NCBI GenBank assembly: GCA_013178275.1
Contig: JABLWZ010000006.1
Coordinates: forward strand, 62,001 to 126,000
Reading direction: 5' to 3'
From: Bacillota bacterium
Lineage (GTDB): Bacteria; Bacillota; Ch66; Ch109
Length of the DNA stretch: 64,000 bases
Part shown: positions 1 to 64,000 of the stretch, piece by piece
How the letters are laid out: every line of letters begins with the position of its first letter
How positions within the stretch are numbered: position 1 is the first letter of the stretch
Program-made: the position numbers and the translations under genes
Notes under the pieces: generated by a model
The model's database searches: none
Told to the model about the DNA's origin: nothing
Seen by the model: the letters and a program-made list of their open reading frames with translations, nothing else

Positions 1-197
1 GATTTTTAGGCCCGCCTTCAAAGCTGAGTAGCCTGACTAGAATACTGCACCACCCACTATTATTGACTTTTTGCAAATTATATCACATCAGCGGCAAAAC
101 CTTCAAACTTCGTGCTGATTGTTTTACGACCGCGGATATCTTCCCGGGTTCTCTTTTTGCACCTGGTTCCCGCGGGATTCATCCATGCAGCATCTAG

Positions 198-1124
198 CTA
201 GTTCTTGCGCTCGATTACGTACCTGGCCAGGCTGCCGAGATACTCTCCCCTCGGCCCGAAACCAGCCAGGCTGTCGACCGCGCGGCGCGAATAACCGGCC
301 GCCCGCTTTTTGGCCTCCTCGATCCCCCACTGGGAAACGAAGGTGGACTTCTGGTTCCTCTGGTCGCTTCCCACGGGCTTTCCGATCACCGACTCGTCCC
401 CGATCACGTCGAGAATGTCGTCCATGATCTGAAAGGCCAGGCCGAAGTTTTCCGAGTAATCGGTCAGGCGGTCAAGCTGCTCAAGGTCGGCCCCCGAGAG
501 TATCGCCCCGGTCCTTATCGAGGCGCGGATCAGGGCCCCGGTTTTGTGCCGGTGCATGTAGTCCAGCGTCTGCGGGCCGATCTGCTTCCCCTCGGACTGG
601 ATGTCCACCACCTGCCCGCCGATCATGCCGTCCATCCCCGCCGCCTGCGCCACCTCCCGTATAACCCTGATAACCTCCAGGGCGGGCGGTCCCCCGGGAA
701 GGTCGCTGATGCGGGTAAGCACCTCGAAGGCGTACGTCAGCAGGGCGTCTCCCGCTAGGATCGCGATGGCCTCTCCGAACACCTTGTGCGAGGTGGGTAT
801 GCCCCGCCGGAAGTCGTCATTGTCCATCGCCGGCAGGTCGTCGTGGACCAGCGAATAGGTGTGGATGAATTCGATGGCCGCCGCGGCCGGCAGTACCAGC
901 CGGGGGTTTCCCCCAACCGCCTCCGCCGCCGCCAGTACCAATAGCGGCCGCAGCCTCTTGCCGCCCCCCATCACGCTGTACCTGACAGCCTGGTGGATGG
1001 CCGGGGGAAACCGGTCCTCCGGCGGCAGTGCTTCCTCCATCGCCTCGGTTATCAGCTTCTGATATTCCCGGGTCTTATCCAGGGAAAAGAAATCAGAGCA
1101 AGGTCTATCATCTGCTTCACTCAT
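198..1124 (-). CDS. ispA: Farnesyl/polyprenyl diphosphate synthase
   Basis: Class I trans-prenyltransferase, 308 aa, which condenses IPP with allylic diphosphates to make farnesyl or geranylgeranyl diphosphate in the cytosol. Visible motifs are GGGKRLRP near residue 53, the first Asp-rich motif DDLPAMD at 95-101 and the second DDILD at 235-239, both metal-diphosphate sites. Length is normal for bacterial IspA. The ATG at 1124 lies 3 bp after the xseB stop and is preceded by AAGGATAGG, so it is co-translated with the exonuclease VII genes, an arrangement common in Bacillota (xseA-xseB-ispA, often followed by dxs, which would lie beyond the window edge). Exact chain length cannot be told from sequence alone. 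Confidence 0.95.
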   Translation of the reverse strand: MSEADDRPCSDFFSLDKTREYQKLITEAMEEALPPEDRFPPAIHQAVRYSVMGGGKRLRPLLVLAAAEAVGGNPRLVLPAAAAIEFIHTYSLVHDDLPAMDNDDFRRGIPTSHKVFGEAIAILAGDALLTYAFEVLTRISDLPGGPPALEVIRVIREVAQAAGMDGMIGGQVVDIQSEGKQIGPQTLDYMHRHKTGALIRASIRTGAILSGADLEQLDRLTDYSENFGLAFQIMDDILDVIGDESVIGKPVGSDQRNQKSTFVSQWGIEEAKKRAAGYSRRAVDSLAGFGPRGEYLGSLARYVIERKN

Positions 1125-1127
1125 TTC

Positions 1128-1352
1128 CTATCCTTCGCCCCCCTGCGACGATCCCTCCGAATCCTGCTGCATCAGGATCTCCACCTGGTTTTCGGCCGCC
1201 TGCAGCTTCTGGCTGCATACCCGGACCAGGTTGATCCCCGACTGAAAACAGTTCAGCGCCTCTTCCAGGGTCAGATCCCCCTGTTCCAGCTGACGCACGA
1301 CCTCTTCCAGATTTTTCAGGGCTTCCTCAAAACTTATCTCCTTATCGACCAT
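1128..1352 (-). CDS. xseB: Exodeoxyribonuclease VII small subunit
   Basis: 74 aa from the ATG at 1352; it binds XseA to form the single-strand-specific exonuclease VII. The sequence shows the family core SFEEALKNLEEVVRQLE followed by GDLTLEEALNCFQSG, an alpha-helical hairpin. I chose the ATG at 1352, not the upstream TTG at 1370, because a GAGGGGG ribosome site lies 9 nt before it and the protein then starts MVDKEISFEEA like its relatives. The start overlaps the 3' end of xseA by 11 bp, implying translational coupling. The C-terminus is a short acidic/Gln-Ser tail. Confidence 0.93.
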   Translation of the reverse strand: MVDKEISFEEALKNLEEVVRQLEQGDLTLEEALNCFQSGINLVRVCSQKLQAAENQVEILMQQDSEGSSQGGEG

Positions 1353-2580
1353 CAAAGGATTCCCCCTCAATCTCCTTATAACTCTCCTCCACCTGACAGA
1401 GCAGCCGTCCCGATCCCAGCAGGACCTCGACTTCGTCGCCCGATGCGACCTGGCTGTATGAACTCACCAGCTTTCCCCCGGGGAGCAGCCGGCAGACCGA
1501 ATAACCGCGCGACAGCACCGCCAGCGGGCTCAGGGCGTTCAGGTGCGACGCCAGCGACGCCAGCCGCTCCCGGTCGTACCGGAGGATCCGGTTTATCGCG
1601 CTCCCCAGCTGGCCCGCGTTCTGTTCCAGGGCCTTTCTCCTCACCTCCAGGAAACCCCGGGGCGAGAGCAGCACCTGGCGGGAGGCGAGCTGGTTCAAGC
1701 GCTCCTTCATCCGTCTCAGCCGGATCTCCATCGAGGACTGCATCCTGGCTTCCAGGTTTTCGACCTTGCGCAGAAGCTCGGACATCACCGGCACCACCAG
1801 CTCGGCCGCGGCCGATGGGGTCGCCGCCCTCCGGTCCGCCACCAGGTCGGAGATGCTCACATCGGTCTCGTGCCCCACCGCGGAAACCACCGGGACACGG
1901 CTTTTACTGATGGCCCGGGCGACCTCCTCGGTGTTGAAGGCCCACAGTTCCTCCAGGGAGCCGCCGCCGCGTCCGACGATGATGACCTCCACCCCGGGGA
2001 CCCGGTTTAACCTCTCCAGTCCCGCCACTATCTCCGGCGGGGCCTGCGGCCCCTGGACCGTGGCCGGCGCGAGAACTACTCGGGTCGCGGGGCATCTCCG
2101 CTGGATGATGGTCCTGATGTCCTGGAACGCCGCGCCGGTGGGTGAGGTGACCACCCCCACCACCCTCGGGAAATAGGGCAGCGGCCGCTTCCTCTCGGCA
2201 TCGAACAACCCCTCCGCCTCCAGACGCTCCTTAAGCTGCTGGAAGGCGACCCAGAGCGAACCCAATCCGTCGGCGTACAGCTCGTCCAGGTAGAAGGTCA
2301 GTCCACCATCCCGCTCGAACACCGATACATATCCCTTGACCATCACCCGCAGCCCGTTCTGCGGCAGGAAACCCACCCGTGACAGGCGGGAGCGAAACAT
2401 AACACAGCGGATCGCCGTGCTGGTGTCCTTGAGGGTCAGGTACCAGTGACCCCCGGCTGGCCGGAAGTTGCTTATCTCGCCGCGCACCCAGAGGTTGCTG
2501 AGGACGTTGTCCCCCTCCAGCAGCCACTGGATGCGGCCTATGGCTTCTCCCACCGTCAATACCCTTGAAGGTGTGTTCAT
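1342..2580 (-). CDS. xseA: Exodeoxyribonuclease VII large subunit
   Basis: 412 aa catalytic subunit of exonuclease VII, which degrades single-stranded DNA during repair. It begins with an OB-fold nucleic-acid-binding domain (about residues 1-105, with VRGEISNFRPAGGHWYLTLKD) and continues into the exonuclease VII domain (SPTGAAFQDI, IVGRGGGSLEELWAFN, SAVGHETDVSISDLVADRRA), then a long helical C-terminal arm. The reading frame is open 104 codons further upstream, but that part is a shadow of folD. The ATG at 2580 gives the usual N-terminus (MNTPSRVLTVGEA) and lies 15 bp after the folD stop. Confidence 0.95.
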   Translation of the reverse strand: MNTPSRVLTVGEAIGRIQWLLEGDNVLSNLWVRGEISNFRPAGGHWYLTLKDTSTAIRCVMFRSRLSRVGFLPQNGLRVMVKGYVSVFERDGGLTFYLDELYADGLGSLWVAFQQLKERLEAEGLFDAERKRPLPYFPRVVGVVTSPTGAAFQDIRTIIQRRCPATRVVLAPATVQGPQAPPEIVAGLERLNRVPGVEVIIVGRGGGSLEELWAFNTEEVARAISKSRVPVVSAVGHETDVSISDLVADRRAATPSAAAELVVPVMSELLRKVENLEARMQSSMEIRLRRMKERLNQLASRQVLLSPRGFLEVRRKALEQNAGQLGSAINRILRYDRERLASLASHLNALSPLAVLSRGYSVCRLLPGGKLVSSYSQVASGDEVEVLLGSGRLLCQVEESYKEIEGESFDGR

Positions 2581-2594
2581 ATAATCCCCTTCGC

Positions 2595-3452
2595 TTATCT
2601 GATTCCCCTTCGGGCCTGGGCCGCTTCCACGGTGTTCCGCATAAGTATCGCCCGGGTCATCGGGCCCACGCCGCCGGGTACCGGGGTGATCCAGCCCGCC
2701 ACCTCCGAGGCGCTCTGGTAGTGCACGTCGCCAACCATCCTCCCGTCCGGGAGCTTGGTCTGTCCGACGTCTATTACGATGCAGCCGCTCTTCAGGTAAT
2801 CCCCGGTAATCATCTCGGGGACCCCGATAGCCGCCACCACGATATCCGCCTCTTTTACCACCTGCTTCAGGTCCCGGGTGCGGGAGTGGCATATGGTCAC
2901 CGTGGCGTTCTTCTGCAGCAGCAGCAGCGCCATCGGCTTTCCCACTATGTTGCTGCGCCCCAGGACCACCGCCCGCTTTCCTTCGACCGGTTCTCCGATG
3001 TTGTCCAGCATCACCGCGCAGCCCATCGGGGTGCAGGGGACCACCACCGAGTCCCCGATCATCATCCGGCCCACGTTGTACGGGTGAAAGCAGTCGACGT
3101 CTTTAGCGGGATCGATGCTCTCGATCACCCGTTCCTCGTCTATATGCCGGGGCAGCGGCAGCTGGACCAGGATGCCGTCCACCTGCGGGTCCTGATTCAG
3201 ACCGTCGATGATACCCAGCAGTTCCTCCTGGGCCGTTTCCTCGGGAAGCCTGATGGTGCGGGAAGCTATCCCCACCTCCTGGGCGTCCCTTTCTTTCATG
3301 TTGACGTAAGCCTGGGAAGGGGGGTAGCTGCCCACCAGGACCACCGCAAGGCCCGGGTTCTGCCCCTTTCCCGACATCTCCAAAACCTTTTTCTTCAGCC
3401 CTTCTTTGATCTCCGCCGCCATGGCCCTGCCGTCAATCAACTTGGCCGTCAT
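2595..3452 (-). CDS. folD: Bifunctional methylenetetrahydrofolate dehydrogenase/cyclohydrolase
   Basis: 285 aa cytosolic enzyme interconverting 5,10-methylene-THF, 5,10-methenyl-THF and 10-formyl-THF with NADP. Catalytic signature residues are visible: Y49 and K53 in YVNMK, the QLPLP loop near residue 97, the Rossmann segment VVLGRSNIVGKPMA, and PGGVGPMT near 258. Length is typical. It lies between the TsaD-like gene (20-bp overlap) and xseA (14-bp gap), so it probably belongs to the nusB-ispA operon. In an acetogenic or syntrophic anaerobe it could serve the methyl branch of the Wood-Ljungdahl pathway as well as biosynthesis; nothing in the sequence decides that. Confidence 0.96.
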   Translation of the reverse strand: MTAKLIDGRAMAAEIKEGLKKKVLEMSGKGQNPGLAVVLVGSYPPSQAYVNMKERDAQEVGIASRTIRLPEETAQEELLGIIDGLNQDPQVDGILVQLPLPRHIDEERVIESIDPAKDVDCFHPYNVGRMMIGDSVVVPCTPMGCAVMLDNIGEPVEGKRAVVLGRSNIVGKPMALLLLQKNATVTICHSRTRDLKQVVKEADIVVAAIGVPEMITGDYLKSGCIVIDVGQTKLPDGRMVGDVHYQSASEVAGWITPVPGGVGPMTRAILMRNTVEAAQARRGIR

Positions 3453-4443
3453 TCAACGATTCCCCCATTTCAGATTGCCTTCGATACTTTTTCAGTCCAA
3501 GCAGCGCGGTCCCCACCGCGTTGTCCGAACTCAGAGCGGGCTGTGCGAAGTACAGCCTGGCTCCCACCGCCGGGTGCTCCAGACGTGTCCGCAGACGGCT
3601 CCTCAGGTAACGGTTGGCCGCCACCCCGCCGACAATCAGCACGTCACTCCCGCCGTTTTCTTCTACCGCCCGCCTTATCACCTTTTCCAGGGTATTCGCC
3701 AGGCACGCCTCCACCGCGCGGGCCACCTTGGACGGCTCCACCCCTGAAGACAGCCAGCGCTCCGCCTGGGTCTCGGCGCCGGAAAAGCTGAAGTCGTAAC
3801 CGCTGACCGAACTGGCCAGCCTCGGAAAGTCCTCTCCCGCTTTTTCGGCCATCTCATCCAGGGCTGGGCCGGCAGGGAAGGGCAGTCCCATCAGTACCCC
3901 GACCCGGTCTACCAGTTGCCCCGCGTGGAGGTCCAGACTCCCTCCCAGGATCCTTATTTCGAAACCGGTCGCTCTCTTATCCACCTGGAGTATCTCGGTG
4001 GTCCCCCCGGAGAGGTGAACCGCCAGAAACCGGTCGGACCGGGGCCCCTCCGCCGAGTAAAGACCCGCCTCCAGGTGCCCTTCCTGGTGGGTGGTGGAAA
4101 AACACTCGATACCCAGCGCCGCCGCCAGGCTCAGACCCAACCCGCTCCCCACCTGGAAGACCGGCATGTAGGACCCCTCCACTGGCCTGGGTCGGGCGCT
4201 CGCCGCCACCATGGCCGGCTGCCCCCGGGCTGCGATCCTCCCAGTCAATTTTTCCATCAGTCCAGGAAGATTCCGCACATGATTAAAGACAGCCTCCGAT
4301 TGTCGCATCCCCCGGTTTCCCATGGGGACGCTCAGCAACTGCCTTTCCTCTCCCATCAGGGCCCCCTCGAGGCTTACCGCGGCCACCGAGGTGGTGTATG
4401 CGCTGGTGTCAATTCCCAGGATCCAGGTCAACCGTTTCACCAC
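3433..4443 (-). CDS. TsaD/Gcp-family (peptidase M22) paralogue
   Basis: 336 aa protein of the ASKHA-fold TsaD/YgjD family. An N-terminal phosphate loop (LGIDTSAYTTSVAA), a metal-type HxxxH motif (HQEGHLEAG; TsaD has HMEAH), the SGGTTEIL loop, FSFSGAETQ and a late SSDNAVGTALLG (TsaD: TDNA) are visible. Bona fide TsaD normally sits beside tsaB/tsaE and carries longer canonical motifs, so this is more likely the second TsaD-like protein found in some Clostridia, often annotated O-sialoglycoprotein endopeptidase. Whether it takes part in t6A formation or in another carbamoyl-transfer reaction is unknown. It overlaps nusB by 35 bp and folD by 20 bp, so it is operonic. The exact start is uncertain; in-frame GTG and TTG codons compete. 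Confidence 0.8.
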   Translation of the reverse strand: MVKRLTWILGIDTSAYTTSVAAVSLEGALMGEERQLLSVPMGNRGMRQSEAVFNHVRNLPGLMEKLTGRIAARGQPAMVAASARPRPVEGSYMPVFQVGSGLGLSLAAALGIECFSTTHQEGHLEAGLYSAEGPRSDRFLAVHLSGGTTEILQVDKRATGFEIRILGGSLDLHAGQLVDRVGVLMGLPFPAGPALDEMAEKAGEDFPRLASSVSGYDFSFSGAETQAERWLSSGVEPSKVARAVEACLANTLEKVIRRAVEENGGSDVLIVGGVAANRYLRSRLRTRLEHPAVGARLYFAQPALSSDNAVGTALLGLKKYRRQSEMGESLNDGQVD

Positions 4444-4831
4444 CGATCAGGCTTCCCAGGATTCCGTTCACAAAACGGCCGGAGTCCTCCCCACCGTATT
4501 TTTTGGCCATCTCGACCGCCTCATCGATTGCGACCTGTTTGGGAATGTCATGCAGATAAAACATCTCATAGATTGAAATGCGAAGTATATTGCGGTCCAC
4601 CGACGCCATACGGGAAACCTTCCAGTCTGACGAACAGTCCTGGATCATCTTGTCGATCTTGTCCCTTTCCATCCAGGCTCCCCTGGTTATCGTACAGGCG
4701 TATTCGTACGATGACTCGGAGAGCGGGGTTTCCTCGACCACGAAACCCATCGCCGCTTCCAGGTCGGTCCCCACCTGATCCATCTGGAATAGTGTCTTCA
4801 TTGCTGTTTCTCTGGCTTTTCTTCTGCTCAC
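4409..4831 (-). CDS. nusB: Transcription antitermination protein NusB
   Basis: 140 aa all-helical NusB, which with NusE/S10 binds boxA RNA to support rRNA antitermination. Family features seen are the N-terminal MSRRKARETAMKTLFQMD, DRNILRISIYEM in the middle and KQVAIDEAVEMAKKYGGEDSGRFVNGILG near the C-terminus (shown as one conserved block). The start is a GTG at 4831, seven nt after AAGGAAG. It sits downstream of the Asp23-family genes, as in many Bacillota. Confidence 0.94.
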   Translation of the reverse strand: MSRRKARETAMKTLFQMDQVGTDLEAAMGFVVEETPLSESSYEYACTITRGAWMERDKIDKMIQDCSSDWKVSRMASVDRNILRISIYEMFYLHDIPKQVAIDEAVEMAKKYGGEDSGRFVNGILGSLIGGETVDLDPGN

Positions 4832-4907
4832 CCTTCTACTTCCTTATCAGATGGTTTTAACCAGTAAATATGTAAAGTTTTCAACCCCACTCTGGATTCA
4901 CGGCCGG

Positions 4908-5159
4908 CTATCGGTTCTTGATGATCCGCTGCACCACTTCCCGGAAGTCGACAACCTTTTCATCTACCATTTTTCCCACCAGGTAGCCAATAAATATGCA
5001 CAGGCAGATGAATATCGCCCGCCAGAAACCGAGCGTCAGCACCAGGATGCCTAACAGCAGCCCGGAGATTATCCCGATCATTTTGCCCCGGTGCTTATCC
5101 CACAGCTCCACAAAAAGCATTTTTAAGGCCTGGAAATCCATCTCGTTCTTGTTTTCCAT
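4908..5159 (-). CDS. DUF2273 small integral membrane protein
   Basis: 83 aa with two adjacent hydrophobic stretches (about residues 27-43 and 46-63) and a charged C-terminus, matching the DUF2273 family that accompanies Asp23 and AmaP. Function is not established; by association it belongs to a membrane-tethered Asp23 complex at the cell envelope. The ATG at 5159 follows AAGGAGCG. It is 43 bp after amaP and 76 bp before nusB, in the same orientation. Confidence 0.85.
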   Translation of the reverse strand: MENKNEMDFQALKMLFVELWDKHRGKMIGIISGLLLGILVLTLGFWRAIFICLCIFIGYLVGKMVDEKVVDFREVVQRIIKNR

Positions 5160-5202
5160 CGTTTCTCGCTCCTTATTGCACGGGCGGCGTTAAGGCGGGC
5201 CC

Positions 5203-5754
5203 TTACTCGACCCTCGAATTGGGATCGTACCCTATATTCTCCACCCGGATCCTGATCTCCAGCACGTCTATCCCGATGATGTCGAACAGCTGCTGCCTGA
5301 CGTTCTCCTGGATCTGTGGCGATACCTCGGGAACCTTGACGTCGGGGCTGAGGATGATGTTGAGCACGAGGCTCAGGCCGTTCGGCGTGATGTTGATTAA
5401 CGGCCGGACCTCCCTCACTCCCCTCACTTGGCGGACGGCTCTGCGTACCACGCTGTCGATCGCGGTCGTGGTGGTGACCACCCGCCCGAGCTTGAGTTCC
5501 TGGATCACCCCGTTCTCCTGCCGCTCTTCTTTGCCTTTCAGCCCGCTGAACAGCAGAACCATCGAGATCAGGATAACGGCGCAGCCGGCCAGGCCGACGA
5601 CGATCTTCCCACTCTGTTCTGATAGGGCCGTGTTCAGGGTATCGATCGCCGGGGTCCAACCGATCGCCATGGCGAACACAACAGCCCCGAGTGCCAGAAA
5701 TGCCAGCGAATAGATAACCACGATAATCTTCGCCTTAGCCTGCAATTTCACCAC
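5203..5754 (-). CDS. amaP: Alkaline shock response membrane anchor protein AmaP
   Basis: 183 aa. Two N-terminal transmembrane helices (about 10-32 and 48-70) are followed by a cytosolic Asp23-like domain (EVRPLINITPNGLSLVLNI and the segment around VENIGYD). In staphylococci AmaP anchors Asp23 to the membrane. Here it lies between asp23 and the DUF2273 gene, the usual order. The 197-bp gap to asp23 holds a strong hairpin (5916-5940), so amaP may be expressed below asp23. Confidence 0.88.
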   Translation of the reverse strand: MVKLQAKAKIIVVIYSLAFLALGAVVFAMAIGWTPAIDTLNTALSEQSGKIVVGLAGCAVILISMVLLFSGLKGKEERQENGVIQELKLGRVVTTTTAIDSVVRRAVRQVRGVREVRPLINITPNGLSLVLNIILSPDVKVPEVSPQIQENVRQQLFDIIGIDVLEIRIRVENIGYDPNSRVE

Positions 5755-5915
5755 TCCGTTCTACAAAGTTTTCTAAACCCCTTAATACAGTTCCTGAAAT
5801 CTACCGATCAAGCTTCTTATCGCCCTTAATCTCCTTTGGTTCGATTATTGCCTATTGCACGCGGTTTACCGCTCACATCAGGTAATTTACATGGCTCTCT
5901 ATGCAACCTTAGTTT

Positions 5916-5940
5916 AAACCCCCTGAGTTTCAGGGGGTTT
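5916..5940 (-). terminator. Hairpin between asp23 and amaP, terminator or attenuator
   Basis: Perfect 10-bp stem AAACCCCCTG/CAGGGGGTTT with a 5-nt loop, 11 bp downstream of the asp23 stop. On the minus strand the stem ends in TTT followed by AAACT, so the U-run is weak. It probably causes partial termination or stabilises the asp23 mRNA 3' end, leaving amaP and DUF2273 with read-through transcription. Confidence 0.65.
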
Positions 5941-5950
5941 GGCTCTTGCT

Positions 5951-6370
5951 CTATTTTACTCTCGGTTCCTCTTCTTTAATCTCTCCGGCATGAAGGTTTA
6001 CCCCCTGCACGTGGACGTTTACTTCCACCACGGACAGTCCGGTCATGCTCTCCACCGCCCGTTTTACGGCTTCCTGAATCCGTAGCGCGACCTCGGGTAT
6101 CCTGACCCCGTACTCGACTATGATCGACAGGTCGATGGCCGTCTCCTTTTCCCCTACCTCGACCTTTACACCTTTAGACAGGTTTCGCCGGCCAAGAATC
6201 TCCCCTATGCCGCCGGCTATCCCCCCGCTCATGCCGGCAACGCCCGGCACCTCGGTAGCCGCCAGTCCGGCGATTATGGACACTACGTCGTCTGCTATCC
6301 TGATAGACCCGAATTCCGCCCGGTCAGCCTTGTCCACCGCCAACACCTCCTGTGATGAATAATCAGGCAA
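5951..6370 (-). CDS. Asp23/Gls24 family envelope stress protein
   Basis: 139 aa Asp23-family protein with the typical order: GSIRIADDVVSIIAGLAA near the start, GVAGMSGG, then VEVGEKETAIDLSIIVEYG, and a C-terminal helix/strand (IQEAVKRAVESMTG, VEVNVHVQGV). In Firmicutes it is an abundant cytosolic protein attached below the membrane by AmaP and linked to cell-envelope homeostasis. It is the first gene behind the sigma-A promoter at 6401-6429 and is followed by a hairpin, then amaP, DUF2273 and nusB. Confidence 0.92.
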   Translation of the reverse strand: MPDYSSQEVLAVDKADRAEFGSIRIADDVVSIIAGLAATEVPGVAGMSGGIAGGIGEILGRRNLSKGVKVEVGEKETAIDLSIIVEYGVRIPEVALRIQEAVKRAVESMTGLSVVEVNVHVQGVNLHAGEIKEEEPRVK

Positions 6371-6400
6371 TATGCGGTCCCTCCCTGGGCTCCCGAGCCT

Positions 6401-6429
6401 ATTATACCAAATTTATCATGTGCAGTCTA
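6401..6429 (-). promoter_or_regulatory. Sigma-A promoter for asp23 operon
   Basis: On the minus strand TAGACT (-35, 6424-6429), a 17-nt spacer, then a perfect TATAAT (-10, 6401-6406). It lies 31 bp upstream of the asp23 ATG and downstream of the oadA-type gene, so it starts a new transcription unit running into asp23. Confidence 0.7.
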
Positions 6430-6458
6430 ATTACATATTGTAACCACCGGAGACAATC

Positions 6459-7820
6459 CTACTCCTCGGGCTGCTTGGCTGCCTGCTCTTTTTCCAGGCG
6501 CTTTTCGAAGAACGCCTTGGCCACCGCGGGGAACAGGGCGTACGAAAGCACATCTTCCTCTGAGCGGGCGAGGTCTCCGATCTCCTTCTTGGCCTCTTCC
6601 ATCCTGGGAGCGAGCATGTCGGCCGGCCGGCAGTCGATCTCCTTCAGCTTGCCCAGGATCTTCTTTTTGATGTCCTCGTCGATCTTTCCGGGCGCTAGTC
6701 CGTAGTAACCCTGGACGTATTTCTTCACTTCGTTGGGTACCATGCGGTAGCGTGCGCCGGACAGCACGTTCATCACCGCCTGGGTGCCAACGATCTGGCT
6801 GGTCGGGGTGACCAGCGGTGGGTAGCCGAGTTCCTCACGGACCTTCGGCACCTCGTCCAGAAACTCCTGCATGCGGTTTATCGCACCCTGTTCCTTCAAC
6901 TGCTCTACGAAGTTGGAGATCATTCCTCCCGGTATCTGGTGCTCGAATACCCGCATGTGGTTGATGCGGGTGACCCCGCGCTCGTGGCCCCGCCTGATCC
7001 TCACCTCTTCGAAGTAATCGGCGATTTCGAACAGGCGGTGCAGGTCCAGCCCGGTATCGCGCGGCCCTTCCTGCATCAGACGCACCAGGGTCTCCACCGG
7101 CGGCTGGGAGGTGCCGAAGGCAAGCGGCACCGAGGCGGTATCCACCACATCCGCCCCCGCTTCCGCGGACTTGAGGTAGGTGGCGATGGCCATGCCGCCG
7201 GTGTAATGGGTATGTACCTGAATCGGAATCGACAGCTGCTTCTTCAACTCTGAAACAAGATCAAAGGCGACATAGGGAGACAGCAGCCCGGCCATGTCCT
7301 TGATGCATATCGAGTCGGCTCCCATATCCTGGAGCTTCAAAGACATTTCCACATATTTTTCCAGGGTGTGCACCGGGCTCACGGTATAGGATACCGAGGC
7401 CTGTATGTGGGCGCCAGTAGATTTCGCGACCTGCATCGATTTTTGTAAGTTGCGGACATCGTTCAACGCGTCGAAGATGCGGAAGATGTCTATCCCGTTC
7501 TCCGCCGCCTTGATGACGAAGCGCTCCACCACATCGTCAGGGTAGTTGGCGTACCCTACCAGGTTCTGACCCCGCAGCAGCATCTGCAGCTTGGTGTTCT
7601 TTACGTGCTTTCTTATGGTGCGGAGCCTTTCCCACGGGTCTTCGTCAAGGAAACGGATGCATGTGTCGAAGGTGGCCCCGCCCCATACCTCCAGGGAGTG
7701 GTAGCCTACCTTGTCGACCTCTTCCAGGATCGGCAGCATGTCTTCCGTCATCATCCGGGTGGCCCACAGGCTCTGATGGCCATCCCTCATGGTTGTGTCG
7801 GTGATTTTTAGTTTTTCCAT
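6459..7820 (-). CDS. Oxaloacetate decarboxylase alpha / pyruvate carboxylase subunit B carboxyltransferase
   Basis: 453 aa TIM-barrel carboxyltransferase (HMGL-like plus PYC/OADA domain). Visible active-site elements are DTTMRDGHQS at 8-17 (metal Asp), the lysine in ICIKDMAG at about 174 expected to be carbamylated, and the metal ligands HTH at 203-205. A C-terminal biotinyl domain is absent: the protein ends after the helical PYC_OADA region in a short Glu/Gln/Lys tail, so a separate biotin carrier is needed. Candidates are pyruvate carboxylase subunit B, an oxaloacetate decarboxylase alpha chain of split type, or the 5S subunit of a transcarboxylase. It stands alone between asp23 and spoIIIAH with about 170 bp of non-coding DNA upstream. 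Confidence 0.88.
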   Translation of the reverse strand: MEKLKITDTTMRDGHQSLWATRMMTEDMLPILEEVDKVGYHSLEVWGGATFDTCIRFLDEDPWERLRTIRKHVKNTKLQMLLRGQNLVGYANYPDDVVERFVIKAAENGIDIFRIFDALNDVRNLQKSMQVAKSTGAHIQASVSYTVSPVHTLEKYVEMSLKLQDMGADSICIKDMAGLLSPYVAFDLVSELKKQLSIPIQVHTHYTGGMAIATYLKSAEAGADVVDTASVPLAFGTSQPPVETLVRLMQEGPRDTGLDLHRLFEIADYFEEVRIRRGHERGVTRINHMRVFEHQIPGGMISNFVEQLKEQGAINRMQEFLDEVPKVREELGYPPLVTPTSQIVGTQAVMNVLSGARYRMVPNEVKKYVQGYYGLAPGKIDEDIKKKILGKLKEIDCRPADMLAPRMEEAKKEIGDLARSEEDVLSYALFPAVAKAFFEKRLEKEQAAKQPEE

Positions 7821-7990
7821 CTTCTTAGTTCAACCCTCCTATGACTCTTATATTTACTGCTACAGATGCGCATTGTATACAAAACACCTTACAAAACCAT
7901 AGCTCAGGCAAGCTTTAATCGATGCCTGAGCTAAGTATGTTTGAGTCTAATTATAAATTCGAACAGCCCTCCAATGCAATAGGGTCGGAG

Positions 7991-8650
7991 CTATTTACGG
8001 CAAATAATCGATACCTGTTCCTCGTTGAACCCAAGCAGGCTGGAGGCCAGGCCGCTGACAGATTTTTTCTGCTCCGTTCCCAGCGGGCTGCTGAACAGGA
8101 CGACCGTGACCGATTCGGTCTGGATGAAGGCCGCCGCCTCGGGATATCCCTTGGCCACCATCAGGTTTTCCAGCTCCATCTCCTGCTCCATCTGGCGGGT
8201 CAGTTCCAGCATCCTCTTCTGCGCCTCACCCCGCGTCTCCGCCGAGGTCGACGGCGAGTTCACCATCTCCCGCAGGAGGTCTATCTGCTGAGAACGGACC
8301 CGGTCCCTCTCCAGCCGGAACTGGGCGAAGAACTGCTGGCTGTCCTGCTTGGCCTGCGAAGAGACGGCGGTGGTCGGTATCCCGGTTTTGGAAGCGCTGT
8401 CGGCAGCGGTCCGGCCGGGCGCAGTGCTCGCCGTCTTCTTCTCTGTACCGCCCTCGGTCTGGTTCGTCGGGGGAGCGGAAACAGCGGCTTGGCTTTCTGG
8501 AGGCGGGGAGGCATTCTCCATCTCCACCAAGGCCCGGTGGACCGCCCCGCCGTATATCCAGGCGAACAGCAGCAGCAGAGCGACACTGGTGATGAGCACC
8601 GCGTTTATAATCGTGCGTCGGTTCAATACCAGGGTATGCAATCTTATCAC
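7991..8650 (-). CDS. spoIIIAH: Stage III sporulation protein AH
   Basis: 219 aa mother-cell protein whose extracytoplasmic domain pairs with forespore SpoIIQ across the intermembrane space, building the feeding-tube/secretion channel of engulfed forespores. There is one N-terminal transmembrane helix (about 14-34), a long low-complexity Ser/Thr/Pro linker, and a C-terminal YscJ/FliF-like ring-building domain (FRLERDRVRSQQIDLLREM, then the helix-strand region to the end). It is the last gene of the spoIIIA operon and overlaps spoIIIAG by 4 bp. Confidence 0.9.
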   Translation of the reverse strand: MIRLHTLVLNRRTIINAVLITSVALLLLFAWIYGGAVHRALVEMENASPPPESQAAVSAPPTNQTEGGTEKKTASTAPGRTAADSASKTGIPTTAVSSQAKQDSQQFFAQFRLERDRVRSQQIDLLREMVNSPSTSAETRGEAQKRMLELTRQMEQEMELENLMVAKGYPEAAAFIQTESVTVVLFSSPLGTEQKKSVSGLASSLLGFNEEQVSIICRK

Positions 8651-9270
8651 CTGCCTTCTATCGTTCTCGGCATCACCTTTATCCGGTAGGATGGTATACT
8701 GAGCGAGGTCTGCAGCGCCATGGTTATCTCCTCTCTCACCCGCGCGTCGCTGGCTCCCTCGCAGACCACCAGCACTCCCTTGATCTCTGGGGCCACCTCC
8801 CGCACCACCAGGGGGGAACTCGACGACTGGCTGGAGGCCGGCAGCAGCACCGTCTGGTGATCCTGGTTTTTCTCGGTGGTTACCCGGGTGCCGCCTTTTT
8901 CATCCTTTTCGTTTATCTCCCGCTGGTCCTGCTTTTCGTTCACCGCGTACTCCTGCTGGGGACTGGAGGCGAGGGTGATCGATACCTCGACCCGGCCCAC
9001 CCCGGCGATCTTTTCGAGCACTGTTTTCACCCGCGACTCCAGGATCGACTCCTCCTGGGTCAGGTCCGACTGTCCCGGTTTTTCTTTCCCGTTCTGGGCC
9101 GCGGAACTGTCCGCGATTGCCGTTACCCGCGTTAAATCCCCGTCCCCGCCGTCCGCCTGGTTCAGCAGTGAGCCGCCGATCATCAGCAGCACCCCCAGCG
9201 CGGCCACCACCAGCATCCCTCTTGCCCAGGCGGCGGGAGGGATCTTCATCTCCAGCTTCACCTTCCTCAC
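8647..9270 (-). CDS. spoIIIAG: Stage III sporulation protein AG
   Basis: 207 aa. One transmembrane segment near residues 17-37, a charged linker, and a C-terminal ring-building motif domain (ILESRVKTVLEKIAGVGRVEV, then VLVVCEGASDARVREEI, both partial). SpoIIIAG forms a large ring in the mother-cell outer forespore membrane channel. Ends 4 bp inside spoIIIAH. Confidence 0.9.
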   Translation of the reverse strand: MRKVKLEMKIPPAAWARGMLVVAALGVLLMIGGSLLNQADGGDGDLTRVTAIADSSAAQNGKEKPGQSDLTQEESILESRVKTVLEKIAGVGRVEVSITLASSPQQEYAVNEKQDQREINEKDEKGGTRVTTEKNQDHQTVLLPASSQSSSSPLVVREVAPEIKGVLVVCEGASDARVREEITMALQTSLSIPSYRIKVMPRTIEGR

Positions 9271-9283
9271 CCCTTCCTTATCT

Positions 9284-9934
9284 TTAAACCACCTCGACCT
9301 GGATCCTTTCCTTCGGCAGGCCGTAGAAGTTGCTGACCGTTTCCTTGACCCGCTGCGTCATCTCCACCGCGCCGGTATCGATGCCTGCCCCCGAGTCTGC
9401 GGGTTTTCCATCGGTGGAGATCTCGACGCGGGGTATCGGTTTTACCAAGGCCTTTGACCCGTCGGTCCCGGTGCCCGGCTGGCTTCCATAAGCGTCCTGG
9501 CTTTTGTCGCGGGTAACCCTGACCTCCACCTGGCTGATCGCGTCCAGTGAATAGAAACTCGCTCCTTCGCGGAGGTACACCTTGGCCTCTACCCGCTCCA
9601 CCCCGGGTACCAGCTGCAGCATCGACTCGATCTGTCTCGCCAGGTGTTTCTGGTAGGACGAGGAAACGCCGCCTCCCGGCTGCGTGCCGGTCCCCGGGGA
9701 CATCACCGTGGTCGCGGCCTGGCTGTCGGAGGACTGGAGCTTCCAGGATGATAATCCCCAGTTCTCGTCTTTTACCCAGTAGGATATCGGGCCCAGCAGG
9801 GTGACGATGACGAACAGCCCCAACACCAGCTTGACGAACCTCTTCAACTGGTTGTCGGGCAGCAGCATCTCGAACAGCCCGGCCATCAGCACGATTACGG
9901 TTATCTCCCGTATCAGCTGCCGAAGCACCTCCAT
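9284..9934 (-). CDS. spoIIIAF: Stage III sporulation protein AF
   Basis: 216 aa. Two N-terminal transmembrane helices (about 9-24 and 35-50, VIVLMAGLFEMLLP then LVLGLFVIVTLLG), followed by an extracytoplasmic domain with a ring-building-like fold at the C-terminus (VSNFYGLPKERIQVEVV). The spacing of 13 bp to spoIIIAG and 14 bp to spoIIIAE fits the operon. A longer overlapping reading frame on the same strand (9267-9944) is a frame shadow. Confidence 0.88.
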   Translation of the reverse strand: MEVLRQLIREITVIVLMAGLFEMLLPDNQLKRFVKLVLGLFVIVTLLGPISYWVKDENWGLSSWKLQSSDSQAATTVMSPGTGTQPGGGVSSSYQKHLARQIESMLQLVPGVERVEAKVYLREGASFYSLDAISQVEVRVTRDKSQDAYGSQPGTGTDGSKALVKPIPRVEISTDGKPADSGAGIDTGAVEMTQRVKETVSNFYGLPKERIQVEVV

Positions 9935-9948
9935 CCACCTTCACCCCT

Positions 9949-11151
9949 TCAGCGCATCATGACGGTCAGGTTGGCCGCGCCGATGATAATGGACAGGGTG
10001 ATGAAAAACATTATCCCTACCCCTCCCACCACCACCATCACCAGCCCGAGGCTGCTCCCCAGGACCTGGATGATCTCCCCGGTCCGGTCGTCTCCCAGGG
10101 GCTGGATGATGATAGACGCCAGCTTGTAAACGATCATCACCGCCAGTATCTTTAAGACCGGCATGGCCACCAGTATCAGCAGTATTATCAGGCCGGCTAT
10201 CCCCACCGAGTTTTTCAGCAGCAGGGAGTAGCTTATCACCGCGCCGATGGCATCAGAAAAGGCGCCGCCAACCACCGGCACGAAGCTCCCGGTGGCGAAC
10301 CGGGCGGCCCGGAGCGCGACGCTGTCGGTCACCGCTCCCATGACCCCCCTGATGCTCAGGGTGCCTATGAACAGCGTCATCGTCAGCCCCAGGGTCCATA
10401 AGGCCGCACGCTTCAGGAAATCCGCCAGGCGGGAAACCCGGTACTGGTCGGAGACCTGGTTCACCACCCCCAGCACCGCGGACATGAAGATCAGCGGGAA
10501 TACCACGCTGCCGATAACGGTGCTGAGAACCCCCAGCGCGCCGGCAATGAACGGGTGCATCATCGCCGCGGTGGTAAACCCGCCCAGCGCTGCCATCAGG
10601 GTCAGCAGCAGCGGTACCAGCACCTGTATGAAAGACACCATGCGGTTCAGGGCCTCCCGACCGACCCCCACCGCGATGGTAAAGGAGCCCAGCGCCAGGG
10701 TTATCAGCGCCAGGTAGCAGACCACGTGCGCCAGCTTCCCCACCGTGCCTTCCTCGAATGAACTACGGAGGTTCTGCAGGACCGCGCAGACCACCGCCAG
10801 CACCACCAACTGACCCAGCAGGGCCGAGTTGGCCACCGCCTCTTTAAACAGCAGCCGGGCCGCTCCCGCGACCATATCTCCCAGGTTCCAGTCCAGTCTC
10901 CCGCTCTGGAGATCGGTGAGCAGCTGCCGCCAGTTCAGGGTGGGAAGGGAGCCGTTGTTTTCCCGATTTATCTCTTCCACCGTCTTCTCGACCTGGCTGA
11001 AGTCGAGGTCCTGCATCTGCTGGCTGGTGATGCTGTCGTTTATGGTCTGGGGCTGGCCGCCCGCCGCGGCCGCGCTGGGGACATAAAACACGAATAAGGC
11101 CAACATGAGTTGGAAGATGAGCCACCACCTGCACCGGTTCAGGTTCCGCAC
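9949..11151 (-). CDS. spoIIIAE: Stage III sporulation protein AE
   Basis: 400 aa polytopic membrane protein. An N-terminal signal-like segment ends near AAAAGG (about residue 31), then an extracytoplasmic stretch, then six or more transmembrane helices with Gly/Val-rich faces, typical of SpoIIIAE, thought to be a channel component of the SpoIIIA-SpoIIQ complex. The plus strand at 10247-10717 is also open but has no family features. Confidence 0.93.
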   Translation of the reverse strand: MRNLNRCRWWLIFQLMLALFVFYVPSAAAAGGQPQTINDSITSQQMQDLDFSQVEKTVEEINRENNGSLPTLNWRQLLTDLQSGRLDWNLGDMVAGAARLLFKEAVANSALLGQLVVLAVVCAVLQNLRSSFEEGTVGKLAHVVCYLALITLALGSFTIAVGVGREALNRMVSFIQVLVPLLLTLMAALGGFTTAAMMHPFIAGALGVLSTVIGSVVFPLIFMSAVLGVVNQVSDQYRVSRLADFLKRAALWTLGLTMTLFIGTLSIRGVMGAVTDSVALRAARFATGSFVPVVGGAFSDAIGAVISYSLLLKNSVGIAGLIILLILVAMPVLKILAVMIVYKLASIIIQPLGDDRTGEIIQVLGSSLGLVMVVVGGVGIMFFITLSIIIGAANLTVMMR

Positions 11152-11192
11152 GATTCTCGTTCACCCCGCTTGCAGCCCCTTATTTAATCATC

Positions 11193-11588
11193 CTACCCGA
11201 TCAATTGCAGCAGCGAATCGATGATGGCTATCACGATCGGGACCGCCAGCACCATTATTATCACCTTGGAGGCGAACTCCACCTTGGAGGCCACCGCCGT
11301 CTCGCCCGCGTCCCGGCAGACCTGGGCCCCGAACTCGGCGATATAGGCTATCCCGATCACCTTCAGGATCGTGGAAAGGTAAAACTGATTCACGTTGGCC
11401 CGCTGGGTCAGCTCCTTCAGGACCTCGATGACCCCCACGACCTTGCCCAACACCAGCAGCAGAACTATCGCGCTGAAGGCGAGGCTGAGCTGCATGGCCA
11501 TCTCCGGACGCTGCTGCCTGATGATAACCACCAGCACCGCGACGATCAGGCCGGCTCCTACTATCTGAATAATCTCCAATACCAACAC
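11193..11588 (-). CDS. spoIIIAD: Stage III sporulation protein AD
   Basis: 131 aa membrane protein with four hydrophobic helices. The block YIAEFGAQVCRDAGETA and the SKVEFASKVIIM segment are the SpoIIIAC/AD family signature. Paralogous to the smaller spoIIIAC next door; both are small membrane parts of the SpoIIIA complex. Confidence 0.93.
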   Translation of the reverse strand: MLVLEIIQIVGAGLIVAVLVVIIRQQRPEMAMQLSLAFSAIVLLLVLGKVVGVIEVLKELTQRANVNQFYLSTILKVIGIAYIAEFGAQVCRDAGETAVASKVEFASKVIIMVLAVPIVIAIIDSLLQLIG

Positions 11589-11612
11589 CTCGTTTGGCTG
11601 CGGCTTTACAGT

Positions 11613-11810
11613 CTAGTAAAGGTTGAACACCGTTTTGACCATGGTGAACAGGTCGTTGATAAGCTGCACCACCAGGGCCAGGATGATGACCAGCCCCCCG
11701 AGTACGGTCACGTACGCGTATTCGTCGCGCCCCGCCTGTTTTAAGATCGAATACAGTATGGAGACCATCACCCCGGCGATCCCGATCTTGAATATCAGCG
11801 CCAAGTCCAT
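11613..11810 (-). CDS. spoIIIAC: Stage III sporulation protein AC
   Basis: 65 aa with two transmembrane helices joined by a short polar loop containing KQAGRDEYA, the family signature. Length matches the 68-residue B. subtilis protein. Located 24 bp upstream of spoIIIAD and 12 bp after spoIIIAB. Confidence 0.93.
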   Translation of the reverse strand: MDLALIFKIGIAGVMVSILYSILKQAGRDEYAYVTVLGGLVIILALVVQLINDLFTMVKTVFNLY

Positions 11811-11822
11811 TCCCCTACCTCC

Positions 11823-12341
11823 TTACAACAGCACTATGACTATCAGCAGCCCCACCAGCAGCCCGCTGTATCGGTACAGGGGCTCGTAGCGGAGACGCTC
11901 GCTTTCCGCCTGCCGCTCCTCCTGCTGAAGCTGCTCCCGCGCCAGCAGCAGGTGCTTCTCCTGTTCCTCCCGGCCGCTCTTTCCCAGCGCCTCTCCCAGG
12001 TTCTTCAATATCCCCAGGTCCCGGGGCTTCAGGGCGAGGTAGCCGCTGTATTTCTCCAGTGAACCCGCCCAGGCCTCCCCGGCGGTCGTCCCTTCATGCC
12101 TTCTCAGCCCCCCGGCCGTCTCCGCAAATACCTCACGCAGCGGAAACTCCAGGTTGCGGGCGACCCTCTCCAGCGCCTCGGGCAGTGGGGTCGCAGTATA
12201 ACCTATCTCGGTCTGCAGAAACAATAGCGCTGACTGCAGCGTCCTCAGTTCCTGGGACCGCTGCCGGTACTGCCGGCCGATGCCGGTCCCAATCATCTGT
12301 CCAGCGGCCACCACCATGGCCGCTCCTATCAGCTTGTACAC
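11823..12341 (-). CDS. spoIIIAB: Stage III sporulation protein AB
   Basis: 172 aa. An N-terminal membrane helix (about 1-20), a helical cytosolic domain (RSQELRTLQSALLFLQTEIGY, ERVARNLEFPLREVFAETA) related to type II/IV secretion GspF-like proteins, and a C-terminal membrane helix (LLVGLLIVIVLL). Its start overlaps spoIIIAA by 13 bp. Confidence 0.92.
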   Translation of the reverse strand: MYKLIGAAMVVAAGQMIGTGIGRQYRQRSQELRTLQSALLFLQTEIGYTATPLPEALERVARNLEFPLREVFAETAGGLRRHEGTTAGEAWAGSLEKYSGYLALKPRDLGILKNLGEALGKSGREEQEKHLLLAREQLQQEERQAESERLRYEPLYRYSGLLVGLLIVIVLL

Positions 12342-13306
12342 CTTTTTCCCTCCCCCGGCCCGATCCGGTTCCCCGAGCTGTCCAGCACCGCCTCTATCGT
12401 ACCCGGGCCACGCGAGCGGCCCAGCACCACCAACCTCTCGAACACCTTCCGCTCGACCAGCCCCTGGATCACCGGCCTCTGCCGGATATCGGACATCGAA
12501 CGGCCGTGGACCGTGGTAACCAGTGCTATCCCCGCGTTCAGCAGGTCGTCGACCGCCGCCGCGTCCTCCCGGCGTCCGATCTCGTCCGCCGCCACCACCT
12601 CCGGGGACATGGAGCGCAGCAGCATCACCATCCCCTCCGCCTTGGGACAGCGGTCCAGCACATCGGTACGCTTTCCGACGTCGAGCTGCGGCACCCCGCC
12701 ATAGCAGCCCGCTACCTCGGACCTCTCGTCGACCAGTCCCACGTTCACCCCGGGGAACCCAAGCCTTTGGACCCCGTCGCTCAGCTGCCGGACGATATCG
12801 CGCAGCAGGGTGGTCTTGCCCCCCTGGGGAGGCGATACCAGCAGGGTATGGTAAACCCGCCTTTTTCCGGTCTCGACCAGGAACGGCATCAACTGGTCCG
12901 CTGCTCCCGATATCTCACGGCAGATCCTGATGTTCATGGCGGATACGTTTTTCAGGGTCTTGACCCGGCCGCCTTCCACCACCGTCTGTCCCACCATACC
13001 CACCCGGTGTCCGCCGGGCAGGGTGAGATAGCCTCCGCGCAGCTCCTCCTCCAGGGCGTATATGGAACCCTGGCTGATAATCTGCAGGGTGCGGTCAATG
13101 TCTTCCCCCTCCACCTGGAAGCCTCTCTCCACCGGAACCGTCCGACCGGCCCGGTCCAGGCTGGCCTCCCTCTGGCCGTAGCGCAGGATGATCGGCCGGC
13201 CGCAGCGCAGCCTGATCTCCTCCATCCTGGTCCTGGTCTCTGGGGGTAGGTGGCTCAGCAGCTGCCTGATCCTGGGAGCCAAAAAAATAATAACCTGCTC
13301 CACCAT
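12329..13306 (-). CDS. spoIIIAA: Stage III sporulation protein AA, ATPase
   Basis: 325 aa secretion-type ATPase of the SpoIIIA complex in the mother cell. Walker A is SPPQGGKTTLLRD about residue 160; a Walker B-like region reads VVAADEIGR; VTTVHGRS follows. I place the start at the ATG at 13306 (MVEQVIIFLAP), preceded by AGAGGGGGGAGAAA, not at the longer open frame reaching 13372. It is the first gene of the eight-gene spoIIIA operon. A sigma-E-like promoter is expected in 13320-13378: GCATAAA and CAGTATCT, 13 nt apart, are a weak candidate only. Confidence 0.94.
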   Translation of the reverse strand: MVEQVIIFLAPRIRQLLSHLPPETRTRMEEIRLRCGRPIILRYGQREASLDRAGRTVPVERGFQVEGEDIDRTLQIISQGSIYALEEELRGGYLTLPGGHRVGMVGQTVVEGGRVKTLKNVSAMNIRICREISGAADQLMPFLVETGKRRVYHTLLVSPPQGGKTTLLRDIVRQLSDGVQRLGFPGVNVGLVDERSEVAGCYGGVPQLDVGKRTDVLDRCPKAEGMVMLLRSMSPEVVAADEIGRREDAAAVDDLLNAGIALVTTVHGRSMSDIRQRPVIQGLVERKVFERLVVLGRSRGPGTIEAVLDSSGNRIGPGEGKRCTS

Positions 13307-13341
13307 TTTCTCCCCCCTCTCCCTATTTATAGATACTGTGT

Positions 13342-13400
13342 CAGCGGCGGCTTTATGCCCGCCGCTGGACAAAAGAAGGCCCGGCGGTGGAACGCCGGGC
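13342..13400 (-). terminator. Two adjacent hairpins upstream of spoIIIAA
   Basis: GCCCGGCG/CGCCGGGC (13379-13400) is an 8-bp GC stem followed on the minus strand by CTTCTTTT, a plausible terminator insulating spoIIIAA from upstream transcription. A second 9-bp stem CAGCGGCGG/CCGCCGCTG (13342-13367) lies directly downstream of it and overlaps the expected promoter/leader of the spoIIIA operon. Confidence 0.55.
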
Positions 13401-13506
13401 GGTTGTTTAACCGTAGTATCAAATGGTGTTTAGTCTTCAAGTGAATCGAAACAGATCTTTATATCTCTGTGTTATATAACTCTCTGATATATTTTTTATA
13501 AAAAAG

Positions 13507-13579
13507 GTGACGGTTCAACCGTCCCCTTCCCAGTAAAACCTCCGAAAAAGAAAACATCGCCCTGGTTTAGGCGGTGTTT
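13507..13579 (-). terminator. Terminator of the radical SAM gene
   Basis: Two hairpins 30-100 bp downstream of the radical SAM stop. The first (13552-13579) has a 10-bp stem with one wobble followed on the minus strand by TTTTCTTTTT. The second (13507-13521, GACGG/CCGTC) is followed by CCTTTTTT. Together they look like a tandem intrinsic terminator. Confidence 0.65.
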
Positions 13580-13609
13580 CATCAGGGGAATTATATTTTG
13601 CATTGGTAA

Positions 13610-15466
13610 TCAGCGCTCATCAATCAGGTCAGTCTGGTTCGCTGGCAGTTCGAGCCTGAAATACTCTATACCGCTGTCCACCGCCTTGATCCCGACCGCG
13701 GATATCCCCGGTGCCGGGTCAATGAGGTCTTCCCGCTTCAGCGAACCGGCTTCTAACCGCCGGGCGATCTCTATCACGTCGTACTCGAAAAACTCGACCA
13801 GCAGCCGCTTGTTTATCTCCCGGGCGGACATCCCCCGCCACTCGGGGAAGTGCTTCTCCATATTGCGCTCGTCCTTCAGAATCTGGTGCGACAGCTGTTT
13901 CTGGCCGGGGAACCGGGTGCGGGGGAACCAGTCCGGCAGGTGGGGCATGCCCGGCTGCGTCAGCCAGTCCAGCTTCAGCATCTCGGTAAAGATATTCTTA
14001 ATCGGGGAACGCAGCCGGTGTTTGGCGAAATCCAGCAGTATCCGGTAGGTGGACGTCCCGCTCTGGGTCAGACGATAGATGCCTTTTTCTTCCCAGTAAT
14101 CCGCCATCGCCTCGTAGAGTCCCATGGCGTCGTCCGCCCACAGCTCCAAAATCCCCAGGGAAAAGGTGAAGCGCCCGGGGTTGTGGTACTTCTCGACCAG
14201 GTCCTCGATCAGCCGCAGCCTCAGGATGTCGCTGAAGCTGAGTTCGCGGCTTTCCAGGAGCTCGTAGGGCGGCTGCGGGGAGAACCGGTACCCGTACTGC
14301 CCGGCTGACTCCCTTAACCCCGAACCCTTCAGGAGCTTCAGGAAACCGAGCTGCAGGCGGTGCGGCCGCAGCCGGTAGACGTCGTCGAAGGATACCCGAA
14401 ACCTCTGGTAGGGCTCGAAGGGCAGGCCGGCGATCAGGTCGAGGTGGAGGTGGATGTTGTCCCACCCTCTCAGGGCGGCGACGTTTTCCCTCAGGCGGTC
14501 CCAGTCCATACTCCGGGATATGGCCTCCTGGGTGGCGGGATGGGTCGACTGGACCCCGATCTCGAACTCGAAATACCCCGGGGGCACCCGCTTCAGCAGT
14601 TCGAGGTTCCTTCGGATCAAACGGTCGGCCCCTATCTCGAAGTGGAAGAGCGCCTTCCGCCAGGATTCCTCTTTTTCGTACTGCTGCAAAAGGTATTCCC
14701 ATATCGCCTGAGCCCGTTCGGGGCTGGAGTTGAAGGTGCGGTCGACGAACTTCACCTGGGTGGCCCCGTTCGCTATCAGTGCTTCCAGGTCCGCCTCGAC
14801 CCTTTCCAGGGGAAAGTACCGCACCCCCGGCTGTACGGAAGACAGGCAGTAGCGGCAGCGGTTGAAGCACCCGCGTGACCCCTCCAGGTAGACCGTGCGG
14901 TTCACGAGTTCGCCCCAGTCCCCTGTCCTCACGCCGTCCCCCTGGTAAGGGGATACCACTTCATCCAGGTTGTCAATCAGCGGCCGGGGAGGGGTCGATA
15001 CTATCACCCGCTCGCCCCGGAACACCAGCCCGGGGACATGATCGAGGCGGTCCAGTTTATCTCCTTCACTCATAGAGCGCACCAGTTCGTAGAAGGTCTC
15101 CTCGCCCTCACCCACGACTACGGCGTCGAGGCCGGGGTTTTGCTCCAGCAGCTCTATGCTGTCGAAGGATACCTCCGGCCCGCCCAGCACGATCACCACC
15201 CCCGGCAGCACCTGCTTCAGCTTGGCGCACAGGGCCAGGGTGGGCTCCAGGTTCCAGATGTATACAGAGAATCCGACCAGGTCGGGCTTCATCCGGTAGA
15301 TTTCACCCAGGACATAGTCCACCCTCTCGTTGATGCTGTACTCGGCCATCATGATCTGTAAACCCTGGATCGCGTGTGCTGCCGCCCGCAGCCGGCTCCT
15401 GAGGTAGCGGAGCGCCAGCGACGAGTGGCTGAAGCGGGCATTCAGGGTAGTGAGTACGACCCGCAC
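13610..15466 (-). CDS. B12-binding radical SAM protein with C-terminal DUF4080
   Basis: 618 aa. An N-terminal cobalamin-binding Rossmann domain (about 1-140, GFSVYIWNLEP and VLGGPEVSFD) is followed by a radical SAM barrel whose 4Fe-4S motif is GCFNRCRYC (CxxxCxxC, about residue 200) and which continues through FEIGVQSTHP and the DLIAGLP block. The C-terminal half resembles DUF4080. This architecture is common in Clostridia as a stand-alone gene with no known substrate; possible roles include methylation or rearrangement of a tRNA, lipid or peptide. It is followed by a tandem terminator. Confidence 0.88.
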   Translation of the reverse strand: MRVVLTTLNARFSHSSLALRYLRSRLRAAAHAIQGLQIMMAEYSINERVDYVLGEIYRMKPDLVGFSVYIWNLEPTLALCAKLKQVLPGVVIVLGGPEVSFDSIELLEQNPGLDAVVVGEGEETFYELVRSMSEGDKLDRLDHVPGLVFRGERVIVSTPPRPLIDNLDEVVSPYQGDGVRTGDWGELVNRTVYLEGSRGCFNRCRYCLSSVQPGVRYFPLERVEADLEALIANGATQVKFVDRTFNSSPERAQAIWEYLLQQYEKEESWRKALFHFEIGADRLIRRNLELLKRVPPGYFEFEIGVQSTHPATQEAISRSMDWDRLRENVAALRGWDNIHLHLDLIAGLPFEPYQRFRVSFDDVYRLRPHRLQLGFLKLLKGSGLRESAGQYGYRFSPQPPYELLESRELSFSDILRLRLIEDLVEKYHNPGRFTFSLGILELWADDAMGLYEAMADYWEEKGIYRLTQSGTSTYRILLDFAKHRLRSPIKNIFTEMLKLDWLTQPGMPHLPDWFPRTRFPGQKQLSHQILKDERNMEKHFPEWRGMSAREINKRLLVEFFEYDVIEIARRLEAGSLKREDLIDPAPGISAVGIKAVDSGIEYFRLELPANQTDLIDER

Positions 15467-15495
15467 GGTATCACCCCATCGGAAACCGGAATATT

Positions 15496-15534
15496 CCCCG
15501 TCCCGGGCGGTCTGAAGCCGACGCCGAGACGGGG
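15496..15534 (-). other. GC-rich inverted repeat between two genes
   Basis: CCCCGTC and GACGGGG pair at 15496-15502 and 15528-15534, with further GC-rich pairing inside. It lies in the 90-bp gap between the CD1247-type gene and the radical SAM gene. There is no U-run, so it is a possible processing or pausing structure and not a clear terminator. Confidence 0.35.
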
Positions 15535-15556
15535 ATGCTGCTTTAAAAAATCTGCT

Positions 15557-15997
15557 TTATATGTCCTGGGTTACCTGGTGGTCGGGCACCCCGGTTTCGT
15601 GCCCTATGATCGAGTGCTGAAAATCGAATGAGCCGTCGTTGACATACACTATCTCTTCACAGTTGGGGCAGGTTACCTCGACAATATCATCGTCATCCAT
15701 TACGTCGGCGGAGAAACACACCACGTCGTGACAGCGCGGGCAGGTGACCTCGATCTCATCTTCTTCATCGCTCACGTCGATGTCTCCGCCCTCCAGGAGG
15801 CTGATCTCCTCGTCTATGGACTCTGTGAAGTCCTCCAGTCTCTGGTGCTCCAGCCACAGTGTGTCCAGGCTGTCGACCACCTCGCCCAGTACCTCGATGA
15901 TGCTGTTGATGACCCGGCCTTCCTTACTCTGGTCCCTGACCTCCAGGCCTTCGGTCAGTCCCTGCAGGTATGACACCCGCTCTTTGAGAATCCGCAT
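15557..15997 (-). CDS. CD1247 N-terminal-domain protein with zinc-ribbon
   Basis: About 146 aa from the ATG at 15997, which follows AGAGGGGGTT; an in-frame start at 16024 or 16030 is also possible. The N-terminal half (MRILKERVSYLQGLTEGL then helices to about residue 70) matches the CD1247 N-terminal domain found in clostridial proteins. An acidic linker leads to two CxxC pairs (CPRCHD and CPNCEE), likely one zinc ribbon. Function unknown; a regulatory or RNA/protein-binding role is only a guess. Located between efp and the radical SAM gene. Confidence 0.75.
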   Translation of the reverse strand: MRILKERVSYLQGLTEGLEVRDQSKEGRVINSIIEVLGEVVDSLDTLWLEHQRLEDFTESIDEEISLLEGGDIDVSDEEDEIEVTCPRCHDVVCFSADVMDDDDIVEVTCPNCEEIVYVNDGSFDFQHSIIGHETGVPDHQVTQDI

Positions 15998-16086
15998 CTT
16001 GATAATAACCCCCTCTTTCTCCATGCTCACGGAGCCTATCAGGGGTATTATTCCACCACAGCGGTTCCTTATACTGGCAGCTGATG

Positions 16087-16644
16087 CTATGCCCTCTCCA
16101 TGTAAGTTTCGGAACGGGTGTCGACGCGTATCTTGTCCCCTATGTTGATGAAGAAAGGAACGTTCACCACCGCTCCGGTCTCCAGCTTGGCCGGCTTGCC
16201 GCCGCCCGACGCCGTGTCGCCGCGGATGCCGGGGTCGGTCTCGACCACCACCAGCTCAACGAAGCTTGGAGGCTCGACCCCGATCACGCTGCCCTGGAAG
16301 GTCATGACCATCATGTTCATGTCGTCTTTCATCCACTTGATGCCTGACCCTATCTGATCGCGAGTGAGGGTTAGCTGTTCGTAGTTCTCGGTGTCCATGA
16401 ACACGAATCCGTCGCCCTCGCTGTAGAGGTACTGCATCTGCCTCCGCTCGACCCTGCCTCGGGGGACCTTCTCTCCCGCCCGGAATGTACGCTCCACCAC
16501 GGCACCGGTGCGGACGTTTTTAAGCTTGGACCGAACAAAGGCAGAACCCTTGCCCGGCTTGACGTGCATGAACTCCACGACCGCCCAAACGTCCCCCTCC
16601 AGTTCGATGGTCAACCCAGTTCTAAAATCGTTGACAGAGATCAA
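16087..16644 (-). CDS. efp: Translation elongation factor P
   Basis: 185 aa. EF-P binds between the P and E sites of stalled ribosomes and relieves polyproline stalling. Three beta-barrel domains are recognisable; the modification loop [10 protein letters not shown] (Lys at about 32-34) and the C-terminal signature [17 protein letters not shown] are present. It sits downstream of papP, the usual efp-papP-aroQ arrangement of Bacillota. Confidence 0.97.
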
Positions 16645-16726
16645 TCCGGTTGCCCCCTTCAGTAGTCATTTTTTTCTGCGCTTTTTTGATTTTATAACAT
16701 CTTGGAGTATCCTGCCAATACCAGGA

Positions 16727-17797
16727 CTAGAAAAACCTGCTGGACCTGGTCAGGACCTCGCCCCCACTGCCGGTCACCAGGACCAGTTCCTCCAGCCTCA
16801 CGCCGCCCCAGTTCGGTATGTAGATACCGGGCTCTACTGTCACTACCATCCCCGGTTCCAGCAGGGTCTCGTCCCTCAGCGACAGGGTGGGTTCCTCGTG
16901 GATGCTGCGACCTACCCCGTGACCCAGGGAATGCCCGAAGTACTGGCCGTATCCGCGCTTGGTGATGATGGACCTGGCCACCTCGTCCACCAGGGAGGCG
17001 CGGACTCCAGGCTGTATCGCCTTCATTGATTCCTCCTGGGCCTCCTGGACGATCTGGTAAATCTCCTTTTGTTTGCTGTCCATCACACCGATGGCCAGGG
17101 TCCGGGTACAGTCCGAGCAGTACTTCTGGTAAACCGCCCCGAAGTCAATTATCACCAGGTCCCCGTTTTCCATCTCTCGGTCCGAGGCGCGGGCGTGCGG
17201 CATGGCGGAGCGCGGCCCCGAAGCGATGATGGTCTCGAAGGAGACGCCGTCGGCACCCAGTCGGCGCATCAGGTACTCCATCTCTATCGCCGCGTCTTTT
17301 TCTTTCTGGCCCGCCCTGATCATCGGCCTTATCTGCTCGAAGGCCTGATCGGCTATCGCCGCGGCCTTTCGGATGCAATCTATCTCCCGGTCGTCCTTCA
17401 CCATCCTGAGTTCGGCCACCAGGTCCGGCATCGGTACCAGGGTCACCCCATCCAGGCTGCTCCTCCACTTGTCTTCCTGCTCCAGGGTGACGAAACTTTT
17501 TTCCCACCCCAGGCAGCTGATCCTCAGTTCTTTCAGCAGCTTCTTCAGGGTGATGGTTATCTCGGGGTGGTGCTGGATAACCTCCAGGGCCGGGGCCTGT
17601 TCCCGAGCCTGCTCCACGTAACGGAAATCGACCAGCAGGAATGCGTCCTCCTGGGTTATCAGCACCGTCCCGGCGCTCCCCTCGAAACCGCTGAGATACC
17701 CCCGGTTATCGGGTATCTGAATCACCGCCGCCGGTATGCCGTCGGCAAGGGCCTGCCGTCTGTACCTCTCGATCCTCTTCTTTATCTCAGGCATCAT
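16727..17797 (-). CDS. papP: Xaa-Pro aminopeptidase/dipeptidase (M24B)
   Basis: 356 aa metallopeptidase removing residues next to proline. An N-terminal creatinase-like domain (1-125) is followed by the pita-bread catalytic domain. All five metal ligands are visible in order: IIDFGA (Asp), SDCTRT (Asp), GHSLGHGVG (His), VTVEPGIY (Glu) and GVRLEE (Glu). Start is the first ATG of ATGATG after AAGAAGG; it overlaps the aroQ stop by 11 bp. Confidence 0.93.
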
Positions 17798-18239
17798 GAA
17801 CCTTCTTTCCTAAGTAACGGGCCGCTGCCTCCAGCGCCAGCAGGTAGCCTTCCTTGCCCAGGCCGGTGATCTGCCCCAGGACCGCCGGTGCCACCACCGA
17901 GTGCCTTCGGAACTCCTCCCGGCGGTAGATGTTGCTGAGGTGCACCTCGATGGCCGGTATGTTCACCGCTTTTAGGGCGTCGTGGATGGCGATGCTGTAG
18001 TGGGTGAAGGCTCCCGGGTTGATTATGATAAAGTCCACGCTCTCTCCGGCCTGGTGGATGGCGTCCAACAGGACCCCCTCGTGGTTCGACTGTATTATCC
18101 TGACCGAGACCCCGTATTTCCCGGCTGCCTCCTGAAGCTCCCGGTTTATCTCCTCCAGGGTGGCGCCGCCGTATATCTCCGGCTCGCGGGTGCCCAGGAG
18201 ATTTAGGTTGGGGCCGTGGATAACCAAAACCTGGCGCAA
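17787..18239 (-). CDS. aroQ: Type II 3-dehydroquinate dehydratase
   Basis: 150 aa, converts 3-dehydroquinate to 3-dehydroshikimate. Signature GPNLNLLGTREPEIYG at the N-terminus, QSNHEG, NPGAFTHYSIAI and the late EVHLSNIYRREEFR are all present. I chose TTG at 18239 with GGAGG 8 nt upstream; the open frame further upstream (to 18317) is a shadow of tldE. With aroKB, aroC and aroE in the window, several shikimate steps are clustered here. Confidence 0.95.
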   Translation of the reverse strand: MRQVLVIHGPNLNLLGTREPEIYGGATLEEINRELQEAAGKYGVSVRIIQSNHEGVLLDAIHQAGESVDFIIINPGAFTHYSIAIHDALKAVNIPAIEVHLSNIYRREEFRRHSVVAPAVLGQITGLGKEGYLLALEAAARYLGKKVHDA

Positions 18240-18258
18240 GGTCTCACCCTCCCTTCGT

Positions 18259-19599
18259 TCAGGAACCGCTGATCGCCATCTTGCCGATGCAGATGCTGGG
18301 CGCGCCCTTGCTCCCATAGAAGGTCAGGTCGTCCGCCACCCCTTCCACCGCCTCCAGGAGGTGGGAGAGGTTCCCAGCGACAGCCACGCCCCGCACGGGG
18401 TAATCGAGCCGGCCGTCTTTTATCCTTATACCCGCCGCGCCCAGCGAGAAGTCTCCCGAGATCGGGTTGGCGGTATGCATCCCCATCACCTCGGTGATGT
18501 ACAGTCCGTCCTTGATGCCTGACATCAGGTCGCCCGGGGAGGTGCTCCCCGGCTTCACGAACAGGTTGGTGGTCCCCACCTCGGGGGTGGTGGCGAATGA
18601 GCTGCGGGTGCCGTTGCCGGTCGAACTCACCCCGTCCTTCTTCGCGGTGTAGGTGTTGTAGAGGTAACCGTTAAGGGTGCCGTTTTCTATCAGGACCTTA
18701 CGCCTTCCGGGTACCCCCTCGCCGTCGAAGGGGAATGACGAGATGCCGTTTTCGAGGATTCCGTCATCGATGATGGAAATCGCCCCGCCGACCTTCTTAC
18801 CCACCTTGCCCGCGAAAAACGACTTGCCCTTCTGCACCGATTCGGCGCTCAGCGCGGGCGATAGCACCCCCACGAAACTGGTCGTGACGTAAGGGTCGAA
18901 GATGACCGGCATGGTGGCGGTGCTGATCTTTTTGGCCCCCAGCATCCGCACCGCCTTTTCCGCGGCCTCCTCTCCCACCTTCCGGGGGTCGAGTTCGCTG
19001 AAACGGAGGCGGTACTGGATGGCGAACCCGGTCTGGTTGTCTTCCCCCTCCTGGGATACCAGCACCAGATACAGGCCGCAGTATGCCCCGCTGTGGTTGG
19101 CGCGAAGCCCCAGTGAGTTGCAGATCGCGACCTCGTACTCGTTGTCCTCGTAACCCGCGGTTTCAGTTATCTTTATCCGGGGATCCATCCCCCGGCCTAT
19201 CTTCTCGACCGCCCGCGCCAGCTCGATCTTCTTCTCCACGGCTTCCCGCCTGATCTGGGGATCGAAGGTGTCCAGCGCGGGGTACTCCTTCACCGGCTCC
19301 GGGAGGCAGTTCCCATCGTCCGGGGTGGTCTGGCGCGAATTGGCCATCGCCTCCGCGATGGTCTGCTCGATGGCCTCCCACCGCAGGTCGGAGGTGTACG
19401 CGAATCCCATCTGTCCGTCCTTGAATACTCTGAGCCCCAGTCCCCTCTCCTCGGCCAGTTTGAGGTTCTCCACCTCCTGCTCCCGGACCTCGATGGAGAG
19501 TTCCTTGGAGTTCAGGAGGTAGGCTTCGGACATGCTGGCTCCTAACTTCTGCGCCTGCTGTACCACCCGGGCAGCCAGTTCTGACAACTGACCCTGCAT
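18259..19599 (-). CDS. tldE: TldE/PmbA-family metalloprotease subunit
   Basis: 446 aa partner of TldD; the TldD-TldE heterodimer trims unfolded or modified peptides. TldE lacks the HExxxH zinc motif itself, as here. Family features are EVREQEVENLKLAEERG near residue 37, the DDGILENGISSFPFDGEG block and the C-terminal segment GDFSLGAAGIRIKDG. ATG at 19599 follows GGAAGGAG; it is 30 bp downstream of tldD. Confidence 0.93.
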   Translation of the reverse strand: MQGQLSELAARVVQQAQKLGASMSEAYLLNSKELSIEVREQEVENLKLAEERGLGLRVFKDGQMGFAYTSDLRWEAIEQTIAEAMANSRQTTPDDGNCLPEPVKEYPALDTFDPQIRREAVEKKIELARAVEKIGRGMDPRIKITETAGYEDNEYEVAICNSLGLRANHSGAYCGLYLVLVSQEGEDNQTGFAIQYRLRFSELDPRKVGEEAAEKAVRMLGAKKISTATMPVIFDPYVTTSFVGVLSPALSAESVQKGKSFFAGKVGKKVGGAISIIDDGILENGISSFPFDGEGVPGRRKVLIENGTLNGYLYNTYTAKKDGVSSTGNGTRSSFATTPEVGTTNLFVKPGSTSPGDLMSGIKDGLYITEVMGMHTANPISGDFSLGAAGIRIKDGRLDYPVRGVAVAGNLSHLLEAVEGVADDLTFYGSKGAPSICIGKMAISGS

Positions 19600-19629
19600 A
19601 ATACCCTGCTCCTTCCAGTATTTGCTAAA

Positions 19630-21069
19630 TTAAAAAACAGACCTCAGCCCGACCCGCCGCAGCGAGCTGGCCGTGACCGGCATCTCAAGTCCGCCTATGA
19701 TCAGTTCCTTTATATACAAGGTGGGTTGGGCGTCGGACACCGGCACCCCCTGCCCGTCTTTGCCGCAGGTGCCTATGGCAAATCCCAGGTCGCTGCCCAC
19801 CCGTTCGACCATCCGCAGCACCTCCGGCCCGTTGCCGGTCAGGGTGGCTCCCCTCACCGCGGCGCCGACCTCACCGTTCTCTATCAGGTAACCCTCGGAG
19901 ACATCGAAGACGAAATCACCGTTCACGGTGTTGACCTGTCCCCCGCCCATCTTCTTGACCAGCAGTCCCATCCTGGTGTCCTTGATTATCTGCTGGGGGT
20001 CGTCCTTGCCGGCTGCGATATAGGTATTGGACATGCGGGGAACCGGGCGGAAGTGGTAGGACTCCCGGCGCCCGTTGCCCGACGATTCTACCTTGTCTTT
20101 CCTGGCGGTCAACCGGTCGTACATATACCCCTTCAGCACCCCGGCCTCGATCAGCACCGTCTTCTGCCCCGGGGTCCCCTCGTCGTCGAAGCTGTAAGAA
20201 CCGTAGCGCCCGGGGATGGTGGCGTCGTCGATCACGGTGATCATATCCGAGGCGACCTTCTCCCCTTTTTTGCCCGCGTAGACCGAAAGCCCTCTCTGGA
20301 TATGGTCAGCCTCCAGGCCGTGACCGCAGGCCTCGTGGACCATGGTCCCCCCCGCCTCTCCTGAGAGCACCACCGGCATCCGACCCGCCGGGGCGGGTCT
20401 GGCGGTAAGCATTATTATCGCCCTTCTCGCCGCTTCCTTGGCCAGGTTCTCGACCTTCTGCTCCTCGTCCTCCAGTAGCTCATAACCGATGTGTCCGCCT
20501 ATCGCCTCGTACCCGGTCTGGATGATCGATCCCTCGGCCGCGACCGCGTTGACCACCAGTCGGGTCCTTATCCGACGGTCCTCTACCAGGCTCCCCTCCG
20601 AGTTCGCCATCAGTAAGTCCTGGATCACATCACCGTAGGAAACCGCCACCTGCCTGATCCGGGGGTCGAAACCCCGGGCCACCTGGTTGGCGGTCTTGAC
20701 CATCTCCACTTTGCGGTCTATCGGCACCTGGTCCGGGGTGAGGCGTACCGTGAGCTGCACCGGGGATACCACCTTTCTCAGGTCGATCGATCGCGTCCCC
20801 TGGCCCCCCTCTATCGCGTGGCTGGCTATGCGGGCCGCCTCCAGCAGCCCTTCCCGTGAGAGGTCGTTGGTGAATGCGTAGGCGGTGTTTTCCCTGCTTA
20901 TCACCCGAATCCCGGCACCCAGGTCTATCCCCGAGTTTACCCTCTCGATCCGGTTTTCCTCGCAGTAGACCCCGTTGGTTCTCCTCCTCTCCACGAACAG
21001 GTCGACGAAATCTCCCCCGCTGCTCCCCGCCTGTGCCAGCACTTCCCTGATAATCTGTTCAGAAATCAA
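19630..21069 (-). CDS. tldD: TldD-family zinc metalloprotease subunit
   Basis: 479 aa catalytic subunit with the zinc motif HEACGHGLEAD (HExxxH) near residue 254, preceded by the conserved SGEAGGTMV. The C-terminal GNGRRESYHFRPVPRMSNT and GDFVFDVSEGYLIENG blocks are family hallmarks. Start is TTG at 21069, six nt after GAGGTGA. Paired with tldE. In other bacteria TldD/E matures microcins and degrades CcdA; here the substrate is unknown. Confidence 0.94.
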   Translation of the reverse strand: MISEQIIREVLAQAGSSGGDFVDLFVERRRTNGVYCEENRIERVNSGIDLGAGIRVISRENTAYAFTNDLSREGLLEAARIASHAIEGGQGTRSIDLRKVVSPVQLTVRLTPDQVPIDRKVEMVKTANQVARGFDPRIRQVAVSYGDVIQDLLMANSEGSLVEDRRIRTRLVVNAVAAEGSIIQTGYEAIGGHIGYELLEDEEQKVENLAKEAARRAIIMLTARPAPAGRMPVVLSGEAGGTMVHEACGHGLEADHIQRGLSVYAGKKGEKVASDMITVIDDATIPGRYGSYSFDDEGTPGQKTVLIEAGVLKGYMYDRLTARKDKVESSGNGRRESYHFRPVPRMSNTYIAAGKDDPQQIIKDTRMGLLVKKMGGGQVNTVNGDFVFDVSEGYLIENGEVGAAVRGATLTGNGPEVLRMVERVGSDLGFAIGTCGKDGQGVPVSDAQPTLYIKELIIGGLEMPVTASSLRRVGLRSVF

Positions 21070-21316
21070 AAGATGTCACCTCTGCCTCATTTATCTCGTT
21101 TCGGTTCACTGCCGCACTATCTATCTTCTCTAGTGTTTCCCGAAATCAGTATAAAAAGCGATAACAATGTCCACTATCATTATTCCATTTATTTCTTGGT
21201 TATCCTTCTTACATGATTGCAGATTTTATGCTTTTATTAACGAATACCGTCTATCGCTGTCAAAAGAAAGAAAAACCGTTGGCGTCCACCACCAGCGGCC
21301 TTCAGCATCACTGTTC

Positions 21317-22945
21317 TTAACGTACAAACTCCCTGATCACCGGTTCGACCAGCTCGTCGGGCAGCGACGGGACCACCTCCGCCCGGCCGACGGAGAGCGG
21401 CAGAACCCAGCGGACCCTGCCTCCCTGGGCCTTCTTGTCCCGCTCCATCCAGGCCATGAGTCCTCCGGACGGTATTCCCTCGGTCCGTATCGGCAGGCCG
21501 GCGGCTTCCAGGAGTTTCAGCAGGCGATCCTGTTCGGGCTCCGACCATCTCCCGGTCGATACGGCCAGCCGTCCGGCTGCCGCCATCCCCACCGCCACCG
21601 CCTCTCCGTGGCGGAACACCTGATACCCGGTCTCCCCTTCCAGGGCGTGGCCCAGCGTGTGTCCCAGGTTCAGCAGCGTCCGCACCCCGTGCTCGCGCTC
21701 GTCGCGGCCCACGATATCGGCCTTGATCTCGCAGCAGCGGGTGATTATGGGTATGAGATCCGTCGGCGACATCCCTGGTTCCGCCTGCAGCACCCGCTCC
21801 AGGTGTTCGAACAGTCCCGAATCCCAGATCACCCCGTACTTGATGACCTCCGCCATCCCCGACCTCATCTCGCGCGGGTCGAGGGTGTTCAGGACATCGG
21901 TGTCGCAGACCACCAGCCGGGGCTGGTGGAAGGCTCCGATCAGGTTTTTCCCCTGGGGGTGGTTGACCGCCACCTTGCCGCCCACGCTGCTGTCCACCTG
22001 AGCCAGCAGGGTCGTGGGAACCTGTACCAGCGATATCCCCCGCAGGTAGGTCGCCGCGATGAAACCCGCCAGGTCGCCGATCACGCCGCCGCCCAGGGCC
22101 ACCACCGCGCTGTCCCGGTCCAGCCCCGCTTCAACCGCCGCGTCATACAGCTGTTCGGCCGACTTCAGGCTTTTATACTCCTCACCGTCGGGGACGAGAC
22201 CATCCGTGACCTTGAAACCCGACTTCTCGAGACTTGACCGGACTCTTTCCGCGTACAGTTCGGAAACCCGGGGGTTCGAAACCAGCAGGCACCTTTTACC
22301 CTTCACCCTCTCCACCATTAGGGTTCCCAGTGATGAGAGGAGACTCTGCCCGATGAATATATCGTATGCCCCGCCGTCGGTGTCGACCCTGACCTGGCGG
22401 CTCCTCCGCAGCGCGAACCAGTCGGCTATCTCGTCAACCACCTTTTCCAGCGGGTCGTCAGAGGTCTCCACCACAAGCTCCGCCTTCTCGTAAAACCGCT
22501 CCCTCTCCTGAAGCATCCTCTGGATGTTCTCCAGCGAGTTGTCCCTGGCCAGCAGGGGGCGCGGTTTTCGCTGGACGCGGCTCTTGATTATCTCGGGCCT
22601 CGAACGCAGGCAGACCAGACAGCCGTTTCGCTTGAGTTCGGTCAGGTTTTCCTCGTTCAGGACCACTCCCCCGCCGGTGGCGATCACGCAGTTCTCATAC
22701 CGGGATATCTTCTTTACGATCAGTGACTCCTCGGAACGGAACCGCACCTCGCCGTAGCGGCGAAATATCTCCGGCACGGTCAGCCCGGTGGCCGACTCGA
22801 CCTCCTGGTCGGTGTCGACCAGCTGCATGTCCAGCTTGCGGGCCAGGCTGCGTCCCACCGAGGACTTGCCGGTCCCCATGAACCCTATCAGTACCAGGTT
22901 GCTCTTCTCGTTTAGAGTCCTCGTTTCTTCTCTACGTACTCCCAA
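21317..22945 (-). CDS. aroKB: Fused shikimate kinase / 3-dehydroquinate synthase
   Basis: One uninterrupted frame encodes shikimate kinase (Walker [12 protein letters not shown], then [16 protein letters not shown] and ATGGGVV, about residues 20-185) followed directly by dehydroquinate synthase ([49 protein letters not shown]; about 190-542). The two enzymes act at steps 5 and 2 of the shikimate pathway. No stop or restart separates them. The start is uncertain: no ATG lies before the P-loop, and TTG at 22945 (overlapping aroC by 34 bp) is the best candidate. AroK-AroB fusions are known in Thermotoga and some other bacteria. Downstream (21070-21316) is non-coding. Confidence 0.9.
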
Positions 22946-24111
22946 TGTTCCCGCCAGCCCCTCATCAATTCGTTCAGGTTGTCTCCCGAGAACTTCTCCA
23001 GCACCGCCTGGGCCAGGACAAAGGCCACAGCCGCTTCCGCTATCACGCTGGCCGCCGGCACCGCGCACACGTCGGAGCGCTCCACCCCGGCCTTTACCTC
23101 CTCGCCGGTCTCCAGGTCTACGCTGCGCAGAGGGCTCATCAGGGTCGGTATCGGCTTCATGGCTACCCTTACCACCAGCGGCTGCCCGTTGGTCATGCCG
23201 CCCTCCAGGCCGCCCGCCCGGTTGGTCTGACGGTAGATGCCCACCGACGAGGAGTAGAATATCTCGTCGTGGGCGGAAGAACCTTTCTCCGAAGCCGAGG
23301 CGAAGCCCAGACCGATCTCCACACCCTTGATCGCGGGTATGCTCATCACCGCCGCCGCCAGCCGGCCGTCCAGCCTCCGGTCCCAGTGCACGTAGCTGCC
23401 CAGCCCGGGCGGCAGTCCCCATGCGTTCACCACTATTACCCCGCCCAGGGTGTCGCCGTCCTTGCGGGCCGCGTCGATGGTTTCGACCATCTCCGTTGAG
23501 GCTTTCTCGTCGGGGCAGTAAACCGGCGAGGACTCTATCCGGTGCCTCCACTTCTCCAGGCCGATCTCTCCTATCTGTTCGACATCGTACCCAAGCGAAT
23601 CTGTCCTCACCGTTCCGATGCTCTCGACCCAGCCGGTCACCTCCACCCCCAGCACCGCCAGGAGCGATCGGGCAACGCTGCCCACAGCGACCCGGGTCGC
23701 TGTCTCCCGGGCGCTGGCCCGCTCCAGGACGTTCCTCAGGTCCTGGTGGTGATACTTCAGCGACCCGCTGAGGTCCGCGTGACCGGGGCGGGGCCGGGTC
23801 AGCCTCCGCTCGTCGGTGCGGGTCTCGGGCTCGGCACCCATGACCCCGGACCAGTTGTCCCAGTCCTGGTTCTGGATCAGGAGACTGATCGGGCTGCCCA
23901 GCGTCTGTCCGCCCCGCACCCCTGAAAGGATGGTGGCCCGGTCTTTTTCGATCTTCATCCGGCCTCCCCGGCCGTGTCCCCCCTGTCTTCGCACCAGGTC
24001 ATGGTTTATGTCCTCAGCCAGCAGTGTAAGCCCTGCCGGTACGCCCTCGATAATCGCCGTAAGGGCGGGGCCGTGCGACTCCCCCGCGGTTAGAAACCTC
24101 AAGCTGCCCAT
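22912..24111 (-). CDS. aroC: Chorismate synthase
   Basis: 399 aa, FMN-dependent last step from EPSP to chorismate. Conserved elements are [14 protein letters not shown] at 12-25, [44 protein letters not shown] and the C-terminal [20 protein letters not shown] region. ATG at 24111 follows GGGGAGGAAC. It lies between aroE and aroKB. Confidence 0.96.
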
Positions 24112-24145
24112 CTTGTTCCTCCCCTACCGGATATTCTTTTATTGT

Positions 24146-25033
24146 CTATTTGAACTCAGCAAGATAATCGATGGCGGCATCCCGCATCACCTTCACCGGG
24201 GCCTTTCCCCCGGCCCAGATCTCGAACCCCAGGGCTGCCTGGTGCACCAGCATTCCCAGCCCGTCCAGGGTGCTGCATCCCAGTTCCGCCGCCTTCCTCA
24301 ACAAGGCGGTCGGACGCGGCCGATAGATGATGTCCACCAGCATCGATCCGGGATCGAGCCAACCCGGGTCGAACCAGTCTGGTATGATGTCCTCCGGGTA
24401 CATCCCTACCGGGGAGGTCTGAACGAGCAGCTCTGATTCTGCGACCGCCTTCCCCAGCACGGACCCATCCAGCCCGATCCCTGCTGTCACTGTCCCGGTG
24501 GCTTCTCGAACGTGTTCCGCAAGGCTTTCGGCTCGGCTGACAGTCCGGTTGGCCACGGTTAGGCTCCCGCATCCGCTCCGGCCGAGGGCGAAAGCTACAG
24601 CGCGGGCGGCGCCCCCGGCCCCCACGACCAGGACCCGTTTGCCCCTTGGCTCAAAGCCGGCGTCCTCCCTCAGGGAGGACAGGAACCCTTCCCCGTCGGT
24701 ATTGAATCCGTAAAGCTTGTCTTCCCTGACCGCGACGCAGTTGACCGCGCCGATCACCCTGGCCTCCGGGCTCAGCACATCCATCCATTCCAACGCCATC
24801 TCCTTGAGCGGGATGGTCAGGTTGGCTCCTGCCAGTCCCATGCTCCGGGCGCCTTCCAGGGCGGCATGCAGGTCCCCTGGTTTTACCCTCCAGGCCAGGT
24901 AAGCCCAGTCCATGTCTAGTTCGGCAAATGCCGCGTTGAACATCACCGGAGATAGAGAATGGGCTATCGGATAGCCCATTACCCCCAGAATCCTGGTGTT
25001 CGATGAAATAGACCGCCGATCTCGCAGGTCCAT
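24146..25033 (-). CDS. aroE: Shikimate dehydrogenase
   Basis: 295 aa NADP-dependent reduction of 3-dehydroshikimate. The substrate lid GYPIAHSLSPVMFNAAF (SxS motif) at about 20-36, catalytic Lys in NLTIPLKE, NTDGEGF (Asp), the nucleotide loop GAGGAARAVAFAL and NRTVSRAE are visible. Start ATG at 25033 has only a weak GGGGTAGCG site. It is 10 bp downstream of yqeG and 34 bp upstream of aroC. Confidence 0.94.
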   Translation of the reverse strand: MDLRDRRSISSNTRILGVMGYPIAHSLSPVMFNAAFAELDMDWAYLAWRVKPGDLHAALEGARSMGLAGANLTIPLKEMALEWMDVLSPEARVIGAVNCVAVREDKLYGFNTDGEGFLSSLREDAGFEPRGKRVLVVGAGGAARAVAFALGRSGCGSLTVANRTVSRAESLAEHVREATGTVTAGIGLDGSVLGKAVAESELLVQTSPVGMYPEDIIPDWFDPGWLDPGSMLVDIIYRPRPTALLRKAAELGCSTLDGLGMLVHQAALGFEIWAGGKAPVKVMRDAAIDYLAEFK

Positions 25034-25043
25034 GGTTTATTCG

Positions 25044-25577
25044 CTACCCCTTCCGTTTAGACCTTTTCAGCGCCCCCAGCACCGCCCTTTCAGGTATGCG
25101 TACCAGCCTGGTGCCTATAAACTCGCGGCTGCTCATGGGAGACACCAGGATGGTGTACAGGCCCAGCCGGTTTCCTCCCAGGACGTCGGTGAATACCTGA
25201 TCGCCGATCACCGCTATCCGCTCAGGCTCCACCTGCAGCAGCTCGATCGCCTGTCTGAATCCCCGACGCCTCGGCTTGCTCGCGCCCTCGATGAAGGCTA
25301 TGTTCAGCGTCTCGGCGATACGGGCCAGCCGGTCCCCCCGGTTGTTCGATAACATGCATATGCCAAAACCGTTATCCTGAGCCTGCCTCAGCCAGTCCAG
25401 GGTCTCTTCGGCCATCGCGTCCCGCCCCCACTCGGTGAGGGTGTTGTCGAGGTCGACTATCAGCCCTTTGATGTCACGCCTTAAAAGGTCCTCCTGGGAT
25501 ATCTCGAAAATCCTTCCCACCTGCAGAGATGGATTCAGCTTCCGAGAAAAAAATGAAAGCAAGCAATGTTCCCCCAT
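25044..25577 (-). CDS. yqeG: YqeG family HAD-type phosphatase (IIIA)
   Basis: 177 aa HAD phosphatase. Motif I DLDNTLTEWG (nucleophile first Asp), motif II SNN, and motif III/IV AVIGDQVFTDVLGGN are clear. B. subtilis YqeG begins the yqeG-yqeH-aroE run and has been linked to phosphatidylglycerol phosphate dephosphorylation (PgpP-like). Next to aroE as in B. subtilis. Start is either ATG at 25577 or TTG at 25562; the latter has GGGGGA at good spacing and gives the shorter N-terminus seen in relatives. Confidence 0.88.
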   Translation of the reverse strand: MGEHCLLSFFSRKLNPSLQVGRIFEISQEDLLRRDIKGLIVDLDNTLTEWGRDAMAEETLDWLRQAQDNGFGICMLSNNRGDRLARIAETLNIAFIEGASKPRRRGFRQAIELLQVEPERIAVIGDQVFTDVLGGNRLGLYTILVSPMSSREFIGTRLVRIPERAVLGALKRSKRKG

Positions 25578-25657
25578 TTCTTGCCTCGTATTATAGCATC
25601 GCTGGTAAATGTTCACAAGCAGGCTGCTGAACCAGCATACTAAATTATAGTCCGCTC

Positions 25658-26758
25658 TTAAAAGTCGAATACTTCTTCTTCGATAGAGAGGTCCCGCTGG
25701 CGCATGAGGTCGACGTAGGATTCCCCAACCCGGACCGTCGGGCGGGTGGGAAGGTACTTGTTGACCCATATGACCTCACCGACCTGGCCGTTGTTCAGCC
25801 TAACCCGGTTGCCCACGTAGAAGCTGGCTATCCCCTCCAGGAAGGTGGTGCACATCTCGGGGCAGACCTTCCCATACAGCATCCCCTGCAGGGCGTCCGC
25901 GGCATGATAGATGGTGAACCTTCCCCGATACGGCCTTTCTGCGGTGATCGCCTCGAAGACGTCTGCTACTGTCACGGCCTTGGCCGTCGGGTGGATCTGT
26001 GAGCCGACCAGGCCGTTGGGGTAGCCGCTTCCGTCCTCCCGCTCGTGGTGCTGCAGGATGGTAGCCAGCACCCCGGAGTCCTGTATCCCGCTGCGCATGG
26101 CCATCATGTAGCCGAAAACCGTATGAGCCTTCATGGTGTCCCATTCCTCAGGCTCCAGTACCCCCGGTTTGTCGAGTAAGTCGGGGGCCACCTGGGACTT
26201 ACCGATGTCGTGCATAACCCCTGCCACGCCCCAGTTGATGATCTCCTCATCGGTGAGCTTGGCCCACTCGCCCAGCAGCATGGTGATGATCCCCACGTTG
26301 AGCAGATGGGTATAGAGGCTCTCCCCCGCCTGGCGGGCCTTGGCCAGAAAGTGCATGATCCTGGGGCAGGAGAGGACCACCGGCATCAGGTCGGATACCG
26401 CGTGCTCGACCTCTTCGATCTCGAACGACTGCTTCTGGGACAGCCGGTACAGGGTGGATTCGATAACATCAAGAGCCCGGTCATACTCTTTGAAGAAGTG
26501 TCTTTCCGCCAGCTTGACCGGGCTGATAGTCTCCCTGTGTTCGATTGGCTTATAGTCGAGTTGGATGCTTAACTCGGTGATCCCGCGGGCCAGGAGGTGG
26601 TGCGCGATCCACTGTTTCAGTTCGAACCCCCGCGGAAGGAGAAGGATACCCTCGGGTGACAGTATGTCTCTCGCCGTCCTCATACCGTCCTTAACACTGT
26701 CAGTTGGTATGATAATTGTTCTGCTCGTTTCCGGCAGTCCCGAAGATTCATTTCTCAT
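25658..26758 (-). CDS. HD-GYP domain protein, probable c-di-GMP phosphodiesterase
   Basis: 366 aa cytosolic protein. An N-terminal region (1-110) of unknown type precedes an HD-GYP domain with complete motifs: H151, HDIGK at 183-187 and HHEREDGSGYP at 237-247. These residues bind the metal centre and the substrate in active c-di-GMP hydrolases. There is no receiver, PAS or transmembrane segment, and the C-terminal 60 residues form a PilZ-unlike small beta-rich tail (VGNRVRLNNGQVGEVIWVN). It is separated from sigK by a terminator. It could lower the c-di-GMP pool sensed by the riboswitches at 44.4-44.8 kb. Confidence 0.9.
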   Translation of the reverse strand: MRNESSGLPETSRTIIIPTDSVKDGMRTARDILSPEGILLLPRGFELKQWIAHHLLARGITELSIQLDYKPIEHRETISPVKLAERHFFKEYDRALDVIESTLYRLSQKQSFEIEEVEHAVSDLMPVVLSCPRIMHFLAKARQAGESLYTHLLNVGIITMLLGEWAKLTDEEIINWGVAGVMHDIGKSQVAPDLLDKPGVLEPEEWDTMKAHTVFGYMMAMRSGIQDSGVLATILQHHEREDGSGYPNGLVGSQIHPTAKAVTVADVFEAITAERPYRGRFTIYHAADALQGMLYGKVCPEMCTTFLEGIASFYVGNRVRLNNGQVGEVIWVNKYLPTRPTVRVGESYVDLMRQRDLSIEEEVFDF

Positions 26759-26922
26759 GGTTATTCTTTATCTTCGACTAGTTGCGATAAATTCCTGCAA
26801 TCTTCCTTAAATTTTACAAACTAAATTTTAGTTTTTATCTAAAACGTCTATACTTTTGTATCGGTTTAAATCACAAATAACTTTAATTACGGTATATTAT
26901 ATTCTATAAGCACCCAAAACTG

Positions 26923-26949
26923 AAGACCCCGCGTTCGCTGCGGGGTCTT
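26923..26949 (-). terminator. Intrinsic terminator after sigK
   Basis: 10-bp stem AAGACCCCGC/GCGGGGTCTT with a 7-nt loop, 11 bp after the sigK stop. On the minus strand it is followed by CAGTTTTGG, a short U-run. It separates sigK from the HD-GYP gene. Confidence 0.75.
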
Positions 26950-26959
26950 TCTATCAACC

Positions 26960-27328
26960 CTAGTGTTTGTTGTTGTCGAATGACAGTTCTTTAAGCAGTT
27001 TCTGGATCGCCCGCTTCTCGATCCGGCTGACGTAGCTCCTGGATATGCCCAGCATCTTGGCGATTTCCCGCTGGGTCTTGCACAGCCCGTGAAAAAGGCC
27101 GAACCTCATCTCCAGAACGTTCCTCTCCCGTCCGCTCAGCTTCTTGACCTTCTCCTTTATCTTCGCCTCTTCGAGCTGCGCCTCGACCATATCCTGGACT
27201 ACTTCCGCCGGGGTCCCCAAAACGTCGAGCAGGGTTATCTCGTTGCCTTCTTTGTCTGTACCTATCGGGTCGTACAGCGATACCTCTCCCCGATTCTTTT
27301 TTACCACCCGCAGGTGCATCAACACTTC
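26960..27328 (-). CDS. sigK: sigK 3' half (sigma-K regions 3-4)
   Basis: This frame encodes the C-terminal 122 residues of the late mother-cell sigma factor SigK: the end of region 2/3 (LMHLR, DPIGTDKEGNEITLLD) and region 4 with the -35-binding helix-turn-helix (TQREIAKMLGISRSYVSRIEKRA). It has no ribosome site or proper start of its own; an internal GTG at 27325 is only the codon after the recombination point. The missing N-terminal part lies 1.8 kb away at 29128-29472. Joining GAA (27326-27328) to the same codon at 29128-29130 yields CIENE-VLMHLR, the expected SigK sequence, 236 aa in total (B. subtilis mature gene encodes 241). Confidence 0.95.
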   Translation of the reverse strand, partial: EVLMHLRVVKKNRGEVSLYDPIGTDKEGNEITLLDVLGTPAEVVQDMVEAQLEEAKIKEKVKKLSGRERNVLEMRFGLFHGLCKTQREIAKMLGISRSYVSRIEKRAIQKLLKELSFDNNKH

Positions 27329-27370
27329 GAGGGCTGAGTCTTTTCCCGGCGGGAAACCTTTACAAACGCC

Positions 27371-28828
27371 TCATACCTCGTCTTCTGAGAGCCGAATGTA
27401 GATCACCGCCTCGATATCGACCTCCCCTTTTTTGACCCGTCTTACCTCTACCTTCTTTACCAGGGATCTTAATACCGCTCGCTTATCTATGAACTCCATC
27501 TCATCCAGTCCCGCCAGGATGGAGCCAGCCGCATCGTGCGAGCTGTGCATAAGACCTTTTATTTCAGCCTCATTCGCGTAATGCACCGCCTCCTGCAATC
27601 GTTTTTCTAGGCTTGCTTTTTGCTCCTTTATCGTTAAAAGCCGTTCCTGTGCTTTTTCGCTTAAATCCAGCAGCCCCGCTGAAAGTGCGTCTAATACCGA
27701 TTCCTGCCTTTTTTCCAGTTCTCTGATCTTTTTTCCCAGGTTTTCAATCTCCCCCGCTGCCCCCTCGTTATCCCGGATCGTGCTTTTTATCTCGGTTGAG
27801 AGCTGGTCTGCATCATTCACAGCGTTTTTTACTATGTCCCACACCGCTTTCTCCAGTGCCGCCGCCGGCAGTAAGTTCCTGGGGCGGCAACCAGAGCTTT
27901 TGGTATCGGCTCGGTTCTTATAACAGGTGTATCTCCTCTCCTTTTTGCCCCACCAGTTGACCAGCATCCCGTTTAAGCTTGAGCCGCAGTCCCCGCAGAC
28001 AGCTATCCCCGACAGCAGGTATCCCGCTCCTAATTTCCCAGCCCACATGCGACGGGACTCCGCCAACTTTTTCTGGGCCTTCTCCCAGGTGTCTTTATCC
28101 ACCAAAACTGGAACCGTTATCTCAATCCCTTGGTAGCTCCAACCGCCTTTATAGACCGGGTTGGAGAGCAGCTGTCTTATCACCTGGCGATGCCAGGTTC
28201 TCCCCCGGCGGGAGAACTCGCCTCTTTCATTCAATCGGCGGGCTATCCCGTTACACCCCAGGTCTTCAATCACGAACCATTCGAATATATCCGCGACCAG
28301 TTTTGACTCATCGGGGTGGAGCAGCAGTTTCCCCGAATCGCTCTGGTAACAATACCCGTAAGCGTTGAAGCCGGTGGGGATGCCTCCCTGACGAGCTTTC
28401 TGCAACCTGCCCCTCGACATCCTCTCCCGAATCTTCTCCTTCTCATACTCGGCGATCGCCCCTCGGATAGCGTAAAAAAGCCGACCGTCAGGGGTGTCCT
28501 GCCAGTCGAAGTCCAAAAAATGCATCTCCACCCCAAAACGTTCCAGCTCGTCAGTCAGCAGCAGTTGATGCGACAGGCGCCGGGAAAGCCGATCCGGGTC
28601 ACGGACGACCAGAAAGGCCACTGGCTCCCTACTTATTAAATCCCGCAACTGGTTGAGTCCCGGGCGGTCCAATACGGATCCGGAGACACCCTCGTCGGTG
28701 AATACGACAACCTCATGGGCCCCGAGTTCACGGGCGCGCGCCTCGCATGACTCCCGCTGCTCATTCAGGGAATATCCCTTTCGGGCCTGTTCCTCGGTGC
28801 TTACCCTGATATATACAGCCGCCTTCAT
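27371..28828 (-). CDS. Large serine recombinase, SpoIVCA-like skin excisionase
   Basis: 485 aa site-specific recombinase. Resolvase catalytic domain (1-145) with nucleophile Ser10 in VYIRVSTEEQARKG and the DRLSRR block; a Recombinase domain (about 155-260, containing GIARRLNERGEFSRRG and WHRQVIRQLLSNPVYKG); a zinc ribbon (CGDCG then C-x-Cys pairs, about 280-320); and a C-terminal coiled coil (about 345-440). This is the size and order of B. subtilis SpoIVCA. It is codirectional with sigK, ends 42 bp from the left attachment core and starts in an ATGA overlap with the small ORF upstream. By position it should excise the element to restore sigK. Confidence 0.93.
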   Translation of the reverse strand: MKAAVYIRVSTEEQARKGYSLNEQRESCEARARELGAHEVVVFTDEGVSGSVLDRPGLNQLRDLISREPVAFLVVRDPDRLSRRLSHQLLLTDELERFGVEMHFLDFDWQDTPDGRLFYAIRGAIAEYEKEKIRERMSRGRLQKARQGGIPTGFNAYGYCYQSDSGKLLLHPDESKLVADIFEWFVIEDLGCNGIARRLNERGEFSRRGRTWHRQVIRQLLSNPVYKGGWSYQGIEITVPVLVDKDTWEKAQKKLAESRRMWAGKLGAGYLLSGIAVCGDCGSSLNGMLVNWWGKKERRYTCYKNRADTKSSGCRPRNLLPAAALEKAVWDIVKNAVNDADQLSTEIKSTIRDNEGAAGEIENLGKKIRELEKRQESVLDALSAGLLDLSEKAQERLLTIKEQKASLEKRLQEAVHYANEAEIKGLMHSSHDAAGSILAGLDEMEFIDKRAVLRSLVKKVEVRRVKKGEVDIEAVIYIRLSEDEV

Positions 28829-28962
28829 GTTCTTTTTATGTTTGCTATCGCCAACCTCGCCAGGTATTTATAAGCATTCTTTCTTCCATCACCGCCGCAT
28901 TTTATAATCCTCACCTTTATCCTAGCCCCTGAAACTGTACCGGTACGATTAGCTTCCGACAT
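28825..28962 (-). CDS. 45-residue ORF translationally coupled to the recombinase
   Basis: ATG at 28962 follows a very strong purine-rich site (AAAGGGGGGG). The frame runs 45 codons and its TGA overlaps the recombinase ATG as ATGA. The product begins MSEANRTG and ends in a basic segment (YKYLARLAIANIKRT). I do not recognise a family. The position and coupling suggest a partner of the recombinase, for example a recombination directionality factor, or a leader peptide that ensures recombinase translation. The region -35/-10 of this unit is unclear; AGGACA and TATATA, 18 nt apart just upstream, are a weak candidate. Confidence 0.6.
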   Translation of the reverse strand: MSEANRTGTVSGARIKVRIIKCGGDGRKNAYKYLARLAIANIKRT

Positions 28963-29097
28963 GCCCCCACCCCCCCTTTATATACCTACACCAGAATAAT
29001 TTTGTCCTATTACTCATGGCGAGTGTTACCAGGGATAGGGTTTTCCCGAAATAAAAAAAGCCTTTATGGCCGTGCGTGAAATCAGAACCAGATTATT

Positions 29098-29472
29098 CTA
29101 TATGATACCGGGATTAGTCTTTCGCTTTTCATTCTCTATGCACCGCGCGGCATAGGTTGCCAGCTTGGTGCCTTTCTCCGGCTTATAGGTATTGATCGCC
29201 TTGATCAAGCCGATGGTCCCGATCGAGATAAGGTCGTCGAGGTCTTCACCGGTGCCGTCAAATTTTTTCAGGATATGTGCAACCAGCCTGAGATTGTGTT
29301 CTATCAGCCGGTTTCGGGCCTCCTCATCTCCCTCCTTAAACCTCATGACATAGAGATACTCATCCTTTTCAGAAAGCGGCTGCGGGAAGGTGTGATTGCT
29401 GATGTAACCCGCAAAAAGCAAAAACCCTGGAAGCCATTTGAGTGCGCACGGTACCAACAACTCCAGGACCAC
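29098..29472 (-). CDS. sigK: sigK 5' half (pro-sequence and sigma region 2)
   Basis: Starting at GTG 29472 (AAGGAGG seven nt upstream at 29480-29486), this encodes the SigK pro-sequence and region 2: [19 protein letters not shown], then [16 protein letters not shown], the [18 protein letters not shown] core and [11 protein letters not shown]. In B. subtilis the N-terminal roughly 20 residues are cut by SpoIVFB after forespore signalling; a comparable hydrophobic stretch is present here. After CIENE at 29128 the reading frame enters the skin element and stops ten codons later, so unexcised DNA yields a truncated, inactive protein of about 125 aa. Confidence 0.95.
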
Positions 29473-29629
29473 GCGGTTTCCTCCTTCCAAGAGCAAGAGT
29501 CGCCCTACATCATATGGGATATACAAGGCAATTGGTGCTTGTTCAAATTAAAAATTCTCTTTTTTGACTTTCCCGCCTTTCAGATACCGTATATCTCAAC
29601 TTTACCTTCCGCTGCCCCAACTGGTCAAT
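29362..29629. repeat. sigK leader repeat, copy A (duplicate at 31174-31435)
   Basis: About 265 bp covering the sigK upstream region and first 38 codons recurs in the same orientation at 31174-31435. The coding part and ribosome site are nearly identical; the region upstream of the ribosome site has diverged, although the stretch CATATGATGTAGGGCGACTCTTG-type spacing just before the ribosome site (29487-29516) is conserved and may hold the promoter's 3' part. Confidence 0.8.
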
Positions 29630-29693
29630 ATAAATCAGGCTTTTATCCTGGTAAGGCCAGGTTTGTCTTTTCCATGAAGCCCGGTGATTGGTT

Positions 29694-30734
29694 TTATTGT
29701 TCAGCGGCAGGAACATCCTGTGCCTTTGGTTTTACTGTTTCCTGCGTCTTGGAGTCCTCTACAGCGCTGTTGCTGGTATCAGATGCCTGCGGTAGGCTTT
29801 TTTGATCATTTCCTTCCTTATCACTGCTGTCATTAAAGAATACTTCTCTCACCTGTTTCTCGGTGTATTTCCGATCTGGTTTCCAGTAACTTATACCGTT
29901 CAGGTTCATAAAATCTCCCTGAACATACTCTACCTTGATATCATCGGTCTTCATCCAGGGCAGCAGCGCATAGAGCTGAATGGTTTCTTCTAGGGTGATA
30001 TCGGTTTCTACGTTGCTGTATATTTCCGGTATGTTCGGGAGCAGCTTGTATTTAGGTTCAAACCCTTTAACTTCTTTGAACACAGCCCTGATAAACTTCT
30101 GCTGCCGCTTTACACGTTCTATATCTCCCATGGGGTCCCAACGGTCACGCACATAGTGCAGGGCCAATTCGCCGTTTAGGCGCTGCAGCCCCTTTTTTAT
30201 GTATAGCACCCCATCCTCGCTGATGTCCTTCTCCACATCTACAGTAATCCCGCCGACTTTATCTATGATATTCTTGAATCCTTCAAAATTTATTTCAACC
30301 GAATGGTCAATCGGCACCCCCAGAAACTCACTTACGGTTTTTTTGCTGAGTTCTATCCCCCCGTAAGCATACGCGTGGTTTATCTTGTCCATGCCATAAC
30401 CGGGTATATTGACATAGGTATCCCGAGGAATAGAAAGGATGTTGATAGACAGGTCCCGGGGGTCAAAGTGGTAGACATGGATCGCGTCGGAACGTCCCCT
30501 ATCGTCTCCCCGCTGGTCCTTTCCTATAACAAGAACATTGACCGGTTTTCCCTCAAAAAGCACCTGCTGCTGCTCCGCACCGCTGCTGCCATAGCTGTTA
30601 TCATCGCCGACCGAAACCAAAACCGGTTTTATAATCATCTCTCGGACATAGATTACTGATGCCGTTATAAATAGCAGAAACACCCCGATTATCACTAAGC
30701 CCGTTTTTATCCAGCGATTGGACAGAACTTTCAT
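29694..30734 (-). CDS. LytR-CpsA-Psr (LCP) family ligase
   Basis: 346 aa. One N-terminal transmembrane helix (about 10-30) and an extracytoplasmic LCP domain with RGDDRGRSDAI, LSIPRDTYVNIPGYG, KINHAYAYGG, FEGFKNIIDKVGGI, and YVRDRWDPMGDIERVKRQQ, residues that bind the polyprenyl-pyrophosphate substrate. These enzymes transfer surface polymers from undecaprenyl pyrophosphate to peptidoglycan. The C-terminal 45 residues are a low-complexity Ser/Asp/Lys tail. It marks the start of the polysaccharide island and lies between sigK and its partial duplicate. Confidence 0.92.
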   Translation of the reverse strand: MKVLSNRWIKTGLVIIGVFLLFITASVIYVREMIIKPVLVSVGDDNSYGSSGAEQQQVLFEGKPVNVLVIGKDQRGDDRGRSDAIHVYHFDPRDLSINILSIPRDTYVNIPGYGMDKINHAYAYGGIELSKKTVSEFLGVPIDHSVEINFEGFKNIIDKVGGITVDVEKDISEDGVLYIKKGLQRLNGELALHYVRDRWDPMGDIERVKRQQKFIRAVFKEVKGFEPKYKLLPNIPEIYSNVETDITLEETIQLYALLPWMKTDDIKVEYVQGDFMNLNGISYWKPDRKYTEKQVREVFFNDSSDKEGNDQKSLPQASDTSNSAVEDSKTQETVKPKAQDVPAAEQ

Positions 30735-30840
30735 TAATCCACCTACTCCTGATTTACTTTCTTTAAGGGATATATTAAACCATAAATAAATATTAGTACA
30801 TATTTCAAAAGATTAAAGGTATTTTCAATTATTGACTAAC

Positions 30841-30927
30841 ATGGATTTTCATCTTCTACCCGGTTCGCCAGCTATCAAAGCGGGGCTTTCTCAAGACAAC
30901 GAGGTATGCAATATAGGCGCTTTTTAA
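30841..30927 (+). pseudogene. Relic of a beta-helix, choice-of-anchor-Q-type protein
   Basis: The frame reads DFHLLPGSPAIKAG followed by VCNIGAF and a stop, the characteristic C-terminal signature (DFHLxPGSPAIDAG...DIGAFE) of secreted parallel beta-helix proteins. An in-frame stop lies just upstream, so only about 28 codons remain. It is probably the tail of a lost polysaccharide-active protein. Confidence 0.6.
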
Positions 30928-31010
30928 AAACCGTGTATGATTATTTAACCGAAAGCTTCAGATTCATGGGGGGCAATCCTGTTTATTTCAGATACTTCTT
31001 TCTATATATC

Positions 31011-31049
31011 AAAGCGCTTTCCCAGTGTAATCACTGATGAAAGCGCTTT
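31011..31049. terminator. Long inverted repeat, probable terminator
   Basis: AAAGCGCTTTC and GAAAGCGCTTT (11 bp) enclose a CAGTG/CACTG extension and TAAT loop. The outer arm AAAGCGCTTT is itself a palindrome. It follows the beta-helix relic by 83 bp and could be the terminator of that lost plus-strand gene; the U-run (TTTATTGTATTTAT) is discontinuous. Confidence 0.5.
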
Positions 31050-31161
31050 ATTGTATTTATATCCTCAAAGCTTTATTGTGGTTTCAGCCTTGATTATTAT
31101 ACTTCTATAAAGCTTCCGGAGATGAAGAAGTTCGACAGGTCTTTTGCGTAATACACATCAC

Positions 31162-31284
31162 CTAAATATGCTTATCCTTTTCAGAAAGCGGCGGCGGGAA
31201 GGTGTGATTACTGATATAACCCGCAAAAAGTAAAAACCCTGGAAGCCATTTGATTGCGCACGGTACCAACAACTCCAGGACCAC
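31162..31284 (-). pseudogene. Truncated duplicate of the sigK 5' end
   Basis: A GTG at 31284 behind AAGGAGG opens a 40-codon frame nearly identical to the SigK pro-sequence ([11 protein letters not shown], then PPLSEKDKHI and TAG). Only three or four residues differ from the real SigK N-terminus, and the stop falls exactly where the similarity ends. The ribosome site and leader are kept (31285-31320). It is either a decaying duplicate or a free pro-peptide gene. Confidence 0.75.
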
Positions 31285-31509
31285 GCGTGTCCTCCTTCCA
31301 AGAGCAAGAGTCGCCCTACATCATATGGGGGAGGTGGGGAATCGGGTGCTTGTCGCGTTGAGAAACGCTTTTTTCTTTTTCGGCGCCTCAGGTGGTACAG
31401 TTCAATTTTACCTTCTCCCGGCGCGGATGGTCAATGTGGGATGCCAAACACCTTTGCATTGCGTAATGAATATGATAATCCATAATTTACTATTCAAGGA
31501 TGTGATAGG

Positions 31510-32328
31510 ATGAGTAAAAGAAAAACAACTCAGAAAAAAACTGCTCCAAAAAAGCCGACTCAAAAACAGCCGACTCAGCAGCAGCCAGTTAACTCCCCGA
31601 TCACCAACATCATCTTAAACGAGAACGCAACCGGCCTCAACACCGCTCTTTGGGTAAAAGAGGTGGCGAATAATTCGTACGGGTGTACTGTATCCGATAA
31701 ATACCTGCTGAACAACATGCCGGCATTGAGGTTCGAGCTCCGTAATACCGATCCGATTGTAGATGGCAGCAAGCGTGCGGAAATATATAGAAAAACGCCG
31801 GAGTCCCCACTGGAAGAGCACACCTATATTTTCAGCACCCTGCTGCCGACGGGCGGGGATGAGGATTTCGCCTATGATCCCAAGTCGTGCGACATCATCG
31901 CCCAATGGCACAACGTGCCTGACCCGGGGGAGAAGTGGACCATGCCGCCCCTGATGCTGCAGGTGTGGAACCGTGAATACGATGTGGTGAGGGTTTGGGA
32001 CGACGCTCCGCTTTCAACCGACGAGAGTATCCTGGCCAAGGGAAACATGAAGGAATATACAGTTGGTAAAATCGACGGAGACAAGGGGAGATGGGTGACC
32101 TGGAGGTTCCACGTAAAGTGGGGCTGGCTGGCGTCACAGGGTCCGAAACTCGAGGTGTACAAGGACGGCGTCAAGGTCCTTGACCTCAACGGTCTCCCGA
32201 ACACCACCAATGACAAGACCGGCGTATGCCAAAAACTGGGCATCTATAAACCCGATTGGGCCGACAACCCGAAAATCTCGGTGGTAAAAAAACGTATAGT
32301 CTATTATAACGGCGTAAGCGTTATCTGA
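31510..32328 (+). CDS. Polysaccharide lyase-like protein, no signal peptide
   Basis: 272 aa. A Lys/Gln/Pro-rich N-terminus (about 1-28) is followed by a jelly-roll-type domain with FELRNTDPIVDGSKRAE, AQWHNVPDPGEKW, PPLMLQVWN, FHVKWGWLASQ, VYKDGVKVLDLNG and GIYKPDW. It resembles the heparin lyase I/glucuronan lyase-type family (Pfam Polysacc_lyase, PF14099). Closely related domains lie at 41915-42660 and 55013-55897. Unlike them, this copy has no obvious signal sequence: the charged N-terminus looks like a linker whose secretion part was lost. It is one of the few plus-strand genes. Enzymatic activity is inferred only. Confidence 0.7.
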   Translation: MSKRKTTQKKTAPKKPTQKQPTQQQPVNSPITNIILNENATGLNTALWVKEVANNSYGCTVSDKYLLNNMPALRFELRNTDPIVDGSKRAEIYRKTPESPLEEHTYIFSTLLPTGGDEDFAYDPKSCDIIAQWHNVPDPGEKWTMPPLMLQVWNREYDVVRVWDDAPLSTDESILAKGNMKEYTVGKIDGDKGRWVTWRFHVKWGWLASQGPKLEVYKDGVKVLDLNGLPNTTNDKTGVCQKLGIYKPDWADNPKISVVKKRIVYYNGVSVI

Positions 32329-32382
32329 AAGCTCTCAGGGGCAGGGAGCTCTGAGCCCCCTCGGCCACCTTTTCAGGGTGAC

Positions 32383-33315
32383 TCAGATACCGTATCTGAG
32401 ATACTTTAATACTCTTTCTTTTATCCAGACAGCGTCCATTTTCAGCAGGTACCAGTAGTTCACATGAGCGCCGCCGCCAGCATGGTCTGACAGGAAGTCC
32501 AGCAGCACGTTCGCGGGAACAAACCAGCCCTTTTTGCCCGCCAGGTACCGTATGCTGTTTTCAAACTCCCGATCTAGGGTGCCTTCTCCATTGACAAAGC
32601 CTTTTCCAAAGTGAGTGTATACAATACAGGCTCCGTTTTCTCTTTCGAGCGCATCGACGTTGTCTTTTCTTAACAGGTTGTTGAACACCCTGACGTCGTC
32701 GCCGTCAGCCGAACTGAACCAGAAGTTACTGTACCGCTCCTTCCCTTTGTACCGGTAAGGCATCCGGGGATCGTATTTGAGCGTATTGATTCCATTAAAG
32801 GCATGGTTTCTTATATACCTTATCCTCTCCTTGGCAACGTCACCCCAGAAGTATTCGCTTTCCTGGTCGCTGCCGTGATAGGCCCTTTTTCCCCCGTATA
32901 CGATCTGATACAGCCATTTTAACGGCGGCACATACCGCTCGTACCCCCAGTATAACGAGTCGTTGTTGGTCGAGTGGTTGATCTGCATGGTCGGATAGGA
33001 ACCCAAAAGGTTTTTAAACTCTTCAATGCCGGCAATTATTTCATTCCTGTCGTAGCTTCCGGAGCCGATGCTGTGCAGTGCGATTTCAAAGCCCTTTTCC
33101 TTCAGGTCCCTGACAAAACCCAGATACTCGGCGTCCTCCAGGCACTGGCCGGTGAAGTGATCCCGGGGCGGCTTCACCCAGACGGTCTTGGTTGTGTAGA
33201 TGCCGCACTCGTATAACAGGTCGTAGATCGGTTTTACGTTGCCGCAGGAGGCATATTCCGTGTCGTCGACTATCGTGAAAGCGAAATCGCAACCTTTGGG
33301 CCAACATATTTTCAT
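32383..33315 (-). CDS. Polysaccharide deacetylase-like protein
   Basis: About 310 aa, start at ATG 33315 with AAGGA nine nt upstream. A NodB-like fold is suggested by an early double Asp (TIVDDTEYA), a middle His motif (EIALHSIGSGSY) and a late THFGKGF. Family-typical chitin-deacetylase motifs are only partly present, so activity is not certain. No signal peptide is seen, so it may act in the cytosol on lipid-linked sugars or be a degenerate relative. It follows the GT2 gene by 42 bp and probably shares its transcript. Confidence 0.6.
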   Translation of the reverse strand: MKICWPKGCDFAFTIVDDTEYASCGNVKPIYDLLYECGIYTTKTVWVKPPRDHFTGQCLEDAEYLGFVRDLKEKGFEIALHSIGSGSYDRNEIIAGIEEFKNLLGSYPTMQINHSTNNDSLYWGYERYVPPLKWLYQIVYGGKRAYHGSDQESEYFWGDVAKERIRYIRNHAFNGINTLKYDPRMPYRYKGKERYSNFWFSSADGDDVRVFNNLLRKDNVDALERENGACIVYTHFGKGFVNGEGTLDREFENSIRYLAGKKGWFVPANVLLDFLSDHAGGGAHVNYWYLLKMDAVWIKERVLKYLRYGI

Positions 33316-33357
33316 CCGCTGCATTCCTTCAAAAAGGTTTTCCCTGCCAGAGACCGA

Positions 33358-34320
33358 TTATTTCATGACCCTCAGTTTTATCAACCCTCCCGCCACTCCT
33401 AAGCATAGACAGGCGGTCCTGATAACGCTTAACGGCAGTATCAGAGGCACCAGCGCCTTATCCTTGTTCAGGGCTTTCCTGGTCAGGGGCACGGTTGACC
33501 ACAGGAGGATCAATACGCCGATTATGAGTATGTAGATTACACTGATGTTGGCCAGATACAGCACTGCCCAGACAAACAGTATTCCTAAAGCCATTGTCTG
33601 GTATTTGACGTCAGAAGTCGTATGGGTGTCGTTCCTGGTTTTTTCCGGGTTCTTGTCGTATACGAGTATCCTCCAGTATCCGTTTCTTACCTTTTTCTTT
33701 ATAAACTCCTTCAGGGTTTCTTCGTGCATATGCCATATCTGCGACCTGGGGGCTGCTACCATCCGATAATTCTTGTTTCTGCTGATCCGGTATGACAGAT
33801 CGATGTCCTCTCCCACCCTGAAACCGGTGTCAAATCCACCCATCTCGAGAAACACGGACCTCCGGTAGGCCGCCAGGCCGGTATTGATAAAATCGATCTC
33901 CGGGTACTGCAGCAGTTTATCGTGTTTTATCCCGTAGTCCAGGTCCACAAACCTCGAAACCACAGCCTTTTGCCTCGACTTTACAAACCCCTTTACCCCC
34001 ACAATCGTCTGGTCTTCAAAGGGTCGAACCAGTTCATCCAACCAATGCTCGATTACCTCGGTGTCCGCGTCGATAAAAACCAGAATATCGCCCTGCGCGC
34101 CCTGGGCACCGGTGTTGCGCGCCGCACCCGGTCCCTGATTCCTCTGCGTCAGCAGCCTGACCCCGGGGAAGCTGCTGACTATGTCTCGGGTGGAGTCCGT
34201 CGAGCCGTCGTCCACCACAATTATTTCATAACGATTCATTGCTTTTAAATTGTAGATTGATTCTAACAATGCACTAATGTATTTTTCCTCATTATAGGCT
34301 GCAATTATTATACTTACCAT
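33358..34320 (-). CDS. Family 2 glycosyltransferase
   Basis: 320 aa inverting glycosyltransferase, GT-A fold. VSIIIAAYNEEKYI at the start, VVDDGSTDST, NQGPGAARNTGA, VFIDADTEV (DxD) and GGFDTGFRVGEDIDLSYR (base-containing ED) are clear. Two or more C-terminal membrane helices (about 232-285) anchor it to the inner membrane. Adds a sugar to the lipid-linked polymer intermediate; the sugar is unknown. Confidence 0.9.
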   Translation of the reverse strand: MVSIIIAAYNEEKYISALLESIYNLKAMNRYEIIVVDDGSTDSTRDIVSSFPGVRLLTQRNQGPGAARNTGAQGAQGDILVFIDADTEVIEHWLDELVRPFEDQTIVGVKGFVKSRQKAVVSRFVDLDYGIKHDKLLQYPEIDFINTGLAAYRRSVFLEMGGFDTGFRVGEDIDLSYRISRNKNYRMVAAPRSQIWHMHEETLKEFIKKKVRNGYWRILVYDKNPEKTRNDTHTTSDVKYQTMALGILFVWAVLYLANISVIYILIIGVLILLWSTVPLTRKALNKDKALVPLILPLSVIRTACLCLGVAGGLIKLRVMK

Positions 34321-34382
34321 ACTCGCTTTTCGCTTTTCAATAATTTAAGAACCCCTTTCACTAAAGCTTTTACTGAAAGATA

Positions 34383-35471
34383 TCAGCTAATAATTTTTTT
34401 AATGGTTCTTTTAAATATTTCTTCATCAATTCTTACCTGTTCTAAGTATTTTTTACAATTCGTATCATATTCTTCATATTCTAGATTTTTATAATAATTT
34501 AATATCTTATCCGCCAGGTTATCATTATCAAAATCAAGCGCCAAACCCAATCCATTTTCCATTACTATTTTGGCCAGATAGGTATTAGCAGAAACCAGGA
34601 TCGGTTTACGGAGTATACAGGATTCATAAAGTCTATTAGGTATTAATGTGCACACCTCTAAATTCCGTGATCCAAATATCCCATTGAGAAGGTCAGTATC
34701 ACCGTAAAATTCTATCTTCTCCTTTGGTTGGTATTTGCCGCGGAAATAAACGTTATTAATTTGATTCTCTACACAAAACTTTTTTAGATAACCCTTAACC
34801 AACTCTTCTCCTAGATAATGCAATTCGAAATTTTTATGGTTTGCCAACGCCGTGATCAGCTTTTTATTGTCCCTATAAAAGATTGGCCGAATCATACCTA
34901 TGAAACAGATTCTTATTCTTCTCACTTGATCTAAATCAATCTCACGGTTACGGTTTACAAAATAATCAAAATATGTATTATCAATATTATGTGAAAGTAT
35001 ATATTTTTTAGATTTTGGAAGCCAACGGTTGAAAGCGGGGGATGAAACTATTGTAATTATTGAATTTTCCACTAGTAGGTTCATTAAAAACCTATATAAA
35101 TAAAAATTATCATAAGTAAAGTCGCGTATATCAAAAATGTACTTTTGTGGATATTTATTCTTCAGCAGTCTTATAAAGATTATTCCGGTTTGCGGTGTTA
35201 AAATTATTAGTCGGTTGTATTTTTTGTTTTTTAAAACCTGCTTTACAAACCTATAATACATCAAGTAATCTTTTATTTTCTTTACCTTACTGTTATTCAG
35301 TGGCGCTAAATATTTAAAGAGCAGGATTTTCTCATTGTCCTCCTGTTCCGTAAGCGTTCTATCCCAGGTTACAACTTCATAATCGGTATTAGTTTCCTCT
35401 AGAATATCAGTATATTTTTTTAAATATGGCAAGTAATTTAAGTTGTTATTCCCTATTATCCCTATCTTCAC
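34383..35471 (-). CDS. Putative GT-B glycosyltransferase (GT4-like)
   Basis: 362 aa, Lys/Asn/Ile-rich and encoded by visibly AT-rich DNA. N-terminal MKIGIIGNNNLNYLPYL, a central Rossmann start (RIRICFIGMIRP), and a late donor-binding region (PNRLYESCILRKPILVS...NGLGLALD, partial) fit a GT4-like transferase, though the classical E-x7-E is only partial (ESCILRKP). GTG start at 35471 with GGAGTAAG overlapping the cpsD stop codon. It shares an AT-rich block (34.3-38.1 kb) with the kinase and priming transferase, which suggests joint transfer. Confidence 0.7.
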   Translation of the reverse strand: MKIGIIGNNNLNYLPYLKKYTDILEETNTDYEVVTWDRTLTEQEDNEKILLFKYLAPLNNSKVKKIKDYLMYYRFVKQVLKNKKYNRLIILTPQTGIIFIRLLKNKYPQKYIFDIRDFTYDNFYLYRFLMNLLVENSIITIVSSPAFNRWLPKSKKYILSHNIDNTYFDYFVNRNREIDLDQVRRIRICFIGMIRPIFYRDNKKLITALANHKNFELHYLGEELVKGYLKKFCVENQINNVYFRGKYQPKEKIEFYGDTDLLNGIFGSRNLEVCTLIPNRLYESCILRKPILVSANTYLAKIVMENGLGLALDFDNDNLADKILNYYKNLEYEEYDTNCKKYLEQVRIDEEIFKRTIKKIIS

Positions 35472-35475
35472 GAGC

Positions 35476-36180
35476 TTACTCCAAGCCTTTTTTCTTTATT
35501 TCCTTATCAAAACGTTTAAAATAATTATAAGACTCAACATACTTCTTATAATCTCTTTTTTTGACCCGATTCAAAACCACGCCGATTAGTTTTGCGTTAG
35601 CGTTTTCTAGTTGCTCAACCGCTCGGTTTAATGAATCCAGATTGGTCAATCCTATTTGGGCAATAAGGATTACGGCGTCTGTTTTAGCCGCAACCAAAGT
35701 ACCATCAATAACTGTGGTGAGGGACGGGGTATCAAATACTACAAATTCGTACTTTTCCTTAACCTCTTCATTAAACTTGTCAAACTCACTTGAGCACAAC
35801 AGTTCAATAGGATTTTTACTCTTCTTTCCACATGAGAGATAGAATAAATTCCTAATATTTGACGAGTTTACAGCATCCTGAAGCCTTATCCCGTCTTCAA
35901 TTATGTCAGTAAATCCAGGCATGGTATCCATGTAAAGTCTCTTAAAGGAACCTGGTTTCCTTGTGTCAGCATCCACCAGAAGTGTTTTCTTTCCAGAGTA
36001 TGCCATAGCAATAGCTAAATTAATAGCTGTTGTGGTTTTCCCAACTCCTGGCCGGCAGCTGCATACGCTTAATGATCTAATTTGTTCCTTTTCGCTGGCA
36101 AAATGGATATAAGCCATTAACCTCTCATAAGCATCTAGAACCGCTGAGTTCTTTTCATTGTATATTTCAAGATTTTGCAT
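35476..36180 (-). CDS. BY-kinase (CpsD/CapB family capsular tyrosine kinase)
   Basis: 234 aa cytoplasmic bacterial tyrosine kinase. Walker A SCRPGVGKTTTAIN (about 43-52), Walker A' LLVDADTRKP, Walker B VVFDTPS and a C-terminal Tyr cluster (YKKYVESYNYFKR) that would be autophosphorylated. In Gram-positives CpsD is activated by a membrane CpsC-type partner; here the neighbour (36192) is an unusually short version. It regulates polymer length and export. Confidence 0.9.
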   Translation of the reverse strand: MQNLEIYNEKNSAVLDAYERLMAYIHFASEKEQIRSLSVCSCRPGVGKTTTAINLAIAMAYSGKKTLLVDADTRKPGSFKRLYMDTMPGFTDIIEDGIRLQDAVNSSNIRNLFYLSCGKKSKNPIELLCSSEFDKFNEEVKEKYEFVVFDTPSLTTVIDGTLVAAKTDAVILIAQIGLTNLDSLNRAVEQLENANAKLIGVVLNRVKKRDYKKYVESYNYFKRFDKEIKKKGLE

Positions 36181-36191
36181 ATCTACCCGCC

Positions 36192-36485
36192 TTATTCTAT
36201 CGAATGTTCAGGAATAATCCCAATAACTTTTAATTTTTTACTATTATTCTCAATATCCTCTACAGTGAAGACAGTTTTATCAGATAGTGAAATCAGGTAA
36301 ATAATTCCTAATCCAAGCAGAAGTCCAGTAAACGATCCAATTAAAGCATTTACTGCTACTTTAGGGTAAGCAGTTTTTAAAGCAGCGAGGGCAACGGTGC
36401 ATCCTCCAACCAACATCAGAGATATAATGATCCATATTTTTCTAGAAAGTATATTAAAAAAGTGTTTGGTAACCGTAATCTTCAC
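36192..36485 (-). CDS. Minimal CapA/CpsC-like BY-kinase modulator
   Basis: 97 aa with two transmembrane segments (about 15-35 and 47-67) and a cytoplasmic tail DKTVFTVEDIENNSKKLKVIGIIPEH, the type of C-terminal segment that activates CpsD (shared form: I-T-x-ED-v...GxIP). Full CpsC/YveK proteins have about 230 aa with a large extracytoplasmic coiled loop; here fewer than 15 residues connect the two helices. The Wzz at 54111 has the reverse defect. It lies 11 bp upstream of the kinase, so the two are co-expressed. Confidence 0.75.
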   Translation of the reverse strand: MKITVTKHFFNILSRKIWIIISLMLVGGCTVALAALKTAYPKVAVNALIGSFTGLLLGLGIIYLISLSDKTVFTVEDIENNSKKLKVIGIIPEHSIE

Positions 36486-36520
36486 CTTCTTTTCAGTGCC
36501 TCTAGGTCTAATAGGGTTAA

Positions 36521-38047
36521 TTAGTATGCGCCCTTTTTACCCAGAACAACTCCCACAGTTTTAAACAATAATGTAATGTCCAGCCATAATGACCAGTTTC
36601 TAACGTACCAGGCCTCCATTTGGACACGCTCATTGTATTCGATATCGCTGCGCCCGCTTACACCCCAAAGACCGGTAATGCCGGGAAGAACCATAAAGTA
36701 ATCAGGAGCGTATTTCCCAAACTTTGGGACTTCATCCATTACAATAGGACGCGGCCCCACCAGACTCATCTCACCTTTTAGCACATTCAGTATTTGTGGT
36801 AGCTCATCCAGGCTGGTTCTCCGAAGTATCTTTCCAACCCTTGTAACTCTCGGATCATCTTTAAGCTTAAAGTTTTCTTCCCATTCCTTTTTAATTTCAG
36901 GATCTGTCTCTAAAAGTCTCTGCAGTATTTCCTGAGAGTTGGTAGCCATGGTACGAAACTTATAACAGTTAAACTCTTTACCACCCTTCCCCACCCTCTT
37001 ATGAGAAAAACCCATCGGACCGCGGGTGTCTATTTTGATCATCAAAGAAATCAGCAATAATACCGGGAATAAAAAAATAAAGATAGAAAATCCAACAATT
37101 ATATCAAATAAACGTTTTATTAGCATGTTCAATGGGCGTACTAGATTGTTTTGAGTGGAATACAGCAGTATTTTCTCGTCAAAGAGGTGGGTAATTTGTC
37201 CTCCAGTGATTGACATTCCCGCTATATCTGGAGCAACAATTACGTTACGAGTCGAGTGTTTTAGTTTATATGCCAGTTGCACTAAATCTTCGCCGTACAT
37301 TCTAGGGACGGCGATTACAGCGTTGGCGATATTATTCTCGCGGATAATCCTGGTTGCTTCATCGAATCCTCCAAACACTCGGTAGTCTTTACCTAAGATA
37401 TTGACTCCCTCGTACATTTTATTTTTGTCATCGTCTAAGAACCCAAAAATCTGGTAACCAATAAAAGGCTGGGTAATAAAAGAGACAGCAATCTTTTTTC
37501 CAGTATCACCAGCTCCGAGAATCAATATCGGTTCAGCCCAGATCCCTAAATAAAACAAAAATATTTTTCCGAAGTATCTAACCATAGGCAATGTAAATAG
37601 GGCAAATATGTACGTAATAAATATAGTGGTTCTGGAAAACTCATCTCCCAGTCTAGTAAGGAATACGGTTGCCAGAGTTATAAAAAAGGCCATGGTCGTG
37701 GCAGTGACGATATTTCTTGCTTCACTCCAAAAAGACTGTCGTTGAGTATAAGTTCGTTCATATGCCAGACAGGCTATAAGGATAAAAGTGATCAGCCATA
37801 AGTTAGATATAAAAGAGTCGGGGATGTTTTGTATAATTCCCGGATTTAACATCGGTATGAGTTTTAACCGAATCAAAACCCCGGTTAAGATAGCTAAACT
37901 GAGCCCTATGAGATCCGTAGTTACCAGAGACAATATGATAAGCATGAATTTGGTCTCATGGTGAGAGCTCTTTTGGGGAAGGGATTGATTTAGCTCTATC
38001 TCAAATAAATCCGTCCTAATTTTGATACTCTTGGCGGTTTTTCCCAT
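36521..38047 (-). CDS. Undecaprenyl-phosphate sugar phosphotransferase (WbaP/EpsL-like)
   Basis: 508 aa initiating enzyme. Start is ATG 38047 with GGAGG five nt upstream. Four N-terminal transmembrane helices, a NAD-like Rossmann domain (ILGAGDTGKKIAVS), a fifth helix (IIVGFSIFIFLFPVLLLISL region) and the C-terminal catalytic domain with KRVGKGGKEFNCYKFRTM, RTSLDELPQILNVLKGEMSLVGPRP (shown as its parts) and GITGLWGVSGRSDI. It transfers a hexose-1-phosphate to undecaprenyl phosphate, starting the polymer. An independent priming enzyme of another class lies at 58240-59325. Confidence 0.92.
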   Translation of the reverse strand: MGKTAKSIKIRTDLFEIELNQSLPQKSSHHETKFMLIILSLVTTDLIGLSLAILTGVLIRLKLIPMLNPGIIQNIPDSFISNLWLITFILIACLAYERTYTQRQSFWSEARNIVTATTMAFFITLATVFLTRLGDEFSRTTIFITYIFALFTLPMVRYFGKIFLFYLGIWAEPILILGAGDTGKKIAVSFITQPFIGYQIFGFLDDDKNKMYEGVNILGKDYRVFGGFDEATRIIRENNIANAVIAVPRMYGEDLVQLAYKLKHSTRNVIVAPDIAGMSITGGQITHLFDEKILLYSTQNNLVRPLNMLIKRLFDIIVGFSIFIFLFPVLLLISLMIKIDTRGPMGFSHKRVGKGGKEFNCYKFRTMATNSQEILQRLLETDPEIKKEWEENFKLKDDPRVTRVGKILRRTSLDELPQILNVLKGEMSLVGPRPIVMDEVPKFGKYAPDYFMVLPGITGLWGVSGRSDIEYNERVQMEAWYVRNWSLWLDITLLFKTVGVVLGKKGAY

Positions 38048-38146
38048 ATAACCTCCAAAATTTAACGGGTCTTTAGAGTGTCGCCAAATGCTTTTATAGC
38101 GAATAATCACTTTTATCGACACGAAGACCCGAGGCTTCTTAGTTAT

Positions 38147-39205
38147 TTACTTTGCGGTCATCAAAATGCCCGCACTCTCTTTCTTCCCATATCCTTTAGG
38201 ATTTTCTTTCAGCCAACGCCAAGCCGATCCTATAATATGATCCAGATCCGAACATGCGGGCTCCCATCCTAATTCACGCTTTATCTTCGTATAATCTGCA
38301 ACAAGTAACGCCGGATCCCCCTGCCTTCGTTTATTAATCTGATACTGTACCCTTGACCGTGTCACTTTATTTGCTGCGGATAATACCTGCAGAACCGAAT
38401 AGCCTCTACCATTGCCAAGGTTATAAACCCGCGACTTACACCCATTAGATAAGGCGTTAATCGCCATGATGTGAGCCCTGGCCAAGTCCGTCACGTGTAC
38501 ATAATCTCTTATGCATGTACCGTCTATAGTATTATAGTCACTTCCGTATACAAATAGGTCTTCTCTATGACCTAATATAGTTTGCAGAATGATCGGAATA
38601 AGATGGGTTTCCGGCTCGTGATGTTCACCAATCATACCGCAGGCATCCGCTCCCGCTGCATTAAAAAACCTTAAGGAAATAGATTTAATCTCATGGATTT
38701 GGTCGTACCATTTTAATAGATCTTCAACGATTAGTTTGGTTGCACCATAGACATTAGTCGGAGCTGTACGGTGATCTTCTTTTATGGGTATTTCAGTCGG
38801 CTCACCGTATACCGCAGCACTTGACGAAAACACGATATGTTTGATATTTGTCTTGACCATTGCCTCAAGTAAGCTTATCGTCCCCGATACGTTATTGTCA
38901 AAGTATTTACCAGGGTTATGCATTGATTCCGCCACTTGGCTAGCCGCCGCCAGGTGGATTACCCCTGAAATCTTCTCTTTTACAATAATATCTATTGTTC
39001 TGGAACTATCCCTGGTATCGCCGTAGTAGACATTTAGATAGCTTTTTCCCGAGCTTAATTCAGGAAGGTTTTTGATAATGTTCATTGCCTCCGCATGACC
39101 GGTAGATAAGTTATCCAAGACTACGATATTACTACCGTTTCTTAATAACTCTTTTACGACATGTGAGCCAATATATCCTGCTCCTCCGGTGACTAGTATG
39201 TTCAT
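38147..39205 (-). CDS. galE: UDP-glucose 4-epimerase
   Basis: 352 aa short-chain dehydrogenase/epimerase. NAD loop TGGAGYIGSH near residue 6, DNLSTGH, the catalytic Ser/Thr, Tyr-x3-Lys (YGATKLIVEDLL) and RFFNAAGAD. ATG at 39205 is preceded by AAGGAG eight nt away; an in-frame GTG three codons earlier is less likely. It supplies UDP-galactose or UDP-GalNAc to the polymer. Its left neighbour is the priming transferase. Confidence 0.95.
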   Translation of the reverse strand: MNILVTGGAGYIGSHVVKELLRNGSNIVVLDNLSTGHAEAMNIIKNLPELSSGKSYLNVYYGDTRDSSRTIDIIVKEKISGVIHLAAASQVAESMHNPGKYFDNNVSGTISLLEAMVKTNIKHIVFSSSAAVYGEPTEIPIKEDHRTAPTNVYGATKLIVEDLLKWYDQIHEIKSISLRFFNAAGADACGMIGEHHEPETHLIPIILQTILGHREDLFVYGSDYNTIDGTCIRDYVHVTDLARAHIMAINALSNGCKSRVYNLGNGRGYSVLQVLSAANKVTRSRVQYQINKRRQGDPALLVADYTKIKRELGWEPACSDLDHIIGSAWRWLKENPKGYGKKESAGILMTAK

Positions 39206-39500
39206 CTTAGCCACTCCTTCTTTAACAGGAACCCATTTTAATGAGACGACTTAAGTAGTCGAAAAGTTTATATTTATATAACATATAATCTGGAGACGAT
39301 CCTCAACGCTAAAAAATATTGAAACTGATAGATTCAAGTAATATTTTACTATCTAATCATATATTTGTCTATTGATATGGATATAGCAATATTTTTTTAA
39401 GAGTATTTTAACCATTGACTACTCAACCATAGTTTACATGATTTTTTAACTAAACTTTGTAATACACATCACAAAAAAAGTAGATATTTTTATCACTAGA
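39206..39500. other. AT-rich intergenic region, no gene seen
   Basis: About 295 bp between galE and the IS630 relic. It is strongly AT-rich and has no plausible coding frame or clear promoter for galE; a 5-bp inverted repeat (CGACT/AGTCG, 39247-39261) is too short to interpret. Confidence 0.5.
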
Positions 39501-39835
39501 GGCACATATCCAAAGCCTTAGAAATATGAGTTGAAGTGGCCCTTGAAGACCTGCCCCAAAAGGGTAAACCACAAGCAATTATTCCAGAAGCCAGGGCATG
39601 GGTGGAGTTTACAAGGAGGTTCAGGTAATATCCCGGACGGGAGAAGAAAGCATGACGGCATCCATCTCTTATAATTAAGAAACCTGGGATACAAGCGATT
39701 GGAAGCACTGCTCCGGATTTGCCTCCCTGTCCCGGTAAATATCCTGCAATTGAGCATGACCACGAATATATACGTCATGGAACATTAAGTCTTCTTGCCG
39801 GGATTAATTTAGTGACTGGAGAAATTATTGCACGG

Positions 39836-41394
39836 TAGATTCCCATGCCGCCTGCGGCGGCACCATCAGAGGAACGAAAATGGGTTATATCGAATTAGTT
39901 CTTTAGCGGCTGGCGAAGCGAGGTCGATTCTTTATTGGTGCCTTGAGCCCGTAGTGGTAGATTGACCTCAGCGATCTGGTGCACCACAGAATGTTGCTCC
40001 CGCGAGGGAAGCACGCAGGGCAGAATGCCTTATTTAGGTCGCTGCACCAACCCAATACAAACCGCTAAAGGAGTGCAACACAAATGGAGATCCTCTATTC
40101 ACGCTGCTGTGGGCTGGATGTTCACAAAAAAACGATCACTGCCTGCAGCATCACACCCAAAGGAAAGGAGCTAAGAACGTTTGGTACCATGACCCCCGAT
40201 CTGCTCAATCTGGCTGAGTGGATCAAGGCTGAGGGCTGCACCCACGTGGCCATGGAATCTACCGGCGTTTTCTGGAAGCCAGTCTACAACATCCTTGAAT
40301 GTTACAATGTGGAGATCCTGGTGGTCAACGCCCAGCACATAAAGGCTGTTCCTGGGCGTAAGACCGATGTCAAGGATGCCGAGTGGATCGCCAACCTGCT
40401 CCGCCATGGGCTCCTTAAAAGTAGCTTCATTCAGAACCGGGAGCAGAGGGAACTAAAAGAGCTGGTCGGATACCGTAAGAGCCTGGTTGACGAGCGTGCC
40501 CGCGAAGTAAACCGAATTCAAAAAGTACTTGAGGGTGCCGGCATCAAACTGGCATCGGTAGCTACTGACATCACAGGAGTTTCCGGACGCAGCATACTTG
40601 ATGCCATCGTTTCCGGCGTCGAAGACCCAAAATTCCTGGCGTCGTTGTCCAGAGGGAAGCTCAAGAATAAACATGAGCAGATGGAGCAGGCCCTCCAGGG
40701 ACTGGTGGGCAAACATCAAAGGATGCTGATTTCCACGCAGTTGAAGCACATTGACTTTCTCGATCAGGAGATTGCCAGGCTAGATCAGGAGATTGAGGAG
40801 CAGATGCGCCCTTTTGAACAGGAGATCGCGTTTCTCGATGCCGTCCCGGGTATCGGGGTGAGGAGCGCCCAGGTCATCCTGGCCTGTATCGGCACGGATA
40901 TGTCCCGCTTCCCCACTACGTCACACATTGCCTCATGGTCAGGGCTCTGTCCGGGGAATAACGAGAGCGCCGGCAAGCGTAAGAAAGTTAAAAGCAAAAA
41001 GGGGAATCCACTCTTACGCACTACGTTGATCCAGGCCGCCAAATCAGCTTCACATACCAAGAATACGTATCTTTCTGCTCAGTACCATCGGATAGCTGCC
41101 CGGCGTGGAAAGAACAAAGCCGCTGTTGCTGTTGCTCACTCCATACTGGTCATCGTCTATTGTATGTTGAAGCATCACCGTCCTTACCAGGAAATGGGCG
41201 CCGATTACTTTGCCAAGACTAATGCTAAGGCTATTAAAAACCGTGCTATCAAACAGCTTGAGATGTTAGGCTTCAGGTCAGGATCGAGGCCGCTTAATTT
41301 TTCGTTATTTGTTTTTTCTTTAAAAGCTACGTTATTGAACCCTTTTGGGAGGGGTTTAGTCAGGTGTTGCCTTTCCGGAACTGTTATTTTCAGG
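39836..41394 (+). mobile_element. IS110-family insertion sequence
   Basis: About 1,559 bp, with boundaries set by reconstruction of the interrupted IS630 frame. Left junction is ...GCACGG/TAGATTCCC (39835/39836), right junction ...TTTTCAGG/ACAGAAG (41394/41395). A GG dinucleotide occurs at both junctions, as expected for IS110-type recombination at a 2-bp core without target duplication or terminal inverted repeats. The element has a 248-nt left non-coding leader, then the transposase. Confidence 0.85.
39840..40060 (+). ncRNA. Candidate IS110 bridge RNA
   Basis: The leader upstream of the transposase can fold into two consecutive stem-loops as in IS621-type bridge RNAs. Stem 1 pairs 39920-39929 with 39960-39969 (10 bp including two G-U) around a 30-nt loop. 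Stem 2 pairs 39977-39983 with 40043-40049 (TGGTGCA/TGCACCA) and contains an inner hairpin TGCTCCC-gcga-GGG(a)AGCA at 39995-40013 between two unpaired strands. A 5' stem CCCAT/ATGGG (39842/39880 area) precedes them. Guide-target matches could not be assigned with confidence. Confidence 0.5.
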
Positions 41395-41583
41395 ACAGAA
41401 GAAAGACATAGAAGCCGTGAATTCATTAATTTCCTTAAGTCTATGGATGCACGCTACGCTGACAGGGAAAAAATAAAAGTTGTATTGGATAACCATTCGT
41501 CGCATACTTCCAAGGAAACTAGAGCTTATTTGGCAACTGTCCCCAATCGTTTTGAACTTGTTTTTACTCCTAAACCTGTTTAG
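40084..41583 (+). CDS. IS110 transposase reading into IS630 relic
   Basis: Residues 1 to about 398 are an IS110 DEDD transposase: D12 in GLDVHKKT, E58 in AMESTGVF, D95/D98 in TDVKDAEW, a helical middle, and Transposase_20 with [15 protein letters not shown] and [14 protein letters not shown] containing the expected catalytic Ser. The remaining 100 residues are not part of the family: about 39 come from the element's right end and the rest from the IS630 relic ([10 protein letters not shown] onward). One missing base near 41270 would explain this, since the next frame reads QVRIEAA-stop, a normal IS110 ending. Whether this copy is active is unknown. Confidence 0.85.
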
Positions 41584-41784
41584 TCAGATTAGATATTCTT
41601 GAATCTCCATATTCACTGCAAAAGGGTTTTCTTGATCATCTCGAAAAAATATTTCGTAGCATACTCTTTCAGCAGTTTTGCCTCCCGCTATAATTTAACA
41701 CATTTGCAACTTTTTTAATTTTCCAAGTATTTTACATCAGTTTTTTGATTCTTTATCTGAATGCCAGCCTAATTGAATTGCAGA

Positions 41785-41830
41785 ACAAAAAAATACCACT
41801 TCTTCGTCCCTTGGCATTAAAGTGGTATTT
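41785..41830 (-). terminator. Intrinsic terminator of the repeat-lyase gene
   Basis: An 11-bp stem AAATACCACTT/AAGTGGTATTT (41791-41801 and 41820-41830), with a T-run of seven on the minus strand after the stem. It lies 85 bp after the stop of the 825-aa lyase. The 41584-41914 interval otherwise holds only IS630 debris and AT-rich DNA. Confidence 0.8.
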
Positions 41831-41914
41831 CCCATAGTCTGGATTATGTCCATCATTACTTATGCTATTATGCTATTATATAGATCTTCAATTCACACGT
41901 CGCTTCATTCATTT

Positions 41915-44392
41915 CTAAGAGATAAATACGTTATTGTAATACACCACCCGCTTGTTAAGAATCGAGGCTTTCGGGTTACCGGACCAATCGGGCTTGTAGA
42001 TCCCTAGCTTCTGGCATACCCCGACCTGGTCATTCATGGTGTTTGGCAGCCCGTTGAGGTCAAGGACCTTAACCCCATCTTTGTAAACCTCAAGTTTCGG
42101 ATCCTGTGACGCCTTCCATCCCCACTTGACGTGGAACTTCCAGTGTACCCACTTGCCCTTATCACCGGCTATCTTCCCCACTTCATATTCCTTGTAATTA
42201 CCCTTTTCCATTATGCTGTCGTAGGTGGAGAGCGGCGCGTCATCCCAGGCCCGGCATACGTCGTATTCACCGTTCCATATTTGAAGGGCGAGAGGCGGCA
42301 TGGTCCATTCCTCCCCCGGATCGGGGACATTGTGCCATTGGGCGAGAATCTCGCACGAGGTGGGGTCATAGGCAAAATCCTCATCTCCACCGGCCGGGAG
42401 ATATGTATCGAAGTAATAGGTGTGTTCTTCCAAAGCCGTTTCGAAACTCGATCTTCTCACTTCCGAGCGCTTGCTGTTCTCCACGTACGGGTCTGTCCTT
42501 CGAAGCTCGAACCGGTATCCCGGCATCCCGTTATCCGCATAATAATCGGTTGAAACGCTTCCCGAGTATTTATTATTGGCCATCTCTCGCTCCCACTCGT
42601 CCGTGTTGAGCTCAGTGGCTCCTTCATTCAGCAGTATGTTGGTTATGGGAGAATTCAACTTGTCCAGGTTTATGGTGTAAGTCTCGCTGGTTACGCCGCT
42701 GTCGTTCATACCGTCCTTGAAGGCCTTCGCCTTGATGGTTGCTGTGCTGCTGACCGTGATGGCTCCCGTGTAAGTAGTCGAAGCGGCAGTCGGTTCGCTG
42801 CCGTCAGCGGTGTAGCGGATGGTCGCCCCGCTGGTGGCGCTGCTGATGGTCACGCTCTGAGCCTCGGTGAAGGTCCCGCCGTTAGGATTGATCACCGGAA
42901 CTGCCACAGTCTCCACCACCACCGGGGGAGTATTGATGGTAAACACCGCATAGGTGGTGCCGCTTTCAGTCATTCCGTCCTTGAAGGCCTTCGCCTTGAT
43001 GGTAGTGCTGCCGCTGACCGTGATGGCTCCCGTGTAAGTAGTCGAAGCGGCAGTCGGTTCGCTGCCGTCAGCGGTGTAGCGGATGGTCGCCCCGCTGGTG
43101 GCGCTGCTGATGGTCACGCTCTGAGCCTCGGTGAAGGTCCCGCCGTTAGGATTGATCACCGGAGCTGCCACGGTCTCCACTACTGGGATCACCGGGGGAG
43201 TATTGATGGTAAACACCGCGCTGGTCATTCCGCTGTCGGTCATCCCGTCCTTGAAGGCCTTCGCCTTGATGGTAGTGCTGCCGCTGACCGTGATGGCTCC
43301 CTTGTAAGTAGTCGAAGCGGCCGTCGGTTCACTGCCATCAGCGGTGTAGCGGATGGTCGCGCCGCTGGTGGCGCTGCTGATGGTCACGCTCTGAGCCTCG
43401 GTGAAGGTCCCGCCGTTAGGATTGATCACCGGAGCTGCCACGGTCTCCACTACTGGGATCACCGGGGGAGTATTGATGGTAAACACCGCGCTGGTCATTC
43501 CGCTGTCGGTCATTCCGCTCTTGAAAGCCTTGGCCTTCAGTGTTGTGGTGGCAGTGATCTTGATCGCCCCGGAGTATTTCTTCGATGACGCGGTCGGTTC
43601 GCTGCCGTCAGCGGTGTAGCGGATAGTCGCTCCGCTGGTAGCGCTGCTGAGGGTCACGCTCTGGGGCTCGGTGAAGGTCCCGCCGTTCGGGCTGATCACC
43701 GGGTCCGCCACGGTTTCAACTACTGGGACTACTGGGACCACCGGGGGCACTGGAGTCTCCGCCTTGCCAATGGTGTATGTAGCGCTGCTGGTTCCGCTGT
43801 CGGTCATTCCGCTCTTGAAAGCCTTGGCCTTCAGTGTTGTGGTGGCAGTGATCTTGATCGCCCCGGAGTATTTCTTCGATGACGCGGTCGGTTCGCTGCC
43901 ATTGGTGGTATAGCGGATAGTAGCTCCGGAAGTCGCGGATCTTATGGTTACACTCTGAGCCTTCGGGTAGTTACCCTCTGGAATGCTGAACTGTGGTGCG
44001 CTCACCGGCGCTGGCAGTTTTATCGTATAAGTTGCGCTCGCTGTCGGGCTTTCTTTCATTCCCGTTTTAAACGCCTTCGCCTTTACGGTAGTCGTTTCAT
44101 TTATACTGATAGCGCCTGAATAGGCATTGGAGGATTCATTCGGCTCGCTGCCGTCGGTGGTGTAGCGAATCTTCGATCCAGAAGTAGCTACACTGATGGT
44201 AACCCTCTGAGCGGTTTTATAGGTACCCGCCTTTACACTTAACTTCGGCGTTGCGACTACTGCCATTGCCACGGTTTTGGCCGGCGTCGTTGCCTTCTTT
44301 TTAGTTGCGGCACTTGCGATCGCGGTATTGCACAGCAGCGCAAGCACTGTGATTAATACCAATACCCCTTTCAATCCTTTAAACGTTTTCAT
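41915..44392 (-). CDS. Secreted repeat protein with C-terminal polysaccharide lyase domain
   Basis: 825 aa. Signal peptide 1-29 (ending AIASAA), a short Lys/Thr/Ala linker, six tandem repeats of about 85 residues (about 48-575), each with SATSGATIRYTxDGSEPT and KAKAFKxGMxDS, matching the chitobiase/beta-hexosaminidase C-terminal type domain (CHB_HEX_C_1), and a lyase-like domain at about 578-825 (AQWHNVPDPGEEW, FHVKWGWKASQ, GLPNTMND). The repeats probably bind carbohydrate or act as a stalk. Translation starts at ATG 44392, eight nt after GGAG that belongs to the last of three c-di-GMP riboswitches. Likely exported to cut or remodel the matrix made by this island; substrate unknown. Confidence 0.85.
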   Translation of the reverse strand: MKTFKGLKGVLVLITVLALLCNTAIASAATKKKATTPAKTVAMAVVATPKLSVKAGTYKTAQRVTISVATSGSKIRYTTDGSEPNESSNAYSGAISINETTTVKAKAFKTGMKESPTASATYTIKLPAPVSAPQFSIPEGNYPKAQSVTIRSATSGATIRYTTNGSEPTASSKKYSGAIKITATTTLKAKAFKSGMTDSGTSSATYTIGKAETPVPPVVPVVPVVETVADPVISPNGGTFTEPQSVTLSSATSGATIRYTADGSEPTASSKKYSGAIKITATTTLKAKAFKSGMTDSGMTSAVFTINTPPVIPVVETVAAPVINPNGGTFTEAQSVTISSATSGATIRYTADGSEPTAASTTYKGAITVSGSTTIKAKAFKDGMTDSGMTSAVFTINTPPVIPVVETVAAPVINPNGGTFTEAQSVTISSATSGATIRYTADGSEPTAASTTYTGAITVSGSTTIKAKAFKDGMTESGTTYAVFTINTPPVVVETVAVPVINPNGGTFTEAQSVTISSATSGATIRYTADGSEPTAASTTYTGAITVSSTATIKAKAFKDGMNDSGVTSETYTINLDKLNSPITNILLNEGATELNTDEWEREMANNKYSGSVSTDYYADNGMPGYRFELRRTDPYVENSKRSEVRRSSFETALEEHTYYFDTYLPAGGDEDFAYDPTSCEILAQWHNVPDPGEEWTMPPLALQIWNGEYDVCRAWDDAPLSTYDSIMEKGNYKEYEVGKIAGDKGKWVHWKFHVKWGWKASQDPKLEVYKDGVKVLDLNGLPNTMNDQVGVCQKLGIYKPDWSGNPKASILNKRVVYYNNVFIS
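42690..44240 (-). repeat. Six tandem coding repeats, about 253-296 bp each
   Basis: The stretch GTCGGTTCGCTGCC-like (start of the DGSEPT codons) recurs at about 42788, 43051, 43321, 43591, 43887 and 44140. The three or four units nearest the lyase domain (42700-43500) are almost identical at DNA level, including silent sites, which indicates recent unequal exchange; the two N-terminal units are more diverged. Confidence 0.9.
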
Positions 44393-44396
44393 AAAG

Positions 44397-44486
44397 AAAA
44401 CTCCTTTCGGTAGCTGGCTGCCATTTTACAGGCCCTTTAGCTTTGCGTCCCAGCCTTTCGACTGGTTTGCCATTGTCGCTTGAGTT
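44397..44486 (-). promoter_or_regulatory. c-di-GMP-I riboswitch 1 (start-proximal)
   Basis: GEMM-I aptamer on the minus strand: GGCAAACC, CGAAAGGCTGGGACGCAAAGC, GGGCCT, then TGGCAGCCAGCTACCGAAAGG. The tetraloop/receptor and the guanine-recognition core are intact. Its 5' AACTC can pair with 3' GAGTT, and the 3' strand (AAGGAG) is the ribosome binding site of the lyase gene, so ligand binding should hide it (OFF switch, inferred). Confidence 0.93.
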
Positions 44487-44545
44487 GTCTTATCAGGCTT
44501 CTGTTTTCACAGATCGACTTGAACGATACCCGAGCATAAAACAAT

Positions 44546-44634
44546 AACCCCTTTCGGTAGCTGGCTGCCATTTCACAGGCCCTTTAGCTTTGCGTCCCAG
44601 CCTTTCGACTGGTTTGCCGTTGTCGTTTGAGTTT
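44546..44634 (-). promoter_or_regulatory. c-di-GMP-I riboswitch 2 (middle)
   Basis: Second GEMM-I aptamer, nearly identical to its neighbours in the conserved core (GGCAAACC, GGGACGCAAAGC, GGCAGCCAGCTACCG). The 3' strand here is AAAGGGGTT, pairing with AACTC with one G-U. Separated from aptamer 1 by about 60 nt. Confidence 0.93.
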
Positions 44635-44695
44635 TAATCAAACCTCTTATTCAGTTGTCTTTATAGTTTATTGCGATGCTTCTTATTCAATAATA

Positions 44696-44785
44696 AAAAC
44701 CCCTTTCGGTAGCTGGCTGCCATTTTACAGGCCCTTTAGCTTTGCGTCCCAGCCTTTCGACTGGTTTGCCGTTGTCGCTTGAGTT
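44696..44785 (-). promoter_or_regulatory. c-di-GMP-I riboswitch 3 (promoter-proximal)
   Basis: Third GEMM-I aptamer with the same core and P1-like pairing (AACTC/GGGTT), followed on the minus strand by GTTTTTATTATT. It begins about 20 nt after the predicted transcription start. The T-run could act as part of an expression platform, but I see no clear competing terminator stem. Confidence 0.92.
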
Positions 44786-44810
44786 ATCGGATACATACCT
44801 CTATATCATA

Positions 44811-44839
44811 TATTTAGCACTATAATCTTTTTCTGTCAA
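44811..44839 (-). promoter_or_regulatory. Sigma-A promoter for riboswitch-controlled lyase
   Basis: Minus strand TTGACA (44834-44839), 17-nt spacer, TAAATA (44811-44816). The start point, about 44804, is just before the first aptamer, giving a leader of roughly 410 nt that contains all three riboswitches. Confidence 0.7.
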
Positions 44840-44885
44840 TATTTTTTTGAATTTTTTTGAATGTCATCGCTATGTTTACCATACC

Positions 44886-45653
44886 TCAAGTCTTCGGGTG
44901 TATAGCCTGGTTATCTTTGGGGAAAAGATATTCCATGCTTTTCCACACCTCGTCAGCCACCGCTTTATACCCGGCGATGCTCAGGTGTTCATCATCCGGG
45001 TTGGGTAAATAATCTGTAACATTCTGTGAGATCACTTGGTCGATCGCAATGAAAACTGCTCCGTTGGTGGTCGCCGCCTTCTGCAAGCTGTCATTCAATG
45101 CTTTTATCAAATCAGATATTTCCTGGCCGCGTGGAGGTAATTGAGCGTAGTATCCAATCACGCAGATCACCACGTCGGGCTTCTGTTTTTTTATCATCTT
45201 TATTATGCTCTCAAGGTTTGCCCCGGCTTTCTTTACAGCGCCATCAACCTCTTGCCGGTCGTATTCAATAAATCCCCGGCTTCTTTTTATTCGGTTTATT
45301 AAATCGTTTCCTCCTATATCAATAGTGATTAGGTCCGCCTCTGCGATTAATTCGTTAACCCCTTTGTAGTCCTGCTCCAGGCCTTCTATCATGTCAGACG
45401 TGTTTATTCCGCTGATACCCAAGTTATGATAGGTCAAATCATATCCGTTGGCTTTGATCTTCTCGGCTATAAAATCCGGGTAGCCCTTATCGTGTGTTGA
45501 ATATGGGGTCTGGCCAGCGGCCAGGGAATCTCCCAGAGCAAGGTAGCTTACATCTTTTTTATTTTCCGGTTGACATCCAGTAAAAGCAGTTGCACAAAAG
45601 GTGATGACTGCAAGGGCAGTGATACTCAATACCCTGCTGCTTCTCAATTTCAT
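44886..45653 (-). CDS. SGNH/GDSL-family hydrolase, probable lipoprotein
   Basis: 255 aa from ATG 45653 (GAGGAGTGA eight nt upstream). N-terminal signal with lipobox-like FTGCQ; then the SGNH blocks: ALGDSLAAG (Ser), HNLGISG (Gly), IDIGGNDL (Asn) and DDEHLSIAGY (Asp/His). Likely a surface-anchored esterase that removes acyl groups from carbohydrates. It sits between the membrane acyltransferase and the lyase, so it may de-O-acetylate the polymer that the acyltransferase decorates. Confidence 0.88.
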   Translation of the reverse strand: MKLRSSRVLSITALAVITFCATAFTGCQPENKKDVSYLALGDSLAAGQTPYSTHDKGYPDFIAEKIKANGYDLTYHNLGISGINTSDMIEGLEQDYKGVNELIAEADLITIDIGGNDLINRIKRSRGFIEYDRQEVDGAVKKAGANLESIIKMIKKQKPDVVICVIGYYAQLPPRGQEISDLIKALNDSLQKAATTNGAVFIAIDQVISQNVTDYLPNPDDEHLSIAGYKAVADEVWKSMEYLFPKDNQAIHPKT

Positions 45654-45735
45654 CGGTTTCACTCCTCGTACCGCGTTAAATCTATAATAATACAATACGG
45701 CTTTTTTCCCTGGATATGCCTTGTCTGTATGGCTC

Positions 45736-46725
45736 TCATCTTATGCCAAGGAAAACCCTTCTCGTTACCGGGAAACGCTCCAGTGCTTTTGCCACCAGTA
45801 TCGGGACAGTGATGCCTACAAGAACGAATTCTATCAGGCTGTAGTCCATTGTTCTGAAAACGATAGTATTGGCAACAAAATGAAGATACATTATTACCAG
45901 AGAATAATTACCCATCATTACCATTATATTCAAAACCTTAAAATGATCTATCAGCTGGAACAATCCAAATACAGCAAACACCAATACGTTGGTAAGTATA
46001 AAGTCCAGCACTATATGATCATATGCCACATATTTCATGTCCATTGTATATTCAAAATAACCCATTACATTCAGTCCTAGTAATACGGCAGAGACGGCGG
46101 TTAAAACCGCAGTAATACGAATGGGAATTTTTTTAAGATACGGTTTTAAGTAGTACCCGATTGAAAAGAAGGCTATCGCCATAAGCGACACATCGATGTT
46201 CCACGGTATCTTGATGATCTCCGCCCTGACAGCGGGGATCATTGCCTCGAGGTGGGCGGCAACGTACATTACTGCTATGATTATAATCTGATGTCTTTTT
46301 TCTTTAAACATCACAGTTATTGCCGCAAATAAAATCTGCGTGGCAAACAGACAGGTTATAAACCAAAAGGCGGTGTAGGGGCCTCTTAATACCCTTCCGC
46401 CAAACAGGGTAATTGCCAGGTCCTTGACATACCAGATAACATCGTGATTGCCCTGCAGCGCCTGAAGGCCGTACCTTCCAAGGGTAATAACAAACAGGCA
46501 GGCAAGGTAAGGAATCAGGAGCTGCTGCGCACGCTTTAAAGCCATCAGACGAAACTCCGGCCAACTGCTCACCGGTCTGAACAGGTAACCGCTGGCCACC
46601 ATAAACAGCGGCATGATCGCCCAATAAAACATATACCCATGCACTACTTTTCCCGAATGACCCACCACTACCAGCAGGATCCCCAGTCCCTTACCGATAT
46701 CCAGCCATCTGTCACGTTCCTTCAT
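45736..46725 (-). CDS. Acyltransferase family 3 membrane protein
   Basis: 329 aa with about ten transmembrane helices. DRWLDIGKGLGILLVVVGHSG at the N-terminus carries the family R/D and catalytic-type His (GHSG), and later ASGYLFRP. OafA/NolL-like enzymes O-acylate surface polysaccharides. No SGNH extension is fused; the separate SGNH gene lies next to it. Confidence 0.9.
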   Translation of the reverse strand: MKERDRWLDIGKGLGILLVVVGHSGKVVHGYMFYWAIMPLFMVASGYLFRPVSSWPEFRLMALKRAQQLLIPYLACLFVITLGRYGLQALQGNHDVIWYVKDLAITLFGGRVLRGPYTAFWFITCLFATQILFAAITVMFKEKRHQIIIIAVMYVAAHLEAMIPAVRAEIIKIPWNIDVSLMAIAFFSIGYYLKPYLKKIPIRITAVLTAVSAVLLGLNVMGYFEYTMDMKYVAYDHIVLDFILTNVLVFAVFGLFQLIDHFKVLNIMVMMGNYSLVIMYLHFVANTIVFRTMDYSLIEFVLVGITVPILVAKALERFPVTRRVFLGIR

Positions 46726-46748
46726 TTACCCACCCCTTCCATCCATCT

Positions 46749-47879
46749 TTATAGCAGTTCTTTTATCTGTTTAAAACGGCTTTCCCAGGAGTTGCGCTTA
46801 CCATATTCCTGCAGTACCGAACGGTCATATCCCGGGACGAGATAATGCTTTACACCCTCAATAAACTCCTCGTGACTGTCAGCTATACAGATAGGGGCTT
46901 TAAGATTCGCGGTTTCCCGCATGTTTGACGAGACCACTCCAATCCCTGAAGAGCAGTACTCAAATAACTTTATGGGACTGATCGAGTCCGTCATCGTGGT
47001 TTTTATAAAAGGTATTATAGCGACATCCGCGTGGTGCAGATAAGCTGGAAGTTTCTCGTAATTCCGGGGCCCCAGGACATGTACGTTGTTCAGGTCCTTG
47101 AGCCGGGAGAGGTCTGTTTCAACCTTTCCGATTAAGAATATATCTGCATCGACCTGTTCGGCCAGCTTATTTACCAGCTCAACGTCAAACCAGTAGTGTA
47201 TCGCGCCGATGTAGACAATTCGTTTCCCTTCTTTATTCATATACTCTGGGGGACATTCACCGGCATTGTTGGAGAAATGCTCGTATTCGACCCCGTTGCT
47301 GAGGAACAGGGCGCTCTTTCCCTGGTCTCTCACCCTCTGCGCTATGGACTCTGAAGACAGGATAATCACATCCGCCCGTTTTACCACCTCGTCTTCAACC
47401 GCGCCTATGTTTGGGAAATGTTCCGGGAACTGCCGGTAATCATCCGCGATCCGATAGACGAGCTTGTCGTATTTGACCACATTCATCAGCCAGTAGGTTT
47501 TAGGGTTGGACAGCCACAAAACATCCACTTCCAAAAATCCTATTTTCTTAAGGCTTTCTCTTATATCGGGCCTCACGTACTTTTCAAACCTTAACAGCAC
47601 CCGGGGGTCGTTAAAAAAAGGGTAATTGCCGTACAACCGCCACGAGTACGGGGCGAATCCGTATACATTCTCTCCCAGGCGGTGCCGTTTCACGGCGGAA
47701 AGGCTTTTCCTGAACCGGTAACCCTGAGGGTTTATTACGTATGTCAATAGATTGAAGGAGTTTGACATCCACAACGCCTCGTACCCGTCTTTTACGAAAC
47801 AGTTGCAGTAATGATAGTTCGCCAGCCGCATGAGAGGAGAGTTGTATTCAGTAAAGTCACACATTATCAGCTTCTTCAA
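46749..47879 (-). CDS. GT-B glycosyltransferase (GT1/GT4-like)
   Basis: 376 aa. The C-terminal half has the Rossmann start KRIVYIGAIHYWFD, NVHVLGPRNYEKLPAYL and the donor region TDSISPIKLFEYCSSGIGVVS with the E-x7-type motif. The N-terminal half is typical of TuaH-like transferases (SNPKTYWLM, YRIADDYRQFPEH). It overlaps the polymerase gene by 23 bp. Confidence 0.85.
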   Translation of the reverse strand: MKKLIMCDFTEYNSPLMRLANYHYCNCFVKDGYEALWMSNSFNLLTYVINPQGYRFRKSLSAVKRHRLGENVYGFAPYSWRLYGNYPFFNDPRVLLRFEKYVRPDIRESLKKIGFLEVDVLWLSNPKTYWLMNVVKYDKLVYRIADDYRQFPEHFPNIGAVEDEVVKRADVIILSSESIAQRVRDQGKSALFLSNGVEYEHFSNNAGECPPEYMNKEGKRIVYIGAIHYWFDVELVNKLAEQVDADIFLIGKVETDLSRLKDLNNVHVLGPRNYEKLPAYLHHADVAIIPFIKTTMTDSISPIKLFEYCSSGIGVVSSNMRETANLKAPICIADSHEEFIEGVKHYLVPGYDRSVLQEYGKRNSWESRFKQIKELL

Positions 47880-49134
47880 TTTTCATCCCCCGTTGATGCT
47901 TTCTTTTAACAGCATAGGACAAATTAATGAGCATCATTATTACAAAGCACATCTGTCCCATACTGTCGTTATAATTTGATATCCCGTTATTGGTGTTAAG
48001 GTAAGCCATGAGAAACAAAAATCCTATCAAAATGCTGTAGGTACGGTTCTTTAGAAATATAATAGCCGGATAAGCCATTATAATTACGTATATTAATATA
48101 GTCCACAGTATTCCAAAGTCGTACGCGAACATCATGAATGGGTATTCAAAATTGGTGATTTTTGATATCTCCATTTTGGCGAAGTACCTGGAATATCCCA
48201 ACCCGCCGCCAGTAAGAATACTAGGTGGATCGGCGAACCCCTTCAGCAGCCTGACTATTATTTCATTTCTCCCCCATGAAAAATTGCCGGCGCTGATGCT
48301 GTAATTGAATCTCTTAAGCAGATTGTCTTTAAAAATGGAGGTGGTAAATAAAACCCCGCAGAAGGCTGTAAAAGCGATAACGTAAAGGGGCTTGTTCCGT
48401 CGGTTGTTCAGTATCAAAAATAGGACTAGACCGATAACCAGGGCAGCCCTGCTCCCGCATATCAATAGCCCGATCACCGACAAAACCGTTACCAGAATAT
48501 CGTTAATATGTGCCTGGTAATAACGGCTATTTAATATATTCAGAACGTAAAACAGGAGCACATACCAGGCGTTGTCCAACGGGTGACCGAAAAATGAATA
48601 GTATCTATAAATATGAAAACTGTGTTCCCCGTTAACCATCATACTGAAAACGCTGTTATAATAATGATGACTGGCCAAATAAAGCTGTATCGAGGCATTG
48701 CTGATGTAATCGATAATGCCTATCAGCAGGAAGATACATGCGAATATGTTGTAAAACTTGATAAAGCATTGAAATATGTGCTCAAAATCATCCTCCGGTA
48801 TTCGAATCCCAATCATCAAAAACGGCATGGTCATGGTTATTATAAATACAACATACTGTCCCAGCCCTCCACGGCCTACCAGGCCTATAACTATAGCTGC
48901 CGTGAGAGCCGCCGTGAGTAATGTGTTTAATATTTCCAGCCTCTGTTTGACCAAGCATGCCAAAAGGAGGCTGCCCCCGAAAACGAAATATAAAACATTG
49001 ATAGCCTCGTTTATCTTATTGCTCAATAACATTGTCCTCGCCGGGATGCAGAAGACAAACAGCGTTATAGCGGTTCCGATAAACAGGAAGGTCAGGGTTT
49101 TTCTGGTTATAATATTAATGCTGTATCCGTTCAT
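47857..49134 (-). CDS. O-antigen ligase/polymerase-like (Wzy-type) membrane protein
   Basis: 425 aa with 10-12 transmembrane helices and a large loop in the second half, including YRYYSFFGHPLDNAWY and LLICGSRAALVIGLVLF, the pattern of Wzy_C-type proteins. Likely polymerises repeat units on the outer face of the membrane. Overlaps the following GT gene by 23 bp; 10 bp after the deacetylase-like gene. Confidence 0.8.
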   Translation of the reverse strand: MNGYSINIITRKTLTFLFIGTAITLFVFCIPARTMLLSNKINEAINVLYFVFGGSLLLACLVKQRLEILNTLLTAALTAAIVIGLVGRGGLGQYVVFIITMTMPFLMIGIRIPEDDFEHIFQCFIKFYNIFACIFLLIGIIDYISNASIQLYLASHHYYNSVFSMMVNGEHSFHIYRYYSFFGHPLDNAWYVLLFYVLNILNSRYYQAHINDILVTVLSVIGLLICGSRAALVIGLVLFLILNNRRNKPLYVIAFTAFCGVLFTTSIFKDNLLKRFNYSISAGNFSWGRNEIIVRLLKGFADPPSILTGGGLGYSRYFAKMEISKITNFEYPFMMFAYDFGILWTILIYVIIMAYPAIIFLKNRTYSILIGFLFLMAYLNTNNGISNYNDSMGQMCFVIMMLINLSYAVKRKHQRGMKIEEADNV

Positions 49135-49144
49135 GTTTGCTCCC

Positions 49145-50314
49145 CTAGCCTAAAAAGTAGGTGCCCGGCATGATCTCCACATTAACCAGACCTTTTTCGA
49201 CCGGCTTTACAGCGCCATCCGGCTGAATCAGTTTATCCACGGCCGCTGGCCCTATTTTAAGTGTTATTTCCTTCTCTATTATCTCTTCTGGGCCGCTTAA
49301 GGTTATGCCTTTTTTATCGGCATCAAAATCTATGGCGGTATTATCCCGCGCGTATACATAGTCTGCTAGTTCCGAGCAGGTACAGTACCAGGCGTTTTTA
49401 CGCTCCAGGTGCTTTAATATTGCGGTAATGCTCTCAAGGTCGTCGAAAATATTGTCCGGCTGGCGCCTTCCATCGTTTCTGGAAGGGGCGATGTGTTCCT
49501 GTATACTGACCACCATCCGTCTTTTTATCAGATCATCGATTATCGCCAGTTTATACCTGATCAGAGGTTTCTTGCACAGCCTTTTAATTATACTCTTTAC
49601 ACCAAGCGGTCCCGGATAAACTATGGTGTTCAAAAGCGAACCGTAGACTGTTGTCGGTATATCGATCACGCTGGCGGTTCCGAAGTAATCGACCTCCCCG
49701 CCGGCATCGTTTCCCCTGCCGTAATGACCAGGACTGTATCGGCACCACCATTTGAATCCGCTTAGGTCTATGCTTTTGTCAGAAAAGCTGTTTTTTTTGT
49801 ATCCGCAGTACTTTCCCCCCCGGGGGTAATGCCCGAAGACCTCCCGGAATACCTCTTTTCCTTTTTTTATGGTAGTCAACGCCTCGTCGAGGGTTTTATA
49901 TGCCTCCCATTCGTGGATAAAATCCGCGGCCTTCTCCCCGGGTATGCCGTGGTCTGTTCCGTGAAATGCCGCCTCGTAACGGTCGTCCTCGCCTATGGAC
50001 TTAAAAAACTCTCTCGTCTCCGGGTCGGAGTTTATCATTTCCGATTTCATGCCTGTTTCCGATTCTTTTATCACCCCGGCTCTGACCCCTACCGGGATAA
50101 AGAAGGTAACCTTGAGCTGGGGAAAGTTCTTCATAATCCTCTCTTCCAGGAAAACCAGCGATGAGCCCGGCCCTCTTTTGGCGTAACCCCAATCCTCGCC
50201 CTCGTCTATTATCCCGTTGGCGTTTGTATCCACCCAGACGTTGCAGAGGTCATCTATCATGAATACCACCGGAGACGCCGCGTCGTTGTACCATTTACAT
50301 ATGTCAATTTGCAT
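49145..50314 (-). CDS. Polysaccharide deacetylase-like protein with Ca-loop-like insert
   Basis: 389 aa. NodB-type elements: early Asp pair (VVFMIDDLCNVW), VTFFIPVG, and a metal-type FHGTDHG. Between the first strand and the fold lies DTNANGIIDEGED, which resembles an EF-hand/dockerin calcium loop (DxNxNGxID). No signal peptide. The C-terminal 60 residues (GITLSGPEEIIEKEITLKIG) form a beta-rich add-on. It overlaps the flippase start by 11 bp. Substrate and localisation are unknown; it could belong to the GT-associated deacetylase-like families of capsule loci. Confidence 0.65.
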   Translation of the reverse strand: MQIDICKWYNDAASPVVFMIDDLCNVWVDTNANGIIDEGEDWGYAKRGPGSSLVFLEERIMKNFPQLKVTFFIPVGVRAGVIKESETGMKSEMINSDPETREFFKSIGEDDRYEAAFHGTDHGIPGEKAADFIHEWEAYKTLDEALTTIKKGKEVFREVFGHYPRGGKYCGYKKNSFSDKSIDLSGFKWWCRYSPGHYGRGNDAGGEVDYFGTASVIDIPTTVYGSLLNTIVYPGPLGVKSIIKRLCKKPLIRYKLAIIDDLIKRRMVVSIQEHIAPSRNDGRRQPDNIFDDLESITAILKHLERKNAWYCTCSELADYVYARDNTAIDFDADKKGITLSGPEEIIEKEITLKIGPAAVDKLIQPDGAVKPVEKGLVNVEIMPGTYFLG

Positions 50315-51788
50315 GGGATTCCTCCACCTGCCTGGTCCCTAATCCCACTTTAGCCAGTCCCAGGTTAATGAATTCCTTGACGGTCTGCATCTTGATCAGG
50401 CCAAACATAATACTCAACAGCACAAATATTAAACAGAGCAGCGTGGATAGGATTATTTCGTAAACCAGGCTGTCCAACACCGGATAAGCAATATAGTATA
50501 AACCGTATAGTATCAGAAACGGAACCGCACCCTTAAACGGCTCCAGGAAACTTATCTCCAGGTCGTAGTATCTTCTGCCGATAAAGAAATACAGCAGGTT
50601 CATTATGAAATAGCTTAATATCGTAGCGACGGCCGCGCCGGTGATCCCGCTGCCGGGTATTAAAATTATGTTGAAGGCGATGTTTGAACCGGCACCTACC
50701 GCGAGAATGTATGAGTCCAGGAGGGACTTGTTTTTTATGTGTATCCCCAGCGAGTAAAACTCGCCCAGGCCAAAAAGCAGATAAGAAAGTACGATGTACG
50801 GGACGACCTTAAAGGCTACCGCATATTCGGCCGTTGACAGTATTATAATCGCCGGGCGGGCAAACACCGAGAAGCCGAACACACAGAACCAGCCGACAAA
50901 AATATAGTATTTGTAAACCTCGTTGATTCTTTTCCTGGCGTCCGCTTCTTTATATACACTGTATTTAAACGAGGTAAAAACCGATTTGAAGGGCACTATG
51001 AAAAGCGGTTCCATCATCATCCCCAGCCGATATCCCAGCGAATAAACCGCGACCTGCTGTAGCCCCAGCATCACCTGAATAAAATACCGGTCAATCAGGG
51101 TGTAGATCCAGGTAGAAACGCTTCCCAGCAGCAAGCCGGACCCGTATTTCAGCATGTGCCGAAGTTCTTCCCGGGCAAAAACCAATCGGAAATACTTGTG
51201 GTCGTAAGCCACGATACTGGCCAGCACTATTAGATGACTCAGCAGCTGGGATAAAAGGGCCCCTTCCACGCCGCTCTGCTTTTGGGCTATGAGGTAATAC
51301 GCGATCACCAGCATCAGGACCGCTTTGGTAAACAGGATCACGCTTACATGCCTGGACTTAAACTGCATCATGTAATAGGTGGTATAGATGTTTATCAGGC
51401 ACAAAAGCGCTGAGCTGACAACGATAAGGTTTATATAATACCCGCCATTGTCTTCTGATGAAAACAGTGCTCGATAAATCGGGTCAGAGACCGGTAAAAC
51501 CAGCAGGCATACGATTATGCCCCAGATAATCGAGAAGGTCAAGGTGATGTTCTTGGTTCTATTCTTATCCTCAAACTCATTTATAAACCTGGTCATCCCT
51601 GAGTTTATGCCCAGGGTGATCGCTATGCTCAGCAGCGATTGGGCAGAAGTCAGCAGACTATAATTGCCGAATTCCGCCTGTGACATGTTCTTGGTGAACA
51701 CCGGCACCAGCAGCAGGGTCACCAGCTGGGTCAGTATGGCAGCGACCGAGTATATTATTCCATGCCGGGCCAGCTTTTTGGTCTCCAT
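50304..51788 (-). CDS. Polysaccharide flippase (Wzx, MATE-like)
   Basis: 494 aa with about 14 transmembrane helices. N-terminal ATKKLARHGIIYSVAAILTQ-like start, FINEFEDKNRTKN loop and repeated PVFTKNMSQAEFGNYSLL typical of the PST family. It flips undecaprenyl-linked repeat units outward for the Wzy-type polymerase three genes downstream. Confidence 0.92.
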   Translation of the reverse strand: METKKLARHGIIYSVAAILTQLVTLLLVPVFTKNMSQAEFGNYSLLTSAQSLLSIAITLGINSGMTRFINEFEDKNRTKNITLTFSIIWGIIVCLLVLPVSDPIYRALFSSEDNGGYYINLIVVSSALLCLINIYTTYYMMQFKSRHVSVILFTKAVLMLVIAYYLIAQKQSGVEGALLSQLLSHLIVLASIVAYDHKYFRLVFAREELRHMLKYGSGLLLGSVSTWIYTLIDRYFIQVMLGLQQVAVYSLGYRLGMMMEPLFIVPFKSVFTSFKYSVYKEADARKRINEVYKYYIFVGWFCVFGFSVFARPAIIILSTAEYAVAFKVVPYIVLSYLLFGLGEFYSLGIHIKNKSLLDSYILAVGAGSNIAFNIILIPGSGITGAAVATILSYFIMNLLYFFIGRRYYDLEISFLEPFKGAVPFLILYGLYYIAYPVLDSLVYEIILSTLLCLIFVLLSIMFGLIKMQTVKEFINLGLAKVGLGTRQVEESHAN

Positions 51789-51809
51789 AAAACCCTTCCT
51801 GTAAAGCCA

Positions 51810-52865
51810 TTAAATCGCTTCTGTTGCATTCGATCCGAGCAGCGCCTTATAAACCCTTTCGATATCGGGCGTACATTCGTCCAATTCAATCCGGCTGACG
51901 AGCGAGCAATAATAGTCGTAGTTATCTAACACACCGGTCACCTTTGAATACAGGTCTTCAATGTCTCCACACCTGAAGGTCACTGTCCCCTCCGGCCGTC
52001 GGCAGACGTCGCTGGCTATGGCCGGCACCCCGAGCGTGATTGCCTCCGCGACGGATATGCCATAGCTGTCCGTTCTGGTGGGTCGTATAAACAAGGAGCT
52101 TCTCATCAATACCGGCCAAAACTCTATCTTGTCGGTTACGATATGTATCCGGTCCCCGAGGTTTAGCTCGTCGACCCTCTGGTATGCCGCCGCAAGGTTT
52201 TCCCGGTCAGTCGTTTTTGATTGACAGTAGATAATCCCGATGTCATCACGCCATCTTAAAAGATCACCCAGTTCGATCAGCATATCCAGGCCGTAAATGT
52301 CTCTTCCTTTATACCGGTTGTTGTTCGAGCCGTTCGCTGAAATGACTGTTTTATACTTTTTAATAAACTCTTCTACCTGAATTGGCAGGGCCGTATCTCT
52401 GATCTGCGGTTTTATGAATGGTTTGATTACCTCTGATTTATTCTTTATCTTAAAACTTTCTTTCAGTTTTTCGTTTTCTTTTTGCCCCACAGCGATTATA
52501 TAGTCAACGCTATTGGCAAAATACCCCGCACATGCCCTTTTATAAGGCGGCAGCTCACTTATTTCCTCCCGGAAGCTGTGGATGGTGGCCACGGTTTTTA
52601 TTCTTCTCATTCGGCATGCCCAGACAAAGACCGCCATTTCGAGCCAGTCCAGGGTATTCAGGTGTAGTACGTCGACCCGGGGGAATAAAATATTTTCGAT
52701 AATCCAGAGTAGGTGTCCGAGTTTATTTTTTCGCTTATTCTTATTGGTGTCTATCTTAAATACCTCATGTCCCCGCTTTTCCAGATAATCCGTCAACCTG
52801 TCGAGATAAACCGCTATTCCTCCAAGTCCATCTCGTGGATAAGGCCCGAGAATAGCTATCCGCAT
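51810..52865 (-). CDS. GT4-family glycosyltransferase
   Basis: 351 aa GT-B protein. MRIAILGPYPRDGLGGIAVYL at the N-terminus, HLNTLDWLEMAVF, then in the C-terminal domain FIRPTRTDSYGISVAEAITLGVPAIAS, which holds the retaining GT4 E-x7-E. 21 bp upstream of wzx. Confidence 0.9.
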   Translation of the reverse strand: MRIAILGPYPRDGLGGIAVYLDRLTDYLEKRGHEVFKIDTNKNKRKNKLGHLLWIIENILFPRVDVLHLNTLDWLEMAVFVWACRMRRIKTVATIHSFREEISELPPYKRACAGYFANSVDYIIAVGQKENEKLKESFKIKNKSEVIKPFIKPQIRDTALPIQVEEFIKKYKTVISANGSNNNRYKGRDIYGLDMLIELGDLLRWRDDIGIIYCQSKTTDRENLAAAYQRVDELNLGDRIHIVTDKIEFWPVLMRSSLFIRPTRTDSYGISVAEAITLGVPAIASDVCRRPEGTVTFRCGDIEDLYSKVTGVLDNYDYYCSLVSRIELDECTPDIERVYKALLGSNATEAI

Positions 52866-52889
52866 GATTTTTCCTCCAGTAATTCTCCA

Positions 52890-53966
52890 TTAAATTAGGT
52901 TCTGAATCTCGCTCAGTTTATGAAACTTTACCACCTTGCTGTAATTATCAATAACCGTTTTACAGAATTCGTTTATCTCCCTGTAGGTCTTATTGTTCAG
53001 GGTTTTAGGGTGCCCGACTATACATATGTAGTTATCGTTGTTCCAGCATTTATACCTCTTGATGAAATGGTCCAACATATCAACCATTACCTCCACACAG
53101 CAGTTGTCGAAAGAAAACATGATGGGTTGAAATAAAAAATGACCTGCTCTGTCCATCATCTTTGTCAAAACGCTGGCATTTTTATCTTCGATGCTGCTGC
53201 CGAGGGGGTTTTCCCCTGCCGTGCCGGTTTTCATTCTGTAGTACTTGTGTTTTAGCTTTTTCAAAGGTGTAAAAAACAGTTCCTGGTATGACCCTATGGT
53301 AACCTCGAACATGTTTTTCCCATCTTTTTCGCCCTCACAGTTTAATCCCTGCCGGGGGTTTATCCACCAGTGGGTCTTGGGGGGCACTCTTCTAAAATCA
53401 TAATAATGGGTGTCAGTCTTTCTGTATCCTCCGTAAAAAACCGTGGTGTCTACCTTGATCCCGGCCGTCAACAGGGCTTCGATGAATTCTTTTTCCGGCT
53501 GCAAACACCAGCCGCCGGCCCGAAAGGCCATGCACTCGTACGTATCGTCGACCGGTTTTATAAGGTTTTCGAGGTACTCCTTCCCTTCCCGAATTATCCT
53601 TTTAGCACCCGCATCGTTGTCCGTGAATCCAAATTTATGCAGCGAGTAGTGGGAGCTGTCGAATCTCCATCTCCCGTCAACATAGTCTGATGTCATCCAG
53701 TGGGGGTGAATATGCAGCTGAACATCGTGCCCCCGTTTAATCGCAGAGATTATCTGCTCGTTCATCTGCGAAACGTACGGTCTTTCTATTCTCAGTTCCC
53801 GGTACCGCAGCATCGAGCATACGTCTGTCATCAAGCATAAGGGTATATCATACCTTTCCAACACACCCATCAGTCGGTATGTCGGATCGATGAAAACTTC
53901 ATACTCGCTGGCCCAATTCTCCCCAAAGTACATCTCGTGATCAGCCGTAAAAAAGAGGTATAACAT
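52890..53966 (-). CDS. Polysaccharide deacetylase-like protein
   Basis: 358 aa from ATG 53966; the frame is open 13 codons further but without a ribosome site. It begins MLYLFFTADHEMYFGENW. Metal-type motifs are TADHE (Asp) and QLHIHPHW (HxHxH), then MAFRAGGWCLQPE, the Arg-containing motif of the deacetylase fold. Such proteins occur in EPS loci next to glycosyltransferases; the reaction is not established. Third deacetylase-like gene of the island. Confidence 0.65.
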   Translation of the reverse strand: MLYLFFTADHEMYFGENWASEYEVFIDPTYRLMGVLERYDIPLCLMTDVCSMLRYRELRIERPYVSQMNEQIISAIKRGHDVQLHIHPHWMTSDYVDGRWRFDSSHYSLHKFGFTDNDAGAKRIIREGKEYLENLIKPVDDTYECMAFRAGGWCLQPEKEFIEALLTAGIKVDTTVFYGGYRKTDTHYYDFRRVPPKTHWWINPRQGLNCEGEKDGKNMFEVTIGSYQELFFTPLKKLKHKYYRMKTGTAGENPLGSSIEDKNASVLTKMMDRAGHFLFQPIMFSFDNCCVEVMVDMLDHFIKRYKCWNNDNYICIVGHPKTLNNKTYREINEFCKTVIDNYSKVVKFHKLSEIQNLI

Positions 53967-54013
53967 AAATAAAACCCCGTTTTTATTTTTTCGGAGGATT
54001 GACATGTGCCAAA

Positions 54014-54039
54014 AGGGGCACCAACTCCAAGATGCCCCT
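54014..54039 (-). terminator. Weak hairpin after wzz
   Basis: AGGGGCA/TGCCCCT (7 bp) 70 bp after the wzz stop and followed on the minus strand by TTTGG. Possibly a weak terminator or attenuator before the deacetylase-like gene. Confidence 0.4.
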
Positions 54040-54110
54040 CCCCATTATCCCTGGGTAAAACGATTTTGCTCCCCTCTCAGCTTTCATGTCATCTCTATTG
54101 CCGGGCTGCG

Positions 54111-54758
54111 CTACACCGCGCTGCTTATCTTCTCTTCAGTCACGCTCGGCTTGGGCATTGAATCTGTGGACACCTTCAGCATTAACAGTATGATCATCAG
54201 AGAAATGGTTACACCCGCTATCAGGCTCAGACTGATATACAGCGCTGGCCGCGGGTACACCGGATTAAGTGATGCGATCGCCCCATCGACCACAGTGATG
54301 CTCTTTATCCCTATAGCCGAGGTCGCCGCCAGGTAGCTGGAAACCCGGTTTATATCGTTGGCGATTGCTACAGCCTCCCAGGGGTCTTCGTCCCTTATGT
54401 TGATCTGGATCATGCTGGTTTCCGGCAAGGTTTCTACAATAACTCGATTTTCCAGTTTTTCTATGGTCAGGTTTAATCCCCTTTCGTTGATCACCTGCGA
54501 CAGAACATTTCTGCTTTTGATCATCTCTTTGTAGCTCTTTGCCAGTAACTGGCTGGCCATCAGCTGGTCATAGGTCACCGAACCTTCATCCTGTGGACGG
54601 TGTTGAGCGAGTATATATACTCTCATACTCGTCTCATACAGCTTTGGAAGTTTATAATAGGAGACATAGGCGGTGGCAAGACCGAATATCCCGGTAATCA
54701 AAATCAAGATCCAAATTTTTCTAACCATCAGCTTAAAAAATGCTTTCCAGTCGGTCAT
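54111..54758 (-). CDS. Wzz/CpsC-type polysaccharide co-polymerase
   Basis: 215 aa from ATG 54758 (GGAAGGA seven nt upstream). N-terminal helix (about 12-35), extracytoplasmic region with SMRVYILAQ, QLMASQLLAKSYKEMIKS and VEISIRD-like DPWEAVAIANDI, then PVYPRPALYISLSLIAGV leading into the second helix. The cytoplasmic tail after it is only about 25 residues and lacks the I-T-xED...GxIP segment that activates BY-kinases; that segment exists alone in the 97-aa protein at 36192. Sets chain length of the polymer. Confidence 0.85.
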   Translation of the reverse strand: MTDWKAFFKLMVRKIWILILITGIFGLATAYVSYYKLPKLYETSMRVYILAQHRPQDEGSVTYDQLMASQLLAKSYKEMIKSRNVLSQVINERGLNLTIEKLENRVIVETLPETSMIQINIRDEDPWEAVAIANDINRVSSYLAATSAIGIKSITVVDGAIASLNPVYPRPALYISLSLIAGVTISLMIILLMLKVSTDSMPKPSVTEEKISSAV

Positions 54759-54902
54759 TTGAGTCCTTCCTTTCATGCCCGCAAAACTCCCGATTATTTA
54801 CAATATGAATATAATTATATCACAGAACTTGATTAAAATTATTAACTTTTTTTACCGCTGAATCAGTAATCCCTGTCACATATCCAGGCTTTTTTTACAT
54901 TA

Positions 54903-54927
54903 TCAGAAAGACAGGCGGACTTTCTGA
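54903..54927. other. 8-bp inverted repeat downstream of the third lyase
   Basis: TCAGAAAG/CTTTCTGA with a 9-nt loop in the 254-bp gap between wzz and the lyase-like gene. No U-run follows on the minus strand, so its role is unclear. A perfect TATAAT on the minus strand at about 54813-54818 could be the -10 of a wzz promoter, but I see no matching -35. Confidence 0.4.
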
Positions 54928-55012
54928 CAATAAGTTAAAACAACTCGGGCTCTCGCCAAGTTTTTCTTCAGTCGAGTTGCCTTATCTTCCAGTCGATCCG
55001 CCGGGCAGATCC

Positions 55013-55897
55013 CTATTCTACATGAACGTTATTATAGTAGACGACCCTTCTATCGATAATCGAGGATTCCGGCTGTTCGGTCCACGATGATTTGTATATT
55101 CCAATTTTCTGACATACGCCATGTTCATCATTCATTGTATTAGGTTGTCCACTTAGGTCTAAAATCTTCTCCCCATCCTTATACACCTCTAGTATAGGAT
55201 CCTGGCTTTTTTCCCAGCCCCATTTTACATGAAAGGCCCATTGGACATACCGACCTTTATCCTCGGTAAGTGATCCAAGGTCGTATTCTTTGCACTGACC
55301 ATTCGATAATATTTTTGAGGTAGTGCTGTATTTATCCTTATCCCAAGCCAAATGTAATTTATACCTTTCGCCATATGTTTGCAGTGCCAGAGGTGGTATG
55401 GTCCATTCCTCCCCCGGATCGGGCACGTTATGCCATTGGACCAGTATGTCCCCGCATTTTGGGTCTATTAAATATTCTTCATTTCCACCACTCGGCAGTA
55501 GAATATCAAAGTAGTATGTATTTTCTTCCAAAGGGGTTTCGGGTATAATTTTTGATATCTCTGACCGTTTACCGTTATTGACATCGTAATCATTTCTGCG
55601 TAATTCGAAACGGTAGGCAGGCATCCCGTATTCAGCATATTTCCACGATACCATTCCAGAGTAAATATTGTTAGGCATCTCGGGCCACCAGATATCAGTA
55701 TCTAAACCGGAAGCATTTTGGTTTAATAATAGATTCCTCTCGGATATGTGTATGTTATTAGAAAGTTTTTCTTCATCAGACTGGTGTTTTTCCAATTGAT
55801 AAGTAGGATTGATGTTGCTGACAGGTTTCAGACTATTACCGATTGACATTATGTTAATTATCGTCATTATAGATAATATAGCTACCAATTCTTTCAT
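55013..55897 (-). CDS. Secreted polysaccharide lyase-like protein
   Basis: 294 aa. N-terminal signal-like helix (about 3-20), a short linker, then the same lyase-like domain as at 31510 and 41915: FELRRNDYDVNNGKRSE, VQWHNVPDPGEEW, PPLALQTYG, FHVKWGWEKSQ and GQPNTMNDEHG. The gene is more AT-rich and diverged from the other two. It has no binding repeats and no riboswitch upstream. Lyase activity and substrate are inferred from family likeness (PF14099-type) only. Confidence 0.72.
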   Translation of the reverse strand: MKELVAILSIMTIINIMSIGNSLKPVSNINPTYQLEKHQSDEEKLSNNIHISERNLLLNQNASGLDTDIWWPEMPNNIYSGMVSWKYAEYGMPAYRFELRRNDYDVNNGKRSEISKIIPETPLEENTYYFDILLPSGGNEEYLIDPKCGDILVQWHNVPDPGEEWTIPPLALQTYGERYKLHLAWDKDKYSTTSKILSNGQCKEYDLGSLTEDKGRYVQWAFHVKWGWEKSQDPILEVYKDGEKILDLSGQPNTMNDEHGVCQKIGIYKSSWTEQPESSIIDRRVVYYNNVHVE

Positions 55898-56043
55898 ATA
55901 TTTTTCCCCTTTTTTTCTATAATAAAATTTTATAACAATAATTTCCTTAATTATATATACAATCCATAAACATTACAACTTTAATATCTAGGCTCTTCAT
56001 TCATAAAAAAGTTGCTTGGAATTCTTTTCTATTCCAAAAGTAA

Positions 56044-56874
56044 CTATAGGTTATAGGTATATACTTCTGATTGGGCCAACCTTTTTTGCATCTCGTATAC
56101 TTCGGCCGTATAAACCCACATGCAGGAAGCCTGTCCCAGCTTAAACTCTTTTACCCCTCCATTCTCTTTGAGGTAAGGATACAAAATCATGTTCTTTCGT
56201 TTTTTGCTTATCTCTGGATTGTGTACTTTGATATGCATAATCTTTTGTGTATTATCTTTATTGATAATCTTTATTGGAAATGTCTTTGATAAATATGGGT
56301 CTATATAAAGATCGGGTTCAAGATCTTCTATAATTCTACATATAGTCATATTTTCAAAGTTAACTCCGATTAATAAGACCTTAAAGTTAGAGTTTAATAT
56401 TTTTTCAAAGGGTGTTCCAAATCCAAATAGAGTATTTCCTTTATCATGCCCTTGGACAAATTTTTCGGCGTCTTTTCCCCAGGCTGCTAATGAATGAGTC
56501 GGATGTATGCTTCTGTATACACCGTGAGTGGTTCTAAAAATTTCTGTTATTATTCCCATCCGCGAAGGCGTGTTTTGACATGAAAAGACACTGTTTTTTA
56601 TAACGTATTCGTAATTCCCTCTTTCCGCGGGAAACGTAGGCATAACCAGCAGACCATTTTCCCCCACCACTGACTGAAGTGCTGATATTATCGTCCTTGC
56701 TCCTCCATTTACTAAACCAATACTAGATAGTGAGCTGTGTACCATAATTTTGTCGCCTTTGGAAAATCCCTGACCCAGCAAACACTGAATAATATCTCTT
56801 TCAGAGATCGATTTGCCAATGATCTGGGAGACATATAAGGGTAAATCTTTCTTTATCCTTCGCAACAAACGCAT
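56044..56874 (-). CDS. AAC(3)-family N-acetyltransferase-like protein
   Basis: 276 aa with the family motifs VHSSLSSIG near residue 45, LLVMPTFP, and RSIHPTHSLAAWG holding the catalytic-type His. AAC(3)/YokD folds normally acetylate aminoglycosides, but in polysaccharide clusters such enzymes are thought to N-acetylate amino sugars or precursors. It sits between the WecC-like dehydrogenase and a lyase, in AT-rich DNA, so a polymer-modifying role is more likely than drug resistance. Confidence 0.78.
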   Translation of the reverse strand: MRLLRRIKKDLPLYVSQIIGKSISERDIIQCLLGQGFSKGDKIMVHSSLSSIGLVNGGARTIISALQSVVGENGLLVMPTFPAERGNYEYVIKNSVFSCQNTPSRMGIITEIFRTTHGVYRSIHPTHSLAAWGKDAEKFVQGHDKGNTLFGFGTPFEKILNSNFKVLLIGVNFENMTICRIIEDLEPDLYIDPYLSKTFPIKIINKDNTQKIMHIKVHNPEISKKRKNMILYPYLKENGGVKEFKLGQASCMWVYTAEVYEMQKRLAQSEVYTYNL

Positions 56875-56945
56875 TATAAAAATCTCATATCCTTACACAG
56901 AATTGTAAATACGGTCTTTAATTTTCGTTTTTTCAATGCTGAGCT

Positions 56946-58211
56946 TTATCTGTTGCCTATTAGTTTGTGGTTAAACCCAGCCTCTTCCAGCTTTTGTTTA
57001 CTGGTAATATTACGGGTATCTATAATATTCCGGTTTCGCATAACACTGCCTAAGAGATTCAAATCGAGGTTCTTATATTCCTGGTGGTGAACCCCCAACA
57101 ACAGCAGGTCGCTGCCTTTTGCCGCGTTTAATACGCTATTCTCTAAATTCTCATGTTTTTTAACGTAGGGGTCAGTAACTTTAATCGCATAATTACCATT
57201 TTCTTTTAGTAGCTCTATGAGATGTAAAATTGGGCTCTCGCGAAGATCGTCCACATCGGGTTTGTAGGTTATACCTAAGACCGTGACCGTTTTCATCCCA
57301 CTTACATCTTTAAGGGTTTCCTCGATCTTCTCGTACACGTAATGAGGCATACTGTCATTAGTATCTCTGGCCATCTTTATGATCTTCGACTCCTTGGGGA
57401 ACTTCTCGACGATAAACCACGGGTCGATCGCTATGCAGTGCCCCCCCACTCCCGGACCCGGCTGGTGCAGGTTGACCCGTGGGTGCTTGTTGCAGAGTTC
57501 GATGACCTCCCAGGCGTTTATCCCGGCCCGCTCGCAGATGATGGCCAGCTCGTTGGCCAGCGCGATATTGACGTCCCGATAGGTGTTTTCCATCATTTTG
57601 CACATTTCGGCGGTGGTGGCATCGGTGATGAATATCTCACCACGCACAAATATCTTGTACAGATCCCTTACCACTTCGGCGGACTTTCGGTTAATCCCTC
57701 CCACGATACGAGTATTCTCCACCAGCTCGATGAGGATTTTTCCCGGCAGGACCCGCTCCGGGGAGTGGGCCACGTAGAGCTGTTCACCGATCACCAGTCC
57801 GGACTTTTCCAATATCGGCACCATCAACTCCGCCACGGTACCGGTGGGCGATGTGGACTCCAGGACGACCGCGTTTCCCTCCCGCAGACAGGGAACGATC
57901 GCTTCGGTGGCCGCTATCACATAAGACATGTCAGCCCTCTTGTCCTCGGTGATAGGGGTAGGGACGGCTATAATAAACACGTCGGCTTCTTCCGGCTGGA
58001 GCCGGCCTACCAGATTGCCGGAGGCGACAGCGGCCTGCACCATGATATCCAGGTAAGGCTCGTTGATGGTTATCCGGCCTTCATTCAGGGCGGTGATAAC
58101 CTCCTGGTTGATGTCAACTCCGATTATCTGGTGTCCATGGGTCGCAAACATCGCGGCGGTCGGCAGTCCTATGTAACCAAGCCCCATTATGCAGATCTTC
58201 TTTTTGCTCAT
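56946..58211 (-). CDS. Nucleotide sugar dehydrogenase (WecC/UDP-ManNAcA-like)
   Basis: 421 aa from ATG 58211 (GAAGGA six nt upstream). NAD loop CIMGLGYIGLPTAAMFA, then the catalytic region GVGGHCIAIDPWF with Cys, and YKPDVDDLRESP. It oxidises C6 of a UDP-sugar to a uronic acid; the sequence type suggests UDP-ManNAc or UDP-GlcNAc, not UDP-glucose. It overlaps nothing but lies 28 bp after the TagO/WecA gene. It provides the uronic acid that a lyase would need in its substrate. Confidence 0.9.
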   Translation of the reverse strand: MSKKKICIMGLGYIGLPTAAMFATHGHQIIGVDINQEVITALNEGRITINEPYLDIMVQAAVASGNLVGRLQPEEADVFIIAVPTPITEDKRADMSYVIAATEAIVPCLREGNAVVLESTSPTGTVAELMVPILEKSGLVIGEQLYVAHSPERVLPGKILIELVENTRIVGGINRKSAEVVRDLYKIFVRGEIFITDATTAEMCKMMENTYRDVNIALANELAIICERAGINAWEVIELCNKHPRVNLHQPGPGVGGHCIAIDPWFIVEKFPKESKIIKMARDTNDSMPHYVYEKIEETLKDVSGMKTVTVLGITYKPDVDDLRESPILHLIELLKENGNYAIKVTDPYVKKHENLENSVLNAAKGSDLLLLGVHHQEYKNLDLNLLGSVMRNRNIIDTRNITSKQKLEEAGFNHKLIGNR

Positions 58212-58239
58212 GTTCCTTCTCCATTTCATACGAATGTTT

Positions 58240-59325
58240 TCAGCCAATCTTTTTATTTTGACTGTATCTACCAGCCAGGTGGTTTTTTCCGGTTGTAAGG
58301 TCTATCCGCAGTACCCCCAGCCACCCCGCCCCCACTACCGTTGATACCGTTAACACCCCCAGCACCATGAAGGCCTGCGGGGTCGTGAAATAGGTGATCG
58401 CGATAGCGCAGACGCTGTAAATCGCGCTTACGGCGTAGATGGTCAGGACGGTGGAGCGGTGCGACATGCCGCTGGCTAACAGACGGTGGTGCAGGTGGTC
58501 CCGGTCGGCCTGAAAGATATGCTTTCCCCCGATCGCTCGGCGGATGATGGCGAAAGAGGTGTCCAGCAGCGGGAGCCCCAGGATGATAAGGGGAATGATC
58601 AGGGAGAGAATGGTCGTGCTCTTGGTGTGTCCCATCAATGCGAACACCGCCAGGTTGTAGCCCAAAAACATCGAACCGCTGTCGCCCATGAAAATCCGGG
58701 CCGGATTGAAGTTGTATCTCAGGAATCCGGTGGTGCTGCCGGCCAGTACGAAGGCCCACATGGCCACCATGGTCTGCCCTTCTCTCAGGGCGATTATCGC
58801 GATGGTGACAGCGGCGATGGTCGAAACCCCGGCAGCCAGCCCGTCCAGTCCATCTATCAGGTTGATCGAGTTAATGACCGCGATAATCCACAGCACGGTT
58901 ACGGGTACGGTCAGAATCCCCAGCGAAACCGCCTCGCCGCTCAGGAAGCTGGTGATGAACTCGACCCGGATGCCGAAGTAGACAACAATTAAGGCCGCCA
59001 GTATCTGGCCGGCCAGTTTCAGGTAGGGTGAAATATCGTAGATGTCGTCGATCAGGCCGATGACCAGAATCACCGATCCGCCCAAGAGTATCGCGATAGC
59101 TTCGGGGTGGGTCTGTCCGTTTATGATCATGCTGATCATAAACCCCAGATAGATAGCCACTCCGCCAATAGTTGGCATGGGGCTGGTGTGCATTTTTCGA
59201 GGGCCGGGCTGGTCCACCGCGCCCATCCCGGGAGCCAGTTTAATGATTATCGGTGTGGAAACCAAAGCTACTACAAGGGCCAGTCCATATGACAGGGCAA
59301 TGTCCACCCACGCATGATTCCCCAT
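58240..59325 (-). CDS. TagO/WecA-type polyprenyl-phosphate GlcNAc-1-P transferase
   Basis: 361 aa with 10-11 transmembrane helices. Start ATG 59325 after AGGGGGGAAAG. Catalytic and Mg-binding motifs are LIDDIYDISP, INSINLIDGLDGLAAG, FMGDSGSMFLG and the cytosolic His cluster ADRDHLHHRLL. It loads GlcNAc-1-phosphate onto undecaprenyl phosphate for teichoic acid or other wall polymers. It is codirectional with the WecC-like gene. It opens the right part of the island. Confidence 0.94.
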   Translation of the reverse strand: MGNHAWVDIALSYGLALVVALVSTPIIIKLAPGMGAVDQPGPRKMHTSPMPTIGGVAIYLGFMISMIINGQTHPEAIAILLGGSVILVIGLIDDIYDISPYLKLAGQILAALIVVYFGIRVEFITSFLSGEAVSLGILTVPVTVLWIIAVINSINLIDGLDGLAAGVSTIAAVTIAIIALREGQTMVAMWAFVLAGSTTGFLRYNFNPARIFMGDSGSMFLGYNLAVFALMGHTKSTTILSLIIPLIILGLPLLDTSFAIIRRAIGGKHIFQADRDHLHHRLLASGMSHRSTVLTIYAVSAIYSVCAIAITYFTTPQAFMVLGVLTVSTVVGAGWLGVLRIDLTTGKNHLAGRYSQNKKIG

Positions 59326-59591
59326 CTTTCCCCCCTGGTACACTTGGCTTTTATCATTTTACTACTGCATTCGACATTTGTCCATGACATTTAAGACCTA
59401 TATAACGACCTGATAATTCAATACTTTATTTACATTTGAAATTCTATTTTCGGTAACCCGGGCTCCGCCCCATAATATGGCTTTATTGCCGAATCCTTCC
59501 AGTTTTTTGATTATTTTTCTAGGCAGGAGTTTCTCACCGTTCTGTGGAATATTAGTGCTTAAATACTACGAAAAGGAGCGATTGTCAGAAT

Positions 59592-60575
59592 ATGGACTTC
59601 TTCAAGAACATGCCCAAGTTTGTGACTGTGTCCGACATAACCACCCGTGACGGCTATCAGCATGAAGAAAAGGTTATCCCGACCGACGCCAAGCTATACG
59701 TGATCGACAAGCTGATCGAGTGCGGCTTTAAAAAGCTCGAAGTGACCAACTACGCCAACCCCAAAAGACAGCCCCAGTTCAGGGACGCCCACGAGGTTAT
59801 GAAAAGGATAAAGCGCCTGCCTGATGTGGAATACACTGCCAACACCATGACCGAAAGGGCCATTCAGGATGCCATAGATGACGCCAAGCAGGGGTATGGC
59901 CCCGACCGGGTGGTGGTCACCATCTCCTCCAGCGAACCGCACAACAAGAGGAACTCGGGCAAGTCCGTGGCGGAGCACTGGAAGCAGATCGAGAAATGGA
60001 TGGAGATGATCCACGCCGCCAACATCAAGTTTTCGGTTACCATCAGCACCATCTGGGGTTGTCCGATAGCCGGCCCGGTCCCCATGGAATGGGCGGTTGA
60101 TTTTGCTGACCGCCTGGTCAAGATGGGGGTCGATGACGTGGGTCATGCCGACCACGACGGTCAGGCCAGCCCCGATAAGGCATACGAGTACTTCGCCCGG
60201 GTCCTCGACCGCGACCCGAATCCCGAGCGGCACATGGCCCACTTCCACGTCTCACGGGGCTGGGGCCTGGCCAATGTCCTGGCGGCCATGCAGGCCGGCA
60301 TGGTGGTCTTCGAGTCGACCCTGGGAGGGATCGGCGGCCAGCCCGCGAACTTCATCGACGGGGTCCCGGTGGCCGGCACCGGCAAGTACTACTACTCCGA
60401 CCCCAGCCGCACCGGCCTGGTGTGCACCGAGGACCTGGTCTGCATGCTCGACGGGATGGGGATTGAAACCGGGATCGACGTCGACAAGCTGCTGGATCTG
60501 GGTGCGATGAACGAACGGATCGTAGGGAGGCAGCTTAGGGCTGAAACCGTTACTGGCGGCCGCCTGAAAAGGTAA
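59592..60575 (+). CDS. HMG-CoA lyase-like TIM-barrel protein lacking the Cys motif
   Basis: 327 aa HMGL-like (pyruvate carboxyltransferase) family. The metal Asp/Arg motif is VSDITTRDGYQ and the His pair is in AHFHVSRGWG, both present. The HMG-CoA lyase signature GLGGCPYA is replaced by STLGGIGGQPANF, so the catalytic Cys is missing. Aldolase or other lyase/synthase chemistry on an alpha-keto acid or acyl-CoA is possible. It is a lone plus-strand gene with AAAAGGAG 13 nt before the ATG and a strong terminator after it. The 248-bp upstream region shows no clear promoter. Confidence 0.75.
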   Translation: MDFFKNMPKFVTVSDITTRDGYQHEEKVIPTDAKLYVIDKLIECGFKKLEVTNYANPKRQPQFRDAHEVMKRIKRLPDVEYTANTMTERAIQDAIDDAKQGYGPDRVVVTISSSEPHNKRNSGKSVAEHWKQIEKWMEMIHAANIKFSVTISTIWGCPIAGPVPMEWAVDFADRLVKMGVDDVGHADHDGQASPDKAYEYFARVLDRDPNPERHMAHFHVSRGWGLANVLAAMQAGMVVFESTLGGIGGQPANFIDGVPVAGTGKYYYSDPSRTGLVCTEDLVCMLDGMGIETGIDVDKLLDLGAMNERIVGRQLRAETVTGGRLKR

Positions 60576-60592
60576 GGTCTTGCTGAACGTTT

Positions 60593-60617
60593 AAGGGGGC
60601 GCAACGCCCCCTTTTTA
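60593..60617 (+). terminator. Intrinsic terminator after HMGL-like gene
   Basis: AAGGGGGCG-caa-CGCCCCCTT followed by TTTATTT, 18 bp after the stop. A strong rho-independent terminator; the minus strand also has a usable stem for the region behind it. Confidence 0.9.
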
Positions 60618-60729
60618 TTTCGTATCGAAGGTATTTGTGGAATTTTAATATGCTGGCCGGGGTTTCGGTACTTTCTAGAGACTAGTTTGATTTCTCTGCC
60701 TGTAGCTGCTAGCATTCAAGTGCTGGACC

Positions 60730-60927
60730 TCAGTCCAGCATCTCCAACTCTCGTGTAAAGTTTTCCAGAATCAGCCGGACCTCTTCCTGGGTATCGGGGG
60801 TCACCCAGATCCCCACCAGGCCCTCTTTCCGGTCGAGAGTGCTGACCATCCCCAGGCCGTCGTAGCCCTCGAAGACCCGGTTCAAGAAATCGATATCGGC
60901 TGGTTTTAATTTAAGTTTTATCAACAA
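60730..60927 (-). CDS. DUF4911 domain protein
   Basis: 65 aa small protein matching the DUF4911 family (IKLKLKPADIDFLNRVFEGYDGLG, here as partial blocks, then LEMLD at the end). A beta-alpha-beta pattern and an acidic C-terminus. Function unknown; it usually accompanies U32 and mltG-type genes in Clostridia, as here 22 bp downstream of the U32 gene. Confidence 0.75.
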   Translation of the reverse strand: MLIKLKLKPADIDFLNRVFEGYDGLGMVSTLDRKEGLVGIWVTPDTQEEVRLILENFTRELEMLD

Positions 60928-60949
60928 TTATCTCAACCTTTTTATTGTT

Positions 60950-62215
60950 CTACTGATCAAGCTTTATGTCTCTTTGCTTCAATACCTTCCGCACCAGGAA
61001 TCCCGCCTCCACCGGGCGAGGGACCTGCATCAGCAGCCTCTGCTGGGGATGGGGCGCGTTCCCTACCGGTTCACCTTTCTCGTTATAGAGCCCGGCCAGT
61101 TCCATCTGGTAGGGAGGAGTCTTGGGGCCTATGACCTCCAGGCAATCCCCGACCTGGAACGGTGAGCGCTGTTCCACCAGGGCCAACCTTTTTCCCTGGT
61201 CATAGTCTATTACCAGACCCACGAACTCGTGGGTCTTGAGGTAGCTCGCTTCGGGGGTGGTGGTGATCTCCGGGACCGGCCCGGTGCCGCGGAATATGCT
61301 GTCGGTGTAAGAGCGGTGGCTCACTTTTTCTAATTCGGACAACAGTTCCTGGTCCGGGGAGCAGTTACCGGGGTCGTTCTTATAGCGGTCCAGGGCCATC
61401 CGGTAGGCACGCACCACGGTGGCTACATAGTGCAGGCTCTTCATCCGGCCCTCTATCTTTATGCTGTCCACCCCGAGGTCGACCAGTTCGGGCAGCCTCC
61501 CCATCAAGCACAGGTCGCGCGAACTCAGGATATAGGCGCCTCGCTCGTCCTCCTCGACCGGGAAGTATTCCCCGGGGCGTTTTTCCTCCACCAGGGAATA
61601 ACCCCAGCGGCAGGGATGGGTGCACTCTCCCCGGTTGGCGTCCTTGCGGTTTAAGTACTGGCTTAAAAAGCACCTTCCCGAGTAGGAAAGGCACATCGCG
61701 CCGTGGACGAAAACCTCCAGTTCGACACCGGTCTTTTGGCGGATCTCCCCTATCTCTTCCCGCGAAAGCTCTCTCCCTAGAACCACCCGGCTTATCCCCT
61801 GTTTTTCCCAGAATCGGACACTGCCCCAGTTCAGGTTGTTGGCCTGGGTGCTGAGGTGCAGGGGCATCTCCGGTACGACCTCCCGCGCCGTCTCGATCAC
61901 CCCGGGGTCAGAAACGATGAGGGCGTCCACCCCGATCCGCCCTAGCCTTCTCAGGTATTCGGGGATGGCCTCCAGGTCCTGGTTGCGGGCAAAGATGTTC
62001 ACCGCCGCGTACACCTTGGCCCCCCTGCGGTGGGCGAAGTCGATACCTTCCTCCATCTCCTCCCCGGTGAAGTTGTCAGCCGAAGCCCGTAGGCTGTATG
62101 ACTTTCCTCCCAGGTATACCGCATCGGCGCCGTAGTTAACCGCGATCTTCAACTTTTCCAGGCTGCCCGCGGGTGCCAGCAGCTCGGGTATCTTGATCGG
62201 TCCAGCCAGGTCCAT
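60950..62215 (-). CDS. U32 peptidase family, probable tRNA hydroxylation protein TrhP
   Basis: 421 aa from ATG 62215, one base after the mltG stop and preceded by GGGGAG. Family features: ELLAPAGSLEKLKIAVNYGADAVYLGG in parts, VFVHGAMCLSYSGRC, ANRGECTHPCRWGY (cysteines for an iron-sulfur cluster) and SIKIEGRMKS. U32 proteins of this type are prephenate-dependent RNA hydroxylases (TrhP/RlhA), not proteases. In B. subtilis the order yrrL(mltG)-yrrM-yrrN-yrrO is similar, supporting the TrhP assignment. Confidence 0.85.
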   Translation of the reverse strand: MDLAGPIKIPELLAPAGSLEKLKIAVNYGADAVYLGGKSYSLRASADNFTGEEMEEGIDFAHRRGAKVYAAVNIFARNQDLEAIPEYLRRLGRIGVDALIVSDPGVIETAREVVPEMPLHLSTQANNLNWGSVRFWEKQGISRVVLGRELSREEIGEIRQKTGVELEVFVHGAMCLSYSGRCFLSQYLNRKDANRGECTHPCRWGYSLVEEKRPGEYFPVEEDERGAYILSSRDLCLMGRLPELVDLGVDSIKIEGRMKSLHYVATVVRAYRMALDRYKNDPGNCSPDQELLSELEKVSHRSYTDSIFRGTGPVPEITTTPEASYLKTHEFVGLVIDYDQGKRLALVEQRSPFQVGDCLEVIGPKTPPYQMELAGLYNEKGEPVGNAPHPQQRLLMQVPRPVEAGFLVRKVLKQRDIKLDQ

Positions 62216-62216
62216 G

Positions 62217-63263
62217 CTAACTCCCCAGCTCTTTTTTCGCTTGGTTGTGCTCTTCAAGGGTCTTGGAAAAGACATGCGATCCGTCAGGCCTGGCCACGTA
62301 GTACAAGTAGCTGTGCTCGGCCGGGTAAAGGACCGCCTTCAGCGCGTTCTCACCTGGGCTGGCGATCGGTCCCTGGGGAAGTCCCTTGTAACGGTAGGTG
62401 TTATAGGGGGAATCGACCTCCAGGTCCTTGTAATACACCTTGTCCCGGTGCGTTCCCATTGCGTACTGGACGGTGGCGTCCACCTGCAGCAGCATTCCCC
62501 GCTTCAGGCGGTTGTTCAGCACCCCCGCTATCACCGGCTGTTCTTCCGTTTTCTGGGCCTCCCTTTCCACCATGGAGGCCAGGGTCACCATGTCGTGGTA
62601 GCTCATGCCCAGCTCGTTTCGCCGGGCCTCCAGCTCTGGGGTCAGGAACTGTTCGAAACGGTGCAGCATCGTGTCGATGATCACATCTTCCCTCGCGCTG
62701 GGTGGTATCTTGTAGGTGGCTGGATACAGGAATCCCTCCAGCCTCTTTTGTCCCTCCGGGGCTCCAGCCAGGAAGGCGTACTGGAAGCTGCCTTTTTCTA
62801 CCACCTCGAAAAAACGTCCGCGGTCTATCATCCCCTTGGCCTCCAGGGTGTCTGCTATCTGCTGCAGGGTATACCCCTCGGGAACGACCACCACGCTGAA
62901 CATAGTGTTGCCCTGGTAGATCTGGTTTATCAGCTCTTTCAACGGCAGGTTGTCCGGGAGCTGGTAGTCCCCGGCCTTGATCAGCCGGTCCTTACCGGTG
63001 ATCCTGAGGTAGAGCAGAAAAGCGTTCGGGCTGCGGATCAGTCCCGCTTGGTAGAGGTTGTCGGCCGCGGCCCGCATCGAGGTATTCGCGTCGATGCTCA
63101 CCATCCGGTTAACGGGTTCGCCCGAGTTGGGAGCCGTTGTCGCCCGGTAGGCGGTAATGCTCAGTATCCCGCAGACCACCACTACCAGCACCAGTATTAA
63201 GTTCAGGCTGGGTTTGACCCGCTTGCGGGGAAAACGCCGACGTCTTCTTCTCGCTTTTAACAT
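62217..63263 (-). CDS. mltG: Endolytic murein transglycosylase MltG
   Basis: 348 aa. A highly basic N-terminus (RRRRRRFPRKR) and one transmembrane helix (about 20-42), a LysM-like region (IPEGYTLQQIADTL-like), and the YceG catalytic domain with the Glu in LASMVEREA, RLKRGMLLQVDATVQYA and GLPQGPIASPG. It cleaves nascent peptidoglycan strands at the membrane and sets their length. Next to the U32 gene. Confidence 0.93.
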   Translation of the reverse strand: MLKARRRRRRFPRKRVKPSLNLILVLVVVVCGILSITAYRATTAPNSGEPVNRMVSIDANTSMRAAADNLYQAGLIRSPNAFLLYLRITGKDRLIKAGDYQLPDNLPLKELINQIYQGNTMFSVVVVPEGYTLQQIADTLEAKGMIDRGRFFEVVEKGSFQYAFLAGAPEGQKRLEGFLYPATYKIPPSAREDVIIDTMLHRFEQFLTPELEARRNELGMSYHDMVTLASMVEREAQKTEEQPVIAGVLNNRLKRGMLLQVDATVQYAMGTHRDKVYYKDLEVDSPYNTYRYKGLPQGPIASPGENALKAVLYPAEHSYLYYVARPDGSHVFSKTLEEHNQAKKELGS

Positions 63264-63477
63264 TTAATCCCTCGAGCCTCGCTGTAAAACATCCATATAA
63301 TTATAACCTCAAAGCTCGGATAAGGGCAATCGGGTCCCCTTCGTAACAGCTGTTCAAATTCAAACCCGTTTTTCTCCAGATTTACTTATTAATTCTTTCT
63401 GTTGCTCCAATCAGGGTGATCCGATAAATGTCGCTGTTGCTGACGGTACCGCTCATTCGAGCTTTTTGATAAAAAGT

Positions 63478-63513
63478 ATCAGCCCCCAGGGACTTTTCTT
63501 CCCGGAGGCTGAT
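63478..63513 (-). terminator. Intrinsic terminator before mltG
   Basis: ATCAGCC/GGCTGAT outer stem with inner GGG/CCC pairing, followed on the minus strand by ACTTTTTATC. It ends the transcript of the acidic-protein gene at 63538 and is 215 bp upstream of mltG. No other feature is seen in 63264-63477. Confidence 0.75.
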
Positions 63514-63537
63514 TCCGAGTACGACTATCAGATTAAA

Positions 63538-64000
63538 CTACCCATCGAAACGGAACCTCATGGTCGCTGACTGGCGGCGACCGCTGCGAGGCCTCGACCT
63601 CGAGTCGTCCGCCCCAGGTACTCCATCCTGCGGCCCTCCTGCTTCTGGACCTGACAACCTCGCCAGGGAGCGCGGCTTGACGGCAGAGCCTTCCGCTGCC
63701 CCTTCTATCCTCCGGCCCCGGCTTGGGCGTCGGGGTGAGCTTTGGAAACTGTATCCCAGTCCAAGCACCGGGTATTCGAACTCATTAATCAGCTCTACCC
63801 CTTCGATCACCTCTTCCCCGCTCTTCAGCAGCTCTTTGGGCTCCCACGGTTCCTCCAGGATCTGGTCTTCGACCATCCCACTTCCATCGGTCAGCGCGGC
63901 CTCCATCTCGATTTCACCCGGTTCCTCGGGCAGCACGTCCTCTATCGCTGGCTCGCCTGGTTCTCCAGCCGACAGGGCCGTTTCGGCTGCGTACTCATCG
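63538..64000 (-). CDS. C-terminal part of an acidic protein, cut by window edge
   Basis: The frame is open from the window end to the stop at 63538 (at least 154 codons). The visible part is Glu/Pro-rich (EEPGEIEMEAAL, EDQILEEPWEPKELL) and then changes abruptly at GLGYSFQSS into an Arg/Ser/Gly/Pro-rich tail. That sudden composition change suggests a frameshift or a disordered C-terminus. I do not recognise the family; a coat- or wall-associated protein is a guess. Confidence 0.5.
   Translation of the reverse strand, partial: DEYAAETALSAGEPGEPAIEDVLPEEPGEIEMEAALTDGSGMVEDQILEEPWEPKELLKSGEEVIEGVELINEFEYPVLGLGYSFQSSPRRPSRGRRIEGAAEGSAVKPRSLARLSGPEAGGPQDGVPGADDSRSRPRSGRRQSATMRFRFDG

Follow-up and report, generated by a model that had tools for sequence, protein, structure and literature searches.

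The stretch of DNA analyzed here (the window; 64,000 nucleotides) carries sigK in two pieces on the minus strand, with 1,802 bp between two copies of one Glu codon (Table 1). Past this codon, the ORF of the 5' half runs through nine foreign codons to a stop ending at 29098. When the insert was removed precisely in silico, an in-frame sigK of 236 aa was obtained, which scored 354.6 bits with the SigK model TIGR02846 (curated cut-off, 298.65 bits), more than the intact SigK of a relative, G002 (341.3 bits). The original prediction had placed the sigK halves at these coordinates, 1,802 bp apart, with a common Glu codon through which joining would restore a 236-aa SigK, and had seen in the insert one serine recombinase gene and one 45-codon ORF; ORF, profile, and domain analyses bore out all of this. 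It had also turned on whether an intact second sigK exists elsewhere in the genome. None was found in the 4.77-Mb, 55-contig assembly (G000, with the window in contig C52; listed contamination, 6.39%), where the sole other full-length SigK-like match was SigE (C4:110794-111423; 413 bits with the SigE model TIGR02835, cut-off 348.6). With the empty site in frame and no second sigK found, the description of the insert as reduced to what looks like excision machinery held as well. The assembly also contains a SpoIIID gene, scoring above its cut-off, and the organism is apparently a spore former.

Table 1. Features at and near the split sigK gene (positions in the window)
Feature	Position	Strand	Details
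sigK 3' half	26960..27328	-	Shared Glu codon 27328-27326 to stop ending at 26960; TIGR02846, 164.7 bits
attR	27303..27352	-	Element left arm, central GA 27328-27327, sigK right arm; symmetry 6/24
Large serine recombinase, 485 aa	27371..28828	- (same as sigK)	PF00239, PF07508, PF13408
45-codon ORF, candidate recombination directionality factor (RDF)	28825..28962	-	Family profile; pI 11.0
Weak promoter-like box upstream of small ORF, TAGGACAA-N11-TGTA	28980..29011	-	Relatives' spacing; 8.5 bits
Terminator-like GGCCATAAAGGC plus T run, between sigK 5' half and small ORF	29052..29071	-	By eye
attL	29105..29154	-	sigK left arm, central GA 29130-29129, element right arm; 24-nt arms; symmetry 5/24
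sigK 5' half	29128..29472	-	GTG 29472 to shared Glu codon 29130-29128; TIGR02846, 171 bits
Diverged direct copy of sigK promoter and first codons (29337-29629)	31149..31435	-	Outside the switch itself

Between the end of the recombinase gene and the Glu codon of the sigK 3' half at which crossover is placed lie 42 bp. Its product matched the PHROG 95 integrase with 352 bits, and Tyr6, Arg8, Ser10, Asp79, Arg80, and Arg83 were invariant in 19 of 19 aligned sequences; we take Ser10, Arg8, Asp79, Arg80, and Arg83 to be catalytic residues. With its three expected domains and these kept residues, the recombinase appears to be intact. Among solved proteins, the relative that scored best by sequence was the SPbeta integrase YokA (E = 1.1e-29), which we take to be SprA, just as we take YotN to be SprB. 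The YokA structures are of the protein alone and with YotN (PDB 9dxh, 9dxd), and this pair, unlike the window cassette, comes from a full prophage, in spsM. A phage origin of the recombinase clade was considered and rejected, the best identity being about 34% in the phage, plasmid, and viral-contig collections. No close relative of the window recombinase was found among phages (best match, 33.7%, Alicyclobacillus phage MMB025, which has been reported as integrated in sigK), plasmids (34.0%), or viral contigs (18 loci; best, 34%). An IS607-type or IStron element was likewise rejected, as the IS607 model gave 25.6 bits against a cut-off of 110 and a second long ORF was absent from the recombinase strand. 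No phage structural or replication genes were encountered in the cassette; of its two ORFs, only the recombinase had PHROG matches, and 1.8 kb leaves no room for a further phage gene.

Split sigK genes were surveyed in 398 genomes sampled evenly from the phylum; a SigK/SigE-type match was present in 342. Picking by best E-value and number of matches, which misses genomes holding both an intact and a split sigK, gave 28 candidates, with the halves on the same contig and strand (19), on different contigs (5), on opposite strands (2), or ambiguous (2; G143 and G163). The gap was below 3 kb in 9 of the 19 that could be measured, i.e., those with both halves on one contig and strand. A scan of genome contigs from 84,980 species (genome_contigs) with 12 sigK-adjacent recombinases yielded 50 loci, of which 29 contained a sigK half and 21 did not. 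Because the split falls at the same codon position in relatives, it is not due to chance. In a recombinase tree of 56 rows, the window sequence fell in a clade whose support (86/95) was below the mark set by the tool itself. Of the 31 rows in this clade, 30 adjoin a sigK half; at the exception (L092), the contig ends 119 bp past the gene. The window sequence, on a long branch (0.96), has no settled position inside the clade.

Measured from Glu codon to Glu codon, six relatives (L103, L104, L105, L106, L109, and L127) have elements of 1,778 to 1,796 bp, close to the 1,802 bp of the window; two others measure 2,106 bp (L107) and 2,286 bp (L110), and nine range from 2.7 to 14.8 kb, one 14.8-kb element carrying conjugation-type genes (TraG/TraD-like and Replic_Relax). 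Some small sigK elements use recombinases outside the window's clade (L073 and L074 by the tree; L075 by its low score). The six relatives of 1.78 to 1.80 kb form a supported clade that excludes the window. Among them is Syntrophaceticus schinkii Sp3 (L105), whose element measures 1,796 bp and whose genome has one SigE-range match and two SigK halves; the excerpted text of the S. schinkii genome paper describes terminal endospores and one SigK gene and has no mention of a split (PMC4642661). L105 and its kin share with the window the recombinase clade, the core position, and the upstream small ORF, but their cassette runs against sigK, with the recombinase end abutting the 5' half, whereas the window cassette runs with sigK. 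Since the window lies outside the clade of these six and its cassette has the opposite direction, independent reduction or independent arrival is likely rather than proved. A single cassette orientation throughout was rejected, as the label "same strand as sigK" needs nine changes on the 56-row tree, at least five of them forced by supported branches. No match above the SigK cut-off was found in 14 of 15 genomes checked. An intact SigK accompanies the split one in G409 (L112), G407 and G408 have an extra full-length match below the SigK cut-off (234 and 239 bits), G410 has a partial one (222.7), and G404 has a second SigE-range match. A DUF2225 protein is encoded in two sigK elements of different lineages and opposite cassette orientation (L072, 3466-4437, 3.7 kb; L112, 6258-7604, 3.3 kb). 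Two genomes have the sigK halves on a single contig in facing orientation: in G169 (L078), the 5' half is at 882-1376 (+) and the 3' half at 7181-7570 (-), and in G302 (L079, L080), the halves lie on opposite strands about 377 kb apart. With halves so placed, att recombination would invert the intervening DNA and excise nothing; either sigK is rebuilt there by inversion, or the arrangement is an artefact of assembly or rearrangement.

Large serine recombinases act on attP and attB sites that are symmetric, and the resulting attL and attR sites are not. In the window, attP and attB were each an imperfect palindrome about GA, matching at 12 of 24 arm positions (shuffle P = 0.00075 and 0.0043, respectively), and neither attL (5/24) nor attR (6/24) was symmetric. 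Since this is how the sites of large serine recombinases behave, GA in the Glu codon is the most probable crossover dinucleotide. The crossover of the B. subtilis skin element presumably falls at about the same codon (AATGA repeat). Pairing of att sites was tried at 26 loci and succeeded at 21 (L114, L074, L075, L078, and G127 were left out). In the window, the cassette recombinase sits between matching att sites. Over 13 offsets at the 21 loci, mean arm matches for attP were 14.4 of 24 at GA versus 4.9 to 7.9 elsewhere, and those for attB were 10.1 versus 5.0 to 7.2. Within offsets of -5 to +5, GA was the sole best attP center at 18 of the 21 loci (L107 and L079 tied, and L112 peaked at +3) and the sole best attB center at 14. 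Symmetry of attP is also stated for large serine recombinase sites in PMC5595907 (in excerpt). By eye, the crossover seems to lie a few bases further upstream at L075, at L078, and at L083/L084 of G127, which have more distant recombinases; the attP arms of L078 form a clear palindrome, also by eye. The half-palindrome of attB, TGCAT...ATGCA, falls within the sigK codons for Cys-Ile and Met-His, and this may explain why sigK has been targeted repeatedly.

The stop of the 45-codon ORF overlaps the recombinase start by 4 nt, as ATGA. A profile built from 23 small ORFs of relatives, trimmed at the recombinase start and with the window excluded, ranked it first of the 1,360 window ORFs of at least 25 codons (E = 4.9e-5; next, 0.18). 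By this search, it matches a small-protein family whose genes directly precede those of large serine recombinases residing in sigK. For 24 of the 34 recombinases examined, the small ORF begins before the recombinase gene and extends 28 nt into it; elsewhere it has another end point, and at L032 (G001) there is none. Start codons of the small ORFs in relatives are uncertain. Of the genome_contigs loci, 29 lie beside a sigK half, and the profile matched at 27 of these, 21 of which had contributed to it and 6 of which had not; the two without a match were L114 and L089, the latter being the G001 contig again. In eight close pairs of relatives, dN was below dS in the ORF frame in all eight, and also in frame +1 in six, so that this comparison supports the ORF weakly. 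The pI exceeded 7.5 in 17 of 18 family members (L104, 5.6). The 45-codon ORF had no significant match in Pfam or PHROG, and the profile had no similarity to any solved chain; an AlphaFold model of the 45 aa gave two strands and a helix at modest confidence (pLDDT, 69; pTM, 0.36). In G001, the nearest relative and a member of the same family, sigK is likewise split and the recombinase shares 48% identity with that of the window, yet no such small ORF lies upstream; a CheW-domain ORF occupies that position. Its element, seen in part, with the ORFs at contig ends (L031, 2-664; L032, 4234-4473), seems to carry the CheW-domain ORF and a 221-aa ORF without a Pfam match. Elsewhere, recombinases at L115, L117, L120, and L125 have an upstream small-ORF match (E = 6e-8 to 0.0016) and no sigK half in the locus, and L100 has two recombinase copies (8001-9542 and 15003-16544), each with an upstream small ORF, before one sigK 3' half.

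The best guess for the 45-codon ORF is a role as RDF, because it has the same position as Skr in B. subtilis; the analogy is one of position and not of sequence, and the absence of such an ORF in G001 counts against it. The B. subtilis skin element, like that of the window, lies in sigK. It has a small RDF gene directly upstream of and overlapping the recombinase gene, where the window has the candidate RDF gene, and its excision restores sigK, as that of the window cassette would; its order, attL-skr-spoIVCA-attR, is that of the window cassette, the small gene preceding the recombinase (PMC6957869, in excerpt). Skr is encoded by a 64-aa ORF immediately upstream of spoIVCA that overlaps it by 101 nt (PMC6957869, same excerpt), against 45 aa and 4 nt in the window, and the two systems are likened by position, not by SpoIVCA or Skr sequence. 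The B. subtilis element is prophage-like and spans 48 kb, whereas that of the window spans 1.8 kb and has no phage gene. The C. difficile element (CD1231/CD1234) also has a large serine recombinase and a small RDF in sigK, with the recombinase gene beside the sigK 3' half as in the window; it differs in having 19 genes and in its RDF, which is acidic (72 aa, pI 5.5) and is encoded by a gene that, by locus number, is not adjacent to that of the recombinase (PMC5025042, in excerpt). According to the same excerpt, that element is inserted at a site other than that of the B. subtilis element, and serine recombinase RDFs do not resemble one another significantly (PMC5025042).

The original prediction had generalized that known skin elements are decayed prophages. 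This was not supported, since two published elements are non-phage and 9 of the 19 measurable sigK elements were smaller than 3 kb, small elements thus recurring in the phylum. The two are gin, a 28.6-kb element in gerE of B. cereus (PMC5595907, in excerpt), and sigK island IV of B. cereus bv. anthracis, 22 kb and phage-free (PMC10745906, in excerpt), both excised in sporulation. Like the window cassette, they are free of phage genes; unlike it, they carry cargo. As far as the excerpted sources go, published sigK elements measure 22, 39, 48, or about 57 kb, are a 105-kb prophage, or comprise 19 genes, and an 11-kb remnant in kamA represents an element in another sporulation gene. No report of a sigK element of about 1.8 kb was found in searches of open-licence PubMed Central papers. 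Predicted to work as skin does, the window element has the testable defining features of a sigK-intervening element and differs in having the recombination unit only. The kind of element was already known; new here are the small-ORF family link, the probable GA crossover, the recombinase clade beside sigK, and the recurrence of small elements.

An exact match to WWRRACARNY, which we take to be the SpoIIID consensus, lies 37 to 60 nt before the small ORF in 15 of 23 relatives (mostly TAGGACAATC), and most have CGTA or a near form at a fixed spacing from this SpoIIID-like site. The window has TAGGACAAAA at the relatives' spacing, one base off WWRRACARNY, and no exact site before the small ORF; its promoter-like box (8.5 bits) ranked 4th of 127,938 positions. 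Exact WWRRACARNY matches lie upstream of the window sigK at -74 and -198, among 38 in the 64-kb window. Mother-cell control of the cassette, through sigmaE and SpoIIID, is plausible. The window's best match to the relatives' promoter-like box (17.2 bits) is at 59591 (-), far from sigK.

Together, these results point, with a probability of roughly 0.85, to a minimal, phage-free skin (sigK-intervening) element, attL-rdf-int-attR, that would excise in sporulation. In growing cells, sigK would be broken by the cassette. In sporulating cells, the recombinase would be produced together with the small protein encoded upstream, most likely in the mother cell. The small protein would serve as the directionality factor, and the recombinase would link the two sites, attL and attR, at GA in the Glu codon; the cassette of 1,802 bp would then exit as a circle, restoring the in-frame gene for a 236-aa SigK, and the forespore would retain the split copy. 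Against this reading stand the weak promoter box of the window, the lack of the small ORF in G001, the small ORF's want of family or structural matches and its model of modest confidence, the codon comparison that failed to separate the two frames, and the long window branch. Excision, its timing and cell type, the co-transcription, and the RDF role are all predictions from the DNA sequence, on which a programmed rearrangement controlling late sporulation is likely.

Were the lineage one that no longer sporulates, the element could be a dead insertion with both sigK halves decaying, and the diverged sigK 5'-end duplicate nearby does attest to local rearrangement. Yet both halves are open, the joined protein outscores the intact SigK of a relative, the recombinase has retained its residues and the att sites their symmetry, the assembly contains SigE and SpoIIID, and the arrangement recurs, including in an isolate recorded as an endospore former; we therefore regard decay as improbable. 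A mobile element that merely targets sigK, and whose excision is not under developmental control, appears marginally less probable again. SigK is needed for spores in B. subtilis and C. difficile, and if it is so needed here, failure of the element to excise would abolish sporulation. Moreover, all but one of the 31 clade rows are at sigK, and the exact SpoIIID-like site precedes the small ORF in 15 of 23 relatives. Such targeting would nevertheless accord with the imperfect palindrome of the sigK site itself (attB, 12/24), with the several distantly related recombinases that target it, with the TraG/TraD-like and Replic_Relax genes of the 14.8-kb relative, and with the weakness of the window promoter box. 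That the two halves function as a split protein with no DNA rearrangement, for which an in-frame GTG in the 3' half offers a possible translation start, is very improbable, given the foreign codons that close the 5' half and an att anatomy, built on a shared codon, for which this reading has no explanation.

Beyond the reading of the window cassette as a minimal excising skin element, a broader proposal can be made tentatively and at somewhat less than even odds. The cassette could be a domesticated, self-sufficient developmental switch, the DNA counterpart of a self-splicing intron, consisting of attL-rdf-int-attR alone, and not a decaying prophage. Such switches might have arisen several times at one palindromic sigK codon site, in both orientations and through recombinases of distant kinship, and might persist because mother-cell genes cannot be expressed prematurely while sigK is broken. 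If the cassette works as inferred, it would be near the smallest natural unit able to rebuild a gene in sporulation, and phage cargo would be dispensable. The old question of whether skin is a tolerated parasite or a host timer thereby becomes testable, as a two-gene cassette and the small elements of cultured species (S. schinkii) allow simple removal and timing tests. The analysis also provides a candidate RDF family recognizable by sequence.

Other features of the window lie outside the cassette. The copy of the sigK 5' end is 90% identical over 139 nt, 98% over 43 nt, and 71% over 41 nt, at a spacing of 1,806 to 1,812. This repeat flanks a LytR-type gene, and its outer copy (31149-31435) is a truncated fragment. 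At the window's edge (1-69, minus strand) is the cut-off end of an OLE RNA, barely above threshold, and three c-di-GMP-I riboswitch aptamers lie in series at 44405-44779 on the minus strand.
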